From Sialis fuliginosa (Eukaryota > Arthropoda > Insecta > Megaloptera > Sialidae), in the NCBI GenBank assembly GCA_961205875.1, contig OY540820.1, forward strand, positions 930,001 to 994,000: a stretch of DNA of 64,000 nucleotides, in the 5' to 3' direction. The translations under genes and the position numbers were made by a program. Below are positions 1 to 64,000 of this stretch, piece by piece. The notes under the pieces were generated by a model, which saw only the letters and a program-made list of their open reading frames with translations, made no database searches and was not told the DNA's origin. The first letter of the stretch is position 1. Every line of letters begins with the position of its first letter.

Positions 1-617
1 GTGTCTGACCGTCCGTGTGTCCCCTGAATCCTTGTCACACGCATAACTCATGAACCACTGAACCGATACTATTGAAACTTGGTTGGATAGTTGAGTCTGG
101 CTTAAGGACGATCCCATTTAAAAATCATCAAAATCGTGTGTAAGGGAGAGGGGTGACACCCCAAAATTTTAATTTTTTCAAGATATCTCAATAATGACAC
201 ATGTTACGTGAATATTTTATAGAATATTTTTTGTAGAGCATTAAATTTTCTATAATATGGGTCTACAACGTTTGTTGTGAAATATTCCCTTACAAAGATT
301 TATCTCAATTTATTTTAAAAATTCGTGTTTTGTTTTTCTAAATTGATATTGCTTGGATATATTAAATGTTATTTTGACGTTTTAAATGTCATTTTGACAT
401 TTAAAAATATATGAAAAAATATTCAGGTGCGTTTTTAGAAAAATTTCGAACTAATATTTTTTAGTAAAATTGTATAAAAATTAAATGGTTAACCAATTCC
501 AAGCAATTTATATAAACACTATCGGTTTTTATTTAAATTGTTGAACAATTAACTACCTTTGGTGAATTTAGCACGAGGAAGCACTGTGCATTTACTTGGC
601 AGATGTTTTTTTTTTAT
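1..617 (+). repeat. Fold-back repeat family F1, left-truncated copy
   Basis: This is the same sequence as both arms of the 5,453-7,296 element and the 58,604-59,370 copy, including the stretches GAACCACTGAACCGATA and TTAGCACGAGGAAGCACTG. It is cut off by the window edge. It ends at the conserved inner boundary TTTACTTGGCAGATG. Small ORFs seen here and in the other copies are fortuitous, because they differ between copies. Confidence 0.8.
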
Positions 618-1227
618 TTCCTCGATGAAATATGAACCATTATAGTATGTTTATTGTTTATATTATTTACTTTTCTAATAAAAAACTTATTGCACAAAAA
701 TCACAAGATAAATATACAAAAATATATCTGACAGAAATACTACCCTGAACTATAGTAAGCTACCAATCAGATTCTTAGAAAAAGAGATAGATATATTCCA
801 AACTACACTGCAACTCTCTCTCACTTTTTGAACAGATGTTACACCATTGTGTTAATACAGTGTAACGCAAAAATCTCGGTCTGCGCTCAGAAAAGGGGCG
901 TTCCCGGCCGGCTACAGTGAAGATGTGTGTGGGTCGAAGAAAAAAACAAAAATTAATATAATAAATAAAATATGATAACATGTAACATAAATACCAATGT
1001 ATAAATACTCTTATTAAAATTAATTTATTTATAGGGCGCCACGTGGTTTTTAATATTAAGGCTACACCCCTGGTAAACCACAAAACCCGCCGTTGGTTGT
1101 TGTATAAATAAAGATAGAAATAATACACAATATCGGCTTTTTGTATTTAATTAGATTAAATATTTGTTGTACATCGTAAATGGGGTAAAGCACATTAAAG
1201 AGAATAGAAAGAAAAGAAACATATATA
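618..1227. other. Gene-free AT-rich stretch with a shared repeat piece
   Basis: Positions 610-712 recur almost unchanged at about 27,820-27,917, again next to a T-rich run. The 117-codon minus-strand ORF at 775-1,128 has no recognisable domain and a low-complexity start, so it is not called a gene. Confidence 0.5.
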
Positions 1228-2539
1228 CCCGGGAAAAAATTTCAGATCTAAAGTGATCAAATCAGATCTGCATTTTTACAGATCTGTTTTGATCTCCATT
1301 TTGGAACATATCAACGCAGATCTGTTTTGATCTGTGTTGATCTGCGTAGATCAACACAGATCAAAACAGATCTGCGTAGATCGGGGATTTGATTATGTTT
1401 TTGTACACACACACACCACACAGCTTGACTTCCCGCAGTAACTGGGTTCGAAGAGCAATCCTGGAGAAGAGAACCACCATATATGTATTGTATTACCTTA
1501 TTACTAACTGATCCGACTTGGCTTATATACGAATGAAAGTGAAAATACTGTGTTGGCGAGAGCTATGTTGCGATATTTATATATTATACATACATAATAA
1601 TATGTACCTACTTATTCATAAATAAACTTTTGTCTACCATAAATAACAAATACACATATATTATATAGAAACCTTGTTTATAATTTAATCAATTTAAAAA
1701 AAATTGTACAGAAACGTACTGAATGATATTTGAGGCCCGTGTATTAAATTAATAAATAAATTCACAACTCACCCCCTGTCACAGATGAAGGGTTGTAATT
1801 GGTCTCATTCGATCCAGCGGGAAAAATACTTCGGGATACCAGGGGTATGGGGGGCAAAACAACCCTCTATCTAGCACAGGAGTCGAGATATTTACGATTT
1901 TCTATAATGAATACCATAAGTAGCGAAACAGAGAAAAATTCAATATTTACTGTTAATACAGCATAGAAACATAAGATTTAATTATTAAATTTAATAAAAT
2001 GAAAAAAAATTCCAGACACGTATTAAGTGATATTTAAGGCCCGTATTGTTAAAATAACAAATACACATATTTTTTTTAAATTGATTAAAATACAAACAAT
2101 ACGTTTCAATCTCACGATCTACGACGATCTGCAATGATGTACAACGATCTACAAAGATCAACAACGATCTGTAAAGATTTACAACGATCTGCAAAGATCT
2201 ACAACGATCTATAAAGATCACGATCTGCAAAGATCTGCAACGATTTACAAAGATCAATAGCAATCTACAAAGATCTGCAACGACCTACAACGACCTACAA
2301 CTATCTGCAAAGATCAACAACGATCTATTAAGATCACGATCTGCAAATATCTATAACGATCTGCAAATATCTACAACTATCTGCAAAGACCTACAACGAT
2401 CTACAACGATCTGCAAAGATCACGATCTACAAAGATCTACAGAGACCTACAACTATCTGCAAAGACCTACAACGATCTACAAAGATCTAAAAAATGAAGA
2501 TCAACCGAGATCACTTCAGATCTGAAATTTTTTCCCGGG
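1228..2539. mobile_element. Non-autonomous TIR transposon with GATCT arrays
   Basis: The ends are inverted repeats of about 31 bp with one mismatch, starting CCCGGGAAAAAATTTCAG. A TA dinucleotide stands on both sides (1,226-1,227 and 2,540-2,541), as expected for a TA-targeting element; the TA could instead be part of the repeat. No transposase was seen. The subterminal zones (1,246-1,384 and 2,102-2,513) are packed with GATCTG/GATCTA words. Inside, a segment around GATATTTGAGGCCCGT occurs twice (about 1,701 and 2,005), and a related inverted piece lies at about 7,495. Confidence 0.75.
2102..2513. repeat. Degenerate tandem GATCTACAAC/GATCTGCAAA array
   Basis: About 410 bp of short units alternate GATCTACAAC and GATCTGCAAA with many single-base variants. 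It lies just inside the right terminal inverted repeat. The 90-codon minus-strand ORF at 1,991-2,263, rich in RSLQIV repeats, is a by-product of this array. Confidence 0.85.
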
Positions 2540-3720
2540 TACTTAGAACTAGATTCCGTACTAAATACCTAAGTCAGCTGACAATGTCTTTTTTTTACTG
2601 TTGATTAATATTATATCTATAACAAAAAACAGACAAAAACTATGGTTATGACTTATCAAATACAAATCCCCTAACCATAAAAATTGTAAGAGTTTAGACT
2701 TACACGTGTTTCAATAGCAATGATATCATCATCAGAGTCTAGTCTTTAAGTGTGTCAAATAACACACTCATGTGTGTTTTGTAACACATTTTAGTGTGTT
2801 TTTAACAAACTAGCATTTGCAGTGTAGTAGCCTCCGCGGACACCGTCAGCCCAAATCCCCTAGAGGGTAAATCCGGTCGGACCTCCAATTCCGGATCTTT
2901 TCTTTGCCGCCGTCTGTCCTTCCAAATATATCTTGTCGCGTAACAATAGTGCGTTCTATACGCTTGTCAATACCAGACTCCGTCTCACAATTTATTTGTC
3001 AGCGTCACGTCATTCATGCTAACACATCACCGAGCGCGTACAAGTTTGGATCTCGCGCTCTTATCTCTCGATAACATTATAATAATGTATTTTAAAATCG
3101 GTGTAAGAATAATATGTAGAATATATGTAGAAATATATTTACTAAGAAAATTAGTGCCGGCTTCAATAAAAACGTTATAACAGAATGCATTGTCCATTCT
3201 CTATGTCTATGATCGAAACGTTTTTTTAATAATCTATAACACTTTAAATGCCCCACCCTGTATATTTATTTAGTAAATTTTTACTGTACAAAAAATGAAT
3301 GAAACAAAACTTAATGAGTGTTCTTTACACTTCTTCAAATGAAACCGGCCCTCTCTACATTTAATAACATTTCGCCTGACTCTTGTTGATTCAATTCAAA
3401 GAACTTGTCGTATTTCTTTCAACTCTCTTTCATTTGCAAATGCGTATGTCGGATTGAGATATGTCAGAGACATTTTACAAGTATATGAGGGGGGGCGGGA
3501 GGTTTAAGTACGTGATTTTATGTCGAGTGCTGTTTTTCTTTTTTACATTAAAAGTATCATCAATTACTATTTTTTAGTGCTTCGCACAGTGGTGTGCCTA
3601 ACCAGAATTTTTAGGGAGGGGGCAAAATTAATTTTTCCTTTTTTTATTCTAACAATAAGATAGTTGTTTTCTTATAGTTTCGCCATGTCCGTCCTCAAAA
3701 ATTTTAAGCCGATTAAGATG
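2540..3720. other. Gene-free; possible lone hAT end
   Basis: No coding exon was recognised. About 2,830-3,060 is less AT-rich than its surroundings and may derive from an old retroelement, but I cannot name it. At 3,587 the sequence CAGTGGTGTGCCTAACCAG looks like a hAT terminus without a partner end. Confidence 0.35.
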
Positions 3721-4466
3721 AAAGGACCCCGCAGTTTTTGATAGGGAAATGGCTTTCAATCAATCTTTTTCAAACCAACTGGAAAATATTCTCTAAATCA
3801 TCCCGATTAAAAATCTCAATGGTCGCAACCGCCTAAGTTCCCGAGGTCTCGCGCAAAAAGCAGTTTTATACCTAATAATGCAATAAAAAAATCGATATAG
3901 TACAGGACATTTTGAACAAAGAAATTAATTTTTATGTATCGTTTTGTTTATTTAATTTCTAGATTTTTATCTTGTTAAAGTTTGCAAGTTCTAGCAAATT
4001 GTTTTATGGATTATAAATATTATAATACAGTTTTTATAAAACATGTTAAGGTATGTGTAGTGCCATCAGCGCCAGCTACTAGCGATAGTATTACAAATAT
4101 TAAATTGTAAAATAATAACAATAGAAAATTAGTTATCATAAAAATATAACTTTGATTTGTAACACACTAATGGGACACCTTATATAAATGTAACTATTTT
4201 AAAAATATGCTGCTTGTCTAACCTGACAACTTTTGTATTTAAAGTATTCTTCCATTTGTTATAATAAATTAAATATTGAACTTGGGAAATCCTGTACTAT
4301 ATCGATTTTTTTATTGCAGTATTAGGTACAAAACATCTTTTTGCGCGAGACCTCGCGGTTGCGACCATTGAGAATTTTAATCGGGATGATTTAGAGAATA
4401 TTTTCCAGTTGGTTTCAAAGAGATTGACTGAAAGCCATTTCCCTATCAAAAACTGCGGGGTCCTTT
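3721..4466. mobile_element. DNA transposon with about 180-bp terminal inverted repeats
   Basis: The left end begins AAAGGACCCCGCAGTTTTTG and the right end is its reverse complement. The arms extend about 180 bp, to the word TCGATATAGTAC. No transposase was seen and no clear target duplication could be read. Parts of the same family recur at 37,965-38,160 (inverted), 39,300-40,192 and 49,130-49,320. Confidence 0.75.
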
Positions 4467-5452
4467 AGTATACGGACGAAGAAGAAAAACAACTTTTTTT
4501 GGACCCCCTTTCCATATACTGAAAAGTGAACTCACATTTTTGTTCACTAACCCCATTGAGTGGGATATCATTAGATAGGTCTCCTAAAATGCAACAAAAA
4601 ATGTAAAATTATCTTTTGATTTTAACCCTTTAGTCACAATATATTTGCATTTAAAAATTCTATGTTGTTTACATTTTGATGAAAGTTGTTTCTATAATAT
4701 TATGGTCTACGAAACTTATATTAATTAGAAATCAACAATAAATTTTTTTTATAACGTTAATTATTTTTTGTATTTTAACCTCTTTATGTCTTTATATATA
4801 TGTATATATGAATATTTTTAATGTTCGGGACCAAGAATGAATAGTTACACTCCTGTTTAAAAAAAAGGACAAGTATATTCCATCTCTTTCTTTTGACACG
4901 TCTTTGTTTTCGAATGAGATGCGTGGTCCATGCTCTATGTCTATGATATATTTGTGTTTTAGTAAAGCCATCCATGTTTACTATGTCCTGAACTCAAAGC
5001 TTACCCTTTTAACACGATTGTTTCTTTAGACAGAGCCTTCAGTAACAGAGCCCCTTGACAAAAGCTGGACTTTTGTTAAATTAACATAACATGGTTGCTT
5101 GTTTTGTTGTACACACAATAGATGCCTTCCAACAAAGGTTTCAGAGTTACACAAATGTACAAGAAAAAAATAATGCTCATCAAAAAAAAGCCCTGAGAGT
5201 TCCGTATCGTTGTATAAAACTTCATTATTGACAATAGTTATTTACACAGACAATAGATCCGAGTCCTTATGGTGTCGTTGTATCTAAGAAACCACAAAAT
5301 TAAGTTTGTTACGTTATAATTTCACATAGAATTAGATGTTAATAATTTTTGAATTTTTTCCTTTACTTGTACTACGAGACGTTTTTTCGTACAAGATTCT
5401 AGGTCAACAGAAACTAACCTTATAGTGAGTCAGTCAGTCAGTATCAAAATAC
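4467..5452. other. Repeat fragments, no gene
   Basis: Positions 4,490-4,640 belong to the GGGTTCCGTAG family seen at 41.3-44.2 kb and 56.2 kb. Positions 4,745-4,975 are an inverted copy of 27,340-27,560. The 63-codon minus ORF here and its 88-codon counterpart there are the same repeat, not a gene. Confidence 0.6.
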
Positions 5453-7296
5453 GCTTCCTCGCAATATCGAAGATTCGAGAAGCTTTGTGATCTTTTCAGA
5501 TTGAGACAAACAAAATGTTCTCCGATTTCAAAATTTTCAATTTATCTTTCCGTTTCACGTCAAGATCAACACTTTTCGTTCCGTGTGTCCGACCGTTCGT
5601 TGGTCGGATGGTTAGGTCTAGCTTGAGGACGGTCCCATTTCAAAATCATCAAAATCGTATGTAAGGGGGAGGGGTGACAACACAAATTTTTATTTTTTCA
5701 AGATATCTCAAGAACGACACATGTTACGTGAAAATTTTATAGAATATTTTTTGTGGAGCATTAAATTTTCTATAATATGGGTCTACAACGTTTGTTGTAA
5801 AATATTCCCTTACAAAGATTTATCTCAATTTATTTTAAAAATTCGTGTTTTGTTTTTATATATTGATATTTATTTGGACATATTAAATGTCATTTTGACG
5901 TTTTAAATGTCATTTTGACGTTTGCATAAATTTAGATTTAGATTGAATTTATCAAAAAATTAAAAATATACGAAAATATAACCAGGTGTGTTTTAAGAAA
6001 AATTTCGAACTAATATTTTTTAGTAAAATTGTATAAAAATTAAATGGTTAACCAATTCCAGGCAATTTATAACCCCATTGAGTGGGATTTATAAGCTCTA
6101 TCGGTTTTTATTTAAATTGTTGAATAATTAACTACCTTTGGTGAATTTAGCACGGGGAAGCACTGTGCATTTACTTGGCAGATGTTTTTTTCTATCTCCT
6201 ACGAGATGAGCGCTAGTAAAACCAGACGCACAATTGAATAACACTGTATAGTTTATAGTATTTTATAGGTATACATAACTTGAATAAAACTTATTATAAA
6301 GCAACTATCTGGAAAGATTTCTCAAGATAATATTGCAATATTCTTTTTAAAAATATTTTATGGGCCAATAAATGGTAGAATACTAGACCGTAAACTGTAT
6401 ATTTATACGACAATGCATTTATTTCTAGAATCTAAAAGATGATAAATATCCTATTTCATGTATTTATTTGATTTTATGTATTTTCAATACTTTAAAATTA
6501 AATGTATAGATAACTTAAAAAACATCTGCCAATTAAATGCACAGTGCTTCCTCGTGCTAAATTCACCAAAAGTAGTTAATTATTCAACAATTTAAATAAA
6601 AACCGATGGTGTTTATATAAATTGCCTGGAATTGTTTAACCATTTAATTTTTATACAATTTTACTAAAAAATATTAGTTCGAAATTTTTCTTAAAACACA
6701 TCTGAATATTTTTCAATATATTTTTAAATTTTTGACAATTTCAATCTAAATCTAAATTTATGTAAATGTCAAAATGACATTTAATATGTCCAAGCAAATA
6801 TCAATTTAGAAAAACAAAACAAGAATTTTTAAAATAAATTGAGATAAATCTTTGTAAGGGAATATTTTACAACAAATGTTGTAGACCTATATTATAGGAA
6901 TTTTAATGCTCTACAAAAAATATTCTATAAAATTTATACGTAACATGTGTCGTTCTTGAGATATTTTGAAAAAAATAATATTTTGAGGTGTCGCCCCTCC
7001 CCCTTAAACACGATTTTGATGATTTTGAAATGGGGCCGACCTCAAGCCAGACCCAATCATCCGAACAAGTTTCAATAATATCGGTTCAGTGGTTCATGAG
7101 TTATGCGTGTGACAAGGATTCAGGGGACAGATGGACGGACACACACACGGACGGACAGACAGATACGGAACGAAAAGTGTTTATCTTGACGTGAAACGGA
7201 TAAATCAATTTAAAATTTTGAAATTGGAGAACATTTTTTTTGTCTCAATCTGAAACGATCACAAAGCTTCTCGTATCTTCGATATTGCGAGGAAGC
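5453..7296. mobile_element. Fold-back element of family F1, two long inverted arms
   Basis: The left arm is 5,453-6,190 and the right arm 6,515-7,296 in inverted orientation, separated by about 320 bp. The outer ends read GCTTCCTCGCAATATCG and its complement. The inner ends read GGCAGATG and CATCTGCC. Arm identity is high but with scattered substitutions and small indels. There is no transposase. Single-arm copies lie at 1-617 and 58,604-59,370. Confidence 0.85.
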
Positions 7297-8161
7297 AAAA
7301 GAACATAAAATAGGATGACGTAGTAAATGTTTTAACATTAAAATATAACTAAACAAATCGTAGGGTGCAACTCTTGAGGTCCACACAACCAACCTCCCAA
7401 CACGGTATGGCATCAATTAATAGGTACTTGAATACTGATTATTTTTTGTTTCCATATAGTTTATGTGAATATTATATTTTAACAGTATATGGGCCTAAAT
7501 ATCACTTAATACGCATCTAGATTTTTTTTAAATTTATTAAATAATTTAATTATTATTATATCCGAGGTTTCAAAGTATTTCAAAATATCGTTTGTCACCA
7601 AAATAAATTAAATTTGATAAATCTTTTTCAAGAAATTCTGAAATCTACTGTTTGCAATCTTTAATAATTAAACAAACAAATGTCATACCCCCCCCCCCTA
7701 CTTCTTAGGTAAAAATATTCCTCCTACGCTAGAAATTATAAATCCAGTCGGGACTCGTTTATTCGAAGTCTCGTTTATCTGAAATGCCGAGTGTCGTTTA
7801 TTCGTCATTTTTTCTCCTCCTTCACCTCCCACCATTCTCGAGTAATGGCGTAAACGAACATATTTTTGAAATTTTTTGTAGAATGAATTACAGCATTTGT
7901 ATTGTCTGTACAATATTTTTCAAAAGATTTTAATTTTTTTGATATTCATTGCATGCTACGAACGCAATGAAAATATAGATTTGAGGTTAGGTCAGATAGA
8001 ATACATACATATTATAATTTACACTTATCACCGTCGTCCCTCGTCACCTTGCACACATTTTGCCATATTCGAAATTAAAAGTAAAATAAAATTATTTCAC
8101 TATCACGATTAACTATTAACGATAAATATTAAATACCAAGGTATATAAAGACATTTACATA
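7297..8161. other. Gene-free stretch
   Basis: A short piece at about 7,495-7,530 is related in inverted orientation to a segment of the 1,228-2,539 element. Short ORFs at 7,698-8,112 lack domains. Nothing else was recognised. Confidence 0.4.
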
Positions 8162-8169
8162 CATAGTCT

Positions 8170-8923
8170 CAGGGCCGGATTAAGCAAGCGCGGGGCCCGT
8201 AGCAAATGTTATAAAGAGGCCCTTGTCAGTGGCCTCGGGGGGGGGGGGGGGGTGAAACTCGGGGAGTAAATCGATAGCTTCACCCACTCCCCCCGAAAAA
8301 AGTCAATAGGATTTTTTTTGCACATTAAGCGGGCGTCACACCGCTGACTGACTTGATTTAGAATATACAATCCTTAAAAAAATTGATAAGTTAATAAAAA
8401 ATTAAGGGAAATTTTTTTGAATCTTTTTAACCCTTGGCAAAGAACGGAAAGGGATGATAAAATTTGTTGAAATTTTTATTCAAAAATTAGAAAGCACAAA
8501 CTTTTAAATGTGCTTTGGAACACGTAAATTAAATTAATTTTCGCGGAAATATAACTGTTTGAAAATTTGAATTTTTTGTTTTGCTTTTTTTTTAATTATC
8601 CTTTAATTTTTTTGAGGTGTGTATAATAAAACACCACTTTTACAAACAAAATTTTCTTGATTTGATTTGAGCAAATTTAGAAAAATCGATTAAAAAAATC
8701 AAAGATCGGAGCTTCAAAAATCGATTTTTCGATTAAATTGAATCGAGATCGGAAATCGTAAATTTAAATTATTAATTATTGTAGATTTGGACACCCCGTA
8801 TCAACCATTGGACGGTAAGTGGTAAGTCCAATAAGAGATATTTTTCCGCAAAGTCCGCGGGGCCCCCAGAGACGCGGGGCCCGTAGCATTTGCTACTCCT
8901 GCTACGTTGTTAATCCGGCCCTG
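8170..8923. mobile_element. hAT-type non-autonomous element, perfect 8-bp target duplication
   Basis: The terminal inverted repeats are CAGGGCCGGATTAA and its complement. The 8-bp duplication CATAGTCT is identical on both sides (8,162-8,169 and 8,924-8,931), which fits the hAT superfamily. No transposase is present. A 16-base G run lies at 8,237-8,252. An inverted, truncated relative lies at 62,304-62,800. Confidence 0.9.
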
Positions 8924-8940
8924 CATAGTCTCAATAGCTC

Positions 8941-9379
8941 CTTGACCAATCAGCGTTGGCGCGGGAATTGACGTCACCACGAATACGTATTCAAATGTTA
9001 TAAATCTATAATAGAATATCAATTACAAAAAATTCCATCATTTATTCTTGTTTTCGTATTTTTTGATATTTTAACAACACTTACAATAAAAAAAGTACAA
9101 ATTCATAGAAAGCTGTCAAAATCACAGAACGTATTGCCAACATAAGAATAGTAAAAATGATACTTCCCGAATAGACAAAATTGTCTGTGATAGCTTTTTC
9201 AGGATTTTGCAATGTCGAGTTTGTACTTCTTTGATTATATATGTTGTTAAAATATCAAAAAATACGAAGACAAGAATAAATAAAGGATTTCTTGTAATTG
9301 ATATTCTATTATACATTTATAACATTTGAATACGTCTTCGTGGTGATGTCAATTCCCGCGCCAACGCTGATTGATCAAG
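8941..9379. mobile_element. Palindromic MITE, arms of at least 130 bp
   Basis: The left end reads CTTGACCAATCAGCGTTGGC and the right end is its near-complement. The arms continue inward through CAAATGTTATAAAT. The element sits right beside the hAT element. The ORFs on both strands mirror each other and are not genes. A related start (GACCAATCAGCGCC) occurs alone at about 9,931. Confidence 0.75.
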
Positions 9380-10509
9380 TATCTATACATAACTTGGTGG
9401 GAGCCCCTCTTGACTTCGGATAAACGCGACTTCCTAGATTCAAAACGATTCAGAAGGCTTCGAATAAACGAGACTCGACTGTATTACGAAATTAAATAAA
9501 ATAATGAAAGAAATATAAACTGGTCTGACATCTATAGACAAAAGTTAGAACTGTTAAAATAAGTATCCTATATACAAACCATACTTTACAGGATTCGATG
9601 GTATACAATTGAAAAATCAGTAACCTAGCAAAACTAGAATAGGAAATAATAGCAGATACCTTTTTTTCAATTTAATCGAAACTTAACAGCTGCCTGTGAG
9701 GAGTTTCAAAACTCATGATTACTAGATACGGGTTTAATCATTGAGTAAAAAATAAATAAATAATCTTTACTCAATGGTTTAATATAATTCCAGTTTATGA
9801 GCAAGTTTATAAATACACCACCTAGATGGCGTTTCGCCATGTCCGTCCGTCCTGAAATCTACTGAGGTAACCTGTTATATATAAACCTTGGTTCAAGGTT
9901 ATTATATGTATAGGTTACCTCAGTAGTTTTGACCAATCAGCGCCCGCGCGGGAATTACGTCACACCGCATGCTGATTTAAATGTAATACAGGAAAGTGGC
10001 TTGCAAATACATATTTATTAAACGTTGTCATCGTATTATTTCGAATTTTTGGATATTTTAAACTATTTTAACAATACATGTAATTACAAAAGCACAAATC
10101 ATTGCATATAATATTTAAAAAATAAATAAAACTATCGTAATTATTTATTATTGAAGTATTATAAAATAAAAAAATAAATGCATGTAAAAGTAAACTCTTA
10201 TTATTAGTTATTGATTGTAAGCTCATAAATATTAATGATACTTTATTTTTTATTTTTAAGGCACTTATATATATTTTTAATTGGAATGCGGCATGTTTCT
10301 CACAACTGCTGGAAAGCTATATTATATGTATATTATTATATATAGCATTCTTATAAGAATGTAAAACCATGAATTGATACGACTACTTACCTACCAACAA
10401 TAAGTTTATTTTGGCATTTATGTATTACATTAATATCAACAATATACAAATATATAAATTCTTAAATTAAGTACAATATATTTTATTTCTTACTTTATAT
10501 TATGTCTAA
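9380..10509. other. Repeat fragments with a small palindrome
   Basis: ACTGAGGTAACCT at 9,861-9,873 faces AGGTTACCTCAGT at 9,912-9,924, a small stem-loop. A similar half recurs at about 27,205-27,240. No coding sequence was seen. Confidence 0.45.
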
Positions 10510-10539
10510 CTAGCGCGCTGGACCCGGTGTTACCCGGGT
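10510..10539 (-). mobile_element. Helitron 3' terminus (minus strand)
   Basis: Read on the minus strand, a hairpin with stem ACCCGG/CCGGGT (10,522-10,539) is followed by 8 bases and then CTAG at the terminus. The next host base is T, the arrangement expected for a Helitron 3' end. The preceding 120 bases match the ends at 48,283 and 48,554, so this is a family terminus. It is on the same strand as the Rep/helicase gene at 19.0-24.0 kb and could be its true 3' end. Confidence 0.8.
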
Positions 10540-11601
10540 ATATACATTTAATCTGTAAAGTAGAGATTCCGCAATATTTTTTTCAGTTCAATTATTCCTA
10601 TATTGGTATCAAGTAATTTCCAAGTTGACTATTTTCAAAATTTTATTTTAAAATAAAATACACACCTAATTATTTGAATTGAAAAAAAAAAAACATTACA
10701 TTAGAACGATGCACGATTCGTACTGTCAAAACCCCGTCAACCACTGCAAAATTAAATGAAACAGAGTGTAAATATGGTTTCTCTAGTTATATAGTTGTAT
10801 CATGGTTTCTCAAGAACTTAATGTTAGCAACTGTAGCCTCTATAACATGAAACTCTCTTCAAGTCGAGAAACCTCTTTATTTTGAATTATAGAGGTTTTA
10901 CTGTCTCTACTTGGATTTCCATTGCTGAAACTTAAAGAAAGACTTAACGAATAGGTCGAAATAATACAAATACAAATAAAAAAATAATACAAATACAAAT
11001 AACAAACATACAAATACCTTTATAAACGATTTTCAATAATTATCAACCTTAAAATCTTATTTGTGGATTGAATGGTTTGATGAAATGCCATCCGATATCT
11101 TCTGTTTCTATTTCAAATTAATAAATTACACAGACCTGTCCTACAGCTATAGTATAGAATTATTATTTTCAGTTTTTCTTTAAGATAAAACATAATAAAT
11201 CTAAAAAAAAGCAAAAAATATCATGTTATATTACATTTAACAATTTTTAATAAATGTATAATTAAAAAATCAAATAATACATACCATAATACATAAATTC
11301 ATATATAATCGAATGTCAATAATTTTAATTCATTCCATCATTATATTAACAGCTGTTTTGAAACACTTTAAATTTTAATACGAAATAACAATTACATTTA
11401 AAATTCACCAAACAATTCCCTAAAATAATGGTTTCAAATCAAAAGTATATCATAACCTGTCTGACGATAATTATGTGATAATTTTCACATTTTTCACAAT
11501 TTTCAAAACACAAACATTTTCAGACATACAAAATTACAAACAGGTGACGTGGGTGACGCTTCATTCAAGTTTCAAACCAATAATTTTTCAAACTATATAT
11601 A
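10540..11601. other. AT-rich stretch, nothing recognised
   Basis: Only short simple-sequence pieces (ACAAATACAAATA) were seen. If the Helitron spans 10.5-24 kb, this is its 3' subterminal region. Confidence 0.3.
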
Positions 11602-12342
11602 TTAAAATAGTATCGAAATTGATAATGATTTTGAGTTGATACATAAATTGCAAAAGTGTGTATGAATATTATTATTATTATAAACAACAATTTCAATTTC
11701 CATATTACAAAACACGTTGCGTATAATTTTTTCTACTCTATTCCATTCTAGTAAATCTAGTCCACATCCAATTTTAGGCATTGCTAACTTTTTTACATTG
11801 TTATCAACACAATACGATTTCATTTCACGTAGAGATCTTTCTAAAGAGCGATAAGTTGGTTTTTCGTAACTGTATTTTTTTGTTACTAAGTAATAGATAA
11901 ATCTATTAGAATCGTTCAACACTGCAATTTTCCCTTTTTTTATACTGAGACAAGAGCTCTTCAACTCGATGGAATGTTTTTCTAAAATAACAAAATTAAT
12001 TATTAGTAATTACTACCAAGGTACGTAAGACCACAAAACGTAAATTTGGGTGCCTGTTTAAATTGTGTTACCTAGAATCTGTCTATAGTTATTTATGTAT
12101 TTTATTATTTATTTAATTTGAAGTTCAGTTGTCAGAAAATTTTTTATAGTGGAAGAGTTAGAAAAAAATACATTTCAAAGGAGGGTGCATATTTTTCTAA
12201 TGAAAAACACACTCCATATGCCTGGACTATTTAAATATTTTATCTGAATGTAACTGCAATTCCAGCACTCATCCGAAAATCTTCTGCAACGCAATGTGCC
12301 AGAGAATATTCTTTTGATGCTGTAAATAAGTCGCCGTTTTTT
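11602..12342 (-). pseudogene. TARG1/OARD1-like macrodomain ADP-ribose hydrolase, broken
   Basis: This family removes ADP-ribose from acidic residues and deacylates O-acyl-ADP-ribose. The first piece (12,342-12,245) encodes GDLF followed by [18 protein letters not shown], the ADP-ribose-binding start of the fold. The second piece (11,981-11,602) encodes a YYLVTKK motif and KIGCGLDLLEW, which hold the Lys and Asp used by TARG1. Joining after TTCA to the acceptor TTTTAG gives exactly the family spacing. However, the base pair after TTCA is GA, not GT, so no canonical donor exists there, and reading through meets a stop. The first 10-15 residues, with the start codon, were not found. The C-terminus has about 20 extra residues. 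It lies on the Rep/helicase strand, so it could be host or Helitron cargo. Family assignment is sure; functionality is doubtful. Confidence 0.8.
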
Positions 12343-12811
12343 CTTTAAATTTAAATAGCTCATTAATTTTGTCGTGAATCTGCATTTCAACTATGTCTCT
12401 TATTGGTATTTAAATTTTTTTCTCTGGACTTACTTCGTTGTCTATTTATGTCATCAGTTTTGTCAGTAATTGAATTAATTTAGTAAACATGATTACTTGA
12501 TCCAAACATTGAAAAGAAATGACAATTTATAAATTGCTGACAAAGAAATTTACTGAAAAATTATTCGAATTATAATAAAATAAATTTATTTTTAACCATA
12601 GTTAATATTATATTTTCATGTGATCAGAAGATATTTTAGTAAAATAATTAGTGGCAACACCACAGAACATTAAAGATATGAATCTTATTTATGTTTGAAA
12701 ATTGAATTGACAATTTCAAATAAAATAATCTAGTTTGTTTTTCTTTATAAAATAGAACAAAAGAAATTTGTTGATATAAAAAAATTGAAAGTGATTTTAG
12801 TATAAAAAAAA

Positions 12812-13615
12812 ATGGATATTGAAAAGGATGTGTAAGTATTTTTTTTATATTCACGAGTATTTATATTATACAAATAGGTTTTTTTTTAAAAATATATACT
12901 TTCCAGAATTCAAAAAGGCGAAATGATCGAGGATACTCCAAAAGAGGAGCCTCCAAAAAAAGGAGAGCTGTAAGTATATTTTATAATATTAGGGTATTGT
13001 TTTTATATACAGGGTATTTGATACGGCTATACAAATATTTTAAAATATTTATAAAAAAGAGCATTTTTTTTTAAATCATTTCTGCTAGGTTTTAAAATTA
13101 TTTTTAAAGAATCAATTTTTTTACAATAATATACTTTTTCAAATATTAAAATGCAGTCATATTTTTGGTAGGATCTTCACAAAGTACCACAAAAATTTAC
13201 TAAAATGACCTAAATTATTTCCAAATGGCCCGTTCTAATTTTCATTAAATTATTTGTATTGACGTAGCAAAAACCCTGAATAAATAAATATTGTATAAAT
13301 AATTTTTTTTTTTTTTCAGAGAAAAACCCATTGAAAACACCAAGTGAGTATATAATTAAACATATAAAAAAAATATAATTATTTAAATTGTATTAAAAGC
13401 CATTCATTCATTTCATCTATAATTTTTTATTTTACAGAAAACAACAAAACAAAATTTATTGGGCGGCTTACCGCGAGGCCATGAAAAAAATAAAAAACAA
13501 AAAAATAAATTTCAAAGGGCCTCGCGGTAAGCGTGGAAATACGAAAAATAGAGGTTACGGAGGAAACCGAGGAAACAGAGGAGGAGGGCATGTGTACAAC
13601 ATGACATTTTATTAA
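12812..13615 (+). CDS. Four-exon gene for a 94-residue basic RG-rich protein
   Basis: Exons are 12,812-12,831, 12,907-12,969, 13,320-13,343 and 13,438-13,615. All three introns have canonical donors (GTAAGT, GTAAGT, GTGAGT) and pyrimidine-AG acceptors, and all are phase 2, so the 63- and 24-base middle exons are symmetric. The start is the ATG at 12,812. The stop TAA is followed by AATAAA at 13,630. The protein starts MDIEKDVIQKGEM, has an acidic/proline stretch (EDTPKEEPPKK), a lysine-rich middle (MKKIKNKK) and a Gly-Arg tail (GNRGNRGGG), ending VYNMTFY. There is no signal peptide or membrane segment, which suggests a nuclear or RNA-binding role by inference only. I do not recognise the family. 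The exon layout recalls aphid bicycle genes, but the secretion signal and C-Y-C motif are missing. Confidence 0.7.
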
Positions 13616-14743
13616 TTTTGTTTTTTTTTAATAAATTTATTTTTTTACATTATAAAACATTGTTAATAATTTTTTTCTTAAAATTTATTTCAGGTAGTCA
13701 ATTTTTATTGTAAATGTAATACGATCGTAGAGATTAGAAAAACAGTTGTTATTTTAATTAAATGAAATATTTACTATATTGGTGTGTCTTAAGCCTTGTT
13801 TACACCAGGATACTTATATCACAACATTTATGTCTAACGTCTGACACTAAATAGCATAATATACTGTTTACACCAAAAAGAATTGCGACATAAATACTTT
13901 GATACTTGTACCATGAAATAATAATAGTACGCTCGAGGTGTTTGACAGCTATCAGTTGCAAAGGAATTATCTACAATCAGCATATCCACTGAAATGTCAC
14001 TGTATTCGCTGTTCCTTGCATATATTTTACATTGTCTAGATAAATCTGATAAATGGGACATAATTTTCATTTACGAGATAAAAACATAGCATTTGATACA
14101 CCTACGTAGCTAATTTAGCAATAATATAACAATAAATTATTTAAATTTAATTATATAGGTAGGTACAGAGTGCACAGTTACTTACTTTAAAATATATTTC
14201 AGGCAAATATGTTTTACATAGAGATGAATCAGAAGAAATTTTTCTCTTTGAAAATATATCTTGACACGGTTTTGGAATATCAGATGTGCGATTTTTTTAA
14301 TCGTACAACGCAAATTTTATTATAAACTCATCAGAATATTAGTCTCAAAATTTATAGTAGATTGTCGAATCACTGAAGATGTACTTGATTTTTTTTAAAT
14401 GTACATGACCTACATACATTTTTTTAAACGTTATGTGGCATCAGATGAAATCTATAATAAAAGTTTACAATAATAGAATTTATTCGAATAAGTAGGTATA
14501 ATGTATCTAAATTTATTTGTCATTAATCGATTGCTATATAATTTCCAAATTACCGTAACACATTTCAAAACAGAGTAGGTATTATCTGAAGCTCTGTGTA
14601 ATACTTTATACATTTCTTATTTTGGCTTTTTATTAAAACATTTTAAAAATGAACATTGAACCGTGTATTACATTTTCCATTTGTACAATATTTATAATAC
14701 ATGTTCTAACCTAACTTATACGTGTGTAAAAATTCAACAATTA
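13616..14743. other. Gene-free stretch with one hAT-end fragment
   Basis: At 13,728-13,785 the sequence matches the left end of the hAT element at 42,881 (TAGAGATT, then AGTTGTTATTTTAA). The 78-codon minus ORF at 13,834-14,070 has no recognisable domain and no splice context, so it is not called. Confidence 0.45.
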
Positions 14744-15075
14744 TGCCCGGTATTATAAAGGACCTAACAAAATTTGTTAGCTAGCAATTACATTCAAATG
14801 GGGTATTAATACTGTACTAGTATCTATGGATTAGTTATGGAATTTAGAGCAGTGACACTTCAATTAATTGTAACACAGTTGGCATCTTTGACCGTACAAA
14901 ATAATTTTCATAACATCACCACTGTTTTAATACCGTTTGTATTTACCTTCAACGCGTGCGCGAAACTTGTCAAAGTCATCAACAAACTCCAAAAGAACTG
15001 TCATATATGTTTGATACCTCAGTTGAAAGTGTTTGTTAGCTAACAAATTTGTTAGGTCCTTTATGATACCGGACA
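14744..15075. mobile_element. PIF/Harbinger-type MITE, TTA target duplication
   Basis: The terminal repeats run from TGCCCGGTATTATAAAGGAC to a complementary end closing CCGGACA. The 3-bp duplication TTA (14,741-14,743 and 15,076-15,078) fits the TWA target of this superfamily. A sister copy lies at 40,471-40,765. The ORF at 14,837-15,043 is internal filler also present in the sister copy. Confidence 0.85.
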
Positions 15076-17002
15076 TTACAATTACATATTTGAAATTTTA
15101 GATGCGTTCTGAAATCATTCTTTTGCCCCCCCCCCCCCCCCCACCCCCTTCTTCGCCGCGATCGTGTAAATGTACTCTATACAAAATAAAAATTATAAAA
15201 TTAATAATAAAGAAAATTGTAATAAAATATTGTATTTAAAATAAATTAACATTAAAAAATTTACATAATTATAAAAATTGTTTATTTATATTTAGCTATT
15301 TGTTTGTGCTAAATTATTTAATAAATGAATTTTAAAATACATATTGTTTGTTTTTGTATCATTTGTTCAAAAAAGTTGTTAAATTTATTTTCACAAAAGA
15401 AATGCAGATTGTACACATCGACAAATACAGTTTAAAATTACATGTAACAGATAGTCAATTGGTATTTGGAATTGGCTCGCAAGAATTAATATAGCAGGCG
15501 TCATTATTTGAACAATTTGTTGTGTTTAAAAGTACAACAATAAAACTGTTCAAAAAGTTTATATGTGAATAAATAAATCACTTGAATGTATTTCGCATAA
15601 TATAATTAATAGAATGCATGTTTATTTCCAGCCATTTTTTCATAAATTTTCTGAAAACTTGAAATAAAGCGATGAAACTTGTTGCTTGCTTTTTACAAAG
15701 TCTTATTAAATAACATAAAACTTATTAACACATCAAACGTTGTATACATTTGCTTTCTCAATAAAGTTTAGTCTATGTTTGATCACTTGAAAAACAAATT
15801 CAGTACCATAATCTTGACTGATGATGTTCTGTATTGTATAACCAGAATATATTGTATATAATACGTCGAAACTTGAAGCCATTAATTTGTTTAAAAAAAT
15901 CTTCTTCGATTTATTTTTATTATAAAATGTAACGAATATTGTCACGCCAGACAGAATACCAATGGGCATATCATTTCATGAAATTTTAAATTGTATTTTT
16001 GAAATATGTACTATTTTTTCATACATAGGTATATTTAATGACACTAACTTTTTGGAACATATGATGACTTTCAACAATTATTATTATTATTTACGATTAA
16101 ACATTAAATTATTAAAATTAATCAACAAAGTATTATTTTACAATAAATAATATTTCCAGTGCGATTGATGTATTATGTTTTCTTTGGATGTTAGCAATTT
16201 ATTTCCTACACAGATCATATCCATAGAAAACATAATACAATTTAGTACCCTGTATTTTTGTAAAAAAAAATTAAATTAAAATGGTATAGTTTCAGAATAT
16301 TGTGTTTTAATAAACTGTAATGTGTATAAAATTTACATTTATATAATTTTTAGAAAAATTGAAATAAATTTTAATATTGAAAAGAAAACACCTGAATTAT
16401 ATACCACTTTAAAAAAAAAAACAATAAATTTGAACACATTTAAAATAATTTTGTTATAAAAGAATTGTTTGAAATTTATCAAGTAATTGTTCTTCGTTTT
16501 TGGTTCTACACAAGTATTGTTAACCACTTCCTATATCCATTTAGTTGTAAAGTTTTTCTCTTGTAACTTATTTGTTTCGTATGTTAGAGCCTGCAGATGG
16601 AATCTTCTTTTCTATATAAGAGTTTGAAAAATATATATGAAAACAAATATTAAATTTATGATAAGTATATGTACATACAATTTATTTAATTCTTTGGAAA
16701 TACTGCATTGGTATATATAATATTTCATTATCATTCTTCGTGTTCTATATATTTTCTTTATTCTCCTGTATATCCCCTTTTTATACCATGGATCAAAACT
16801 TATGTTTTTCGTCCCATAATGGCTATAATTTGAATAAATAAAGATATTATATAGATTTAAAAATATATGAATATAATAAAAATATATAATTTACCTATTC
16901 AATTGCACATAGGTATATACTCCATAAAACTATATGAAAATGGATAAATAAATCAGTATGAATTATTTTGTATAAAATTTATAAAAAAAAATGAAATACA
17001 TT
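15076..17002. other. AT-rich stretch, one unrecognised small ORF
   Basis: There is a 17-base C run at 15,126-15,142. The minus-strand ORF 15,733-15,969 (78 codons, ATG to stop) has a less repetitive composition than its surroundings (for example GTEFVFQVIKHRLNF) but no domain, exon signals or homologue that I recognise. Overlapping ORFs are random. Confidence 0.35.
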
Positions 17003-17640
17003 ATTTATGAAATACATTACCACAATTTACAGTAATCGCCCAAATTATACTCAACCGACATATTATCCTTTAATTGTATTGATTCCAAAAAAGTGTTTCA
17101 ATTTCTGTCTTGTGCAATAAAAAAAAGTTTGTTATATAAATATTAAGTATTATAAAATACTTGATATGAATTAAAAATAAAATACTTTTTTTGTTGAAAT
17201 ATGTGTACACGTCTTTCCTAATCAACAACTAACTTGCGTACATCGGTATACGTTTTGATGTTTAATTTGATGAATTAATTCACTTGTTTTCATTTAATTG
17301 AAATTAATTCTATAATAAAAAATAAATACATTAATTTATGAAATACATTACCACAATTTACAGTAATCGCCCAAATTATACTCAACCGGCATATTATCCT
17401 TTAATTGTATTGATTCAAAAAGTGTTTCAATTTCTGTCTTGTACAATAAAAAAAAGTTTGTTATATAAATATTAGGTATTACAAAATACTTGATATGAAT
17501 TAAAAAATATATACTTTTTTTGTTGTCTTTCCCAATCAACTATCTTGCGTACATTGGTATACGTTTTGATGTTTAATTTGATGAATTAATTCACTTGTTT
17601 TCATTTAATTGAAGTTAATTCTGTAATAATTAAAAAAAAC
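17003..17640. repeat. Two-copy tandem duplication, about 331-bp offset
   Basis: Copy 1 runs from about 17,003 to 17,333 and copy 2 from 17,334 to about 17,640, both starting ATTTATGAAATACATTACC. On the minus strand each has an exon-like block (CAAG acceptor, then TEIETLFESIQ in copy 2, then a GTAAAT donor). Copy 1 has two extra bases in this block, which break the frame, so coding status is unproven. Confidence 0.7.
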
Positions 17641-19022
17641 AATTTTAATATATGAAAAATATAAATACTAAGAGATATCCAAATATTTACCTGCATAATT
17701 TGATCTCCAGTATTTTATATAAGCATTCGCTTATAGATGAATTTTTATTTATTTTAATATATTACATAAATGTAGCAAATAATACTGATATTGTGAAAAC
17801 TTCACAATCAATTATATAAAATTCACAATCAATTATTTATGACATACATAATGCACAATATGTTGTAAAGAAAAACAATATTAAAATTTTCATTGGTTAA
17901 TACATATAGATATGTTAATTAAAAGTATCAATAATATCCTAATTTATTATGATACGACTGCATGTTTGTACATTTGTACAAGATATACATAGATTGATTA
18001 CACATGCAGTTAACGAAATTTTTTAATATTGAAATTGTCAATGATTAATATATTCTTAACATTGATAAGAATTATATAAATATGCATATAAAATGCTACT
18101 GCATATAAATATGCAGTTAAAGACAATTAAAGTGCTATTATATTTTTGAAGGCGATAGCGGTACATTTTATCAAAACTTATATATTTTTTTCAAATCTGT
18201 ACAAAATTCATTATTAAATACCTACATAGCCTTCAAAATCAGTAATACAGAGTAGCAACCATAGAAACTCAATTTTTTTGTTGTATTTATAAAAACTGCG
18301 AAAGGCGTAATGTTCTATTATTTACAAGTCGATTTCACATCGTATATAAGCGAACGGGATTCTGACCACAGAATAATAAATATAGTTCTGACAAAATATT
18401 AGGTATTTCAAATGATGGTAAAAATACATAGTTATGTTATGTTTATTTTAGTAAGACAAAAATATACACCTGTAATATAAAAAAAAGTTCAAAAATTATT
18501 TTTCAGTTTTACAGTTTCTATGATCAGTACTTATTGTATGTACTGTAATGATTCTAAAAAATCATTGTGTTTGGTCACTTGACTTTATATGTAATATTAT
18601 TACCATATAGGGGCAAAAAAATACACTTAATTACATTCAAAGTTTCAGATATAATACATAATCTCGATTTGAATTTACAAAATCTTGTTTCATAAAAAAT
18701 TCGATCTAAATCATAATTTACAGAGTACTATACCATTATGCTGTCTATAAATTTTGTCTGTCTGTGTAGATACTAAATTGCTATAAAATCAATAGACAAC
18801 ATAACAGTTGTCAATTGCACTGGAATATTACATCACATATTGATTTTGATCTAGAACAAATTCTTTATAAATATCGAGCACGTCTTCTGATTTAATAAAA
18901 TAAAACCTACATTCATTTTGTAGTACAAATATAGCATAAATAATATTAAATATAAAGTAATAATTATAAATTGTAAATTTCTGTTTGCTTTCTTTCATAA
19001 TAAAAATTTTATAAGTTGTTAA
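17641..19022. other. AT-rich 3' flank of the Rep/helicase gene
   Basis: This is downstream of the minus-strand Rep/helicase stop codon. No ORF, repeat or RNA gene was recognised. Confidence 0.35.
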
Positions 19023-22000
19023 TTAGCCAAGTGCTTCATGATATACTACATTTGCAGTTTTACCTTCCGGTGCTAATATCACAAGATTACTTGGTTTACT
19101 GACCCTCGAGCATGCTACATAAAATTGTCCGTGCGAGAAACAATCCTGTCTTACATCAATGCCAGCCATTTGTAAAGATTGACCCTGGGATTTATTGATG
19201 GTCATTGCAAAACATAATTTAAGAGGGTATTGCAACCTTTTAAATTCAAAAATATAATCGGAAGGCACAATAGGGATCCGTGGTATAAAAACAGTTTCAC
19301 CTTCTGCACAACCGGTGAAAATTGTAGCCTCGATTACATTTTGTCGGAGAGCTTTTACTTGAAGTCTTGTACCGTTGCAAAGTTTTGGCGGATTTAAATT
19401 TCTCAATAACATTACCGGTGTACCAACTTTTAAAGTCAGACGGTGAGCAGGCATTCCAGGTGGATTTAACGTGTTGAGAAATTCAACGGGATAGTTTACT
19501 ATCTCGTCGTTGTTCACCACCGTATCAATTGAGTTATACACCATTTCTTGAGCATCGAATCTTTTTAATAACATGTCATTTATTTCTGCTGCTGTATCAT
19601 TCTTTGGTGTTAAAATAGCTCTTTCACGAAGCCAAGATATTGGTTTGTCATTTAAAAATCTGATATCTGGATAGATTTCAGATATTAGACATTCAATAGA
19701 ACTTACAATTGTACATAAGTTTTCAGGGATATTGATTTTACCGTAAGTTTCATGTAAACGACCATCTCCAATTTTCAACAATAAGTCTGCAAATTCAGCT
19801 GCATTGCTATCAGCTTTCATTTGAACTCTCATGTTTGTTGAAAGAGACAATTTTTCAATTTTGGGCCATAAGTAGGATGCTTTTAAACTGGCGTTTATTT
19901 CATCAGCACGAGTGCCTCTAGAGATGACAGGTAGAGTTTGTCTGAAATCTCCGGCAAACATAACCGTTATTCCTCCCATCAATTCGTTATTGCTCCGAAT
20001 ATCTTTCAGTGTTCTGCTAAGCGCCTCTATGCCGGCTTTATGAGACATCGAACACTCATCCCACACGATAAGTTGGCAATCTTTCAGCACTTGTGCAATG
20101 GCACTTTGCTTGGAAATATTACACACTGCATTTTCAATACGACTCAAGTTCAAAGGTAATTTGAACGCTGCATGCGCAGTTCTACCACCTTCTAACAATG
20201 TGGCAGCAATTCCTGATGAAGCGACTCCGATTGCGATTTTTCGTTCACTTCTCACCTTTGCCATCAATAAATTGATTAGGTATGTTTTGCCCGTACCTCC
20301 TGGCGCATCTAAAAAGAATACACTTCCGGTATTCTTGTTAATACTGTCCAAAATTTTACAGTAAACATTTCTTTGATCTTCTGTGAGTCGAGTTTCATTA
20401 TTATCAACGGTTTTTAATAATGTGTCAACATCGTAATTAATCTCTCTGATATAGGCCCTATTTTCTATAACCTGATTGGAACGATTAGGTTCAGGTAAGC
20501 CAAAATTTTTTAAGTACTGGCCACCCAAAGAAAGTATCAAGTCTTCTAACATAATCAAAGTTTTGTTATAAATCACTTCCTTCTCTGTGATATTTATGTC
20601 AGGCATATCATTTTGCAAACGTCTTAGTATGTCTTCTGAAAAGCTGTCCTTATATTTTTCCCATAAAATAAGTGGATCAGAAATTTGACAGAAGACCAAC
20701 ATTATAGCAAATAATTCCCTTAACTTGAAAGGTGACTCAGATATAGTGGCTTCTTCTAATGTTCTGTCCCACTGAATATCATCTTCTAGTAAGCCAAGTG
20801 CTTTACAGGCTAACTGAAAAGTAGAATGGACAACACCATTGACGGTTTTGAGACTTAGAAATGATGTCGGTCCACGTACTTCATGCAACAACAAACGAAG
20901 ATGGTAACATTCAGAATTGTTTGGGTGCACCGTGTAAACTCTGCCAAGAGCATGATCTTTTTTGATGCCAACATAACCTTCAACATTTTTTCCTTGTTTT
21001 CTTCGGTTAAATTTATTCTTATTCCAGACATAATAGGATGGAACTTCATGATACAAAAGAGTTCTGGCAAAATCATCTACCTTGCACAATTCAAAAAATG
21101 CTGTAAGCGTAGTTTTCGGAGGGTTATTTACCTTTTCTACTAAATTGTTTGCAGTAAAATATATGCGCTGTCCATTTTCTAAGTGAACTGATAGATGTAT
21201 TATAGAAGGAAACCTCTCATGAATTGAAAAACTGAACATTCGCCAAATAGCTTCAGAACTGCTAATATATCTTCCTGTTTGGAAAATTTTAACTTCATCA
21301 ATATCATTTTCTAGTGCAAATGTAGCCTGATCACTACCTTTATTTACATATTTGCAAATGTATTTTATAGATTTCACAGAATTACAGTATTCAACATTTA
21401 CATGAGAATTGAAAATACGACTTAGGACAGGATTATACGGCACCACCCAGCGGTTGTCAAGTTCCACAATACCACTTGATCTATTAAATTTCACAGTAAA
21501 ACCGCCGTCAGCTGGAGACCTTCGTCGGTACTTGGGGTAGCCATCGTCGCCTGTCTGAGTTTCACTGATTAGCGGTTTCGGGAATCTTTTAGAACATTTT
21601 TTTTCTTTAGACATACACGGTGAATTCAGGTTAATATTACCGCACGGTCCGTGAATCATGTTATTTTTTATTATGTCGTGTAGAATAGGATCTTCATCGG
21701 GGCTAGGAATTTCAGCGCTGATAACATCGTCAATCTTGTTTGGAGTGATTCTGTCATACAACCATAGTAAAATATGTACGTGTGGGAGACCTCTTTTTTG
21801 CCATTCAACTGAGTACATGTAGCACCTTGTACTCCCAAACAGTTGACCTTTCGTTAATATATTGATGAATGTTTTTATTTTAAGGTGAAAAACACGACAT
21901 ACAATATCAGGACGGTCATGTGATTTTTGACCGGGTAGTAATGCATCAATAATATCACTCCATTTAGGATTACAAGTGAATGTTATAAACAAATCTGGCC

Positions 22001-24005
22001 TACCGTAGTGACGTACATAGGTCATGGCGTCTTGTGTTCGTTCGTGCATATAACGTGGACCACCAGTGAATGACGATGGTAGAATTACTACTTGACCCAA
22101 TTCTGTTACGTTTGCATCAGTTTTTTTAACTGCATCTTGGAGGTGGATGTAATTTTCAGCCCTTAACTTCATTTGATTATATCTTATGAAATTTAACCTT
22201 TCTGTTTCGATTTTTGCATACATATCAACTACAAACTGATTGAATAAACTTCGATACCAGAGTAGATGATTACGCTGTCCTTCTCTGACCATTATGCGAA
22301 ATGAATAGAAATTTGCTGCAGAGACATTTTTAGGAAGCGGTTGTTTTGTGATGACATCTACTTGTGACACTGATATCGAATATCCATCTTCACCTCGACA
22401 AAACATAAGTGGGTATTGTAGCGCATCATAAGACCTATGAATTTCATTGATTTTTTGAAGACTATTATCTCTGCTATGCAATACAATATCTCTTTTTTCA
22501 AATGTTTGACCCACTATCAAAATCGCCACTTCATTTGCAGCGGGTTCATTGAAACGACCTCTATGAGCACCTGGAGGTTTCCTATCAGCGTGAATTATCA
22601 CCTGAAATTGTTTATCATCCTTGGGAACGCTTTCGATCGCAGACTTTAAATCTTTCACATAATTATTACAGCTGTGCAACATCATCTGTAACTGAGAAAT
22701 TAGTACGGGCCTGACGTCGTTAAAATTTGCGCACCTTATACTTGTTTCTCTGTCATCATCACCGACAAAGTAAATCTGTAGAAACTTAGGTTCTTCATGC
22801 AATGCCGGCAGCAAACTTCCCACCAAGTGATATACTTGTCCTTGAACTTTAAAGGTAGGCATGTAATTTCCTTCTATAATTCGTTTTGCTCCAAAGGATG
22901 TCATTTGAAACGAACTGTTGTATTTTCTAATTAAATTAAGGAAATGTTCAGATTCCGGCAGTTCTCCAAATACAAGACTGTTTAATGGTTCTGGAAGCTC
23001 CTCAAAAGACGGAAGATCAATTTTACCATTGCAGCAACACATCCCAGGAGTTTCGTCTTTCCACTTAAGAGCTTTACACCACTTACAGACAACGCTCATA
23101 GATCCTAATTGGACAGTTTTGTCTAACTCATAAGTAACGTCTGCATTATAATCGAATCCAGAATTTGCTTTTTGGGTCCAAGCACGTTTTCTGCGTTCTG
23201 CTCTTTTTTCGTGAGATGGGTCATATCGAACAACTGCATCTCTATTCACTTGTGGATTATTCTTTGTGTATTTATCAACTGCATCTCTGTTCACTTGTGG
23301 ATTATTCTTTGTGTATTTATCAACTGCATCTCTGTGTGCTTGTGGATTTTTGCTAGTAAACTTTACTTGAGCATCCTTTAGTTGTTTTTTTCTAGATGTT
23401 TGTGAAAATATTGCACGACGTTTAGTAGGTAAATTTCTTTTCTCATTTTTTTTTTCTTCAACATCGACAGTAATTTTATTTAAATAAACTACTGGCATCA
23501 TCATCAATTTAGGATCTTCCTGCAAAAATGGATTAGAATTTTCTTGCATAAAAGGATGAAGCGGTTCATAAACATCAAAATGCCCGCTGTTTAAAGAACC
23601 ACTGAACCGAAGTTTCTTTACTGGATTGTTATCTTCTCCAAAATTGTAGTACAAGTGACGATCCCGATAAACATCGAATCGGTAAGCAAAAATTTCGGTA
23701 CATGCAATTAACTCACTCGATGTTCCAAATGTAGTGGTTTTAAGCATGTCATCACTGTAATGCTCTTTCGTAACATAATTATTACCACTTCCATCATCTG
23801 TATACATTTTGAACCGTTCCCAATTATTATTTACATGGGATACAATAGAAGATCGGATTTCGTAAGCTTGAAGAATATTTCCATGGATCAAATAAGACAG
23901 TGAGTAAAACATACATGATCCATCTCCGGGCATTTCTACTACTTGATGTGGTGATGGCACTCCGTTTATGGTAATTAATTCAATTGCCATTATTAATATA
24001 TACAA
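19023..24005 (-). CDS. Helitron replication initiator-helicase with N-terminal OTU protease
   Basis: This is the rolling-circle transposition protein, nicking and unwinding DNA in the nucleus. It is 1,660 residues with no frameshift. Residues about 15-150 form an OTU cysteine-protease domain (GDGSCMF with Cys31; GHFDVY with His142). Residues about 220-265 carry three 15-residue repeats (NPQVNRDAVDKYTKN type). CKWC at 307-310 and a CCC cluster at 323-325 look zinc-binding. The Helitron Rep domain (about 565-900) has FITFTCNP, the HUH motif PHVH at 741-744 and the two tyrosines in KYICKYVNK (882, 886). The PIF1-like helicase (about 1,205-1,650) has Walker A APGGTGKT, Walker B WDECS, AGDFRQTLP and the final FYVACSRV. 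Translation may start at the sixth codon (MAIELITI) rather than the first Met. All catalytic motifs are present, so it is probably recent and possibly autonomous. Confidence 0.95.
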   Translation of the reverse strand: MYILIMAIELITINGVPSPHQVVEMPGDGSCMFYSLSYLIHGNILQAYEIRSSIVSHVNNNWERFKMYTDDGSGNNYVTKEHYSDDMLKTTTFGTSSELIACTEIFAYRFDVYRDRHLYYNFGEDNNPVKKLRFSGSLNSGHFDVYEPLHPFMQENSNPFLQEDPKLMMMPVVYLNKITVDVEEKKNEKRNLPTKRRAIFSQTSRKKQLKDAQVKFTSKNPQAHRDAVDKYTKNNPQVNRDAVDKYTKNNPQVNRDAVVRYDPSHEKRAERRKRAWTQKANSGFDYNADVTYELDKTVQLGSMSVVCKWCKALKWKDETPGMCCCNGKIDLPSFEELPEPLNSLVFGELPESEHFLNLIRKYNSSFQMTSFGAKRIIEGNYMPTFKVQGQVYHLVGSLLPALHEEPKFLQIYFVGDDDRETSIRCANFNDVRPVLISQLQMMLHSCNNYVKDLKSAIESVPKDDKQFQVIIHADRKPPGAHRGRFNEPAANEVAILIVGQTFEKRDIVLHSRDNSLQKINEIHRSYDALQYPLMFCRGEDGYSISVSQVDVITKQPLPKNVSAANFYSFRIMVREGQRNHLLWYRSLFNQFVVDMYAKIETERLNFIRYNQMKLRAENYIHLQDAVKKTDANVTELGQVVILPSSFTGGPRYMHERTQDAMTYVRHYGRPDLFITFTCNPKWSDIIDALLPGQKSHDRPDIVCRVFHLKIKTFINILTKGQLFGSTRCYMYSVEWQKRGLPHVHILLWLYDRITPNKIDDVISAEIPSPDEDPILHDIIKNNMIHGPCGNINLNSPCMSKEKKCSKRFPKPLISETQTGDDGYPKYRRRSPADGGFTVKFNRSSGIVELDNRWVVPYNPVLSRIFNSHVNVEYCNSVKSIKYICKYVNKGSDQATFALENDIDEVKIFQTGRYISSSEAIWRMFSFSIHERFPSIIHLSVHLENGQRIYFTANNLVEKVNNPPKTTLTAFFELCKVDDFARTLLYHEVPSYYVWNKNKFNRRKQGKNVEGYVGIKKDHALGRVYTVHPNNSECYHLRLLLHEVRGPTSFLSLKTVNGVVHSTFQLACKALGLLEDDIQWDRTLEEATISESPFKLRELFAIMLVFCQISDPLILWEKYKDSFSEDILRRLQNDMPDINITEKEVIYNKTLIMLEDLILSLGGQYLKNFGLPEPNRSNQVIENRAYIREINYDVDTLLKTVDNNETRLTEDQRNVYCKILDSINKNTGSVFFLDAPGGTGKTYLINLLMAKVRSERKIAIGVASSGIAATLLEGGRTAHAAFKLPLNLSRIENAVCNISKQSAIAQVLKDCQLIVWDECSMSHKAGIEALSRTLKDIRSNNELMGGITVMFAGDFRQTLPVISRGTRADEINASLKASYLWPKIEKLSLSTNMRVQMKADSNAAEFADLLLKIGDGRLHETYGKINIPENLCTIVSSIECLISEIYPDIRFLNDKPISWLRERAILTPKNDTAAEINDMLLKRFDAQEMVYNSIDTVVNNDEIVNYPVEFLNTLNPPGMPAHRLTLKVGTPVMLLRNLNPPKLCNGTRLQVKALRQNVIEATIFTGCAEGETVFIPRIPIVPSDYIFEFKRLQYPLKLCFAMTINKSQGQSLQMAGIDVRQDCFSHGQFYVACSRVSKPSNLVILAPEGKTANVVYHEALG
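23222..23346 (-). repeat. 45-bp in-frame tandem repeats inside the Rep/helicase gene
   Basis: Three units encode the 15-residue repeat between the OTU domain and the zinc-binding motif. Two units are nearly identical at the DNA level, pointing to recent expansion by slippage or unequal exchange. Confidence 0.85.
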
Positions 24006-25789
24006 TTATGTATTATACAAAAAGTAGGTTACAATATTAGAATATTAAATAGAATATCAATTATAAATAGAATTAGATTAGATTAATATCACACTTATCT
24101 TATCTAAATATCAATTATTTATAATATGTTTTTATTTGTTTTGTTTTTATTTGTTTATTATTTTGATATTTTAATAGATGGCAATGAAAAAATTTATTTT
24201 CAATTTTTTATCTGTCAAAAAATTATTAAATTAAAACATTATAATCACATAATTCATTTTTTATTTTCAAAACTAATAAATAATTTCAAAAATTATATAA
24301 ATCAAATATTATGTCATTTATTAAGTCCAAAAATTCAATTAACAATATTGTCACATATTTATATACAAATTTAAAACATAAACATACAATCTCGTATTGC
24401 AGATTGTCAATGGGGGCGGTTTCGATACAACCACAAATGTTTAAGTAACAGATTAATTTTACATTAATTAGCTATCTTTTATAATATAGTACTTGCCTAT
24501 TTATTATTATATTTGGTCTTAATGGTTCCATTATTGTCTATATAGTCCTGTTTGAGAACGTAGTGTTTAAAAATTGTATGGACGTGGAGCGTCATTCTGT
24601 ACTGGTACCAAATTATTTGTAAATCAATGGTTCAAACAGCCTGTTTCTTTGAAATTGTAATACATATGCATAACATATCGATCGAAATAATTGCAAAAAT
24701 CATATAACAGCCATAAAAACCTACAGAATAAAATTACTTTTATAATGATAAAATTATGTACTTATATGATTAAAAATAACATTTTATGGATATTAGATTG
24801 ATATTGGATATTGATTTTTCTGTTTATCATCTATCAATGCCTCATATAAATATATTAATAACTCTGAAATTATGTATTACGTACGTGCATTATGTATTAC
24901 GTACCTAGGTATAACTTTTTAAATTATTTATTATATTACCATTTCTTCTAAATTTAATTAAAAACCTTGTATTTGTACCGTTGTTCCGGAGTTTAATCAA
25001 GATTTTTAACACCCGTTTTCTGCCTTCTTATAAAATGTATGTATAGATCGACAAATTACAAAACGTGTTTTCAAACATTGACAGCTGTTTTTAAAATGCA
25101 ACAAACATATTATATTTTTTCAAATTTAGTTACATTTTTTTTTATCTATACGTATACAAATTTGAACTGTATTTGAAATATATATTTTAACAATTACTTG
25201 TATCAATTGATTTTTTTTGGTATTTGTAATTTGTCTTAAAGCCTATTTTATTTTGTATTTTCTACATAATTATTTTTTACAAAATGAACAAATACCTAAA
25301 TTATATATTTTTAATTTTTAACAGGAAATTACATTAACAAACCTATTGTATGTTTTTTAGACATACAAAAATTTGAATTGCATTGGTGATTGGTGTATAT
25401 TAACAATTAACATTATTAATTCAATCGTTTACATGCTTTGGTATTTACGGCATTTGTATTAAATATTAGCTACATATTTAAAATTAATAGAAAATATCAC
25501 TAACGTTAATTATAATCTGAAACTATTTTGACATTTTAAATTTTACTAACTTTGTCTATTTAATCGTGTTTATAACAGTTACAATTGCTTTACAATATTT
25601 TTATAGATACTTTATCTTGTATTTCTAATGTATTTAAAGCATAAAATTAAAAATGGCGACCTGTCAAATTTTTGTCAATAGTCCAAAAAAAAATTGTTTC
25701 CATAACAATGACATTTGAAATTAATTTAGTAGATGAGTTAAAATAGATTAGATGTAACTTTGGGGCAATATTTTCACACCGTTAACATA
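24006..25789. other. AT-rich 5' flank of the Rep/helicase gene
   Basis: The Helitron 5' end (TC on the minus strand) should lie here or further right, but I could not place it because no second copy of this end is in the window. Promoter elements were not identified. The 24,126-24,374 ORF is AT-rich and not called. Confidence 0.3.
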
Positions 25790-26165
25790 TCTTTTTCAAA
25801 AATCAGACACGGGTTCATGGTTGTCAATTAACCAAAGTATTTAAAAAAAATTAAAAAAATCTAATATCGGTTTTCGTTTTGATACTTTTTTACATCAAAA
25901 CTTTTTTTTTCCTTTTTTTTTCATTTTTTTTAAATCTGAAATTTGAACCTTACATTATATCGCCCAAGGAATATAAAAAAAATAATAAAAAAATTGTAGC
26001 TTTTTTTTTTGAAAAATTGGGGGCCCCTTGTCACCCCATTTATGAACTTTTTCAAAAAAGGCCCACTAGTTGTTATTTTTTACCCCCAAGGAATATATAT
26101 ACCAAATTTCAAGGTTCTCCGATGAGTGGAAATGGTCAAAAAAATGATTATCAGTGAGTGAGGAC
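25790..26165 (+). repeat. Interspersed repeat, inverted copy at 44,836-45,210
   Basis: The two copies share ATCAGACACGGGTTCATGG, TATCGCCCAAGGAATATA and GATGAGTGGAAATGGTC. The matching ORFs in both copies (92 and 81 codons) are low-complexity and differ by frameshifts, so no gene is called. Confidence 0.8.
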
Positions 26166-27330
26166 ACTTCGTTATATATAGTAGATAATAGTAATTATTT
26201 TAAATTTATTATTATGTCTGTACTGTCTACTTTAAATAAAATATTTATTAATTGCCTGAGGCGAAGCAGGTGACGGAAGAAACTAAATCGATTACAGCGC
26301 CGAGGGAACTTGTGGCGGGCTTATTTTTAACTGAAAATAGAAAGGTCAATATGATTAACCGCACTATAGTAATAAAGAATTATCTAAAATATATATTTAT
26401 ATATATTGCGATATTTTATTGAAATTATTTGTTTACATACTTCTCATTTCAGCCCGCCAAAGTCGTAAATGCTACTTAGCGCTGTCATCATGTACGCTGC
26501 GAATAGCCTCATTTAATTAATGCTACAATCACTTCGTAATTCCATTGTTTCTCCGTGGCTAAAAGTGAGTCTACAGATACTGGTAGATTAATATTGTGTC
26601 CTGTAGATGTCTTCAAGCAATATCATAGAGAGTACGTGAAAATTATATGTGGTGAAGATCTCTGATGGTTTTACTGTGTTACTCCTATTTTGTGTAAATG
26701 ACTTTTAAAGTTGCCATGATTGTATTGATTATATTTTAATCCTCACATAGCAGATAATGATCAGGATTGGAGATTGAACAATGACAATGTATACATATAG
26801 TCAATGTATGTATAGTGATCAGCATTCATTACGATAACATTTTCTGATTCATTTCTTTTGAAGATTAACGTTTCATATGGTTTCATCTTCTTCCTTTGTC
26901 TTTTAGAGTTACTTTTGCAGATACTGACAGTACCTTCCGACATTTTTTCGATCTATAATCTAAAATTTTAATTATGTTACTTATTGTATGTAGAGAAAAT
27001 TTAAATAAAACACATAAATTAGTGGCTACATACCTTAATTAAACAACAAAGTCTTATTTTACTTAAAATCGCTTAATATCACAAAATATTATAAAAAAAA
27101 CTATGAACTCTATCATATATTAATTTGATATACTATAGACTGACAGCAATTGAGCATGCGGTGTGACGTAGTTCCCTCTCTCCTGTCTCGATTTTGACAA
27201 CCTACTGAGGTAACCTATACATATAATAACCTTGACCTTGGTTTGACATTACGAGGTGGGACGGATCTGATTGGTTGTGTAAACATTTACTTTGCACCAA
27301 TCACGTACCAATAAACGAATATTTGAAATC
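26166..27330. other. Mostly gene-free; one weak exon candidate
   Basis: The minus-strand ORF at 26,761-26,943 begins MSEGTVSICKSNSKRQRKKM and has a possible GTAATG donor after about 37 codons. No partner exon or domain was recognised. At 27,199-27,240 there is a half-palindrome related to 9,861-9,924. Confidence 0.3.
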
Positions 27331-27917
27331 CACATATGTTTTCTGTTTATTGCATAGACATAGAGAATGGACCACGCATCTGACTCGAGAGCAGAGTCGT
27401 GTCAAAAGAAAGAGATGGAAACAGGTTTGGAATATACTTGTCCTTTTTTTAAACAGGAGTGTAACTATTTCATTCTTGGCCCCGAACATTAAAAATATTC
27501 ATAGATATATGTATATAAAGAGGTTGAAAAACAAAAAATAATTAACGTTATAAAAAAAAATTTATTTAAAAAAAAAAACAATTGTTGATTTCTAAATAAT
27601 ATAAGTTTCGAATTTTTTTGTCCCAATTTTAATATCTTGTTCTTTCTTTTTCGTAGCTTAAATTCGTAATGTAACCTAATATCAAAAAAAATATTTAAAA
27701 TTTTGTTAAGTAAATCTTGTATGTTACTTAATATTTTTGGCAGAAAAAATGTTATTTTCCCGGAATATCCGTTCATCTTTTTGAAAATTTCTATCAGATC
27801 AATTGATGTTTTTTTTTTTTAATTTCCTCGATGAAATATGAACCATTATAGTATGTTTATTGTTTATATTATTTACTTTTCTAATAAAAAAATTATTGCA
27901 CAAAAATCACAAGATAT
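27331..27917 (+). repeat. Copies of two dispersed repeats
   Basis: Positions 27,340-27,560 match 4,745-4,975 in inverted orientation. Positions 27,820-27,917 match 610-712. The ORFs at 27,275-27,776 arise from these repeats. Confidence 0.65.
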
Positions 27918-28787
27918 AAGATATTTTAACAAAAATACTTTCATTGTGTTCATATTTTACGTAATTGTAATGTTTTGCCGTGGTAATAAATGAAACACAT
28001 ATGTTATTACTTTACGAACTAAACATTTATTCTTCAATATATATTAACAATATACAATATAATCTGTTGCACGCAGCTCGGACGAGTCCCGAATACTTGC
28101 ATGTACAAAAACAAAAACTCTTATCATTAACATCTATTTTAATTACTATGTACATTAGATTATTAATTTATCTTCCATTAGACTTTATACATATTTACAT
28201 ACATCACATACGTAATAATATGTTGCAAATATACCAACATTTTGCTTAATATCCGTTATTTTCCTATGTATTTTAACCAGAATATGCTCAAGAGAATAGC
28301 CCCCCTGTATCTCAAGGTATAATAAATAATTCTTATTTATATCATAGCTTCAATTTAGAATCTAGAATTAACTCAATTTCCACCTTAATCTCTGAATAAT
28401 GTACAATACAATACATATCTACCTATAAAGCAGTATTAACCATTAACTAGTTCCAACTCAAATATACCTCAGATACACGGGAGTTATCTTATTATAAGCA
28501 AAATAATATAAAAGACAATTAAAAAAGAACCATTATCTATATTAAATATAAACATATATAAATATCAAAATTAAATCCCTAATTAAAGCCCCTTTTCATC
28601 TTAGAACCAAATTGCATGTTGCAATTCAAAATATTAGAAAATAAAAATTACAGCAAAATTTAGACTGGTCTTAGTTAATAAGCATTTTTATACTATTTAT
28701 ATATACATAGTATATAAAAATAATATAATAGTAGTGACGTTAAATATAAATAAAAACAAACTTGTTTTGTTACTTATTATATTTTAG
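27918..28787. repeat. AT-rich segment duplicated near 32.9-33.6 kb
   Basis: Stretches such as ATATGCTCAAGAGAATAGCC and the block around GCAAAATTTAGACTG occur here, at 32,870-33,650, and partly inverted at 29,760-29,900. The 28-34 kb region was therefore built by repeated local copying. There is no gene. Confidence 0.6.
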
Positions 28788-28822
28788 CCTGACGATGATT
28801 CTGTGAATCGAAAGCTTGCGGT
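28788..28822 (+). other. Penelope-like end motif with hammerhead-like core, copy 1
   Basis: CCTGACGATGATTCTGTGAA continues to ATCGAAAGC. CTGACGA and GAAA flank a GATTC/GAATC stem, as in a hammerhead ribozyme, but the expected A-U pair at the start of stem III is missing. It is followed by AAACAAACAAGTTTG. Three more copies lie at 29,659, 33,265 (inverted) and 33,375. Confidence 0.5.
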
Positions 28823-28892
28823 TTCCTCTTCTTTAATAAATTTTGACGTTTAAACAAACAAGTTTGTTTTTATTCATAGTATATAAAATATA

Positions 28893-29534
28893 CAGGGTGA
28901 CCTATTTTAAGTGCACACCTCTGATAACATTTAATGGTGAAATGTTATCAAAAAACTTTTCAGGTAAAAGTTGCACGATTTGGAGGAGGACATAGACGTA
29001 CTTGGCTGATTTTTTTTAGTTTGTGTTTTCAACGCCACATGAAGGTCAACAGCATTTTTTTTTAAATAAGAACCTATATTTTTTATTTAGTAATTGTATT
29101 CTACGTGAAAAAACACGAATCTTTCATTGAAAACTTTTTTTTTGGACAATTTAAACTTCCCAAGATACTCGTATCTAACAAAATAATTCAAGATTTAGAA
29201 CTTTCTATAATTTTTTACTCAGAGATCATCAACTTTAGAGAAAAATCACAAGGTACAAAAAATGTTTATTTTGATCTAGTAAAACTTTTTCAAATTATTT
29301 TTTTTAGTAAAAAAAAAACAAATATTAAAAAAAATCTAAAATAACTTTCCATGTTTTATTTAACTAAAAGAGTTATTTTGTTAGATTTAAAATTTAAGTT
29401 GTTCAAAAAAAAAGTTTTCAATGAATTACGTCTATGCCCCCCTTCAAATCGTGCATCTTTTATCTGAAAAGTTTTTTGATAACATTTCACCATAAAAAGT
29501 TATCAGAGGTGTGCACTTAAAATGGGTCATCCTG
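28893..29534. mobile_element. Mariner-like MITE with about 100-bp inverted ends
   Basis: It runs from CAGGGTGACCTATTTTAAG to the complementary GGTCATCCTG, with TA on both sides (28,891-28,892 and 29,535-29,536). The arms include TGCACACCTCTGATAAC. It was inserted between copies of the Penelope-like motif. The 79-codon ORF at 29,105 is low-complexity. Confidence 0.8.
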
Positions 29535-29658
29535 TATATTTTATATATGATAATATAATAGTAGTGACGTTAAATATAAATAATCTCAATAATATTTATG
29601 TCACATGAATATTATTGAGATAACAACATCGTTCTCAAATTTAAATCTTTATTAATAG

Positions 29659-29693
29659 CCTGACGATGATTCTGTGAATCGAAAGCTTGCGGT
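29659..29693 (+). other. Penelope-like end motif, copy 2
   Basis: Same core as the 28,788 copy, with the following sequence GTTACC instead of GTTTCC and the same downstream AAACAAACAAG block. Confidence 0.5.
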
Positions 29694-29699
29694 TACCTT

Positions 29700-30464
29700 T
29701 TCTTTAATACATTTTTTGACGTTTAAACAAACAAGTTTGTTTTTATTTTATATATGTATATATAAATAGTATAAAAATGTTTATTAACTAAGACCAGTCT
29801 AAATTTTACTGTAATTTCTATTTTCTAATATTTTGATTTGCTTCATGCATTTTGGTTCGAAGATGAAAATGGGCTTTATTTAGAGATTTAATTTTGATAT
29901 TTATATATGTATATATTTGTGATGTAACGAATATTCGCATTCACATTCGCATTCGCGAATATTTGCACATTTTTTAACATTCGCATTCGCAAGAAATAAG
30001 AATAAAGAATTTCGACTTTCAATATCCGCCATTTTGTGAAAATTCAAAATTTTTCAAATCCCTTCCTTCATCCGGAGCATTATGTCATTAGCTAATGATC
30101 CATTATGTTTTTTTTTTATTTCAGATGATCTAGTGACGAGCAGCAGTGATCACGGCAAAACACTTTTTTTTTACCCCTCTCAAATTTGCTGCATCCCACT
30201 TATTTTTAAATATTTTGCTATATAAAAATTACAATGTTTTCTGTAAATACATATCTTTCATGTGGAAAAACATTTGTTATTAATTATTTTAATGCGTGGC
30301 CAAAAAAAAATCTTAAAAAAGAACTTTTTTCGGAAGTCCCAACTGGGTCTGCCCCCTTAAGTTGTAAAGTAGCTGAAGGTATTATTTAAATTATATTAAA
30401 ATACGTATTTCATATACATATCGTGTATATTATAAAATCTAGAAGTAGACGATATAATATATCG
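29700..30464. other. Repeat fragments, no gene
   Basis: Positions 29,935-29,990 repeat ATTCGCATTCGCGAATA-type words, as seen at some hAT ends. Positions 30,362-30,464 begin a block duplicated at 35,546-35,640. Confidence 0.4.
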
Positions 30465-30567
30465 TCCTAACTGTTAGTTGCCATTTAACGCTAATATAGT
30501 ATATAATATATACTATGGTAACTATATAAATGTCAAATTTGTGTTAAATGGCAACTAACAGTTAGGA
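30465..30567. mobile_element. 103-bp palindromic MITE
   Basis: The left end TCCTAACTGTTAGTTGCCAT is complementary to the right end ending AACTAACAGTTAGGA. The surrounding block recurs at 35,546-35,835, where only the right arm remains. Confidence 0.65.
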
Positions 30568-30675
30568 ATATAATTTGGAGTTGTTTAGAACTTATTCTGT
30601 GATAACAAACGTTTCGAATTAATTATCTGTTTGGACCGATATGAATATGAAATATTTATGTTTTCCATACTGTAA

Positions 30676-30817
30676 TGCCGTGTTTAGACCAAAGAAAACA
30701 AAACAGCAACACTACGGTGTTTTAAAACACATCGTATTTAAAAATGCATAGGGTTTATTGCACTTTTGTCAAAAAGACACGATGTTGCTGTTTTGTTTTT
30801 TCGGTCTAAACACGGCA
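30676..30817. mobile_element. PIF/Harbinger-type MITE, TAA target duplication
   Basis: It runs from TGCCGTGTTTAGACC to the complementary GGTCTAAACACGGCA. TAA stands on both sides (30,673-30,675 and 30,818-30,820). It is 142 bp with no coding capacity. A lone end (GTCTAAACACGGC) occurs at about 32,440. Confidence 0.85.
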
Positions 30818-31477
30818 TAAGACAACACATACTCGAAATACCAAAGTGCAAAGAGCTACTTATGTGGAATTGTCTTTATTGTTAACTTATGTTACTATAC
30901 TCTATTTCGTTTAAGAGTTTCCCTGCATTCTTAAATGAAATAGAGTAGGTATAAGTGTTTTTGTTTTTGTCTATGATCTGTTATGTTCTTCCCCTTCTTT
31001 CTCCTTTGCTATTCTATGGGTTTCATTCAATGTAGTTTTAAAACATTTAATTATTCTAGAACAGTTTCTGTTTAAATTTAACTTGCTTAAAAAACACATA
31101 GGTTACCATGGGGTAATTAATTGTTTTAAATCATAGTGAAAACAGTGTATTTTAGATTGATTAAACCATAGGAAATTTAACATTGAGTGAATTAGAAATA
31201 CTTTAGTAGCCTATATATACGTTTTTGTAATACCACCGCGAAACAAACCGATACATTTGAAATTAGTCAATAGTGTTTTATTTTCAACTTTAATAAAGAA
31301 TGAAATACATTAATTGAATTAAATGAAACATCTAGATATAATTATAATAATATTTTTAGAAAGGTATTGAAGTTGAAATACAGCACACTTTTGACTAATT
31401 TAAAATTGATCAGTTTATTTCGATGTGGTATTTAAAAATACATAAATCATCATCATCGATTTATTGGTATAAAGACT

Positions 31478-31684
31478 CTTAAACTAAAATTATACACCTT
31501 AACCACAATAAAACAATGTCACTCGACACGTGTTTCGACTTCACAAGAAGTCCTCATTAAGAGCCTAACAGTTCTAAGTGAGTCTCGAACTGTTAGGCTC
31601 CTGATGAGGACTTCTTGTGATAGTCGAAACACGTGTCGAGTGACATTGTTTTATTGTGGTTAAGGTGTATAATTTTAGTTTAAG
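31478..31684. repeat. 207-bp palindrome with inverted end repeats
   Basis: The outer arms read CTTAAACTAAAATTATACAC and its complement. Each arm carries TCGACACGTGTTTCGAC and its complement. The palindrome contains one intact and one mutated hammerhead-like core in opposite directions, as in inverted Penelope-type ends. Confidence 0.75.
31596..31640 (+). ncRNA. Candidate minimal hammerhead ribozyme
   Basis: CTGATGA (31,601-31,607), a GACT/AGTC stem II (31,609-31,612 with 31,622-31,625), GAAA (31,626-31,629), a two-pair stem III AC/GT around ACGT and GTC ending at 31,637 follow the type I hammerhead order seen in Penelope-like elements and retrozymes. Stem I is short (CTC/GAG). One unpaired G precedes stem II, so activity is uncertain. 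Confidence 0.45.
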
Positions 31685-33204
31685 TGACTAGAATACTTCT
31701 TATTTATCCTATGTTAAATTTTTTATGTCTTTATCAATTTAGAATACACTGTATTTATTATACCTATATACATTAAATATTTTGTACAAAATAATTGTAA
31801 TAAATATATTATGCTCAAGTATACGGTGATTTTAAGAATAGTATGTATTATACATTTTAGACGTAGAGTACGATTAGTCAACAAACTAGTATTAATTAAT
31901 TAATTAAATGTATTTCTTATTTTAAATATACATATACCTACTATATATACCCATATTTTAGCATAGACTGTATAATTATAATATAATTTATACCTACTAT
32001 TAATACTCGTGTATATTACCTATAGATTGATCTACAATTAATTAACATTAACTTATTTATCCTATGTATATTATGTGAATTCCGCTCCGCTTAATAATAT
32101 GGCATTTTGTTTAGGTCCACAGGGAAAAAAGTTACTTGGACTATGAAATCCTTGTTTTATATATAACGAAAACAATATTTTCTTACTATAAGAATTACCT
32201 AAATTCTTAATACTAGGGACTTGAACCTGACCCCGAACCCGAACCGGAAACCCAAAAAAACCCGTATTTATCATTAACCTTTAATATTTTAATATTGTTC
32301 TCCAATAATTAAAAAAAAAGATTATAATTTAATTTGATGATTTACTTTCTTTTTTAATTCTATAACTGAAGAACATTTGATTTTTGCAAAAAAAATCTGA
32401 AAAATAGAAATTTCAATCTTTAAAATGTATTTTTTTTTGTCTAAACACGGCTTTATACATATATAAAACAAGGATTGTCTTGGCCCAAGTTATTTTTTTT
32501 CTTATGTATAAGTAAATGTTTATATATACATATTTACATAATTAGTTAAACTATACTAGATATAATTATAGTTAATTAAGAGGGTTATAATATTGTAAAT
32601 AAATAGTTTATGTCAAATTATGAATTGTTTTAATTTATTGTAAACACTAGACTACTTAAGTATATAATTTATTTTTATTTAAACTAAAAATATACACCTA
32701 TTTTGACATTATAATTATTATATAGCACTTATTTCTGTGATATTTATGCTATACAGTGCAGAAAAACCCTATAACCCTATAGTGTCATTAATCAAAAAAA
32801 TATTCAATTAAATGTTTGTTTATTTATATAAAATATAATAATTTAATAATGTTGCAAAAATATCAACATTTGGCTTTATACCCATCATTTTTCAATATAT
32901 TTTAACGAAAATATGCTCAAAAGAATAGCCCCTCTGTATCTCAAGGTATAAAAAATAACTCGTATTATATCATATAATCTCTCTCTGAATAATATATAAT
33001 ACAATACAAACCTATTAAGCAGTATTAACCAGATTCGAACCATCAAAACCTCGGCAACCACTGCATTCTTAAATCAAATAGAGTATAGTCTCAACTCAAA
33101 TATACCTTAGATACACAAGAGTTATCTTATTATAAGCAAAATTATCCAAAAGTCAATTAAAAAGAACCAGTATCGATATTAAATATATATACATATATAT
33201 ATAA
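31685..33204. other. AT-rich stretch, no gene
   Basis: From 32,870 it is the second copy of the block at 28,250-28,560. The 67-codon minus ORF at 32,071-32,274 has no domain. Nothing else was recognised. Confidence 0.35.
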
Positions 33205-33466
33205 AATAAATAAAAACAAACTTGTTTGTTTAAACGTCAAAAAATTTAATTTAGAAAAGTTAATTGCAAGCTTTCGATTCACAGAATCATCGTCAGGCTA
33301 TTAATAAAGATTTAAAGTCACATAAATATTATTGAGATAACAACATCGTTCTCAAATTTAAATCTTTATTAATAGCCTGACGATGATTCTGTGAATCGAA
33401 AGCTTGCGATTACCTTTTCTTAATTAATTTTTTTGACGTTTAAACAAACAAGTTTGTTTTTATTTA
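33205..33466. repeat. Palindrome of two head-to-head Penelope-like end motifs
   Basis: Copies 3 (33,265-33,298, minus) and 4 (33,375-33,409, plus) of the CTGACGA...GAAA motif face each other, each flanked outward by ACAAACTTGTTTGTTT or its complement. The arms are about 100 bp. Confidence 0.7.
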
Positions 33467-34156
33467 TATTTTACGTCACTACTATTATATTATATACATA
33501 TATAAATATAAAAATATTAAATCCCTAATTAAAACTCCTTTTCATCTTACAATTAGAACCAAATTGCATATTAGAAAATAGAAAATACAGCAAAATTTAG
33601 ACTGCACTTAGTTAATAAGCATTTTTATACTATTTATATATACATATACTTACACTGATAATTAATTTGTAGAAAATAATATCGCAACTTTATAACCTAT
33701 CCGCCATATACCGAGCTAAAACAAAATTAACATACAGTTCAAAATTGTTATTATATATAATTCTAATCAATGTCTAAATCAATTGATAATGTGGCATTCT
33801 CTTTGCCTAAATCAATATTCATAGAAAAAATAATTATATATACATATATTTCTATGTGTCAACAATTATACTAAATTCTAATCGATTTCATTAAACTTTC
33901 AAATAATTAAACTGATGCAGAATTTATTATACCTACTATATAATTCCTTAACTTTTCTCTGTCCACAGATTCTAAATTCCCTGACTTCTAGAGGTTCGGG
34001 GGTGTAAAATTGTAGTTGAGAAGCAAAAAAAAAAAAATGAAAATTGGTAATAAATATAACTGCCTTGAAAAAACACCAGACTTCCCAGAATTTATAATAA
34101 ATTCCCTGACAATTTTTTTTTAATTTTAGTATGCTGTTTCTTGTAATTTTCCAAAT

Positions 34157-35340
34157 AAGTCTCCAAACGCTTATCTAAAAATTCTAAAACCTCTTATGCT
34201 TTCTTGGGGGGGGGGGGCGGGGGGTGGAGGGGTCACACCAAGGTATAGGGGTGTGCCAAACGAAGTAGAAGAGGTTGACATGATATAAAAAGTGACAAGG
34301 ACCAAAAAAAGTTACAGGATGGCGTAATTACTTTTTAGGGATATCAAAAATGAACCGAGAACAAAAAAAGTCATCAAAATTAACAGTGGATGGAAAAATA
34401 ATAAATATTAATTGGGTGATTGTATATGTCTTTGTGAATATCAAAACTAACGAATTTAACACTTTCTAAGGTTATATAAAATTTAGCCCACCGAGACTTT
34501 TATTCGGGAGGGTACAAGGAACAACATACTAAGTTTTTCCAGAATTTATAATAAGTCTCCAAACGCTCATCTAAAAATTCTAAAACCTCTTATGCTTTCT
34601 TGGGGGGGTGGGGGGTGGGGGTGGAGGGGTCACACCAAGGTATAGGGGTGTGCCAAAGGAAGTAGAAGAGGTTGACATGATATAAAAAGTGGCAAGGGCC
34701 AAAAAAAGTTACAGGATGGCGTAATTACTTTTTAGGGATATCAAAAATGAACCGAGAACAAAAAAAGTCATCAATATTAACAGTGGATGGAAAAATAATA
34801 AATATTAATTGGGTGATTGTATAGACGTCTTTGTAAATATCAAAATTAACGAATTTAACACTTTCTAAGGTTATATAAAATTTAGCCCACCGAGACTTTT
34901 ATTCGGGAGGGTACAAGGAACAACATACTAAGTTTTTCCAGAATTTATAATAAGTCTCCAAACGCTCATCTAAAAATTCTAAAACCTCTTATGCTTTCTT
35001 GGAGGGGGGGTCACACCAAGGTATAGGGGTGTGCCAAACGAAGTAGAAGAGGTTGACATGATATAAAAGTGACAAGGGCCAAAAAAAGTTACAGGATGGC
35101 GTAATTACTTTTTAGGGATATCAAAAATGAACCGAGAAAAAAAAAGTCATCAAAATTAACAGTGGATGGAAAAATAATAAATATTAATTGGGTGATTGTA
35201 TATACGTCTTTGTGAATATCAAAACTAACGAATTTAACACTTTCTAAGGTTATATAAAATTTAGCCCACCGAGACTTTTATTCTGGAGGGTACAAGGAAC
35301 AACATACTAAAGTTTTTCCAAAATTTATAATAAATTCGCT
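34157..35340 (+). repeat. Three tandem units of about 396-399 bp with G-runs
   Basis: Units begin AAGTCTCCAAACGC at 34,157, 34,553 and 34,952. Each contains a G-rich tract (for example 12 Gs at 34,206-34,217) before GGTCACACCAAGGTATAGGG. A diverged fourth unit starts at about 36,121. Unit identity is high apart from G-tract length and small indels. Confidence 0.9.
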
Positions 35341-36120
35341 GAATTTTCAAAATTTTAAATAAATTCCCTGACTTTCCCTGACCACTTTAAGTTTCCCTGA
35401 CTTTCCAGAAAGTGGACACCCTGATTAAATATGTTATTTAAAATAAGTTCAGTTTCACACTGTGTTGACACATTCAATTAATATCTGGATATCTATAAAA
35501 AAAATAGTGTGAATATATACATATTAGTCGATATTTGGTGTTAAGTTGTAAAGTATATGAAGGTATTATTAAAATTATATTAAAATACGTATTTCATATA
35601 CATATCGTGTATATTATAAAATCTAAAAGTAGACGATGGCCTAATTTGTATAATGCACTAATATGTTGATGTCTATACTATAGTAACTATATACATTTAT
35701 ACATGTCATATTTGTGTTAAATGGCAACTAACAGTTAGGAAATAATTTGGAGTTGTTTAGAACTTATTCTGTGATAACAAACGTTTCTAATGAATTATCT
35801 GTTTGGACCGATATGAATATGAAATATATTTCACATGTTGCTTCCATTTTTCATTTATATTAATAAATGTACCGATACCTACTCTTGTGACTATACATAT
35901 ATACAGTAGTGTGAATGCGCTTTTAGGGCCTTCTTGGTGCCTGTCTATCTAATTTAAAAATTAAACTAAAATATAAATTATATTTTAAAAAAACTCAATT
36001 ATAAAAATTTGATTCATTAACATTAGATATTATTGTAAAGGACTCCGCACTTTTCTTATGGAAAGGCTTTCTGCCAATTTTTATTTTTTTAATTTTAGTA
36101 TGTTCCTTGTAATTTTCCGA
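35341..36120. other. Segment duplicated from 30.4-30.7 kb
   Basis: Positions 35,546-35,835 match 30,362-30,660 (TATTAAAATACGTATTTCAT, GGCAACTAACAGTTAGGA, GTTTGGACCGATATGAATAT). There is no gene. Confidence 0.6.
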
Positions 36121-36460
36121 ATAAGTCTCCAAATGCTCATCTAAAAATTCTATATTCTTGGGTGGGGGGGGGGGGGGGTCGCACCGGGTGCCAAAGTATA
36201 GGGGTGTACCAAAGGAGGTAGACGAGATTGACGAGGTATAAAAATTGACAAGGACCCAAAAAAGATCTCCACAAGCAGTAGGACAGTGTAATTACTTTTT
36301 AGGGGTCCAAAAGTGAACCAAGAAAAATAAAAATTATCAAAATTAACAGAGGGTGATTATATATATGTACGTCTTATCTTAACCAACGAATTTAACTTTT
36401 TCTAAGGCTATAGAATATTAAGACTTTTATTCGGGAGGGTACAAGGAACAACATACTAAT
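36121..36460 (+). repeat. Diverged fourth unit of the G-rich tandem repeat
   Basis: It starts AAGTCTCCAAATGCTC and keeps the G-run, AGGGTACAAGGAACAACATA and internal order. It is separated from the main array by about 780 bp, so the array was once longer or was broken by insertion. Confidence 0.75.
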
Positions 36461-36620
36461 GTTTTAAAAAAAAAGTAAATGTAAAAATTGTAAATTGTAA
36501 CGGCCTATCTATAACTTATACTTATTGTTACCAAAAAAATCAATATTAATAATTAGAATTATTTCAAACTTCGTCTTTATGATTTTTTTTTCAATACAAA
36601 ATTTTTATATTGAAAAATAT

Positions 36621-37227
36621 TCTAAGCAAAAAACATTATATGAACATGTCCCGAAATTTTTGATAGAGCCCCTTTACGAAAAATTTCTGGACATACATAT
36701 GTTCATATAATGTTTTAAGTATTCTAAGCAAAAAACATTATATGAACATGTCCCGAAATTTTTGATAGAGCCCCTTTACGAAAAATTTCTGGACATACAT
36801 ATGTTCATATAATGTTTTATGTATTCTAAGCAATAAACATTATATGAACTTGTCCCGAAATTTTTGATAGAGCCCCTTTACGAAAAATTTCTGGACATAC
36901 ATAAGTTCATATAATGTTTTTTGTATTTTAAGCAAAAAACATTATATGAACATGTCCCGAAATTTTTGATAGAGCCCCTTATGAAAAATTTCTGGACATA
37001 CATATGTTCATATAATGTTTTTTGTATTCTAAGCAAAAAACATTATATGAACATGTCCCGAAATTTTTGATAGAGCCCCTTATGAAAAATTTCTGGACAT
37101 ACATATGTTCATATAATGTTTTTTGTATTCTAAGCAAAAAACATTATATGAACTTGTCCCGAAATTTTTGATAGAGCCCCTTTATGAAAAATTTCTGGAC
37201 ATACGTTCATATAATGTTTTTTGCTTA
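36621..37227 (+). repeat. Six tandem copies of a 101-102-bp hairpin unit
   Basis: Units start TCTAAGCA at 36,621, 36,723, 36,825, 36,927 (first base changed), 37,028 and 37,129. Each contains AAACATTATATGAACATGTC and the facing ACATATGTTCATATAATGTT, so every monomer can form its own stem-loop. The 61-codon ORF at the start is a by-product. Confidence 0.9.
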
Positions 37228-38350
37228 AAATATATTTCTTAATTTACTGTTTAAGTTTGGGACAACAGTGTTGAATCATCTTGTATAATGATGCGTGTTC
37301 GATTTATACATATGTACATTTACTTAATACACTACCAGCCGCTACTACGCTGCAAGTACAGCTACACAAATTAACTATTTTTGTATTATCGTTAACTGTT
37401 TTTTTATTGTCTGGATAACATTTAAGTAACACCTACTCCTACATATACGTATTTTGATACCCGTACATTTACGTTACAAGCGTTCAGAATATACGGGTAT
37501 ATTATATGTATATTAGAGCTTCTAAGTACTATGTATTCATGTTATGTACATCGTTGGACTGAATCTAACCGACCTAATCTATCCAAAGCCTAGTTCAGAT
37601 TAGTAACTAAACGGGTATGAACAGACAAATTTATTCGAGTAATTTAGTAAAACCATTTAGCCGAGTAATCCATTTTATTTAATTTTTTTGGTCGAGTAGC
37701 GACCCCCGCCGCCCCTCGCTAAATAATAAATAAGCTACTAATAAAATTTAGTTTGCAAAAAAAACTATTATTAGGGATCTTCTAATTCTAATATCTTGAT
37801 AAGTAAGTACATTTGTAGTTCCTAGTGCATTTTTCCTGTTGATTCGTTTTCTTATCCGACTAAAATACTAGCCTAGTCTGAACTAGACTTAATCGTTCTA
37901 ATTGACCCCCTAGTCCTATGGAATCCGACATTTTATAATACTTTTTTTGCATAATGTACCTAATATTGCAATTAAAAAAACAGGATATCTCAAGACTGTG
38001 TCAAAGTACAATATTTCAATTATTATAACAAATAGAAGAAAACTTTAAATACAAAAGTTGTTAGGCTAGACAAGCAACATATTTTTAAGTGTGTTACAAA
38101 ACAAAGTTTTATTTTTTTAAATACAAAGTGTATTTTTTTAATTGATAATCTAAAAGCATTCATTTTTCTGGATATTGTAATACAAACATGTGTGGGATTA
38201 TAGTGAATAGTTTAGAAATTATGACTATTTTGTAATATATATGTATATATCCATCGAATATTGGAATAGCAAGATTCATGAATATATGCATAGATATGAA
38301 GTACATATATAGATATATATATATTTCATTGTTGATATATATGACCATGT
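37228..38350. other. Mixed repeat fragments, no gene
   Basis: Positions 37,965-38,160 are an inverted relative of 39,840-40,050, belonging to the family of the 3,721-4,466 element. Nothing else was recognised. Confidence 0.4.
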
Positions 38351-38356
38351 TTGATA

Positions 38357-38984
38357 ATTATTCTTTAATATAGGGTTTTGAGGTCATAAAAAAATTTTTG
38401 TTAATATTTCTTGTGTATTATAAATAAACAATAGTTTATTTTTTATTTTTTTATTTCACATAATATTTATGCGCATTTACATTTTTTTCGAAAATCAATT
38501 CTTCATCAGTGTTATAACATTTAGATAGCTATAATATAAAAAAAGAGAAATAAAAGAATGATTATTAACCAGGAAAGACCAAAACTATTGCAGAGAGAAA
38601 TTGTCATACTTACAGAGAAATGGAGAAAACCATGTGTTAAACAAAAAAATAAAGTTAAAGATAAAATAATGAGCTTTATTATTTTATCTTTAACTTTTTA
38701 TTTTTATTTGGTTTTCTCCATTTCTCTGTAAGTATGACAATTTCTCTCTGCAATAATTTTGGTCTTTCCTGGTTAATAATCATTCTTTTATTTCTCTTTT
38801 TTTATATTATAGCTATCTAAATGTTATAACACTAATAAAGAATTGATTTTCGAAAAAATTGTAAATGCGCAAAAATTTTATGTGAAATAAAAAAAATAAA
38901 ATAAACTATTGTTTATTTAGAATACACAAGAAATATTAACAAAAAATTTTGTTATGACCTCAAAACCCTATATTAAAGAATAAT
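38357..38984. mobile_element. 628-bp near-perfect palindrome
   Basis: The left arm starts ATTATTCTTTAATATAGGG and the right arm is its complement. The arms are about 310 bp with few mismatches and meet near 38,668. GATA stands on both sides (38,353-38,356 and 38,985-38,988), a possible 4-bp target duplication. There is no coding sequence. Confidence 0.8.
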
Positions 38985-38988
38985 GATA

Positions 38989-40470
38989 TATATATATATA
39001 TATATGTACACCCTCTGCATTGGCATTACCCAACGTGCACCGCGAGGAGGTCGCAGACGGGATTTCGCACGTCATGTAGCCCTGAAGGAGCTGTTTTATC
39101 AATTTTGATCTTTAAACTGAAATATCTACAAATGTTATCTATCACTACTTAACAACACAATATTAAATAATTTATTATTTATAATTTTATGGATTTTGAA
39201 AATTATATTTATTTTTATGACAACGTATTTTCTATTGTTTTTATTTTACAATTTAATATTTTTAATACTATCGCTAGTATCTGGCGTATCTTAACGTGTT
39301 TTATAAAAACTTTATTTTAATCCATAAAACAATTTGCTAGAACTTGCAATCTTTAACAACATAAAAATCTAGAAATTAAAAAAACAAAACGATACATAAA
39401 AATTAATTTCTTTGTTCAAAATGTCTACCAGTTCTAACTTATAATTCAAATTAAACTAAATCTTCAAATAACTTTTTAACGGCTGGATTTGGGTATTGAA
39501 CATAGTTTATATGTGTTTAGAATTGAATAAGCAATTCGAAAATGTGAAGGTGTGAGGGTGTTCCATTTGAAAATTTTGAAAAAAGTTGGGTTCAGAGTTT
39601 TGATACAGCCTGTACGAAGAATACAATTTTGTAAATGTTTGATGTAATATCGCAATAATAGAGTATATGCCAAAACTATTTTCAGCAGAAAACAATTTTT
39701 TTTGTTGAAATTAAAAAATTACAAGGTGTTGAAAATAACCTAATTTTTATACAAAATAGTCATAATTTCTAAACTGCTCACTATAATGCCACACATGTTT
39801 GTATTACAACATCCAGAAAAATGATTGCTTTTAGATTATCAATTAAAAAAGTACACTTTGTATTTAAAAAAATAAAACTTTGATTTGTAACACACTAATG
39901 GGATACCTTACATAAATGTAACTATTTTAAAAATATGCTGCTTGTCTAACCTGACATCTTTTTTATTTAGTTTTCTTCCATTTGTTATAATAAATGAAAT
40001 ATTGAACTTTGACACAGTCTTGAGATATCCTATACTATATCGATTTTTTTTATTGCAGTATTAGGTACAAAACAGCTTTTTGCGCGAGACCTAGATAACT
40101 TAGGCGGTTGCGACCATTGAGACTTTTAATCGGGATGATTTAGAAAATATTTTCCAGGTGGTTTAAAAAAAATTGACTGAAAGCCATTTCCCTTGTGCGA
40201 AATATGCATGATACAGAGTACGTTTTCTATAACGCAGTCATTTATTGTAACATATATGTATACTTACAATTAGTGCGTTAAGCGGATTCACTTGTATATA
40301 ACTCATTTTTGGATTCACAGTTTGAATTTACACGGTTAAACAGTGTTCTATTCTAATAGTGACAATCGTAGTACAAAACGATATAATAATACAAAGTTTG
40401 TGTACTTTAAGTTCATAAAACTATAATAAACATATATTTATCATTTTCATATACAATTTTTTAGTATTAA
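38989..40470. other. Repeat fragments around a simple TA repeat
   Basis: A short (AT)n run lies at about 38,985-39,005. Positions 39,012-39,105 have higher GC (CGCGAGGAGGTCGCAGACGG), perhaps an old element end. Positions 39,490-39,800 are duplicated at 44,280-44,590. Positions 39,840-40,192 belong to the 3,721-4,466 family. Confidence 0.5.
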
Positions 40471-40765
40471 TGTCCGGTATTATAAAGGAGCTAGCAATTA
40501 CTTTCAAATGGGGTATTAATTCTGTACTAGTATCTATGGATTAGCTATGGAATTTAGAGCAGTGACACTTCAACTAATTGTAACACGGTTGGCATCTTTC
40601 ACCGTACAAAATAATTTTCATAATATCACCACTGTTATAATATCGTTGCGCGAAACTTGTCAAAGTCTTCAACAAACTCCAAAAGAACTGTCATATAAGT
40701 TTGATATCTCATTTGAATGTGCTTGCTAGCTAACAAATTTGCTAGCTCCTTTATAATACCGGACA
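40471..40765. mobile_element. PIF/Harbinger-type MITE, TAA target duplication, sister of 14,744
   Basis: The ends TGTCCGGTATTATAAAGGAG and complement are flanked by TAA (40,468-40,470 and 40,766-40,768). The interior matches the 14,744-15,075 copy (ATTTAGAGCAGTGACACTTC) with a deletion of about 30 bp. Confidence 0.9.
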
Positions 40766-40828
40766 TAAGTGTTTTATTTGTAAAATAAAATTATGAATAG
40801 TGCATAGAGTGAGATATATCGCGGCGCA

Positions 40829-41026
40829 ATGAGCGCAAGTAGTGCGGGTAATGGCACAGATGATTCGGACGATGACGGCAGTGGAGACTTGTTTCAACGG
40901 CAACAGGTCCTGGCAGCGGCGGCGACAGCGGCTGGCTGCAACAAGTATGAAATGACAGACAGCTCTTTACACGAAAACACAGTATGTCCAGGTTATTATA
41001 ACAAAAAAAATACCCGACACCACTGA
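40829..41026 (+). CDS. Unrecognised 65-codon ORF of higher GC
   Basis: MSASSAGNGTDDSDDDGSGD is followed by a QRQQVLAAAATAA stretch. It is clearly less AT-rich than its neighbours and resembles an acidic, Ser/Asp-rich protein N-terminus, perhaps of a transposase or gag-like protein. It ends in a low-complexity tail. A second ORF at 41,117-41,302 may belong to the same relic. The 113-codon minus ORF over it is a shadow. No function is assigned. Confidence 0.3.
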   Translation: MSASSAGNGTDDSDDDGSGDLFQRQQVLAAAATAAGCNKYEMTDSSLHENTVCPGYYNKKNTRHH

Positions 41027-41302
41027 CAATAAAACAACAATAAAAAACACACAACACAAGAAAAACAACTAACGAAGACAACATTTCAAAAATAAACAAA
41101 ATAATATAACATAACATTGAAGACAAAAACATTACTAGACCTTTACACCGGAATTGTTAAATTACATAAAACCCCGATAGTGCCAAAAATAAACCCAACT
41201 AAAAGCATGGATGTAGAAGACATGAACAACTCCACCCAGACAACAACATTGAAAAGCAAATATATCGTGACTAAAGGGTTAAAAAAATTTGTGGCATTTT
41301 AG

Positions 41303-41966
41303 GAGACCTATCTAAAGATACCCCACTCAATGGGGTAAATGAAAAAAAATTGAGTACAATTTTCAGTCTATGGGAGGGGGTCCAAAATAATTTTGACACT
41401 GTTCGTTATAATTTTCAGTGAAAGTACTAATTAAAAACTACATTTTGATTTTTTTTTCAGATTTTTTGAATAGATAGTTTAGAAATTAGGTTGGGGGGAC
41501 GCTCTGATAACGACATATAAATGCAAATCTATCGTGACTGAAGGGTTAAAATCAAAAGATCATTTAACATTTTTTGTTTCATTTTAAGATACCTATATAA
41601 TGACATCCCACTCAATGGGGTAGGTGAAAAAAAAATGTGAGTTCACTTTTCAGTCTATGAGAGGGAGGTAAAAAAAAATTTGACAGTGTTCGTTATAACT
41701 TTCTGTGAAAGTACTAATTAAAAGCTACATCCTGATTTGATGAAACTATAAGGTTTCCTAGTTTTCTACGGAAACCTAAAAAATGAGGTTTTTTTACATT
41801 CGTATATTTTGGAGCCTAAAAGTTAAGTGATTTCTATCAATTTATTTTTATTGTTAGGTGTCATCTTCCATGAAATGAACCTTAAGTAAATATATCAATA
41901 AATGTAGTCAAAAATTATTCATGTATATTTACAAGTAGATATATCTTATATGTATTTTGAACATAC
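41303..41966. repeat. Fragments of the GGGTTCCGTAG repeat family
   Basis: Two partial copies (about 41,303-41,450 and 41,530-41,780) share CCACTCAATGGGGTA and TTTTCAGTCTATG. The second ends in TTTTCTACGGAAACCT. This is intron sequence if the Popeye gene continues leftward. Confidence 0.6.
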
Positions 41967-42074
41967 CTTAAACATGTCATCTACAGATGTTCTACTTGAT
42001 TCAAACATTGGTGAGTCTAGAAATTCACAAGGTAACATCGGATGTAAAAGTTGATGGTCTGATAATACGTTTAC
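41967..42074 (-). CDS. Popeye-domain protein, cAMP-pocket exon
   Basis: Popeye-domain proteins are membrane proteins of muscle and nerve that bind cAMP. This 108-base, phase 0/0 exon has an AACAG acceptor and a GTATGT donor. It encodes VNVLSDHQLLHPMLPCEFLD and SPMFESSRTSVDDMFK. This matches the phosphate-binding part of the Popeye domain, where the family shows a near-invariant DSPE motif. Here Asp, Ser and Pro are kept but Glu is Met, so cAMP binding may be altered. It follows the 49,468-49,598 exon across a 7.4-kb intron. The next exon, expected to encode the rest of the domain, was not found to the left. Confidence 0.85.
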
Positions 42075-42518
42075 CTGTTGACAACAAAAATTAAATTAAA
42101 AACAAATATATGTTAAACAAAGTAAATAAAATTTCCATTTACAATATTAGTCCGGACGTTAAGGACTTTAACCCTGTACTGTGTTATACACTAATATTGA
42201 TACATAAATGTATAACACAATCCATTTATCAAACATAAGGTTAAATTATTTTAGATAAATTTCCAATATTGTGATACACTTTTTTCGATTGATGCTGTGA
42301 AAATAAGACCAATAACTTAATTACAAGTTTTGCATTTCTATAAATTGTAAAAATGGGATCACTGAAGTCTCTCAACGCACATCCTGGATACATACCTGCA
42401 ATATATGGTATTTTTCATATAAAATACACATATCCCTCAATTTACGTGATTGAGAAAAAAACTTTTTTTTTAAATATGTACTCCATCTAACAAAGAGAAA
42501 TTCAATATTTCAATTATT
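42075..42518. other. Intron sequence, nothing recognised
   Basis: Part of the large intron of the Popeye gene. No repeat or ORF stands out. Confidence 0.35.
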
Positions 42519-44187
42519 AGGTTTCTGTAGAAAACTAGGAATTTTTATAGTTTCGCCATCTCCGTCCGTCCGTCCTCAAAAATTTTAAACCGATTAAGAT
42601 GAAATGAAAACAGAAATAAAATTTTTGAAAAAACATTTTTTGGACCCCCTTTCTTTAGACTCAAAAGTATATTCAAAAAAGAGTGTCCTTAGATAGGTCT
42701 CCTAAATTCAAATAAAAAATGTTATATGACATTTTGATTTTAACCCATCAGTCACGATATATTTGCGTTCAAAATCATGATCAGAGCATCCCCTCCCTCT
42801 ATGTTTTAAGCTATTTATAAAAAATTTGAAAAAAATCGAGAATGTAGCTTCTAATTAGTATTTTCACAGAAAGTTATAAGTAGAGATTGAAAAAATAGTT
42901 GTTATTTTAAATGAAATAGTTACTATATACATATATAGTAAAAAAAAAATTGTAACTATTTCACAACTATTTTGAATAAAAAAAACTATTTGCCAACTAT
43001 TTTACAGAAAAAAAAACCAACTACACTCACGGAAAAAATTATATCATAGTATTTTCACAGACTATTTTTCCAATCTCTACTTATAACTTTCTGTGAAAAT
43101 ACTATGATATAATTTTTTCTGTGAGTGTAGTTGATTTTTTTTCTGTAAAATAGTTGGCAAATAGTTTTTTTTAATCAAAATAGTTGTGAAATAGTTACAA
43201 ATTTTTTTACAATAATAATTTTTTTTTCGATTTAATCAATAAATTAGTGAAATCAACGTATTAGTAAAAAGTGTCAAATCCAAAATTTTCAAGGAAAACA
43301 TGTTATGGCTGATTCTAGATAGATTTTAGAAGCTAAAATAATATGTGAAAACAACATAAATATCTTAAAAAATATCTGTACTATAATAGACAAAATGTAT
43401 TTCTAAAAATATATAAAGCTAAAAAAATCTACAAAGAATTGTATGAATAAAACTCAAACTTATTAGGAAATCACAAGAAATATATAGGTACATATATTAT
43501 GTTTATTATCTATAAATATAATATTTTTTTTTTTTTTGAAACAAATCAATATTACCTAATAATTAGAATTATTTCAAAGTTTGCCTTTATGAATTTTTTT
43601 CAATACAAAATTTTTAACGTTGGATAAAAAAGGTAAATAGTTTAAAAATAGTTGGAAAGAGGTAAAATAGTTGCAAATAGTTGATTTCAAATTGGGTTCA
43701 ATCAAACCAGTTTTCTGAAATCGATGGAGATATGTAATAAAAATTACAATAGTTGCATTTTTCGCAATAGTTGAAAAAATATTTTTATAATCTCTAGTTA
43801 TAACGAACACTGTCAACATTATTTTCGATCCTCCTCCCATAGACTGAAAGTGAACTCACAATTTTTTTTTCACTTACCCCATTGAGTGATAGAACTCTTA
43901 AAATGCAACAAAAAATGTTAAATTACCTTTTGATTTTAACCCTTCAGTCACGATATATTTGCATTTAATTTAAATGTCGTTATCAGAGTGCCCCCCCCCC
44001 CCCCCCCTCCGTTCTACTTTCTAAACTAAATCTAAAAAAAATCCATAATGTAGCTTTTAGTTAGTATTTTCAATGAAAATTATAACGAACACTGTAGCTA
44101 GAACAGTTTATATATTTTGTTTAAAAATCGTAATGACTACGGAAACCTTTCATGTGCGTGCCCAACACGCACTTGGCCGTTTTATTG
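42519..44187. mobile_element. GGGTTCCGTAG-family element interrupted by a hAT insertion
   Basis: The left end is AGGTTTCTGTAGAAAACTAG and the right end CTACGGAAACCT, followed by the conserved tail ACACGCACTTGGCCGTTTTA. The 56,218-56,725 copy shows the uninterrupted form. A 17-base C run lies at 43,991-44,007. Confidence 0.7.
42881..43796. mobile_element. Nested hAT-type element with TAGAG ends
   Basis: Ends are TAGAGATT and AATCTCTA. The flanks GTTATAAG and GTTATAAC differ only at the last base, an 8-bp hAT-like duplication. The interior is full of AACTATTT/AAATAGTT words and has a palindrome at about 42,945-43,212 containing ACTCACGGAAAAAATTATAT. There is no transposase. A matching left end lies at 13,728. 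Confidence 0.7.
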
Positions 44188-44279
44188 AAAATATTCTCAA
44201 CTGAAACTTATAACTAAAGGGATTACGCAATACTAGTTGCCATCGCTTACAAATTAGAATATTTGTGCATATCGCTACA

Positions 44280-44620
44280 GTATAGAACATAGTTTATAAA
44301 ATTAAATAGGTAATTCGAAAATGTGAAAATATATAGGGTGTTCTATTTGAAAATTTTGAAAAAAATTTAGTTCAAAGTTTTGATATTTTATGTACAAAGA
44401 ATACAATTTTGTAAATGTTTGATGTAATATTGCAATAATAAAGCATATGCTGAGACTATTTTTAGCAGAAAACAATTTTTTTTGTAATTAGAAAATTACA
44501 AGGTGTTGAAAATAACCCAATTTTCTTTAAAAAATGATCATAATTACTAAACCGCTCAGTATAATCCTACACATGCTATATCAAAATATCCATAAGAACA
44601 GATGCTCATAGATTTATCAA
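44280..44620 (+). repeat. Copy of the 39,490-39,800 segment
   Basis: Shared words include TTGTAAATGTTTGATGTAAT and AAATTACAAGGTGTTGAAAA. It diverges at both ends. There is no gene. Confidence 0.7.
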
Positions 44621-44835
44621 TTAAAATATCGGTATGGAGAACCATACATGACTTCCATGTTCTTTCTATCTTTTTAAATAATTTTTAAATATAATTTTTT
44701 TGCAAAAATATTTTATTAATATAATCTACTACTATGAATATAAATTTCGTAATACATAAAAAACATAAATACTTACGACGGTTACAGCAGTTATTGCCAT
44801 TTGTATCTACTATATATAACGAAGTGCCCTGACTG

Positions 44836-45210
44836 ACTCACAATCATTTTTTTGACCATTTCCACTCATCGGAGAAACTTGAAATTTGGTATATATATTC
44901 CTTGGGGGTAAAAAATAACAACTAGTGGGCCTTTTTTGAAAAAGTTTATAAATGGGGTAACAAGGGGCCCCCAATTTTTAAAAAAAAAAGTTAGAATTTT
45001 TTTATTATTTTTTTTATATTCCTTGGGCGATATAATGTAAGGTTCAAATTTCAGATTTAAAAAAAATGAAAAAAAAAGGAAAAAAAAAGTTTTGATGTAA
45101 AAAAGTATCAAAACGAAAACCGATATTAGATTTTTTTAATTTTTTTCAAATACTTTGGTTAATTGACAACCATGAACCCGTGTCTGATTTTTGAAAAAGA
45201 TATGTTAAAG
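44836..45210 (-). repeat. Inverted copy of the 25,790-26,165 repeat
   Basis: Nearly the same sequence in reverse orientation, including CTCATCGGAGAAACTTGAAA and AACCCGTGTCTGATTTTTG. The outer boundaries coincide with TATATATAACGAAGTG on both copies. Confidence 0.8.
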
Positions 45211-46326
45211 AGGAGAAAATAAACAAAATACGTTTACATATAATGCGCTTTAAGCATTTACTAAATTAATTGCAAATGTCGTAACTATGGATACATTATA
45301 TTTTATTGATTATTTTAAAAAATTTTAAATGTCAGTGGCCATTTAAAATTTTGAAGTGAACAATAAAATATAACAAAAAAGAAATATAAAGAACATAACG
45401 AATGAAAAAATATGCATAACTCTAATGTAATATATAATTAAAATTTTCATAAATAAATTTGACAAAAAAATTGAAGACAAATTACAGCATTCGAATGACT
45501 AACATTCGGCATAGCATAGGTAATACATTAAAATTTAAAACTTAAAGTTATTGATATATCAATATTTTTACCTACATAGGTATTTTAAATATCAGAAGTA
45601 TTTATTTAATTAACAATTAACATTGACGTAATTTTAAATGATATTTTTTTAATTGTTAGCATTTGTACATCTGTTAAGTATCCACATTTACTTATCTATG
45701 TATGCAAGCATCTGTGCATCTGTACCAATCTGTATATCATACATCTAAAATGTCAATGTGTATCTACTGTGCTCTAACTTTTAAATAGTTGAACTGATTT
45801 CAAATGATTTATTGCGAAATGTTCGAATACAGTGACAAAATTCGTTTAATTTACAAGAATATTTGATTTTAAAAAAGGTTAATCTTTTTTAATACGAAAT
45901 GTAGGTATATACTAATAAGTATATAGTTAATTGTAATTAATTGTAGAAAGGATGTACAACAAGAATGTATACAAGCTACTAATAATATATTTATATAGAA
46001 ACATTGATTTAATTTAGATGACTTTTTGAAAGACACGAGGAGAAAACCCGAAAATGAAATTATTTTTAATATTCATAAAATGTTATTTCAAATCATGTAA
46101 GTATATACAATATATTTAAAAGTCAGCATTATTCCATTATCATAAAAAAGTAATTATCATCTGTAGGCTTTCATGGCTGTTCATATATATGCACTTTGGT
46201 TTCCGAACTGATGTCAACGTTTAAATGTTTTTTTGTTGCCGTTGTCCATATGAACATATGTATGGCTTGATGTTTCGACTTCCATGTCGGAGTCTTTTTC
46301 ATATAAGACTAAAGGTATGTGTAATA
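45211..46326. other. AT-rich intron sequence, nothing recognised
   Basis: No repeat, ORF or RNA gene stood out by reading. Confidence 0.3.
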
Positions 46327-46388
46327 CAGGGTGACAGATTAAGAGTAACCCATTCTTAATTAATAATATCGAAATAAGTAATCACTTA

Positions 46389-47202
46389 GGGTGCGTTCCA
46401 GATGGCACTTGTAACGTTACGATCGTTGATTACATCGTTCCGTTTGGCGTTTGAAACGATCATGACGTGTCAAATATTCTGAATGATGCAATTGTAAGAA
46501 CCAATGAGTGTCAGTAAAAGCCAGAAATTAAACCGGATATATCTGATACAATTCCTTATACGTATATACCAAAGTTGTAAACAACGGAGTTAGCGGACAT
46601 CTGTCAGGAGAGTAAGTCCCTCCTTTTTTATAATTTAATTAAATATCCTTAAGATTCTTTGTTTACCGGGGTTCATATTTTTCATCGTTGAAATGATTTG
46701 CATTATTTTGTGATTGTTGCAGAAATCAAAATTTGCATTTTACAATAATTTCTACAATCAAAATTATTTCTATGCCGGATAGTTAAAATATTAAAAAAAA
46801 AACTATTATAATAATGTTTTTTAACTGTGATATTTTTCTTTGTTCTGTATTATTTTTAGTTTTGAACGAGTTAAAATTAAAAAAATTACCAAAAAAAAAC
46901 ATTTATTTTTTCAGTTAATACGATAAGGAGTTAAAACTAACAGGGAATTGCTTAAGAGGTTCACGTGCGTTACTTTCCTTCAATAACAATTTCACCGAAG
47001 AACCTCATTATGTTCTGATGAAGGAAGTATTCAGTCAAACATTTGGTGTTCCTAACCACCACCCGAAGAACCAGCCGTTCTTCAATAATGTTTACACATT
47101 CAGTGTTTTGGATAATCGTATATGGTTCAGGAACTTCCAGATACTGTCAGAAGACGGCGCTTTGGCTGAAATAGGGTCCAGATTCATCCCTGGAACGCAC
47201 CC
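46389..47202 (+). mobile_element. Harbinger-type non-autonomous element carrying host exon sequence
   Basis: It has 13-bp terminal repeats GGGTGCGTTCCAG / CTGGAACGCACCC and a TTA duplication on both sides (46,386-46,388 and 47,203-47,205). It is 814 bp. Most of the right third is BRX1 coding sequence that runs straight into the terminal repeat. Confidence 0.85.
46915..47189 (+). pseudogene. Captured BRX1 (ribosome biogenesis, Brix domain) gene fragment
   Basis: BRX1 acts in the nucleolus in 60S ribosomal subunit assembly. A pyrimidine-rich acceptor ending CAG (46,912-46,914) precedes the fragment. The translation GNCLRGSRALLSF, then KEVFSQTFGVPNHHPKNQPF, then LDNRIWFRNFQIL and AEIGSRF follows the middle of BRX1 in order. 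Near the start, the codons before ELKLTG need a one-base shift to stay in frame, so it is broken. The right side ends abruptly at the terminal repeat, and the N- and C-terminal parts of BRX1 are absent. This is a transduplicated fragment, not the cell's BRX1 gene. Confidence 0.85.
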
Positions 47203-47242
47203 TTAGTGGGCCTAATTTTAACTATCAAATCTTTTGTGAACC

Positions 47243-47587
47243 TTAAAGTTTTTGTAAAAATGGTGTTATGGCCGATTGATGGTTTTCGACAGACGAGTAA
47301 CACAAATTCTGTTTATTCCTCTCGCCAAGAAATTGGAAATGCGCTTCGTTGCTCATAATTATGATGTTAACAAAATTATTCCCTCTATCTAAAATCCAAC
47401 GACTGAAATCCAAACATGTGTTTAAGTCATTTGGAAAAAGTTTTTGAGCGTTTTGCCATTTGTATGGATGAAAGTGTAAATCTTTCTTCAAAATTAGATT
47501 TGATTGATTAAAATTTGCTTCAATCCTGTTTGTTTTTCTTACCCGATTCACTTCCAATTGTCTTGCGATTTGAAGCCACGGGAACAT
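47243..47587 (-). pseudogene. Tc1/mariner-superfamily transposase remnant
   Basis: The 114-codon ORF contains LILKKDLHFHPYKWQNAQKL, then NDLNTCLDFSRWILDR and SNEAHFQFLGERNKQN, in the order of Tc3-like insect transposases. The first catalytic Asp, normally in SDEAHF, is Asn here. The second Asp and third acidic residue are missing because the ORF ends early. It is therefore inactive. It sits inside the 46,327-47,724 element in the expected place. Confidence 0.7.
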
Positions 47588-47726
47588 TTAATTGTTGTCG
47601 GAACCACCACTGAGTCTGAATAATTTAATTGGTTAAGGTTTTACAGTTAAAATTAGGTTCACTAAGTGATTACTGTTTTCGATATCATTAATTAAAAATG
47701 GGTCACTCTTAATTTGTCATTCTTTA

Positions 47727-48159
47727 TATTAATTTGAAACATTTTTAATTCTATAGTTATGGCGTAAAAGTTATAAAACATTTTTTTACCGTTGTCGTAT
47801 CAAAAACAAATGTGATATAAGAATGTAATATATTTTTATACGACAAGAGTTTAAAACATATCAAACAAAAACACTACGCCAATCGTTCATACTTAGGATA
47901 CACCAACATGTCAAGGCGAAATTCAACATTAAATTAAAAATTTAATTATTTGTTGATCTGGAAATTATTATATTCCAATATTAGAAGTAAATTTTTTAAT
48001 GAGAGTTTCGAGTTATATAGGTTATAGTTAGGTGACATCGATAGAGAAACCATAGATGTGAACGGATTTTGATTTATCGAGATTCGACTTATAATAATGT
48101 GTGTATTTTTTAAAAATTAAATAATTTGGTGTGAATTTTGTTTTAAATTAAAATTTTGA
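47727..48159. other. AT-rich intron sequence
   Basis: This may include upstream parts of the non-autonomous Helitron copies ending at 48,283 and 48,554. No 5' end was found. Confidence 0.3.
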
Positions 48160-48283
48160 CAATAATTAACTTGGAAATTACTGTATTCCAATATAGATAT
48201 AATTGAACAGAAAAAAAATTAAATAATTTTTACTTTAGAGATTAAATTTATAAACCCGAGTAACACCGGGTCCAAAGCGTTAG
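48160..48283 (+). mobile_element. Helitron 3' end, degenerate
   Basis: The hairpin ACCCGAGTAACACCGGGT is followed by TCCAAAGCG-type spacing and TTAG (CTAG changed), then T. The upstream 100 bases match the 10,510 family. Confidence 0.7.
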
Positions 48284-48429
48284 TTATGTAAGGATTCCTT
48301 CATATTCATAAAGATACAAAATAAGTACATATCATGCTGCGGGGACATATCTTATAGAAAATCGGAAGGCTCTGTAACGCGGAGACTTTGTATGAACTTG
48401 ATTTCTGGGCTGTTATCCATGATATTGTA

Positions 48430-48554
48430 TTAAAAAACTTGAAAATTAATTGATTCCAATATAGAAATACTTTAATTGAAAAAAAATTATTACAGAATCT
48501 TTACATTACAGATTAAATGTATATACTCGAGTAACACCGGGTCCAGCGCGCTAG
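48430..48554 (+). mobile_element. Helitron 3' end, well preserved
   Basis: CGAGTAACACCGGGTCCAGC continues to GCGCTAG, then T. It matches the minus-strand end at 10,510 over about 120 bases and lies only 271 bp after the degenerate end, in the same direction. Confidence 0.8.
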
Positions 48555-48555
48555 T

Positions 48556-49467
48556 ATAAATATATAATGTCAAAAACATAATACACATTCGTAGAAAAAC
48601 TAATTTGACAATTTGAATTTAGTTGCATTTGTTTCCAAGGCAACATGAATTAATGACATATTAGTATTTAAAATTCAAATTTTAAGTGTGTTTTTCACCC
48701 CTTTAATGGTTGTTTAGGCACGTACAAATAATAAATTTCCCTTAGATTCAATTGAACTGCAAATGTACCAAATCATCAAAATTAGTGAGATAATACTCGC
48801 AATATTCACTTTTTAGACGAAAAAAGATACAAAATTTCGATTATTTCCAAAACCCCTAATCCGATTAGCACCAAAATCAATAGGTCTGGAGTACTCACTG
48901 AGACAAACATTTTCCCCAAAAATATTTCAGATCGGTGCATTTTTACAGTAGTTATCGTGAACGAAAGAAAATTCTACATCCGCTCAGACACACAGACACA
49001 CGCACAGCCGCTATGCGGAAATTAACTTTTCTTTATGTTTTGAAGTTAGTACAATCAGAATTTGTCATTTTCTCGGACACGATTTTTCGATGGTATTACA
49101 ATACTTCCATTTCCTTCGGAACATGGAAGTAAAAATATACTTTGTATTTAAAAAAATATAACTTTGATTTGTAATGCACTTATGGAAGTCCATATATAAA
49201 TATAACTATTTTAAAAAATATGCTGCTTGTCTATCCTGACAACTTTTGTATTTAAAGTTTTCTTCCATTTGTTATAATAAATGAAATATTGAACTTTGAC
49301 ACAGTCTCAGGACAGCCTGTAATTGGTATTTGTATACGTGACCAAAATCTGAATCTGCGCATGCGTGTGTCCTTAGTTACTTTTAGGAATGACGCGATGT
49401 ACGCGATATTTCCCAGAACTATCTACTGTTTAAATCGAGGGATGTGTGTATATCTAGGTTTACTTAC
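48556..49467. other. Repeat fragments in intron
   Basis: Positions 49,130-49,320 belong to the 3,721-4,466 family (ATATGCTGCTTGTCTA). Positions 48,940-49,030 contain ACACACAGACACACGCACAG. The 65- and 89-codon ORFs are not genes; the latter overlaps the Popeye exon on the other strand. Confidence 0.45.
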
Positions 49468-49598
49468 TTTTCCAGATAACAAGAGCCCGAGCCGATCGGT
49501 TCTTGTTAAATTTTGCATTGCATATGCTTCCCCAGCGTGTAGGACATTATTTGTGTAAAATCTGTGCTAACCATATGTTTGAACTGTAGACGAGACAT
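49468..49598 (-). CDS. Popeye-domain protein, central exon with one-base frameshift
   Basis: The acceptor TTTCAG and donor GTAAGT are canonical. The exon starts SRLQFKHMVSTDFTQIMS after one Met codon, then must shift frame by one base to read HAGEAYAMQN and TRTDRLGLLLSGK, which match the Popeye domain. The break lies at about 49,541. As given, the first frame stops within 11 codons. The length is 131 bases; 132 would preserve the family's 44 codons. It joins in phase 0 to the exon at 53,512-53,647 and to 41,967-42,074. This is either a pseudogene or an assembly error. Confidence 0.85.
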
Positions 49599-50179
49599 CT
49601 GAAATTTTAAATATATGAAATAATCGTTAAAAAAATACAGCGTATAATTTATAAAATGAGAATAAATTATTACTTTAGAGCAGTGATTGCGGCACATTAG
49701 GGTGCAAGCAAGATACACACGCGGTTAGCCAAAAAGTTTAGTAAATATACATTATATATAATTGTATATTATGTACATAAGTATATGTCGCAGCCGGATT
49801 GTAAATTGTTTAGTAATATTCAAAAAATATATAAGGTAAAGGCACCAGTGGTGGCCACTATAAGAGCAAGTTTTCAGTTTTTTTGGATTAATGAGCTTGT
49901 TTTTTGTAATTTTCATGAACTAATGTTACTAATAAAACAAGTAACTCTTTATTTAATCAATTTCATTACCAAAATCAGCAAATATAGTTTTTTTCTTTAA
50001 ATTACAGCCTTTTATTTTGATCATGTTTTTTCTCCAGTAGTGGCAGAGGTAAAACCAGTTATGGCAACCCAGTGATGGCAAAATGATATTTCTAGTACTT
50101 TGTTATAAATTTTTTTTTTTTAAACTAAAGGTAAATATCATGAAATGTCATACAATAAATAAATAAGTAAATAGATTAC

Positions 50180-51110
50180 ATTTTTAATTAGAGCAGGGTC
50201 GTATTAAGTAAAATTTATAGTTAATATTTAATAATAAATCATAAGTAATTAAATACTAAGCAATGGAACTTTTGATATCGATGTAATTAAACCGATAATG
50301 TTATTGAATATTTAAGCCAGGCACGTATTAAGAAGAATTTACAATTAGTATTTTCTCATAAAATTTGTTTAAAAATGAAAATGTTAACCAATGGAAGTTG
50401 TTATATCTATGTAATTAAACTTATAATGTATATTGAATATTTAAGCCAGGTACGTATTAAATAGAATTTAAAATTAATTTTTCCAATAAAAACTGTATAA
50501 AACGAAACCATTTAGTAATAAGTTATGGAATTAATGTAGTTAATACGAAAATGTATATATGAATATTTTAGTCAGGTACGTATTAAGAAGAATTCATAAT
50601 TAATTTTTTCCAATAAAAACTATATAAAAATGAAACAATTAAGCAATGACAGTTATGACATTGATGTAGTTAAACTGAAAATGTATATATGAATATTTTA
50701 GTCAGCTACGTATTAAGAAGAATTTATAATTAGAAAATTTTCTGATAAAAATTCTATAAAAATGAAAATATTAAGTAATGGTAGTTATGACTTTGATGTA
50801 ACTAAACCAATAATGCATATTGTATATTTAAGTCAGGCACGTATTAAAAAGAATTTATAATTAATATTTTCTAATAAAAATTCTATAAAAATGAAACCGT
50901 TATAGCATTGATGTAGTTAAACCAAAAATGTATATATTAATATTTTAGTCAGGCACGTATTAAGAAAAATTTATAATGAATATTTTTTCATAAAAATTAT
51001 ATAAACATGAACATGTTTACCATCCGCAGTTGTTATATTGTGATTTTTGAGTCAGGGGCGTATTAAGAAAAATATACAATTAATATTATCTAATATAATT
51101 TGTGCAGATA
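50180..51110 (+). repeat. Eight degenerate tandem units of about 100-130 bp
   Basis: Each unit contains CAGGCACGTATTAAGAAGAA (with variants) at about 50,190, 50,325, 50,451, 50,577, 50,706, 50,837, 50,955 and 51,057, followed by ATAAAAATGAAA and a GATGTAGTTAAAC-type stretch. Confidence 0.8.
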
Positions 51111-51514
51111 CTTTAGTAAAACACATGTGTGATGGTTACACAATTAAATTTATTTTTTTAATTAACAAATTATAAATCACAAATAAAAAGGCAAATATTT
51201 AACTAACAATTAATTATAAAAATTTATAAATTATAAATTTATAGTAAGCAAGTTAATTAACAGTTGTCTTTATGTTAACCACACTTTCTTCTGATGATGA
51301 ATTCACATCACATATGTTATGCCAGTATCTTATAATGAATAAAAAGCAAAAAATATAAAAAAAATTATATTTCAATAACTATTTTAAAATAATATTATTT
51401 CTACTGTTAATAAGTATAAAAAATTATACAACGCGAGCGAAGCGGGTACGTCCAACATAACTATCATTAATTTTTCTTTTTTTGTATTTTTTACGATAAA
51501 AATCATTTGTAAAT

Positions 51515-51930
51515 TTTCGTTAATACAGGCCTGCCTAAACTGCACAGTTCTATATTTTATTTCAATTATATCAACATAACTGCCTAAGTTTTTCTTTAAA
51601 TTTTTGTATATTTTAAATATAAAATATTATAAATTTTCGTTAATACGGGCCTGCTCTAAATTTTAAATATTATAATTTATTCAAATACTGTCAATATAAC
51701 AACTATCTTCCATTTTTTTTACCTTATAACTATAGAATATAGATTTTTAGAAATTATTATTTAAATTACTTCCTTAATACGGATCTGCCTTAATTATTCA
51801 ATATTTTTTTGTACATTAAACAATTCAAACAAACATAAAAATTACCTTAAATTTGACTTTATGTTTTTATATATTTTTGCATAAAATAATATCAATCGTA
51901 AATTTTCCTTAATACTTACCTGACCTAATT
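51515..51930 (-). repeat. Four inverted units of the same array
   Basis: TTCGTTAATACGGGCCTGC and variants occur at about 51,519, 51,636, 51,772 and 51,908, the reverse of the left array. The direct and inverted halves are separated by about 400 bp of AT-rich sequence. Confidence 0.75.
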
Positions 51931-52487
51931 TGAATATGTTAATTGCAAATTTATCTTTAGAATTATAATTCACTATATATTAATAATTTCAATCCGCCTG
52001 CTTAACATTTTTCACACCTAGTAATGAAAACTACATTTGAAAACATCGCTGCCACTACTGGGTATTAGTGAAAAATGAATACCCAGTAATGGTTATTGAA
52101 CACAAAACCCCTCCTAGAACAACAAAATTAAATTTAGTGGTGACCTTATCTTTAAGATATGTTCAAGAATGAAACATATTAATTTCACTTCAAAAAAAAA
52201 ATTTAAGCAGCATAAAAATCACTAATAATCAAACTCGCTCCACTAATCATTTACATAAGAAAATACACACTACGTAAATTTCGATTGATCCGCGATGTTT
52301 AAATGTCCACCATTTTGATACCTGTTGGCCGATTGTCATCAAATCACGCTGTAAGACTGTTAAATATATATATAGATTAATATTCAGAAATGATTATAAC
52401 CAAATATCATCACATATTTCAAATTCAGGACATTTAATTAAATTTGCCATTACTGGGGTGCTTGCCAAGACCGGTGCCGTTACATTA

Positions 52488-53511
52488 TTTTGTGAAAAAA
52501 AAAATAGTGAACTTAATGTGAAAAAAGCGGACTGTCCGCTCAAATAGTGGACACCTGGCAACCCTATCAGAAAGAGACATTGTCTTTTTCAAAAAAATTG
52601 TTTAAAACAAAAAAGTAATAAAAAAATATCTTTGACCTTTTCTTTAAACATTTTTTTGACATTTTTATTTTTCAGTTCGAAAAATACCTTTAAATTAGTT
52701 TCTTACTATTTTTTGATTTCAATCGTTAATTAAAAAAAAATTCCAATGATTGGAAAGAGTCAAAGCAACATTGTTTTTAATATCAATACTTCCTTCTGAT
52801 AAAAAAATGTTCAATATTTTAATTTCAATGCAGAAAAAAGGAAAAATAACTCGATCAAAAATGATAGTAAAGTAATAAAAAAATAAAAATTGAAAAGAAA
52901 AGTGTGATTTACAAAAATAATTCATTAGATTTGGTCAAAAAATTTATTTCGGCGCTTTATCAAAAAAGTGGCTATCTTGAAGGACAGAAAAATATCAACA
53001 AAAACAAGAACACTTAAACTTCAAATTTTTTTTTAAAACTTTTATGAACATTTCTCGCGGAGCCATTCAAAAATACCTTCAAAAAGTTGGTAAATTTAAG
53101 TGATCCTTTAACTCTCTCATAGCAATATGGCATGCTTGATCGCTTAGGTTACAAAGTAAAAAAAATCTGAGCGATTCAGGGTATTGCAGATATTTTAGGG
53201 ATACTTTCAACTTAAAAAACAAGCTTTTATGTATGCACATATACATATACATTTGCACTAAAAAGTACAAAATAAATTTTCAAACTATTACAGTATTTTC
53301 CAGCTATCACAAAGTTTTCCAGAAATCATATGACTAAAAAGCTTGTGGCGTTCATTCAATATATTATTTAGAAATAGACAAATTGTCTAATAGGTGAACA
53401 AAAGAAAAATCTACTAACACAATTATTAATGTAATATACCAAATAAACCTGGAACTTAATGTAATGTTTTGAAATATTAATCATTTTGGAGTTTAGTGTA
53501 TTTTCACAAAC
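52488..53511. other. Intron sequence with an exon-like ORF
   Basis: At 53,077-53,210 (minus) a TTAAG acceptor, an open stretch (YLQYPESLRFFLLCNLSDQ) and an AAG/GTATTT donor look like an exon. It does not match the Popeye domain and ends in a stop just before the donor. The Popeye exons join correctly without it. Confidence 0.45.
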
Positions 53512-53647
53512 CTTAAACGGAAAAAACAAATTATGGCAAACCTCTTCTAATTCCGTGTTGAATTTGACTGGTCGCATTTGATAGACAATATAAACAAATT
53601 GCCGCATGAAATCACACTCCAGGTTCACCCACATAATATCATCAAAG
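53512..53647 (-). CDS. Popeye-domain protein, exon at the membrane/Popeye junction
   Basis: The acceptor ATTACAG and donor GTTTGT bound a 136-base exon (phase 2 in, phase 0 out). It encodes DIMWVNLECDF, then YIVYQMRPVKF and ELEEVCHNLFFPFK. YQMRPVKF with the following ELEE stretch is typical of Popeye proteins just after the third membrane segment. The residues before it include several charged ones (NLECDFMRQ) where the family is hydrophobic, so the membrane segment looks damaged. The next exon (49,468-49,598) continues the domain across a 3.9-kb intron. Confidence 0.85.
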
Positions 53648-53779
53648 CTGTAATATCAAAACATAAAAAGAGTAAAAGTTATATACGAGTATATTTTCAC
53701 AGTGAATTAATTGAATAAATAGGTACTTACATAGTTATTTTCATTAGCTAATTAGCTATTATATAAAAATAATAGATAC

Positions 53780-53892
53780 ACATTACTAACTCTGCTAATG
53801 AGTACAAGTTCCTCCACCAGCTTCCTAAGGGCTCCGTATACAGTGTTTAATTCAGACATAGTTGAGGGGAAACTTGGCCAAAATCCTCTCAC
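53780..53892 (-). CDS. Candidate upstream exon, possibly of the Popeye gene
   Basis: A 113-base open block with an AACAACAG acceptor and a GTATCT donor, phase 2 at its end, fits the phase of the 53,512-53,647 exon. It reads GFWPSFPSTMSELNTVYG and LRKLVEELVLIS. It does not show the membrane segments expected at this place in the Popeye family, so it could be a divergent exon, part of another gene, or chance. Confidence 0.45.
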
Positions 53893-54285
53893 CTGTTGTT
53901 TTATACAAAATAACAATCCGCACGAAAATTTAAATAAATCAAATTATACTTGGGAAATTGTCAATTAGTTCCTCCCGTTAAAGGGGGGCCGTAGTAATAA
54001 CCCTTTTTGCTAATAAGATACGCGGTTTGTTTATTTAGTTACTATTACGATGTCCGGACACGAAGTTCCGAACAAAAAAAATGTAAACCTCCGAAATTTG
54101 TTTTGTTCACAATCCGGTATACAGACACTAATAAAAGCCTTCCATTCTTTGTTGTACCGATTCAAAACTTAGCAAATCCACGTCCGCTATGTTCAACATA
54201 CTCGTTCTAAATGCGTCGAGCTGCTTCCAGGATTAAAATCCGGACCTCGTTTCTTGCATCCCCATAGCAACTGTTTTACTATGTA

Positions 54286-55614
54286 CAGGGTGTTTGGTTC
54301 GGCGATACGAATATTTTGAAGAAAGATAGAATGAGTCATTTGGAAGTGATTTAAATAAATATACCTATATACAAAGTGCAACAGTTGTTTTATATCGGCC
54401 ATTTTAGTAAATTTTTGAAAAAAACCAAATTTATACATGTTAATCGCAAAAGTTAAAAAGTTAAAGAGCCTATATTTTTTATACATGATTTTTATATTAC
54501 TTAAATGTTTATGCTACACTATCAGATCAAAATAAATTTTTGGAATTTTGAATTATTTTTGAAATAAGAAAAAAATGTTTTAGATAAAAAATGTCGAGTA
54601 TGTTATTATCTATAATTTATTCCCCATACATTTTTTTTCAACATTTATGATTTAGCTAGAAAGAATTTTTTTATGTAATTATTTAGATTCACCTACACTG
54701 TTCACTCTCAGTACTACGTATAAGAAAGTCCCATGGTACCTACAACAAACACACACACTGTTCAATCTCAGTAATACGTATAAGAAAGTCCCATGACACT
54801 CATGGCAGATATTTATCTTCTGTTATGAATCATTTGATTAATAATATTTTTTTTCTTCAAAAATTCGTTTTTACGAAAAAATGAATAAAACATAAATTAT
54901 AGATATAGATATTACCTACATTTTTTAACTTGACAATTTTTCTCTTTTTCGCACTGTTCCAGAGTAATTCGAAAAATTCAAAAATGGACGTTTATAGGTA
55001 AACATTCGTATCCGGTTGAAAGATCGTTTTCAAAAATAGGACGTTTTCTTCCCAGACAAAAATTAATCCTAAATTAATAAATTCTACGATTTGTCGTATT
55101 TGAGTTACAGCGCTTACAGACCGACAGACAGACAGACACACAGACATCATGGCGAAAATAGTCAGAATGGATTCAGGGAAGGTCAAAATAGATAATTCCA
55201 TCAAAATCCGGAGATCGAAAAAAATCGGCTTCATTATACTTACTTATACTATATGTATATTTCATATACATGGTATAAGAAAGTATAAAATAATTTTATC
55301 AAAGTTTTATAAGTTTTTAAATGTGAAACTGCAGCCATTTTTTATGTTTGTTATTCATAAATTTCATGTTGATCTGATAGTGTAGCATAAACCTTTAAGT
55401 AATATAAAAATCATGTTTAGAAAATATAGGCTCTTTAACTTTTGAATTTTTGACATTAACATGTATAAATCGGGGTATTTTCAAAAATTTACTAAAATGA
55501 CCGATATAAAAAAAACTGTCGCACTTTGTATATAGGTATATTTGCTTAATTCACTTCTAAATGAGTCATTCTACCTTCCTTCAAAATATTCATATCGCCG
55601 AATCAAACATCCTG
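54286..55614. mobile_element. Mariner-like non-autonomous element with about 240-bp inverted ends
   Basis: It runs from CAGGGTGTTTGGTTCGGCGA to a diverged complement ending CATCCTG, with TA on both sides (54,284-54,285 and 55,615-55,616). The arms include TATGCTACACTATCAGATCA. No transposase was found; the 97- and 80-codon ORFs are spurious. It has an internal direct repeat (AATACGTATAAGAAAGTCCC) at about 54,713 and 54,771. Confidence 0.8.
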
Positions 55615-55616
55615 TA

Positions 55617-56217
55617 TATACATGTTTGACAGCGATCGATTCTTCATTCAGGTAGCAACAAGTACAGGGGGGGGAGGTAGACGTCCGTCACCCAGAGTAG
55701 GTATGGCAACCAGCTTTGTACGTATCATGGCAACAAGTGCATAATGAGGGGGGGTAGACATCCCGTTTCATCACCCAGTGGAAGGAGAGCAACCAGCTTT
55801 TTTTGTATTCCTATATATCAAACACAAAGCGTCGTTTATATTTAATTGTTTTTTTATTATAAAACCTAAAATATATTTAGCACGATCACATCCAAAAAAT
55901 GGTATGAATACGTTTGTCAGTAGTAAAATTACAAATTTTACGCAAATTTTAAAGGCGGGATCTTCAAAAAAAAAACAGCTCAGCAGACAATGTGATGGCC
56001 CCTTTTAGCCCAGGACCCCTGGCTTTTTGCCAATCCAGCCGCTCTGTAGTTACACCACTGACGTTCGTACTGTATAAAATTATTTAAAAACGAAACGTTC
56101 ATTAAAAATAGTATACTTGTACAGTAAGGTCTTTTTTACGCAAATTTGAAGTTTTGAAGTTACGCAAATTCAGGGATTCCCCGTTATGGTGAGTGGAGTA
56201 TCTAATGAAAGCTTTTT
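55617..56217. other. Short tandem duplication and lone hAT end
   Basis: Two related blocks of about 80 bp (55,650-55,730 and 55,725-55,805) share GGCAACAAGT, a G-run, GTAGACGTCC and CAACCAGCTTT. At about 56,035-56,061 CTGTAGTTACACCACTG looks like the right end of a hAT element without a left partner. Confidence 0.5.
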
Positions 56218-56725
56218 AGGGTTCTGTAGAAAACTAGGATCCTTTATAGTTTCTTTCTCCCCGTCCGTCTGTCTATCTGTCTATAAAAATTGTATACCTA
56301 TTAAAATGAAATTTGGTATATGGATGTAGATTGATGATCCAAAAACAGGAATAATGAAATTTTTGAAAAAAAAGTTTTTTGGATCGACTAAAAAGTATAT
56401 TCAAAAAAAATTTCACTTTAGTGGGGTCTTTATGTAGGTTTCCTAAAATGCAACATAAAATGTTGTATGACCTTTTGATTTAACCCTTCAGTCACGATAT
56501 ATTTGCTTTTAAATGTCGTTATCAGAACGCCCCCCACCCCTCTAATTTCGATCAATTAAAAAAATCAGAAAAAATTCCAGAATAATTATAATTAGTACAT
56601 TCAATGAAAATTATATTTAACACTGTAGCTAAAATAAAATGTTGAAATAATTATTTGTTTACAAATTGTAATGACTACGGAACCCTAACATATGCGTGCC
56701 CGACACGCACTTGGCCGTTTTATTT
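56218..56725. mobile_element. GGGTTCCGTAG-family element, uninterrupted copy
   Basis: AGGGTTCTGTAG at the left faces CTACGGAACCCT at 56,675-56,686, followed by the conserved ACACGCACTTGGCCGTTTTA tail. This sequence type is known from many insect genomes. There is no ORF. It serves as the reference for the interrupted copy at 42,519-44,187. Confidence 0.7.
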
Positions 56726-57111
56726 TACTATCAAAAACTTCGTTCAATAAGATTTCGCATCAGTTCACAAACGGTGCCGAGTTGTATTTTCAGATAGTGA
56801 CGATAATTCTGATGAAAAAATATAAAAACATATTCTTACTTTTCAATAAAATTAAAAAAAAAACTTTATTAATTTTAAGTTTTTTTATCAATTTCTTTCA
56901 GATTTTCGAACTAATTTTCTTTGTATTTTTTTTTATTAGATTGATTTTATAGTTCACGCGGTTTTAGAAAATTATGAAACGTAGGTATCCCTAATTTTAC
57001 AATATAAGCATTGTCTTTTATTCAACGTGATTTGCAACCGCGTAAAAAGAGATCCTTAGAAGGGAAGCTGCAAAGGATGGAGAAGTCCTTGTATCATGGC
57101 AACGTCCAAAC
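56726..57111. other. AT-rich stretch, nothing recognised
   Basis: The 86-codon ORF at 56,692-56,952 starts inside the preceding repeat and is low-complexity, so it is not called. Confidence 0.35.
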
Positions 57112-58343
57112 TAGGGTTTGCAATCCCGCAGACTTTATTTTCCCGCGGGAATTTTGCGGGAAATCCTCAAATCCCGCGAGATTTCGCGGGATCCCGCAGT
57201 TTTTCCAAAAATTTTGTTATTCATACTTAAAGTTACTATTATTTAGTTAACAAAAAAAAAGTTAATTGTCCCAAAATTTCAAACTCATAGGTCAAACCTG
57301 TGAATGGCGCAAACCGAGTCTTTTTCCCATTTGATTAACATGGGAAAAATTACTTTTTTACTTAAGCGTGAATATCTTGTTGAAAACATTTTTTTTTTTG
57401 AAAATTTCTCAACGGAATATTTTGTAGAGAATTAAGCGCTCAATTCATAAATCCAATAAATTTTAAGAAATGTTTGTTTAAAAATTATCATAAAAATTGG
57501 ATTTTACTTTTTATGACAATGTTTAAACGAACATATCTTTAAAAATATTCGATCTATGATTTGAGCACTTGGGATCTTTTTTGTAAGAAATTTAATTCTC
57601 TATGATATGCTGCTGTAAGAAATTAAAATAAATAAATTTTTCAACGAGATATTCACGCATAAGTAAAAAAGTAATTTTTCCCATGTTAATCAAATGGGAA
57701 AATGACTCGGTTTGCGCCGTCCACAGGTTTGATCTATGAGTCTGAAATTTTGGGACAATTAACTTTTGATCCAAAGCTAAAACATAGGCTAGCGGGACCG
57801 AAAAAATAAAAATAAATTTAAAAAAACACCCTAGTATATACGGTATGTCACGTAAAACTAAACCACTAAATATCATTATTTACGGTTGTATTTTAGGGAT
57901 AATACTGTTAAAAAAATATCGTGTAGATCGAATTTTGTGTATTAAATTTTTGTGGTTAACTTTTATTTAATCTGCTATTCTTCTTCTAAATTTTTGTATT
58001 TTGTATTTTTTATGTTTTTTTTTTGTAATCTGGGGGATGTTCGTGCTTCTTTCGTCGCCTGAGTCGTACTTAGTGTAACCACTTAACTAATCGTGAACAA
58101 GAGATATAATTTACTTCACTAGTTTCATATTCAGTCATCTCAACCTTAATTTTTTTTCCAAATTGTTACCTTTTTTTATTCATATTTACGCTTTAAAAGT
58201 ATTCAAAACGCACGCGACCTACAAATTCAATGTTCAAAAATTCCGCGCGGATGCCGCACTTTCAGTGCGGGATCCGCAGATCTCAAAAACGTGCGGGATC
58301 CCGCGGGAATGCGGAATCCCGCATTGCGGGATTCCAAACCCTA
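57112..58343. mobile_element. hAT-type non-autonomous element, perfect 8-bp duplication
   Basis: It runs from TAGGGTTTGCAATCCCGC to GCGGGATTCCAAACCCTA, flanked by GTCCAAAC on both sides (57,104-57,111 and 58,344-58,351). The subterminal regions repeat CGCGGGA/TCCCGCG words, likely transposase-binding sites. The middle (about 57,230-57,775) is itself an inverted repeat (GCGTGAATATCT, CAAATGGGAAAA). There is no transposase. Confidence 0.9.
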
Positions 58344-58603
58344 GTCCAAACACACCTATATATTTTAGTCGGCTGATAATCGATCAATACTCTTGTAGTT
58401 CGAAATACAAGCTGGTTAATTAGTTTAGAGTGAATGCACACTACACGGAGAAAAATGGAATACAAATTTTAGGAAAATATACAACTCCTAAATAAAAATT
58501 TAATATCCGTATTGCAATAATTAACAGACTTATTGTATTTTTAATTAAAAGATTATAATTCTTATAATAAGTCTGTAAGTAAATGCAATACAAACAATAA
58601 ATT

Positions 58604-59370
58604 GCTTACTCGCAATATCGAAGATACGAGAAGCTTTGTGATCGTTTCAGATTGAGACAAAATAAATGTTCTCCGATTTCAAAATTTTAAAATGATTTAT
58701 CCTTTTTACGTCAACAAAAACACTTTTCGTTCCGTGTCTGTTCGTCCATCCGTGTGTGTGACCGTCTATCCCCTGAATCCTTGCCACACGTATAACTCAT
58801 GAACCACTGAACCGATATTATTGAAACTTGGTCGGATGGTTGGGTCTGGCTTGTGGGCGGTTCCATTTGAAAATCATCAAAATCATATGTAAGGGGGAGG
58901 GTTGACTCCCCAAAATATTTATTTTTTCAAGATTTCTCAAGAACGACACATGTTATGTGAAAATTTTATAGAATATTTTTTGTAGAGCATTAAATTTCCT
59001 ATAATATGGGTCTACAACAATTGTAAAATATTCCCTTACAAAGATTTATCTCAATTTATTTTAAAAATCCGTGTTTTGTTTTTCTAAATTGATATTTACT
59101 TGGATATATTAAATGTCATTTTGACGTTATAAATGTCATTTTGACATTTGTCAAAAAATTAAAAATATACGAAAAAATAATCAGGTGTGTCTTGAGAAAA
59201 ATTTCGAACTAATATTTTTTAGTAAAATTGTATAAAAATTAAATGGTTAACCAATTCCAGGCAATTAATCTCAACATTATCGGTTTCTATTTAAATTGTT
59301 CAATAATTAACTACCTTTGGTGAATTTAGCACGAGGAAGCACTGTGCATTTACTTGGCTGATGTTTTTTA
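58604..59370 (+). repeat. Fold-back family F1, single-arm copy
   Basis: It starts at CTCGCAATATCGAAGATACG and ends TTTACTTGGCTGATG, the same boundaries as one arm of the 5,453-7,296 element. The second arm is missing. Confidence 0.8.
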
Positions 59371-60156
59371 ATATTTCTATACAAAATTATATTCAAATTA
59401 TGTAATCTATTTATATCTCATTAATACCACACTGAAGATAATAATATATGATAATAAGATAGGTAACATAGTTTAATTTTAAGTTATTTTTAGATTACAA
59501 AATATTTACCTAGGGCGTCCTAGGGTGCCATGGGACTTCTTATACGTAGGTAATACTGACAGTGAATAATGTACGCGTTTCTAATTTTATATTTCTACAA
59601 AAATAATAAAAATTAATGCATTGGATTGGATTCAGGGAAGATCAGAGTAGATAATTTCATCAATTTATTTTTAAAAGTTTTTAGAACACAAAAAAATGTT
59701 ATTTTTTTATTTATTTTTTATAATTTTATACAATGTTCTAGTAAAATAAATGTATTTAATATATGGATATTGCATTTGTTGTATAATGAATTTGTAATGT
59801 GAAATAAAAAGTTACATTTCCCGGTCGTCATGTTCGTCTGACCTAAATGCTAATCCTTTCCTACACTTGTCTATGTGTTTAGGACAAATAGGTTATTCTA
59901 GGTCAAAAAATAAAAAATAAATAATAATAATAAGTAAACAAATGAAGTAAAATAAATCATAAAAATAAACAACAATAAAGACATAAATAAACAAAAAACT
60001 AACAAACAATAAAATAAACAATAACGCTAAAAGGCTGTCTAAATGAATCTAGCGACTCGATAGACAAATTACACCTAAATAAAAAAAAGTTACATTTTTT
60101 ATACAATTTCGGGATGACAGACAACTGGCATTACCCATCTTGTTGTGTGTTATGCA
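59371..60156. other. AT-rich stretch, no gene
   Basis: Positions 59,505-59,570 recall the AAGTCCCATG piece at 54.7 kb in inverted orientation. Positions 59,900-60,080 are A-rich simple sequence (AATAAACAACAATAAAGAC). Confidence 0.35.
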
Positions 60157-60760
60157 CTAGCTATTACCCGCGACTTCGTCCGCGTGCAGTGGCGTAGATA
60201 GCTTTTTGCGATGGGGGGGATATGGCCAGGGCCGTAACTAGAAGCTCGAGGACCCGGGGCAAGAGGTGGCTGAGGGGCCCCCAAAATATGCAAAATAAAA
60301 ATTATTATTATAATTTTGAATTGTACGACCTTTTTTTTTTGATCATATAGTTATATAAACTGTAGTTAGTCTACTCTTTATTACTAAAAAAAAAGATCAT
60401 TCATTTGAAAACTAAGCAATAACTGAAAACCTTTCTTTTTTTTACTCTTAATTTTCTCAACTTTTCCTACTTACTTTTATTATTTTCTTCATACTAGATG
60501 AGTTTAAAAAAATGTCTTTGAGTTTTGTCATGAAAGTAGACTCATGGGGAGGGATTGATCCCCTTGACCCCCCCCCTATCTACACCACTGTCCGCGTGGA
60601 ATGTGCATGTTTTTTATCTAATCAATTTTTCGGGATACAAAATAGCCTATTCCCTTCCTCGGGACGCAAGTTATCAAGATCCGTTCAGCGGTTTAGACGT
60701 GGAAAGGTAACAAACATACATACAGAAAGTTATAAGTTAATTTTGCATTTATAATATTCG
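60157..60760 (-). mobile_element. Helitron-type end fragment split by a hAT insertion
   Basis: Read on the minus strand, the stem-loop CGCGGACGAAGTCGCG is followed by GGTAATAG and CTAG, then T, a typical Helitron 3' terminus known from many insects. The left piece (60,157-60,186) and right piece (60,591-60,760) become continuous when the hAT element and one target copy are removed. The right piece has the common TCCGTTCAGCGGTTTAGACG. Confidence 0.7.
60187..60590. mobile_element. hAT-type MITE nested in the Helitron fragment
   Basis: The ends are CAGTGGCGTAGATAG and CTATCTACACCACTG. The 8-bp duplication TCCGCGTG is perfect (60,179-60,186 and 60,591-60,598). Inside, at about 60,229, a second hAT-like start CAGGGCCGTAACTAG suggests an older nested end. 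The 80-codon ORF spanning the right end is spurious. Confidence 0.85.
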
Positions 60761-61760
60761 TATGGATTTAATTATATAATAGTTTTTAAAATTATATAAA
60801 TACCTTTTTTTATTAAAAAAAATTTCAATTTGCTTCAAACCATAAATTTTGAAGGAAGTTACTTTTTCAGGATTTCCATTGCCAAAAATGCAGTTTTTAT
60901 CTGACTTTCTTACGATTTTTTATTAAAAGTTAAAAGCAGTCCATTTCAATTTATTTATTTTTAGCTAGTGTGCAGATAATTCTTAATGTATTCCTCATAT
61001 AAAAAATATAAATAAAATTTCATGTATTTATAACTAGTTTAGTAGATTACTGTAAATTAAAAAAAATAATTACATATAATATACATAATATTACTTATAT
61101 ACTTGAAATAAAGTATTAATGTTATCTATAGATTAGCTCTGTAAGTATTTAAAATAAATGACAATATGATTTCTTTCATAATCAAATATTTTAATAATAC
61201 GTAGTATCATTATAATAATTTGCAGAATTCGTTAAGTATTCTAAACAAAAACTGATATTTTAATTGTATGGACACTGGCATAGTGTTCCTGTCCGTTCGA
61301 CCGATTGAATTTAGAAACATCGGTGTGTTCAAATCAATCATATTTTGGGCATTTTTTTTATAATTTAGTAATGAGATACTATTGTTGCATATTCAATTTT
61401 GTTTATATTTGCAAAAGTTTTTGTTTAAAATAACAAAAACTTGAGATATAGAGGTCGTAAACACGTAACAATTGGTTTCAATGTCAGTGTGTATTCAAAC
61501 CTAAATAATAATAATTGTTTTACTTGATTAAATATGTACTACTGATAACGATCTAACATGTGACATTAATATTAATATTAATTAATAAAATGTATGTCGA
61601 GTTAAGTCAAAAAGAGCTCCTGAAACGATCCACAGAAACATAATATTTCTCTACACGGTTCTGACGCACGTATGACTTCCTATGAATAGCCGGATTTGTG
61701 CTCAATATAAAATATATGTTTACGTGTGCTACTGAGCGTTTTCATATTTTATAAATATAT
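60761..61760. other. AT-rich stretch, no gene
   Basis: A block at 61,561-61,600 (ATTAATTAATAAAATGTATG, then TCGAG) is repeated at 62,256-62,303. Confidence 0.4.
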
Positions 61761-61764
61761 ACAC

Positions 61765-62230
61765 TGAGAAAAAAAGTAGTAAATTTACAATATTTTTACT
61801 ATACAAATGTAAAAGAAAATTTCAAAAGTCAGTGTTGGGAAAATAAATTACCTCACAGTTTAATATATCTCCAATAAAATTTGTATTTTTACAATACATC
61901 TTGTAAGTTTACCAAACAAGCTTGGAAATTTCCTATACTTTTACGCTACAAAACAAATTGTGGTAAATTTACTTTATGAATGTGTAAATTTACAACATTT
62001 ATCTATGAAATTCACATTTTTTTATTTGTAAATGTAGCAGACATGTGTATGAAATTTTTTTGTACCATTAGGTTTAGTAATTTTCTAATACATCTTGTTG
62101 GTTTACTACACAAGTTTGTAAATATCCTATATTTATACTCTACGAAACAAGTTGTGGTAAATTTACTTTACGAATATGTAAATTTACAATTCATTTAGCT
62201 ATGAAATTACAATTTTTTATTTGTAAATTT
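61765..62230 (+). repeat. Two-copy tandem repeat rich in GTAAATTTAC
   Basis: Copies are offset by about 193 bp and share CATCTTGT, AACAAATTGTGGTAAATTTA and TATGTAAATTTACAA. The 72-codon ORF at 61,980 lies across the copies and is not called. At 62,235-62,252 there are three CCTAA units, the insect telomere-type word. Confidence 0.7.
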
Positions 62231-62303
62231 AGTAGACCTAACCTAACCTAACATGTAACATGTAACATTAATATAAATATTAATTAATAAAATGTATGTC
62301 GAG

Positions 62304-62800
62304 CAGGGCCGGATTAACAACGTAGCGGGAGTAGCAAATGCTACGGGCCCCGCGTCTCTGGGGGCCCCGCGACTTTGCGGAAAAATATATCTTATTGGAC
62401 TTACCACTTACCGTCCAATGGTTCATACGGGGTATCCAAATCTACAATAATTAATAATTAAAATTTAGGACTTCCGATCTCGATTCGATTTAATCGAAAA
62501 ATCGATTTTTGAATCTCCGATCTTTGATTTTTTTAATCGATTTTTCTAAATTTGCTCAAATCAAATCAAGAAAATTTTGTTCGTAAAAGTGGTGTTTTAT
62601 TATACACACCTCAAAAAAAATAAGGGATAATTAAAAAAAAGCAAAACAAAAAATTCAAATTTTCAAACAGTTATATTTCCGCGAAAATTAATTTAATTTG
62701 CGTGTTCCAAAGCACATTTAAAAGTTTGTGCTTTCAAATTTAATGTGCAAAAAAAATCCTATTGATTTTTTTCGGGGGGAGTGGGTGAAGCTATCGAATT
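62304..62800. mobile_element. Truncated hAT element, inverted relative of 8,170-8,923
   Basis: It starts CAGGGCCGGATTAACAACGT, the complement of the right end at 8,923. It runs to about GTGGGTGAAGCTATCGA and then stops about 90 bp short of the other end, so no target duplication can be read. Confidence 0.8.
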
Positions 62801-63160
62801 ACTTTATATAAACTAAATATTATGAAACATGGAACTCATAGTATAGGAGCCAGCTGCAAAATCGGTGTAGATTTAACAACCGTCTGCCGTTGTGGTTTTT
62901 TAGAATTACTCACTCAGACAAAGCTCGGACGATGAGTCCGGTCCACCAGCTTGTAGGGATTTAAAAGATAGGGCCCACGAAAAATACGCACAAAAAAATC
63001 ACGTAACAACCGTTTGAATGAGACGGTTGCTTATAGTAGACCCCAATTAAAGATGTTTCGGATATACGGCAGAAATTTTTACGTAGGGGTTTAATTACAG
63101 GGGCCTCTCAAAATTTCGACCCAAAAAAATCGGATAACAACCGGACCAGACCTGGTGCAA
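62801..63160. other. Unclassified stretch with short hairpins
   Basis: CTCGGACGATGAGTCCGG (about 62,924) and AACCGTTTGAATGAGACGGTT (two halves) can form small stems. It may be the interior or flank of the large palindrome that follows. Confidence 0.35.
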
Positions 63161-63167
63161 AATGTTT

Positions 63168-64000
63168 ATTTGGACGTATACTTACATAAAAACATAATGG
63201 CAGATTTTTTTATGTAGGGACTTCGGTGCTATAAGGCCTACAAATGGCCAGAATTGGGCCCCAATCTTAAAAATGCTGTAAAATCTAAAATGCCGAATGA
63301 AAATTTCTGCCGCGCGGTGTATGCCTTTGTTATGAACTATAAAATAGATATATACCCATGGCAGAAGTTTTTTATCATGCAGTTTCCCCTCCCAGCTCCC
63401 CCAAAAGGTAAATTTGGGTTAGTAATAAAATGCACTAAAAAAATCATAACAAATAGGCCTATAAAGGCTTATAAACTTATAAAATGATAATATATTATTG
63501 TATGTAATGTTAGACACCCCCCGCCCTCCCCCCTCACCCCCAAGAGAAAATTTGGGTTAGTAATAAAATTCGCTAAAAAATCATTACAATTAGGTCTATA
63601 ATGGCTTATGAACTTTTAAAATGATAATATATTATTGTATGAGGGGGGGCACGGGGGTTATCTAACATTACATACAATAATATATTATCATTTTATAAGT
63701 TTATGAGCCTCTATAGGCCTATTTGTTATGATTTTTTTAGTGCATTTTATTACTAACCCAAATTTACTTTTGGGGGAGCTGGGAGGGGAAACTGCATGAT
63801 AAAAAACTTCTGCCATGGGTATATATCTATTTTATAGTTCATAACAAAGGCATACACCGCGCGGCAGAAATTTTCATTCGGTATTTTAGATTTTACAGCA
63901 TTTTTAAGATTGGGGCCCAATTCTGGCCATTTGTAGGCCTTATAGCACCGAAGTCCCTACATAAAAAATTCTGCCATTATGTTTTTATGTAAGTATATGT
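63168..64000. repeat. Large palindrome, cut by the window edge
   Basis: The left arm starts at about 63,168 (TATACTTACATAAAAAC) and the right arm reaches 64,000 with the complement. The arms are about 350 bp with few differences. The centre (63,528-63,650) holds an extra diverged copy of the inner arm (GAAAATTTGGGTTAGTAATA) between C-rich and G-rich tracts. The 77-codon ORF at 63,254 is in the arm and is not called. Confidence 0.8.

Follow-up and report, generated by a model that had tools for sequence, protein, structure and literature searches.

Gene fragments enclosed between the terminal inverted repeats (TIRs) of DNA transposons, known as Pack-TIRs, have been surveyed in animals, where 370 cases were reported in 55 of 100 species, four of them multicopy and none in the insect reference genomes (Tan et al. 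2021, PMC8277862). The multicopy elements of reference genomes comprise three in frogs and one in alligator, in addition to Ssk-FB4 in flies (PMC8277862). The initial annotation of the present locus described its element as an animal counterpart of Pack-type elements best known in plants; the animal counterpart stands, whereas the second phrase is partly out of date in view of those 370 reports. The animal Pack-TIRs resemble our locus in bearing a gene fragment between DNA-transposon TIRs, a target-site duplication and a parent gene elsewhere, but they belong mostly to hAT and Tc/mariner and are reported to have multiplied by TIR transposition, whereas the 54 copies here appear to have been multiplied by a Helitron (PMC8277862). 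The C. elegans element Turmoil-1 (Sela et al. 2008, PMC2572040) is comparable to our locus as an animal Harbinger whose captured exon-intron-exon piece was judged free of purifying selection; it differs in that the capture lies inside long ITRs, a transposase is present, one complete copy and eight fragments are known, and the accessible account describes no nesting.

Helitrons, whose marks are a 5' TC, a 3' CTRR and insertion between A and T (PMC6544945, PMC4778049), are known carriers of gene fragments as well, those of the silkworm holding 3,724 of them (PMC3789558). Insect Helitrons (silkworm, PMC3789558; Hel1, PMC6544945) agree with ours in the 5' TC, the 3' CTRR, the multiplication of host gene fragments and recent bursts, but they are reported to capture directly from host genes, whereas here the fragment is second-hand and lies inside two TIR elements. 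Helibat/Helraiser (PMC4778049), likened to our element by its marks alone, has the 5'-TC/CTAG-3' ends, the insertion between A and T and the Rep-helicase in common with it; it also bears a 3' palindrome, whose counterpart in the window copy is degenerate.

The locus lies in a window of 64,000 nucleotides (bases 930001-994000 of contig C12), and the genome searched comprises 392 Mb in 20 contigs. Its features are collected in Table 1. In the history that we consider very probable, a TIR element took up a piece of BRX1, made a single insertion into a mariner-like element, and was spread with the rest of the stack to about fifty places by the enclosing Helitron. Each layer alone is of a known kind, and the chain, a Pack-TIR with its mariner-like element inside a Helitron and multiplied by it, is new as far as our searches go: among the open PubMed Central titles and abstract openings listed we found no earlier report of such a chain, nor of BRX1 together with transposable elements.

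Table 1. Coordinates (window positions) of the nested elements, the BRX1 piece and the second Helitron.
Feature	Position	Strand	Basis
Inner TIR element (Pack-type, Harbinger-like), 814 bp	46389..47202	+	13-bp perfect TIRs and TTA duplication
Left TTA target-site duplication	46386..46388	.	single TTA in uninterrupted mariner-like relatives L106, L107
Right TTA target-site duplication	47203..47205	.	read in the window
Captured 3' part of BRX1 intron 2, 145 of 184 bp, 3' splice site TTTTTTCAG	46764..46914	+	alignment to native locus L031
Captured BRX1 exon 3, truncated by the TIR (276 of 284 nt present), one nucleotide deleted close to the start	46915..47189	+	alignment to L031
Mariner-like TIR element, 581 bp once the insert and a TTA are subtracted	46327..47724	+	TIRs and TA on both sides
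Non-autonomous Helitron, 3,749 bp, unit of multiplication	44806..48554	+	copy similarity stops at the ends; flanks differ
Helitron 5' terminus (TC...)	44806..44824	+	exact match to autonomous Helitron 5' end
Helitron 3' terminus (CTAG)	48535..48554	+	exact match to autonomous Helitron 3' end
Second, decayed 3' end within the Helitron (GTTAG)	48264..48283	+	resembles the terminus with 3 mismatches
Autonomous Helitron, 15,676 bp, same ends	10510..26185	-	first 19 and last 20 bases identical to the BRX1 Helitron
Uninterrupted 1,660-aa ORF: Rep (PF14214) and PIF1 helicase (PF05970)	19023..24005	-	Pfam; OTU match just below cut-off

The right part of the insert encodes a Brix domain (Pfam PF04427, E 8.1e-19), and the best PDB match of the piece, 8fkp 'BRX1 homolog' (E 1.3e-35), which we take to be the human protein, was far ahead of the others listed. 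The native BRX1 gene lies on C13 and has four exons (93, 277, 284 and 354 nt), which together form a single uninterrupted frame. Alignment to this locus placed insert positions 376-801 (window 46764-47189) on intron 2 and exon 3 with 87.6% identity over 427 columns, the match ending on the base that directly precedes the right TIR. The initial annotation had given the 814-bp element its 13-bp inverted ends and TTA duplication with coordinates that proved exact to the base, and had described an intron-exon piece of BRX1 ending exactly at the terminal repeat; the alignment to the functional gene bears this out, in that part of intron 2 is indeed included and most of exon 3 abuts the TIR. A local BRX1 duplication without a transposon, which it had named as grounds for refutation, is rejected because the parent sits on another contig and, within 8.8 kb around it, only the captured stretch matches the insert. 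The marks of a Pack-TIR are present: a gene fragment between TIRs, a parent elsewhere (C13) and a TTA target-site duplication.

A search with the exon protein returned 57 rows at 55 distinct places, namely the native gene, L070 and 53 others. To these 53 we added L038, in which most of the exon is lost, and the resulting set of 54 insert copies is a lower bound since the genome DNA searches scored the best 40 candidates. L070 (C11:2850800-2853300) holds the BRX1 intron/exon piece with the deletion common to the family, followed by the Helitron 3' tail, and is without mariner-like or TIR ends. Another element with the TIR of the inner element at both ends, and at a different insertion site, is L035 (C14:779324-786779), 7.46 kb long, in which the TIRs sit inside 940-bp inverted arms that are 99% alike. 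Its cargo consists of intron 2 and exon 4 of BRX1 together with the beginning of the 3' UTR, as a forward copy and a broken reverse copy. Non-BRX1 DNA adjoining the BRX1 intron is common to L035 and the 814-bp form (insert positions 83 to about 150, and 237-376), and since these stretches stand beside the intron in both, the two would derive from one capture of at least intron 2 onwards. The structure that they share points to a loss, in the 814-bp form, of the right arm down to the 13-bp TIR. Besides exon 4 in both orientations, the region C14:778900-787200 holds the 5' part of a gene beginning MEQISLFDES...; its exons, tried as the start of a transposase, gave no Pfam match, and outside L035 they found only weak matches, of their second part, in the insert copies themselves.

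The divergence of the captured DNA from the native gene bears on the donor. Between native and captured exon 3 (11 copies), dS was 0.37-0.53, dN 0.04-0.07 and dN/dS 0.09-0.19, and these ratios count against our preferred reading because neutrality since capture would hardly yield values so low. They suggest that the donor may have been a functional gene already separate from native BRX1, as if both sides had long been under selection; such a donor, a diverged BRX1 from a lost paralogue or from another species by way of horizontal transfer rather than the host gene, is a possibility that we regard as unlikely. In exon 4 the forward arm of L035 agrees with it (pS 0.225, pN 0.039 against the native gene), but the reverse arm has a pN of 0.092 (pS 0.244). 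Intron 2 differs between the native gene and the four copies compared by only 11-13%, and this yardstick suggests plain descent from native BRX1: measured against it, non-synonymous change is roughly that of a neutral copy of the native gene, and the exon sites of the insert copies change faster than the non-coding ones. An extension of the foreign-donor reading, that the whole stack was built in another arthropod, brought in by the Helitron through horizontal transfer and then multiplied here, appears slightly less likely still; if true, a captured gene piece could act as a passport that reveals in which host a transposon had once resided.

A selected role of the BRX1 piece, be it as a coding exon or as an RNA acting on BRX1, is very unlikely. 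The low ratios just described would agree with it, as would the scarcity of stop codons, seen in 2 of the 56 exon-search rows other than the native gene, and the 3' splice site TTTTTTCAG, kept in 52 of the 54 copies. Against this, a 1-nt deletion near the start of exon 3 was observed in 55/55 rows (the 54 copies and L070), and since it is common to all rows the native reading phase is lost, the remaining 95-aa frame lying downstream of the deletion. Young copies would in any case retain that frame by descent. Exon changes among the 54 copies comprised 20 synonymous, 48 non-synonymous and one stop, a synonymous share that fits the non-coding spectrum (expected 0.253, p 0.28), so that changes within the family fit neutrality. 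The two arms of L035 differ from each other at a pS of 0.078 and a pN of 0.072, nearly the same, and have a premature stop in common. A protein-coding role finds no support in view of the common deletion, the neutral-looking changes and the similar pN and pS of the L035 arms, and the piece is most likely inert cargo without function, as judged from these substitution patterns. The captured exon 3 columns of the 54 inserts showed 69 changes where the non-coding spectrum predicted 42.5, about 1.6 times more.

The TIRs of the inner element read GGGTGCGTTCCAG at 46389-46401 and its reverse complement at 47190-47202. In the genome, the pattern TWA plus TIR occurred 96 times (48 per strand), against 0 for a reversed control pattern. 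The 3-bp TWA duplication that marks PIF/Harbinger is seen as TTA on both sides of the insert and as a single TTA in two empty relatives. The usual length of PIF/Harbinger TIRs is 25-50 bp according to the accessible text of one source (PMC2572040); here the TIR is 13 bp in the 814-bp form, and the same ends in the C14 relative sit in the 940-bp arms. What speaks for the label 'Harbinger-type' given earlier is the TTA duplication and the GGG ends; no transposase gene with these ends was found among the matches listed and in the one flank read. We call the inner element Harbinger-like by its ends and duplication, and its membership in Harbinger is putative. Specifically, no DDE_Tnp_4 transposase with the inner TIR ends was found among at least 146 matches (the best 150 of 189 candidates scored). 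Among the matches listed, and compared by eye, the one closest to a TIR was 3.6 kb away and the next about 24 kb; the former adjoins copy L037, in which the two TIRs belong together as a pair. The one flank read of a further match (L112) contained no inner-element TIR. Many of the DDE_Tnp_4 matches listed crowd in contig C14 at about 2-8 Mb. Two distant TIR matches led nowhere: L072, with about 70 bp between its ends, and L073, which adjoins a zinc-finger-like frame recognized by eye.

The layer around the insert carries the marks of Tc1/mariner, with ends alike over 66 bp at 86% and TA at 46325-46326 and 47725-47726. Its 114-aa open remnant presumably resembles insect Tc1/mariner transposases; in Pfam it gave nothing convincing (the best match, at E 0.023, fell short of the cut-off and was to an unrelated domain), and it had no PDB match, and for this reason the superfamily assignment is taken from the duplication and the TIRs. 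When the joined mariner-like flanks were used as query, 9 of the best 40 scored places (of 208 candidates) spanned the insert site unbroken. One of these nine (C14:1585369) adjoins copy L036 and is perhaps the opposite inverted end of that copy; of the other eight, two (L106, L107) were aligned and read CACTTAGTGGG with a single TTA, which is the empty site of the inner element.

The 54 insert copies examined sit at this same site. The boundary between insert and mariner-like DNA aligned in 54/54 copies on the left and in 53/54 on the right, the exception (L034) having a deletion in its right flank. The flanking triplets were TTA/TTA in 27 copies, TAA/TTA in 17 and otherwise in 10, where the ends have undergone small deletions or changes. 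Every letter of the right TIR is intact in 44 of the 54, so the inverted ends, whose absence from other copies the initial annotation would have taken as refuting its reading, are widely kept. In the 33/33 copies inspected (L001-L030, L032-L034), similarity extends beyond both mariner-like ends and reaches the Helitron termini. Since all copies occupy one mariner-like site, the inner element would have inserted once and a larger unit multiplied thereafter. That the inner element is itself an active multicopy Pack-TIR whose copies arose by cut-and-paste might seem indicated by its TIRs and TTA duplication and by L035 at a different site, but this is very improbable, given that the 54 copies share one site of one mariner-like element and common Helitron surroundings, and that among the TIR-bounded elements read only the C14 one lies elsewhere. 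Carriage of the insert to its copies by the mariner-like element, whose matching ends and TA duplication would allow it, is no more credible, since similarity in the 33 inspected copies continues past both its ends.

The likeness of the copies also supports multiplication of the Helitron with everything inside it. Mean pairwise divergence was 0.5-0.9%, with a maximum of 2.2%, whether taken over the arms of the Helitron, its mariner-like part or the insert (L001-L030, 28-30 of 30 usable per part), and the like divergence of all parts argues for a recent burst in which they moved as a single unit. The tree built from 52 of the 54 copies, from which L037 and L038 were dropped for their large deletions and in which midpoint rooting serves for drawing only, was ladder-like, with L036 deepest and 6 of 44 inner branches well supported. 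The two-layer nesting described in the initial annotation, an inner element within a Tc1/mariner element, holds, the outer of those two layers being TA-flanked and mariner-like; the surrounding Helitron and the 53 further insert copies had been overlooked.

In the window, the left end of the Helitron reads A followed by TCTACTATATATAACG, and the right end reads ...CACCGGGTCCAGCGCGCTAG followed by T. The 5' TC is seen in TCTACTATATATAA, which starts the window copy and 12/12 other copies fetched. A CTAG end, agreeing with CTRR, is present in 29 of the 31 copies read and absent from the stretch read in L015 and L023; directly after GCGCGCTAG, copy similarity on the right stops in 29/31, giving way to 27 different flanks over the next 20 bases. 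A T follows the CTAG directly in 29/29 copies, in keeping with Helitron insertion between A and T without a target-site duplication. An A precedes the TC in the window copy and in 8 of the 12 fetched copies, and the other four (L095, L097, L104, L105) are preceded by ...AGCAGCTAG, a CTAG end that looks like that of another Helitron family. These four may be head-to-tail Helitrons or joined elements moving together, and part of the spread may accordingly have moved joined elements. In 3 of the 31 copies a further 5' end, TCTACTATATA, begins directly after the right end, giving a head-to-tail array. The 3' palindrome, a further mark of Helitrons, has lost its stem in the window copy (-1.5 kcal/mol, with 182/200 shuffles folding as well); the autonomous copy retains a 6-bp stem (-6.3 kcal/mol, with 29/200 shuffles as good). 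None of the best 40 scored places (of 165 candidates) spans the joined site of a Helitron free of the mariner-like element, so the insertion of that element into the Helitron is argued from its TA duplication and TIRs. The 3' end of the BRX1 Helitron is present twice, 48168-48283 being 81% like 48436-48554 and both aligning to the single autonomous end; the arrangement suggests that the 3' end was once bypassed or that two ends were joined.

The same window holds an intact-looking autonomous partner with Rep and a PIF1-type helicase and the same ends, an A before it and a T after it; the BRX1 Helitron is 89% identical to it over the first 547 bp and 87% over the last 119 bp. From its predicted ORF, this Helitron is a natural candidate for the source of the enzyme in trans, or a copy of that source. 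A similar Helitron ORF of 1,675 aa lies on C9. The stretches HVHILLW and YICKYVNKG were seen by eye in the 1,660-aa ORF, and a 135-aa open frame inside the autonomous Helitron (11602-12009, minus strand) matches a Macro domain (PF01661, E 4.4e-6, above cut-off), perhaps another captured gene piece.

The preferred history, in which the Helitron multiplied the stack, can be outlined in three steps. A Harbinger-like TIR element would first have acquired a part of BRX1 comprising intron 2 at the least and, to judge from the C14 relative, also exon 4 and the 3' UTR, probably through template switching during repair; the structure shared by the two forms is observed, and the repair route is conjectural. 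This step would have ended with a short derivative whose exon 3 abuts a bare 13-bp right TIR. The derivative would then have inserted once, with a TTA duplication, into the mariner-like element, which lies with its own TA duplication in the non-autonomous Helitron, the order of the two insertions being presumed. Finally, rolling-circle copying, the mode expected from what is known of the family, would have carried the stack to about fifty places, while an autonomous Helitron sharing its ends, for instance that of the window, probably provided the enzyme in trans. Apart from the low dN/dS, the observations that count against this history are the two copies in which no CTAG end was read, the 5' ends that follow another Helitron's CTAG, the degenerate hairpin of the window copy, L070 with neither mariner-like nor TIR ends, and the fact that neither a Helitron free of the mariner-like element (best 40 of 165 candidates) nor, among the matches listed, a transposase with the inner TIR was found.

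Such a chain would amount to second-hand gene capture, in which the gene piece is taken by one type of transposon and multiplied by a different one. A survey that classifies captures by whichever terminal repeats lie closest would ascribe the copies to the wrong machinery, and one devoted to Helitron capture would list the BRX1 stack as a direct capture. Because this arthropod-like genome has a multicopy Pack-TIR cargo, and the window that contains it also has a candidate helper Helitron that looks intact, the amplification step becomes testable. As a minor observation on the assembly, which we take to be that of an arthropod, CCTAA arrays stood at three of the four contig starts read, the fourth being N; TTAGG telomeres are usual in arthropods.
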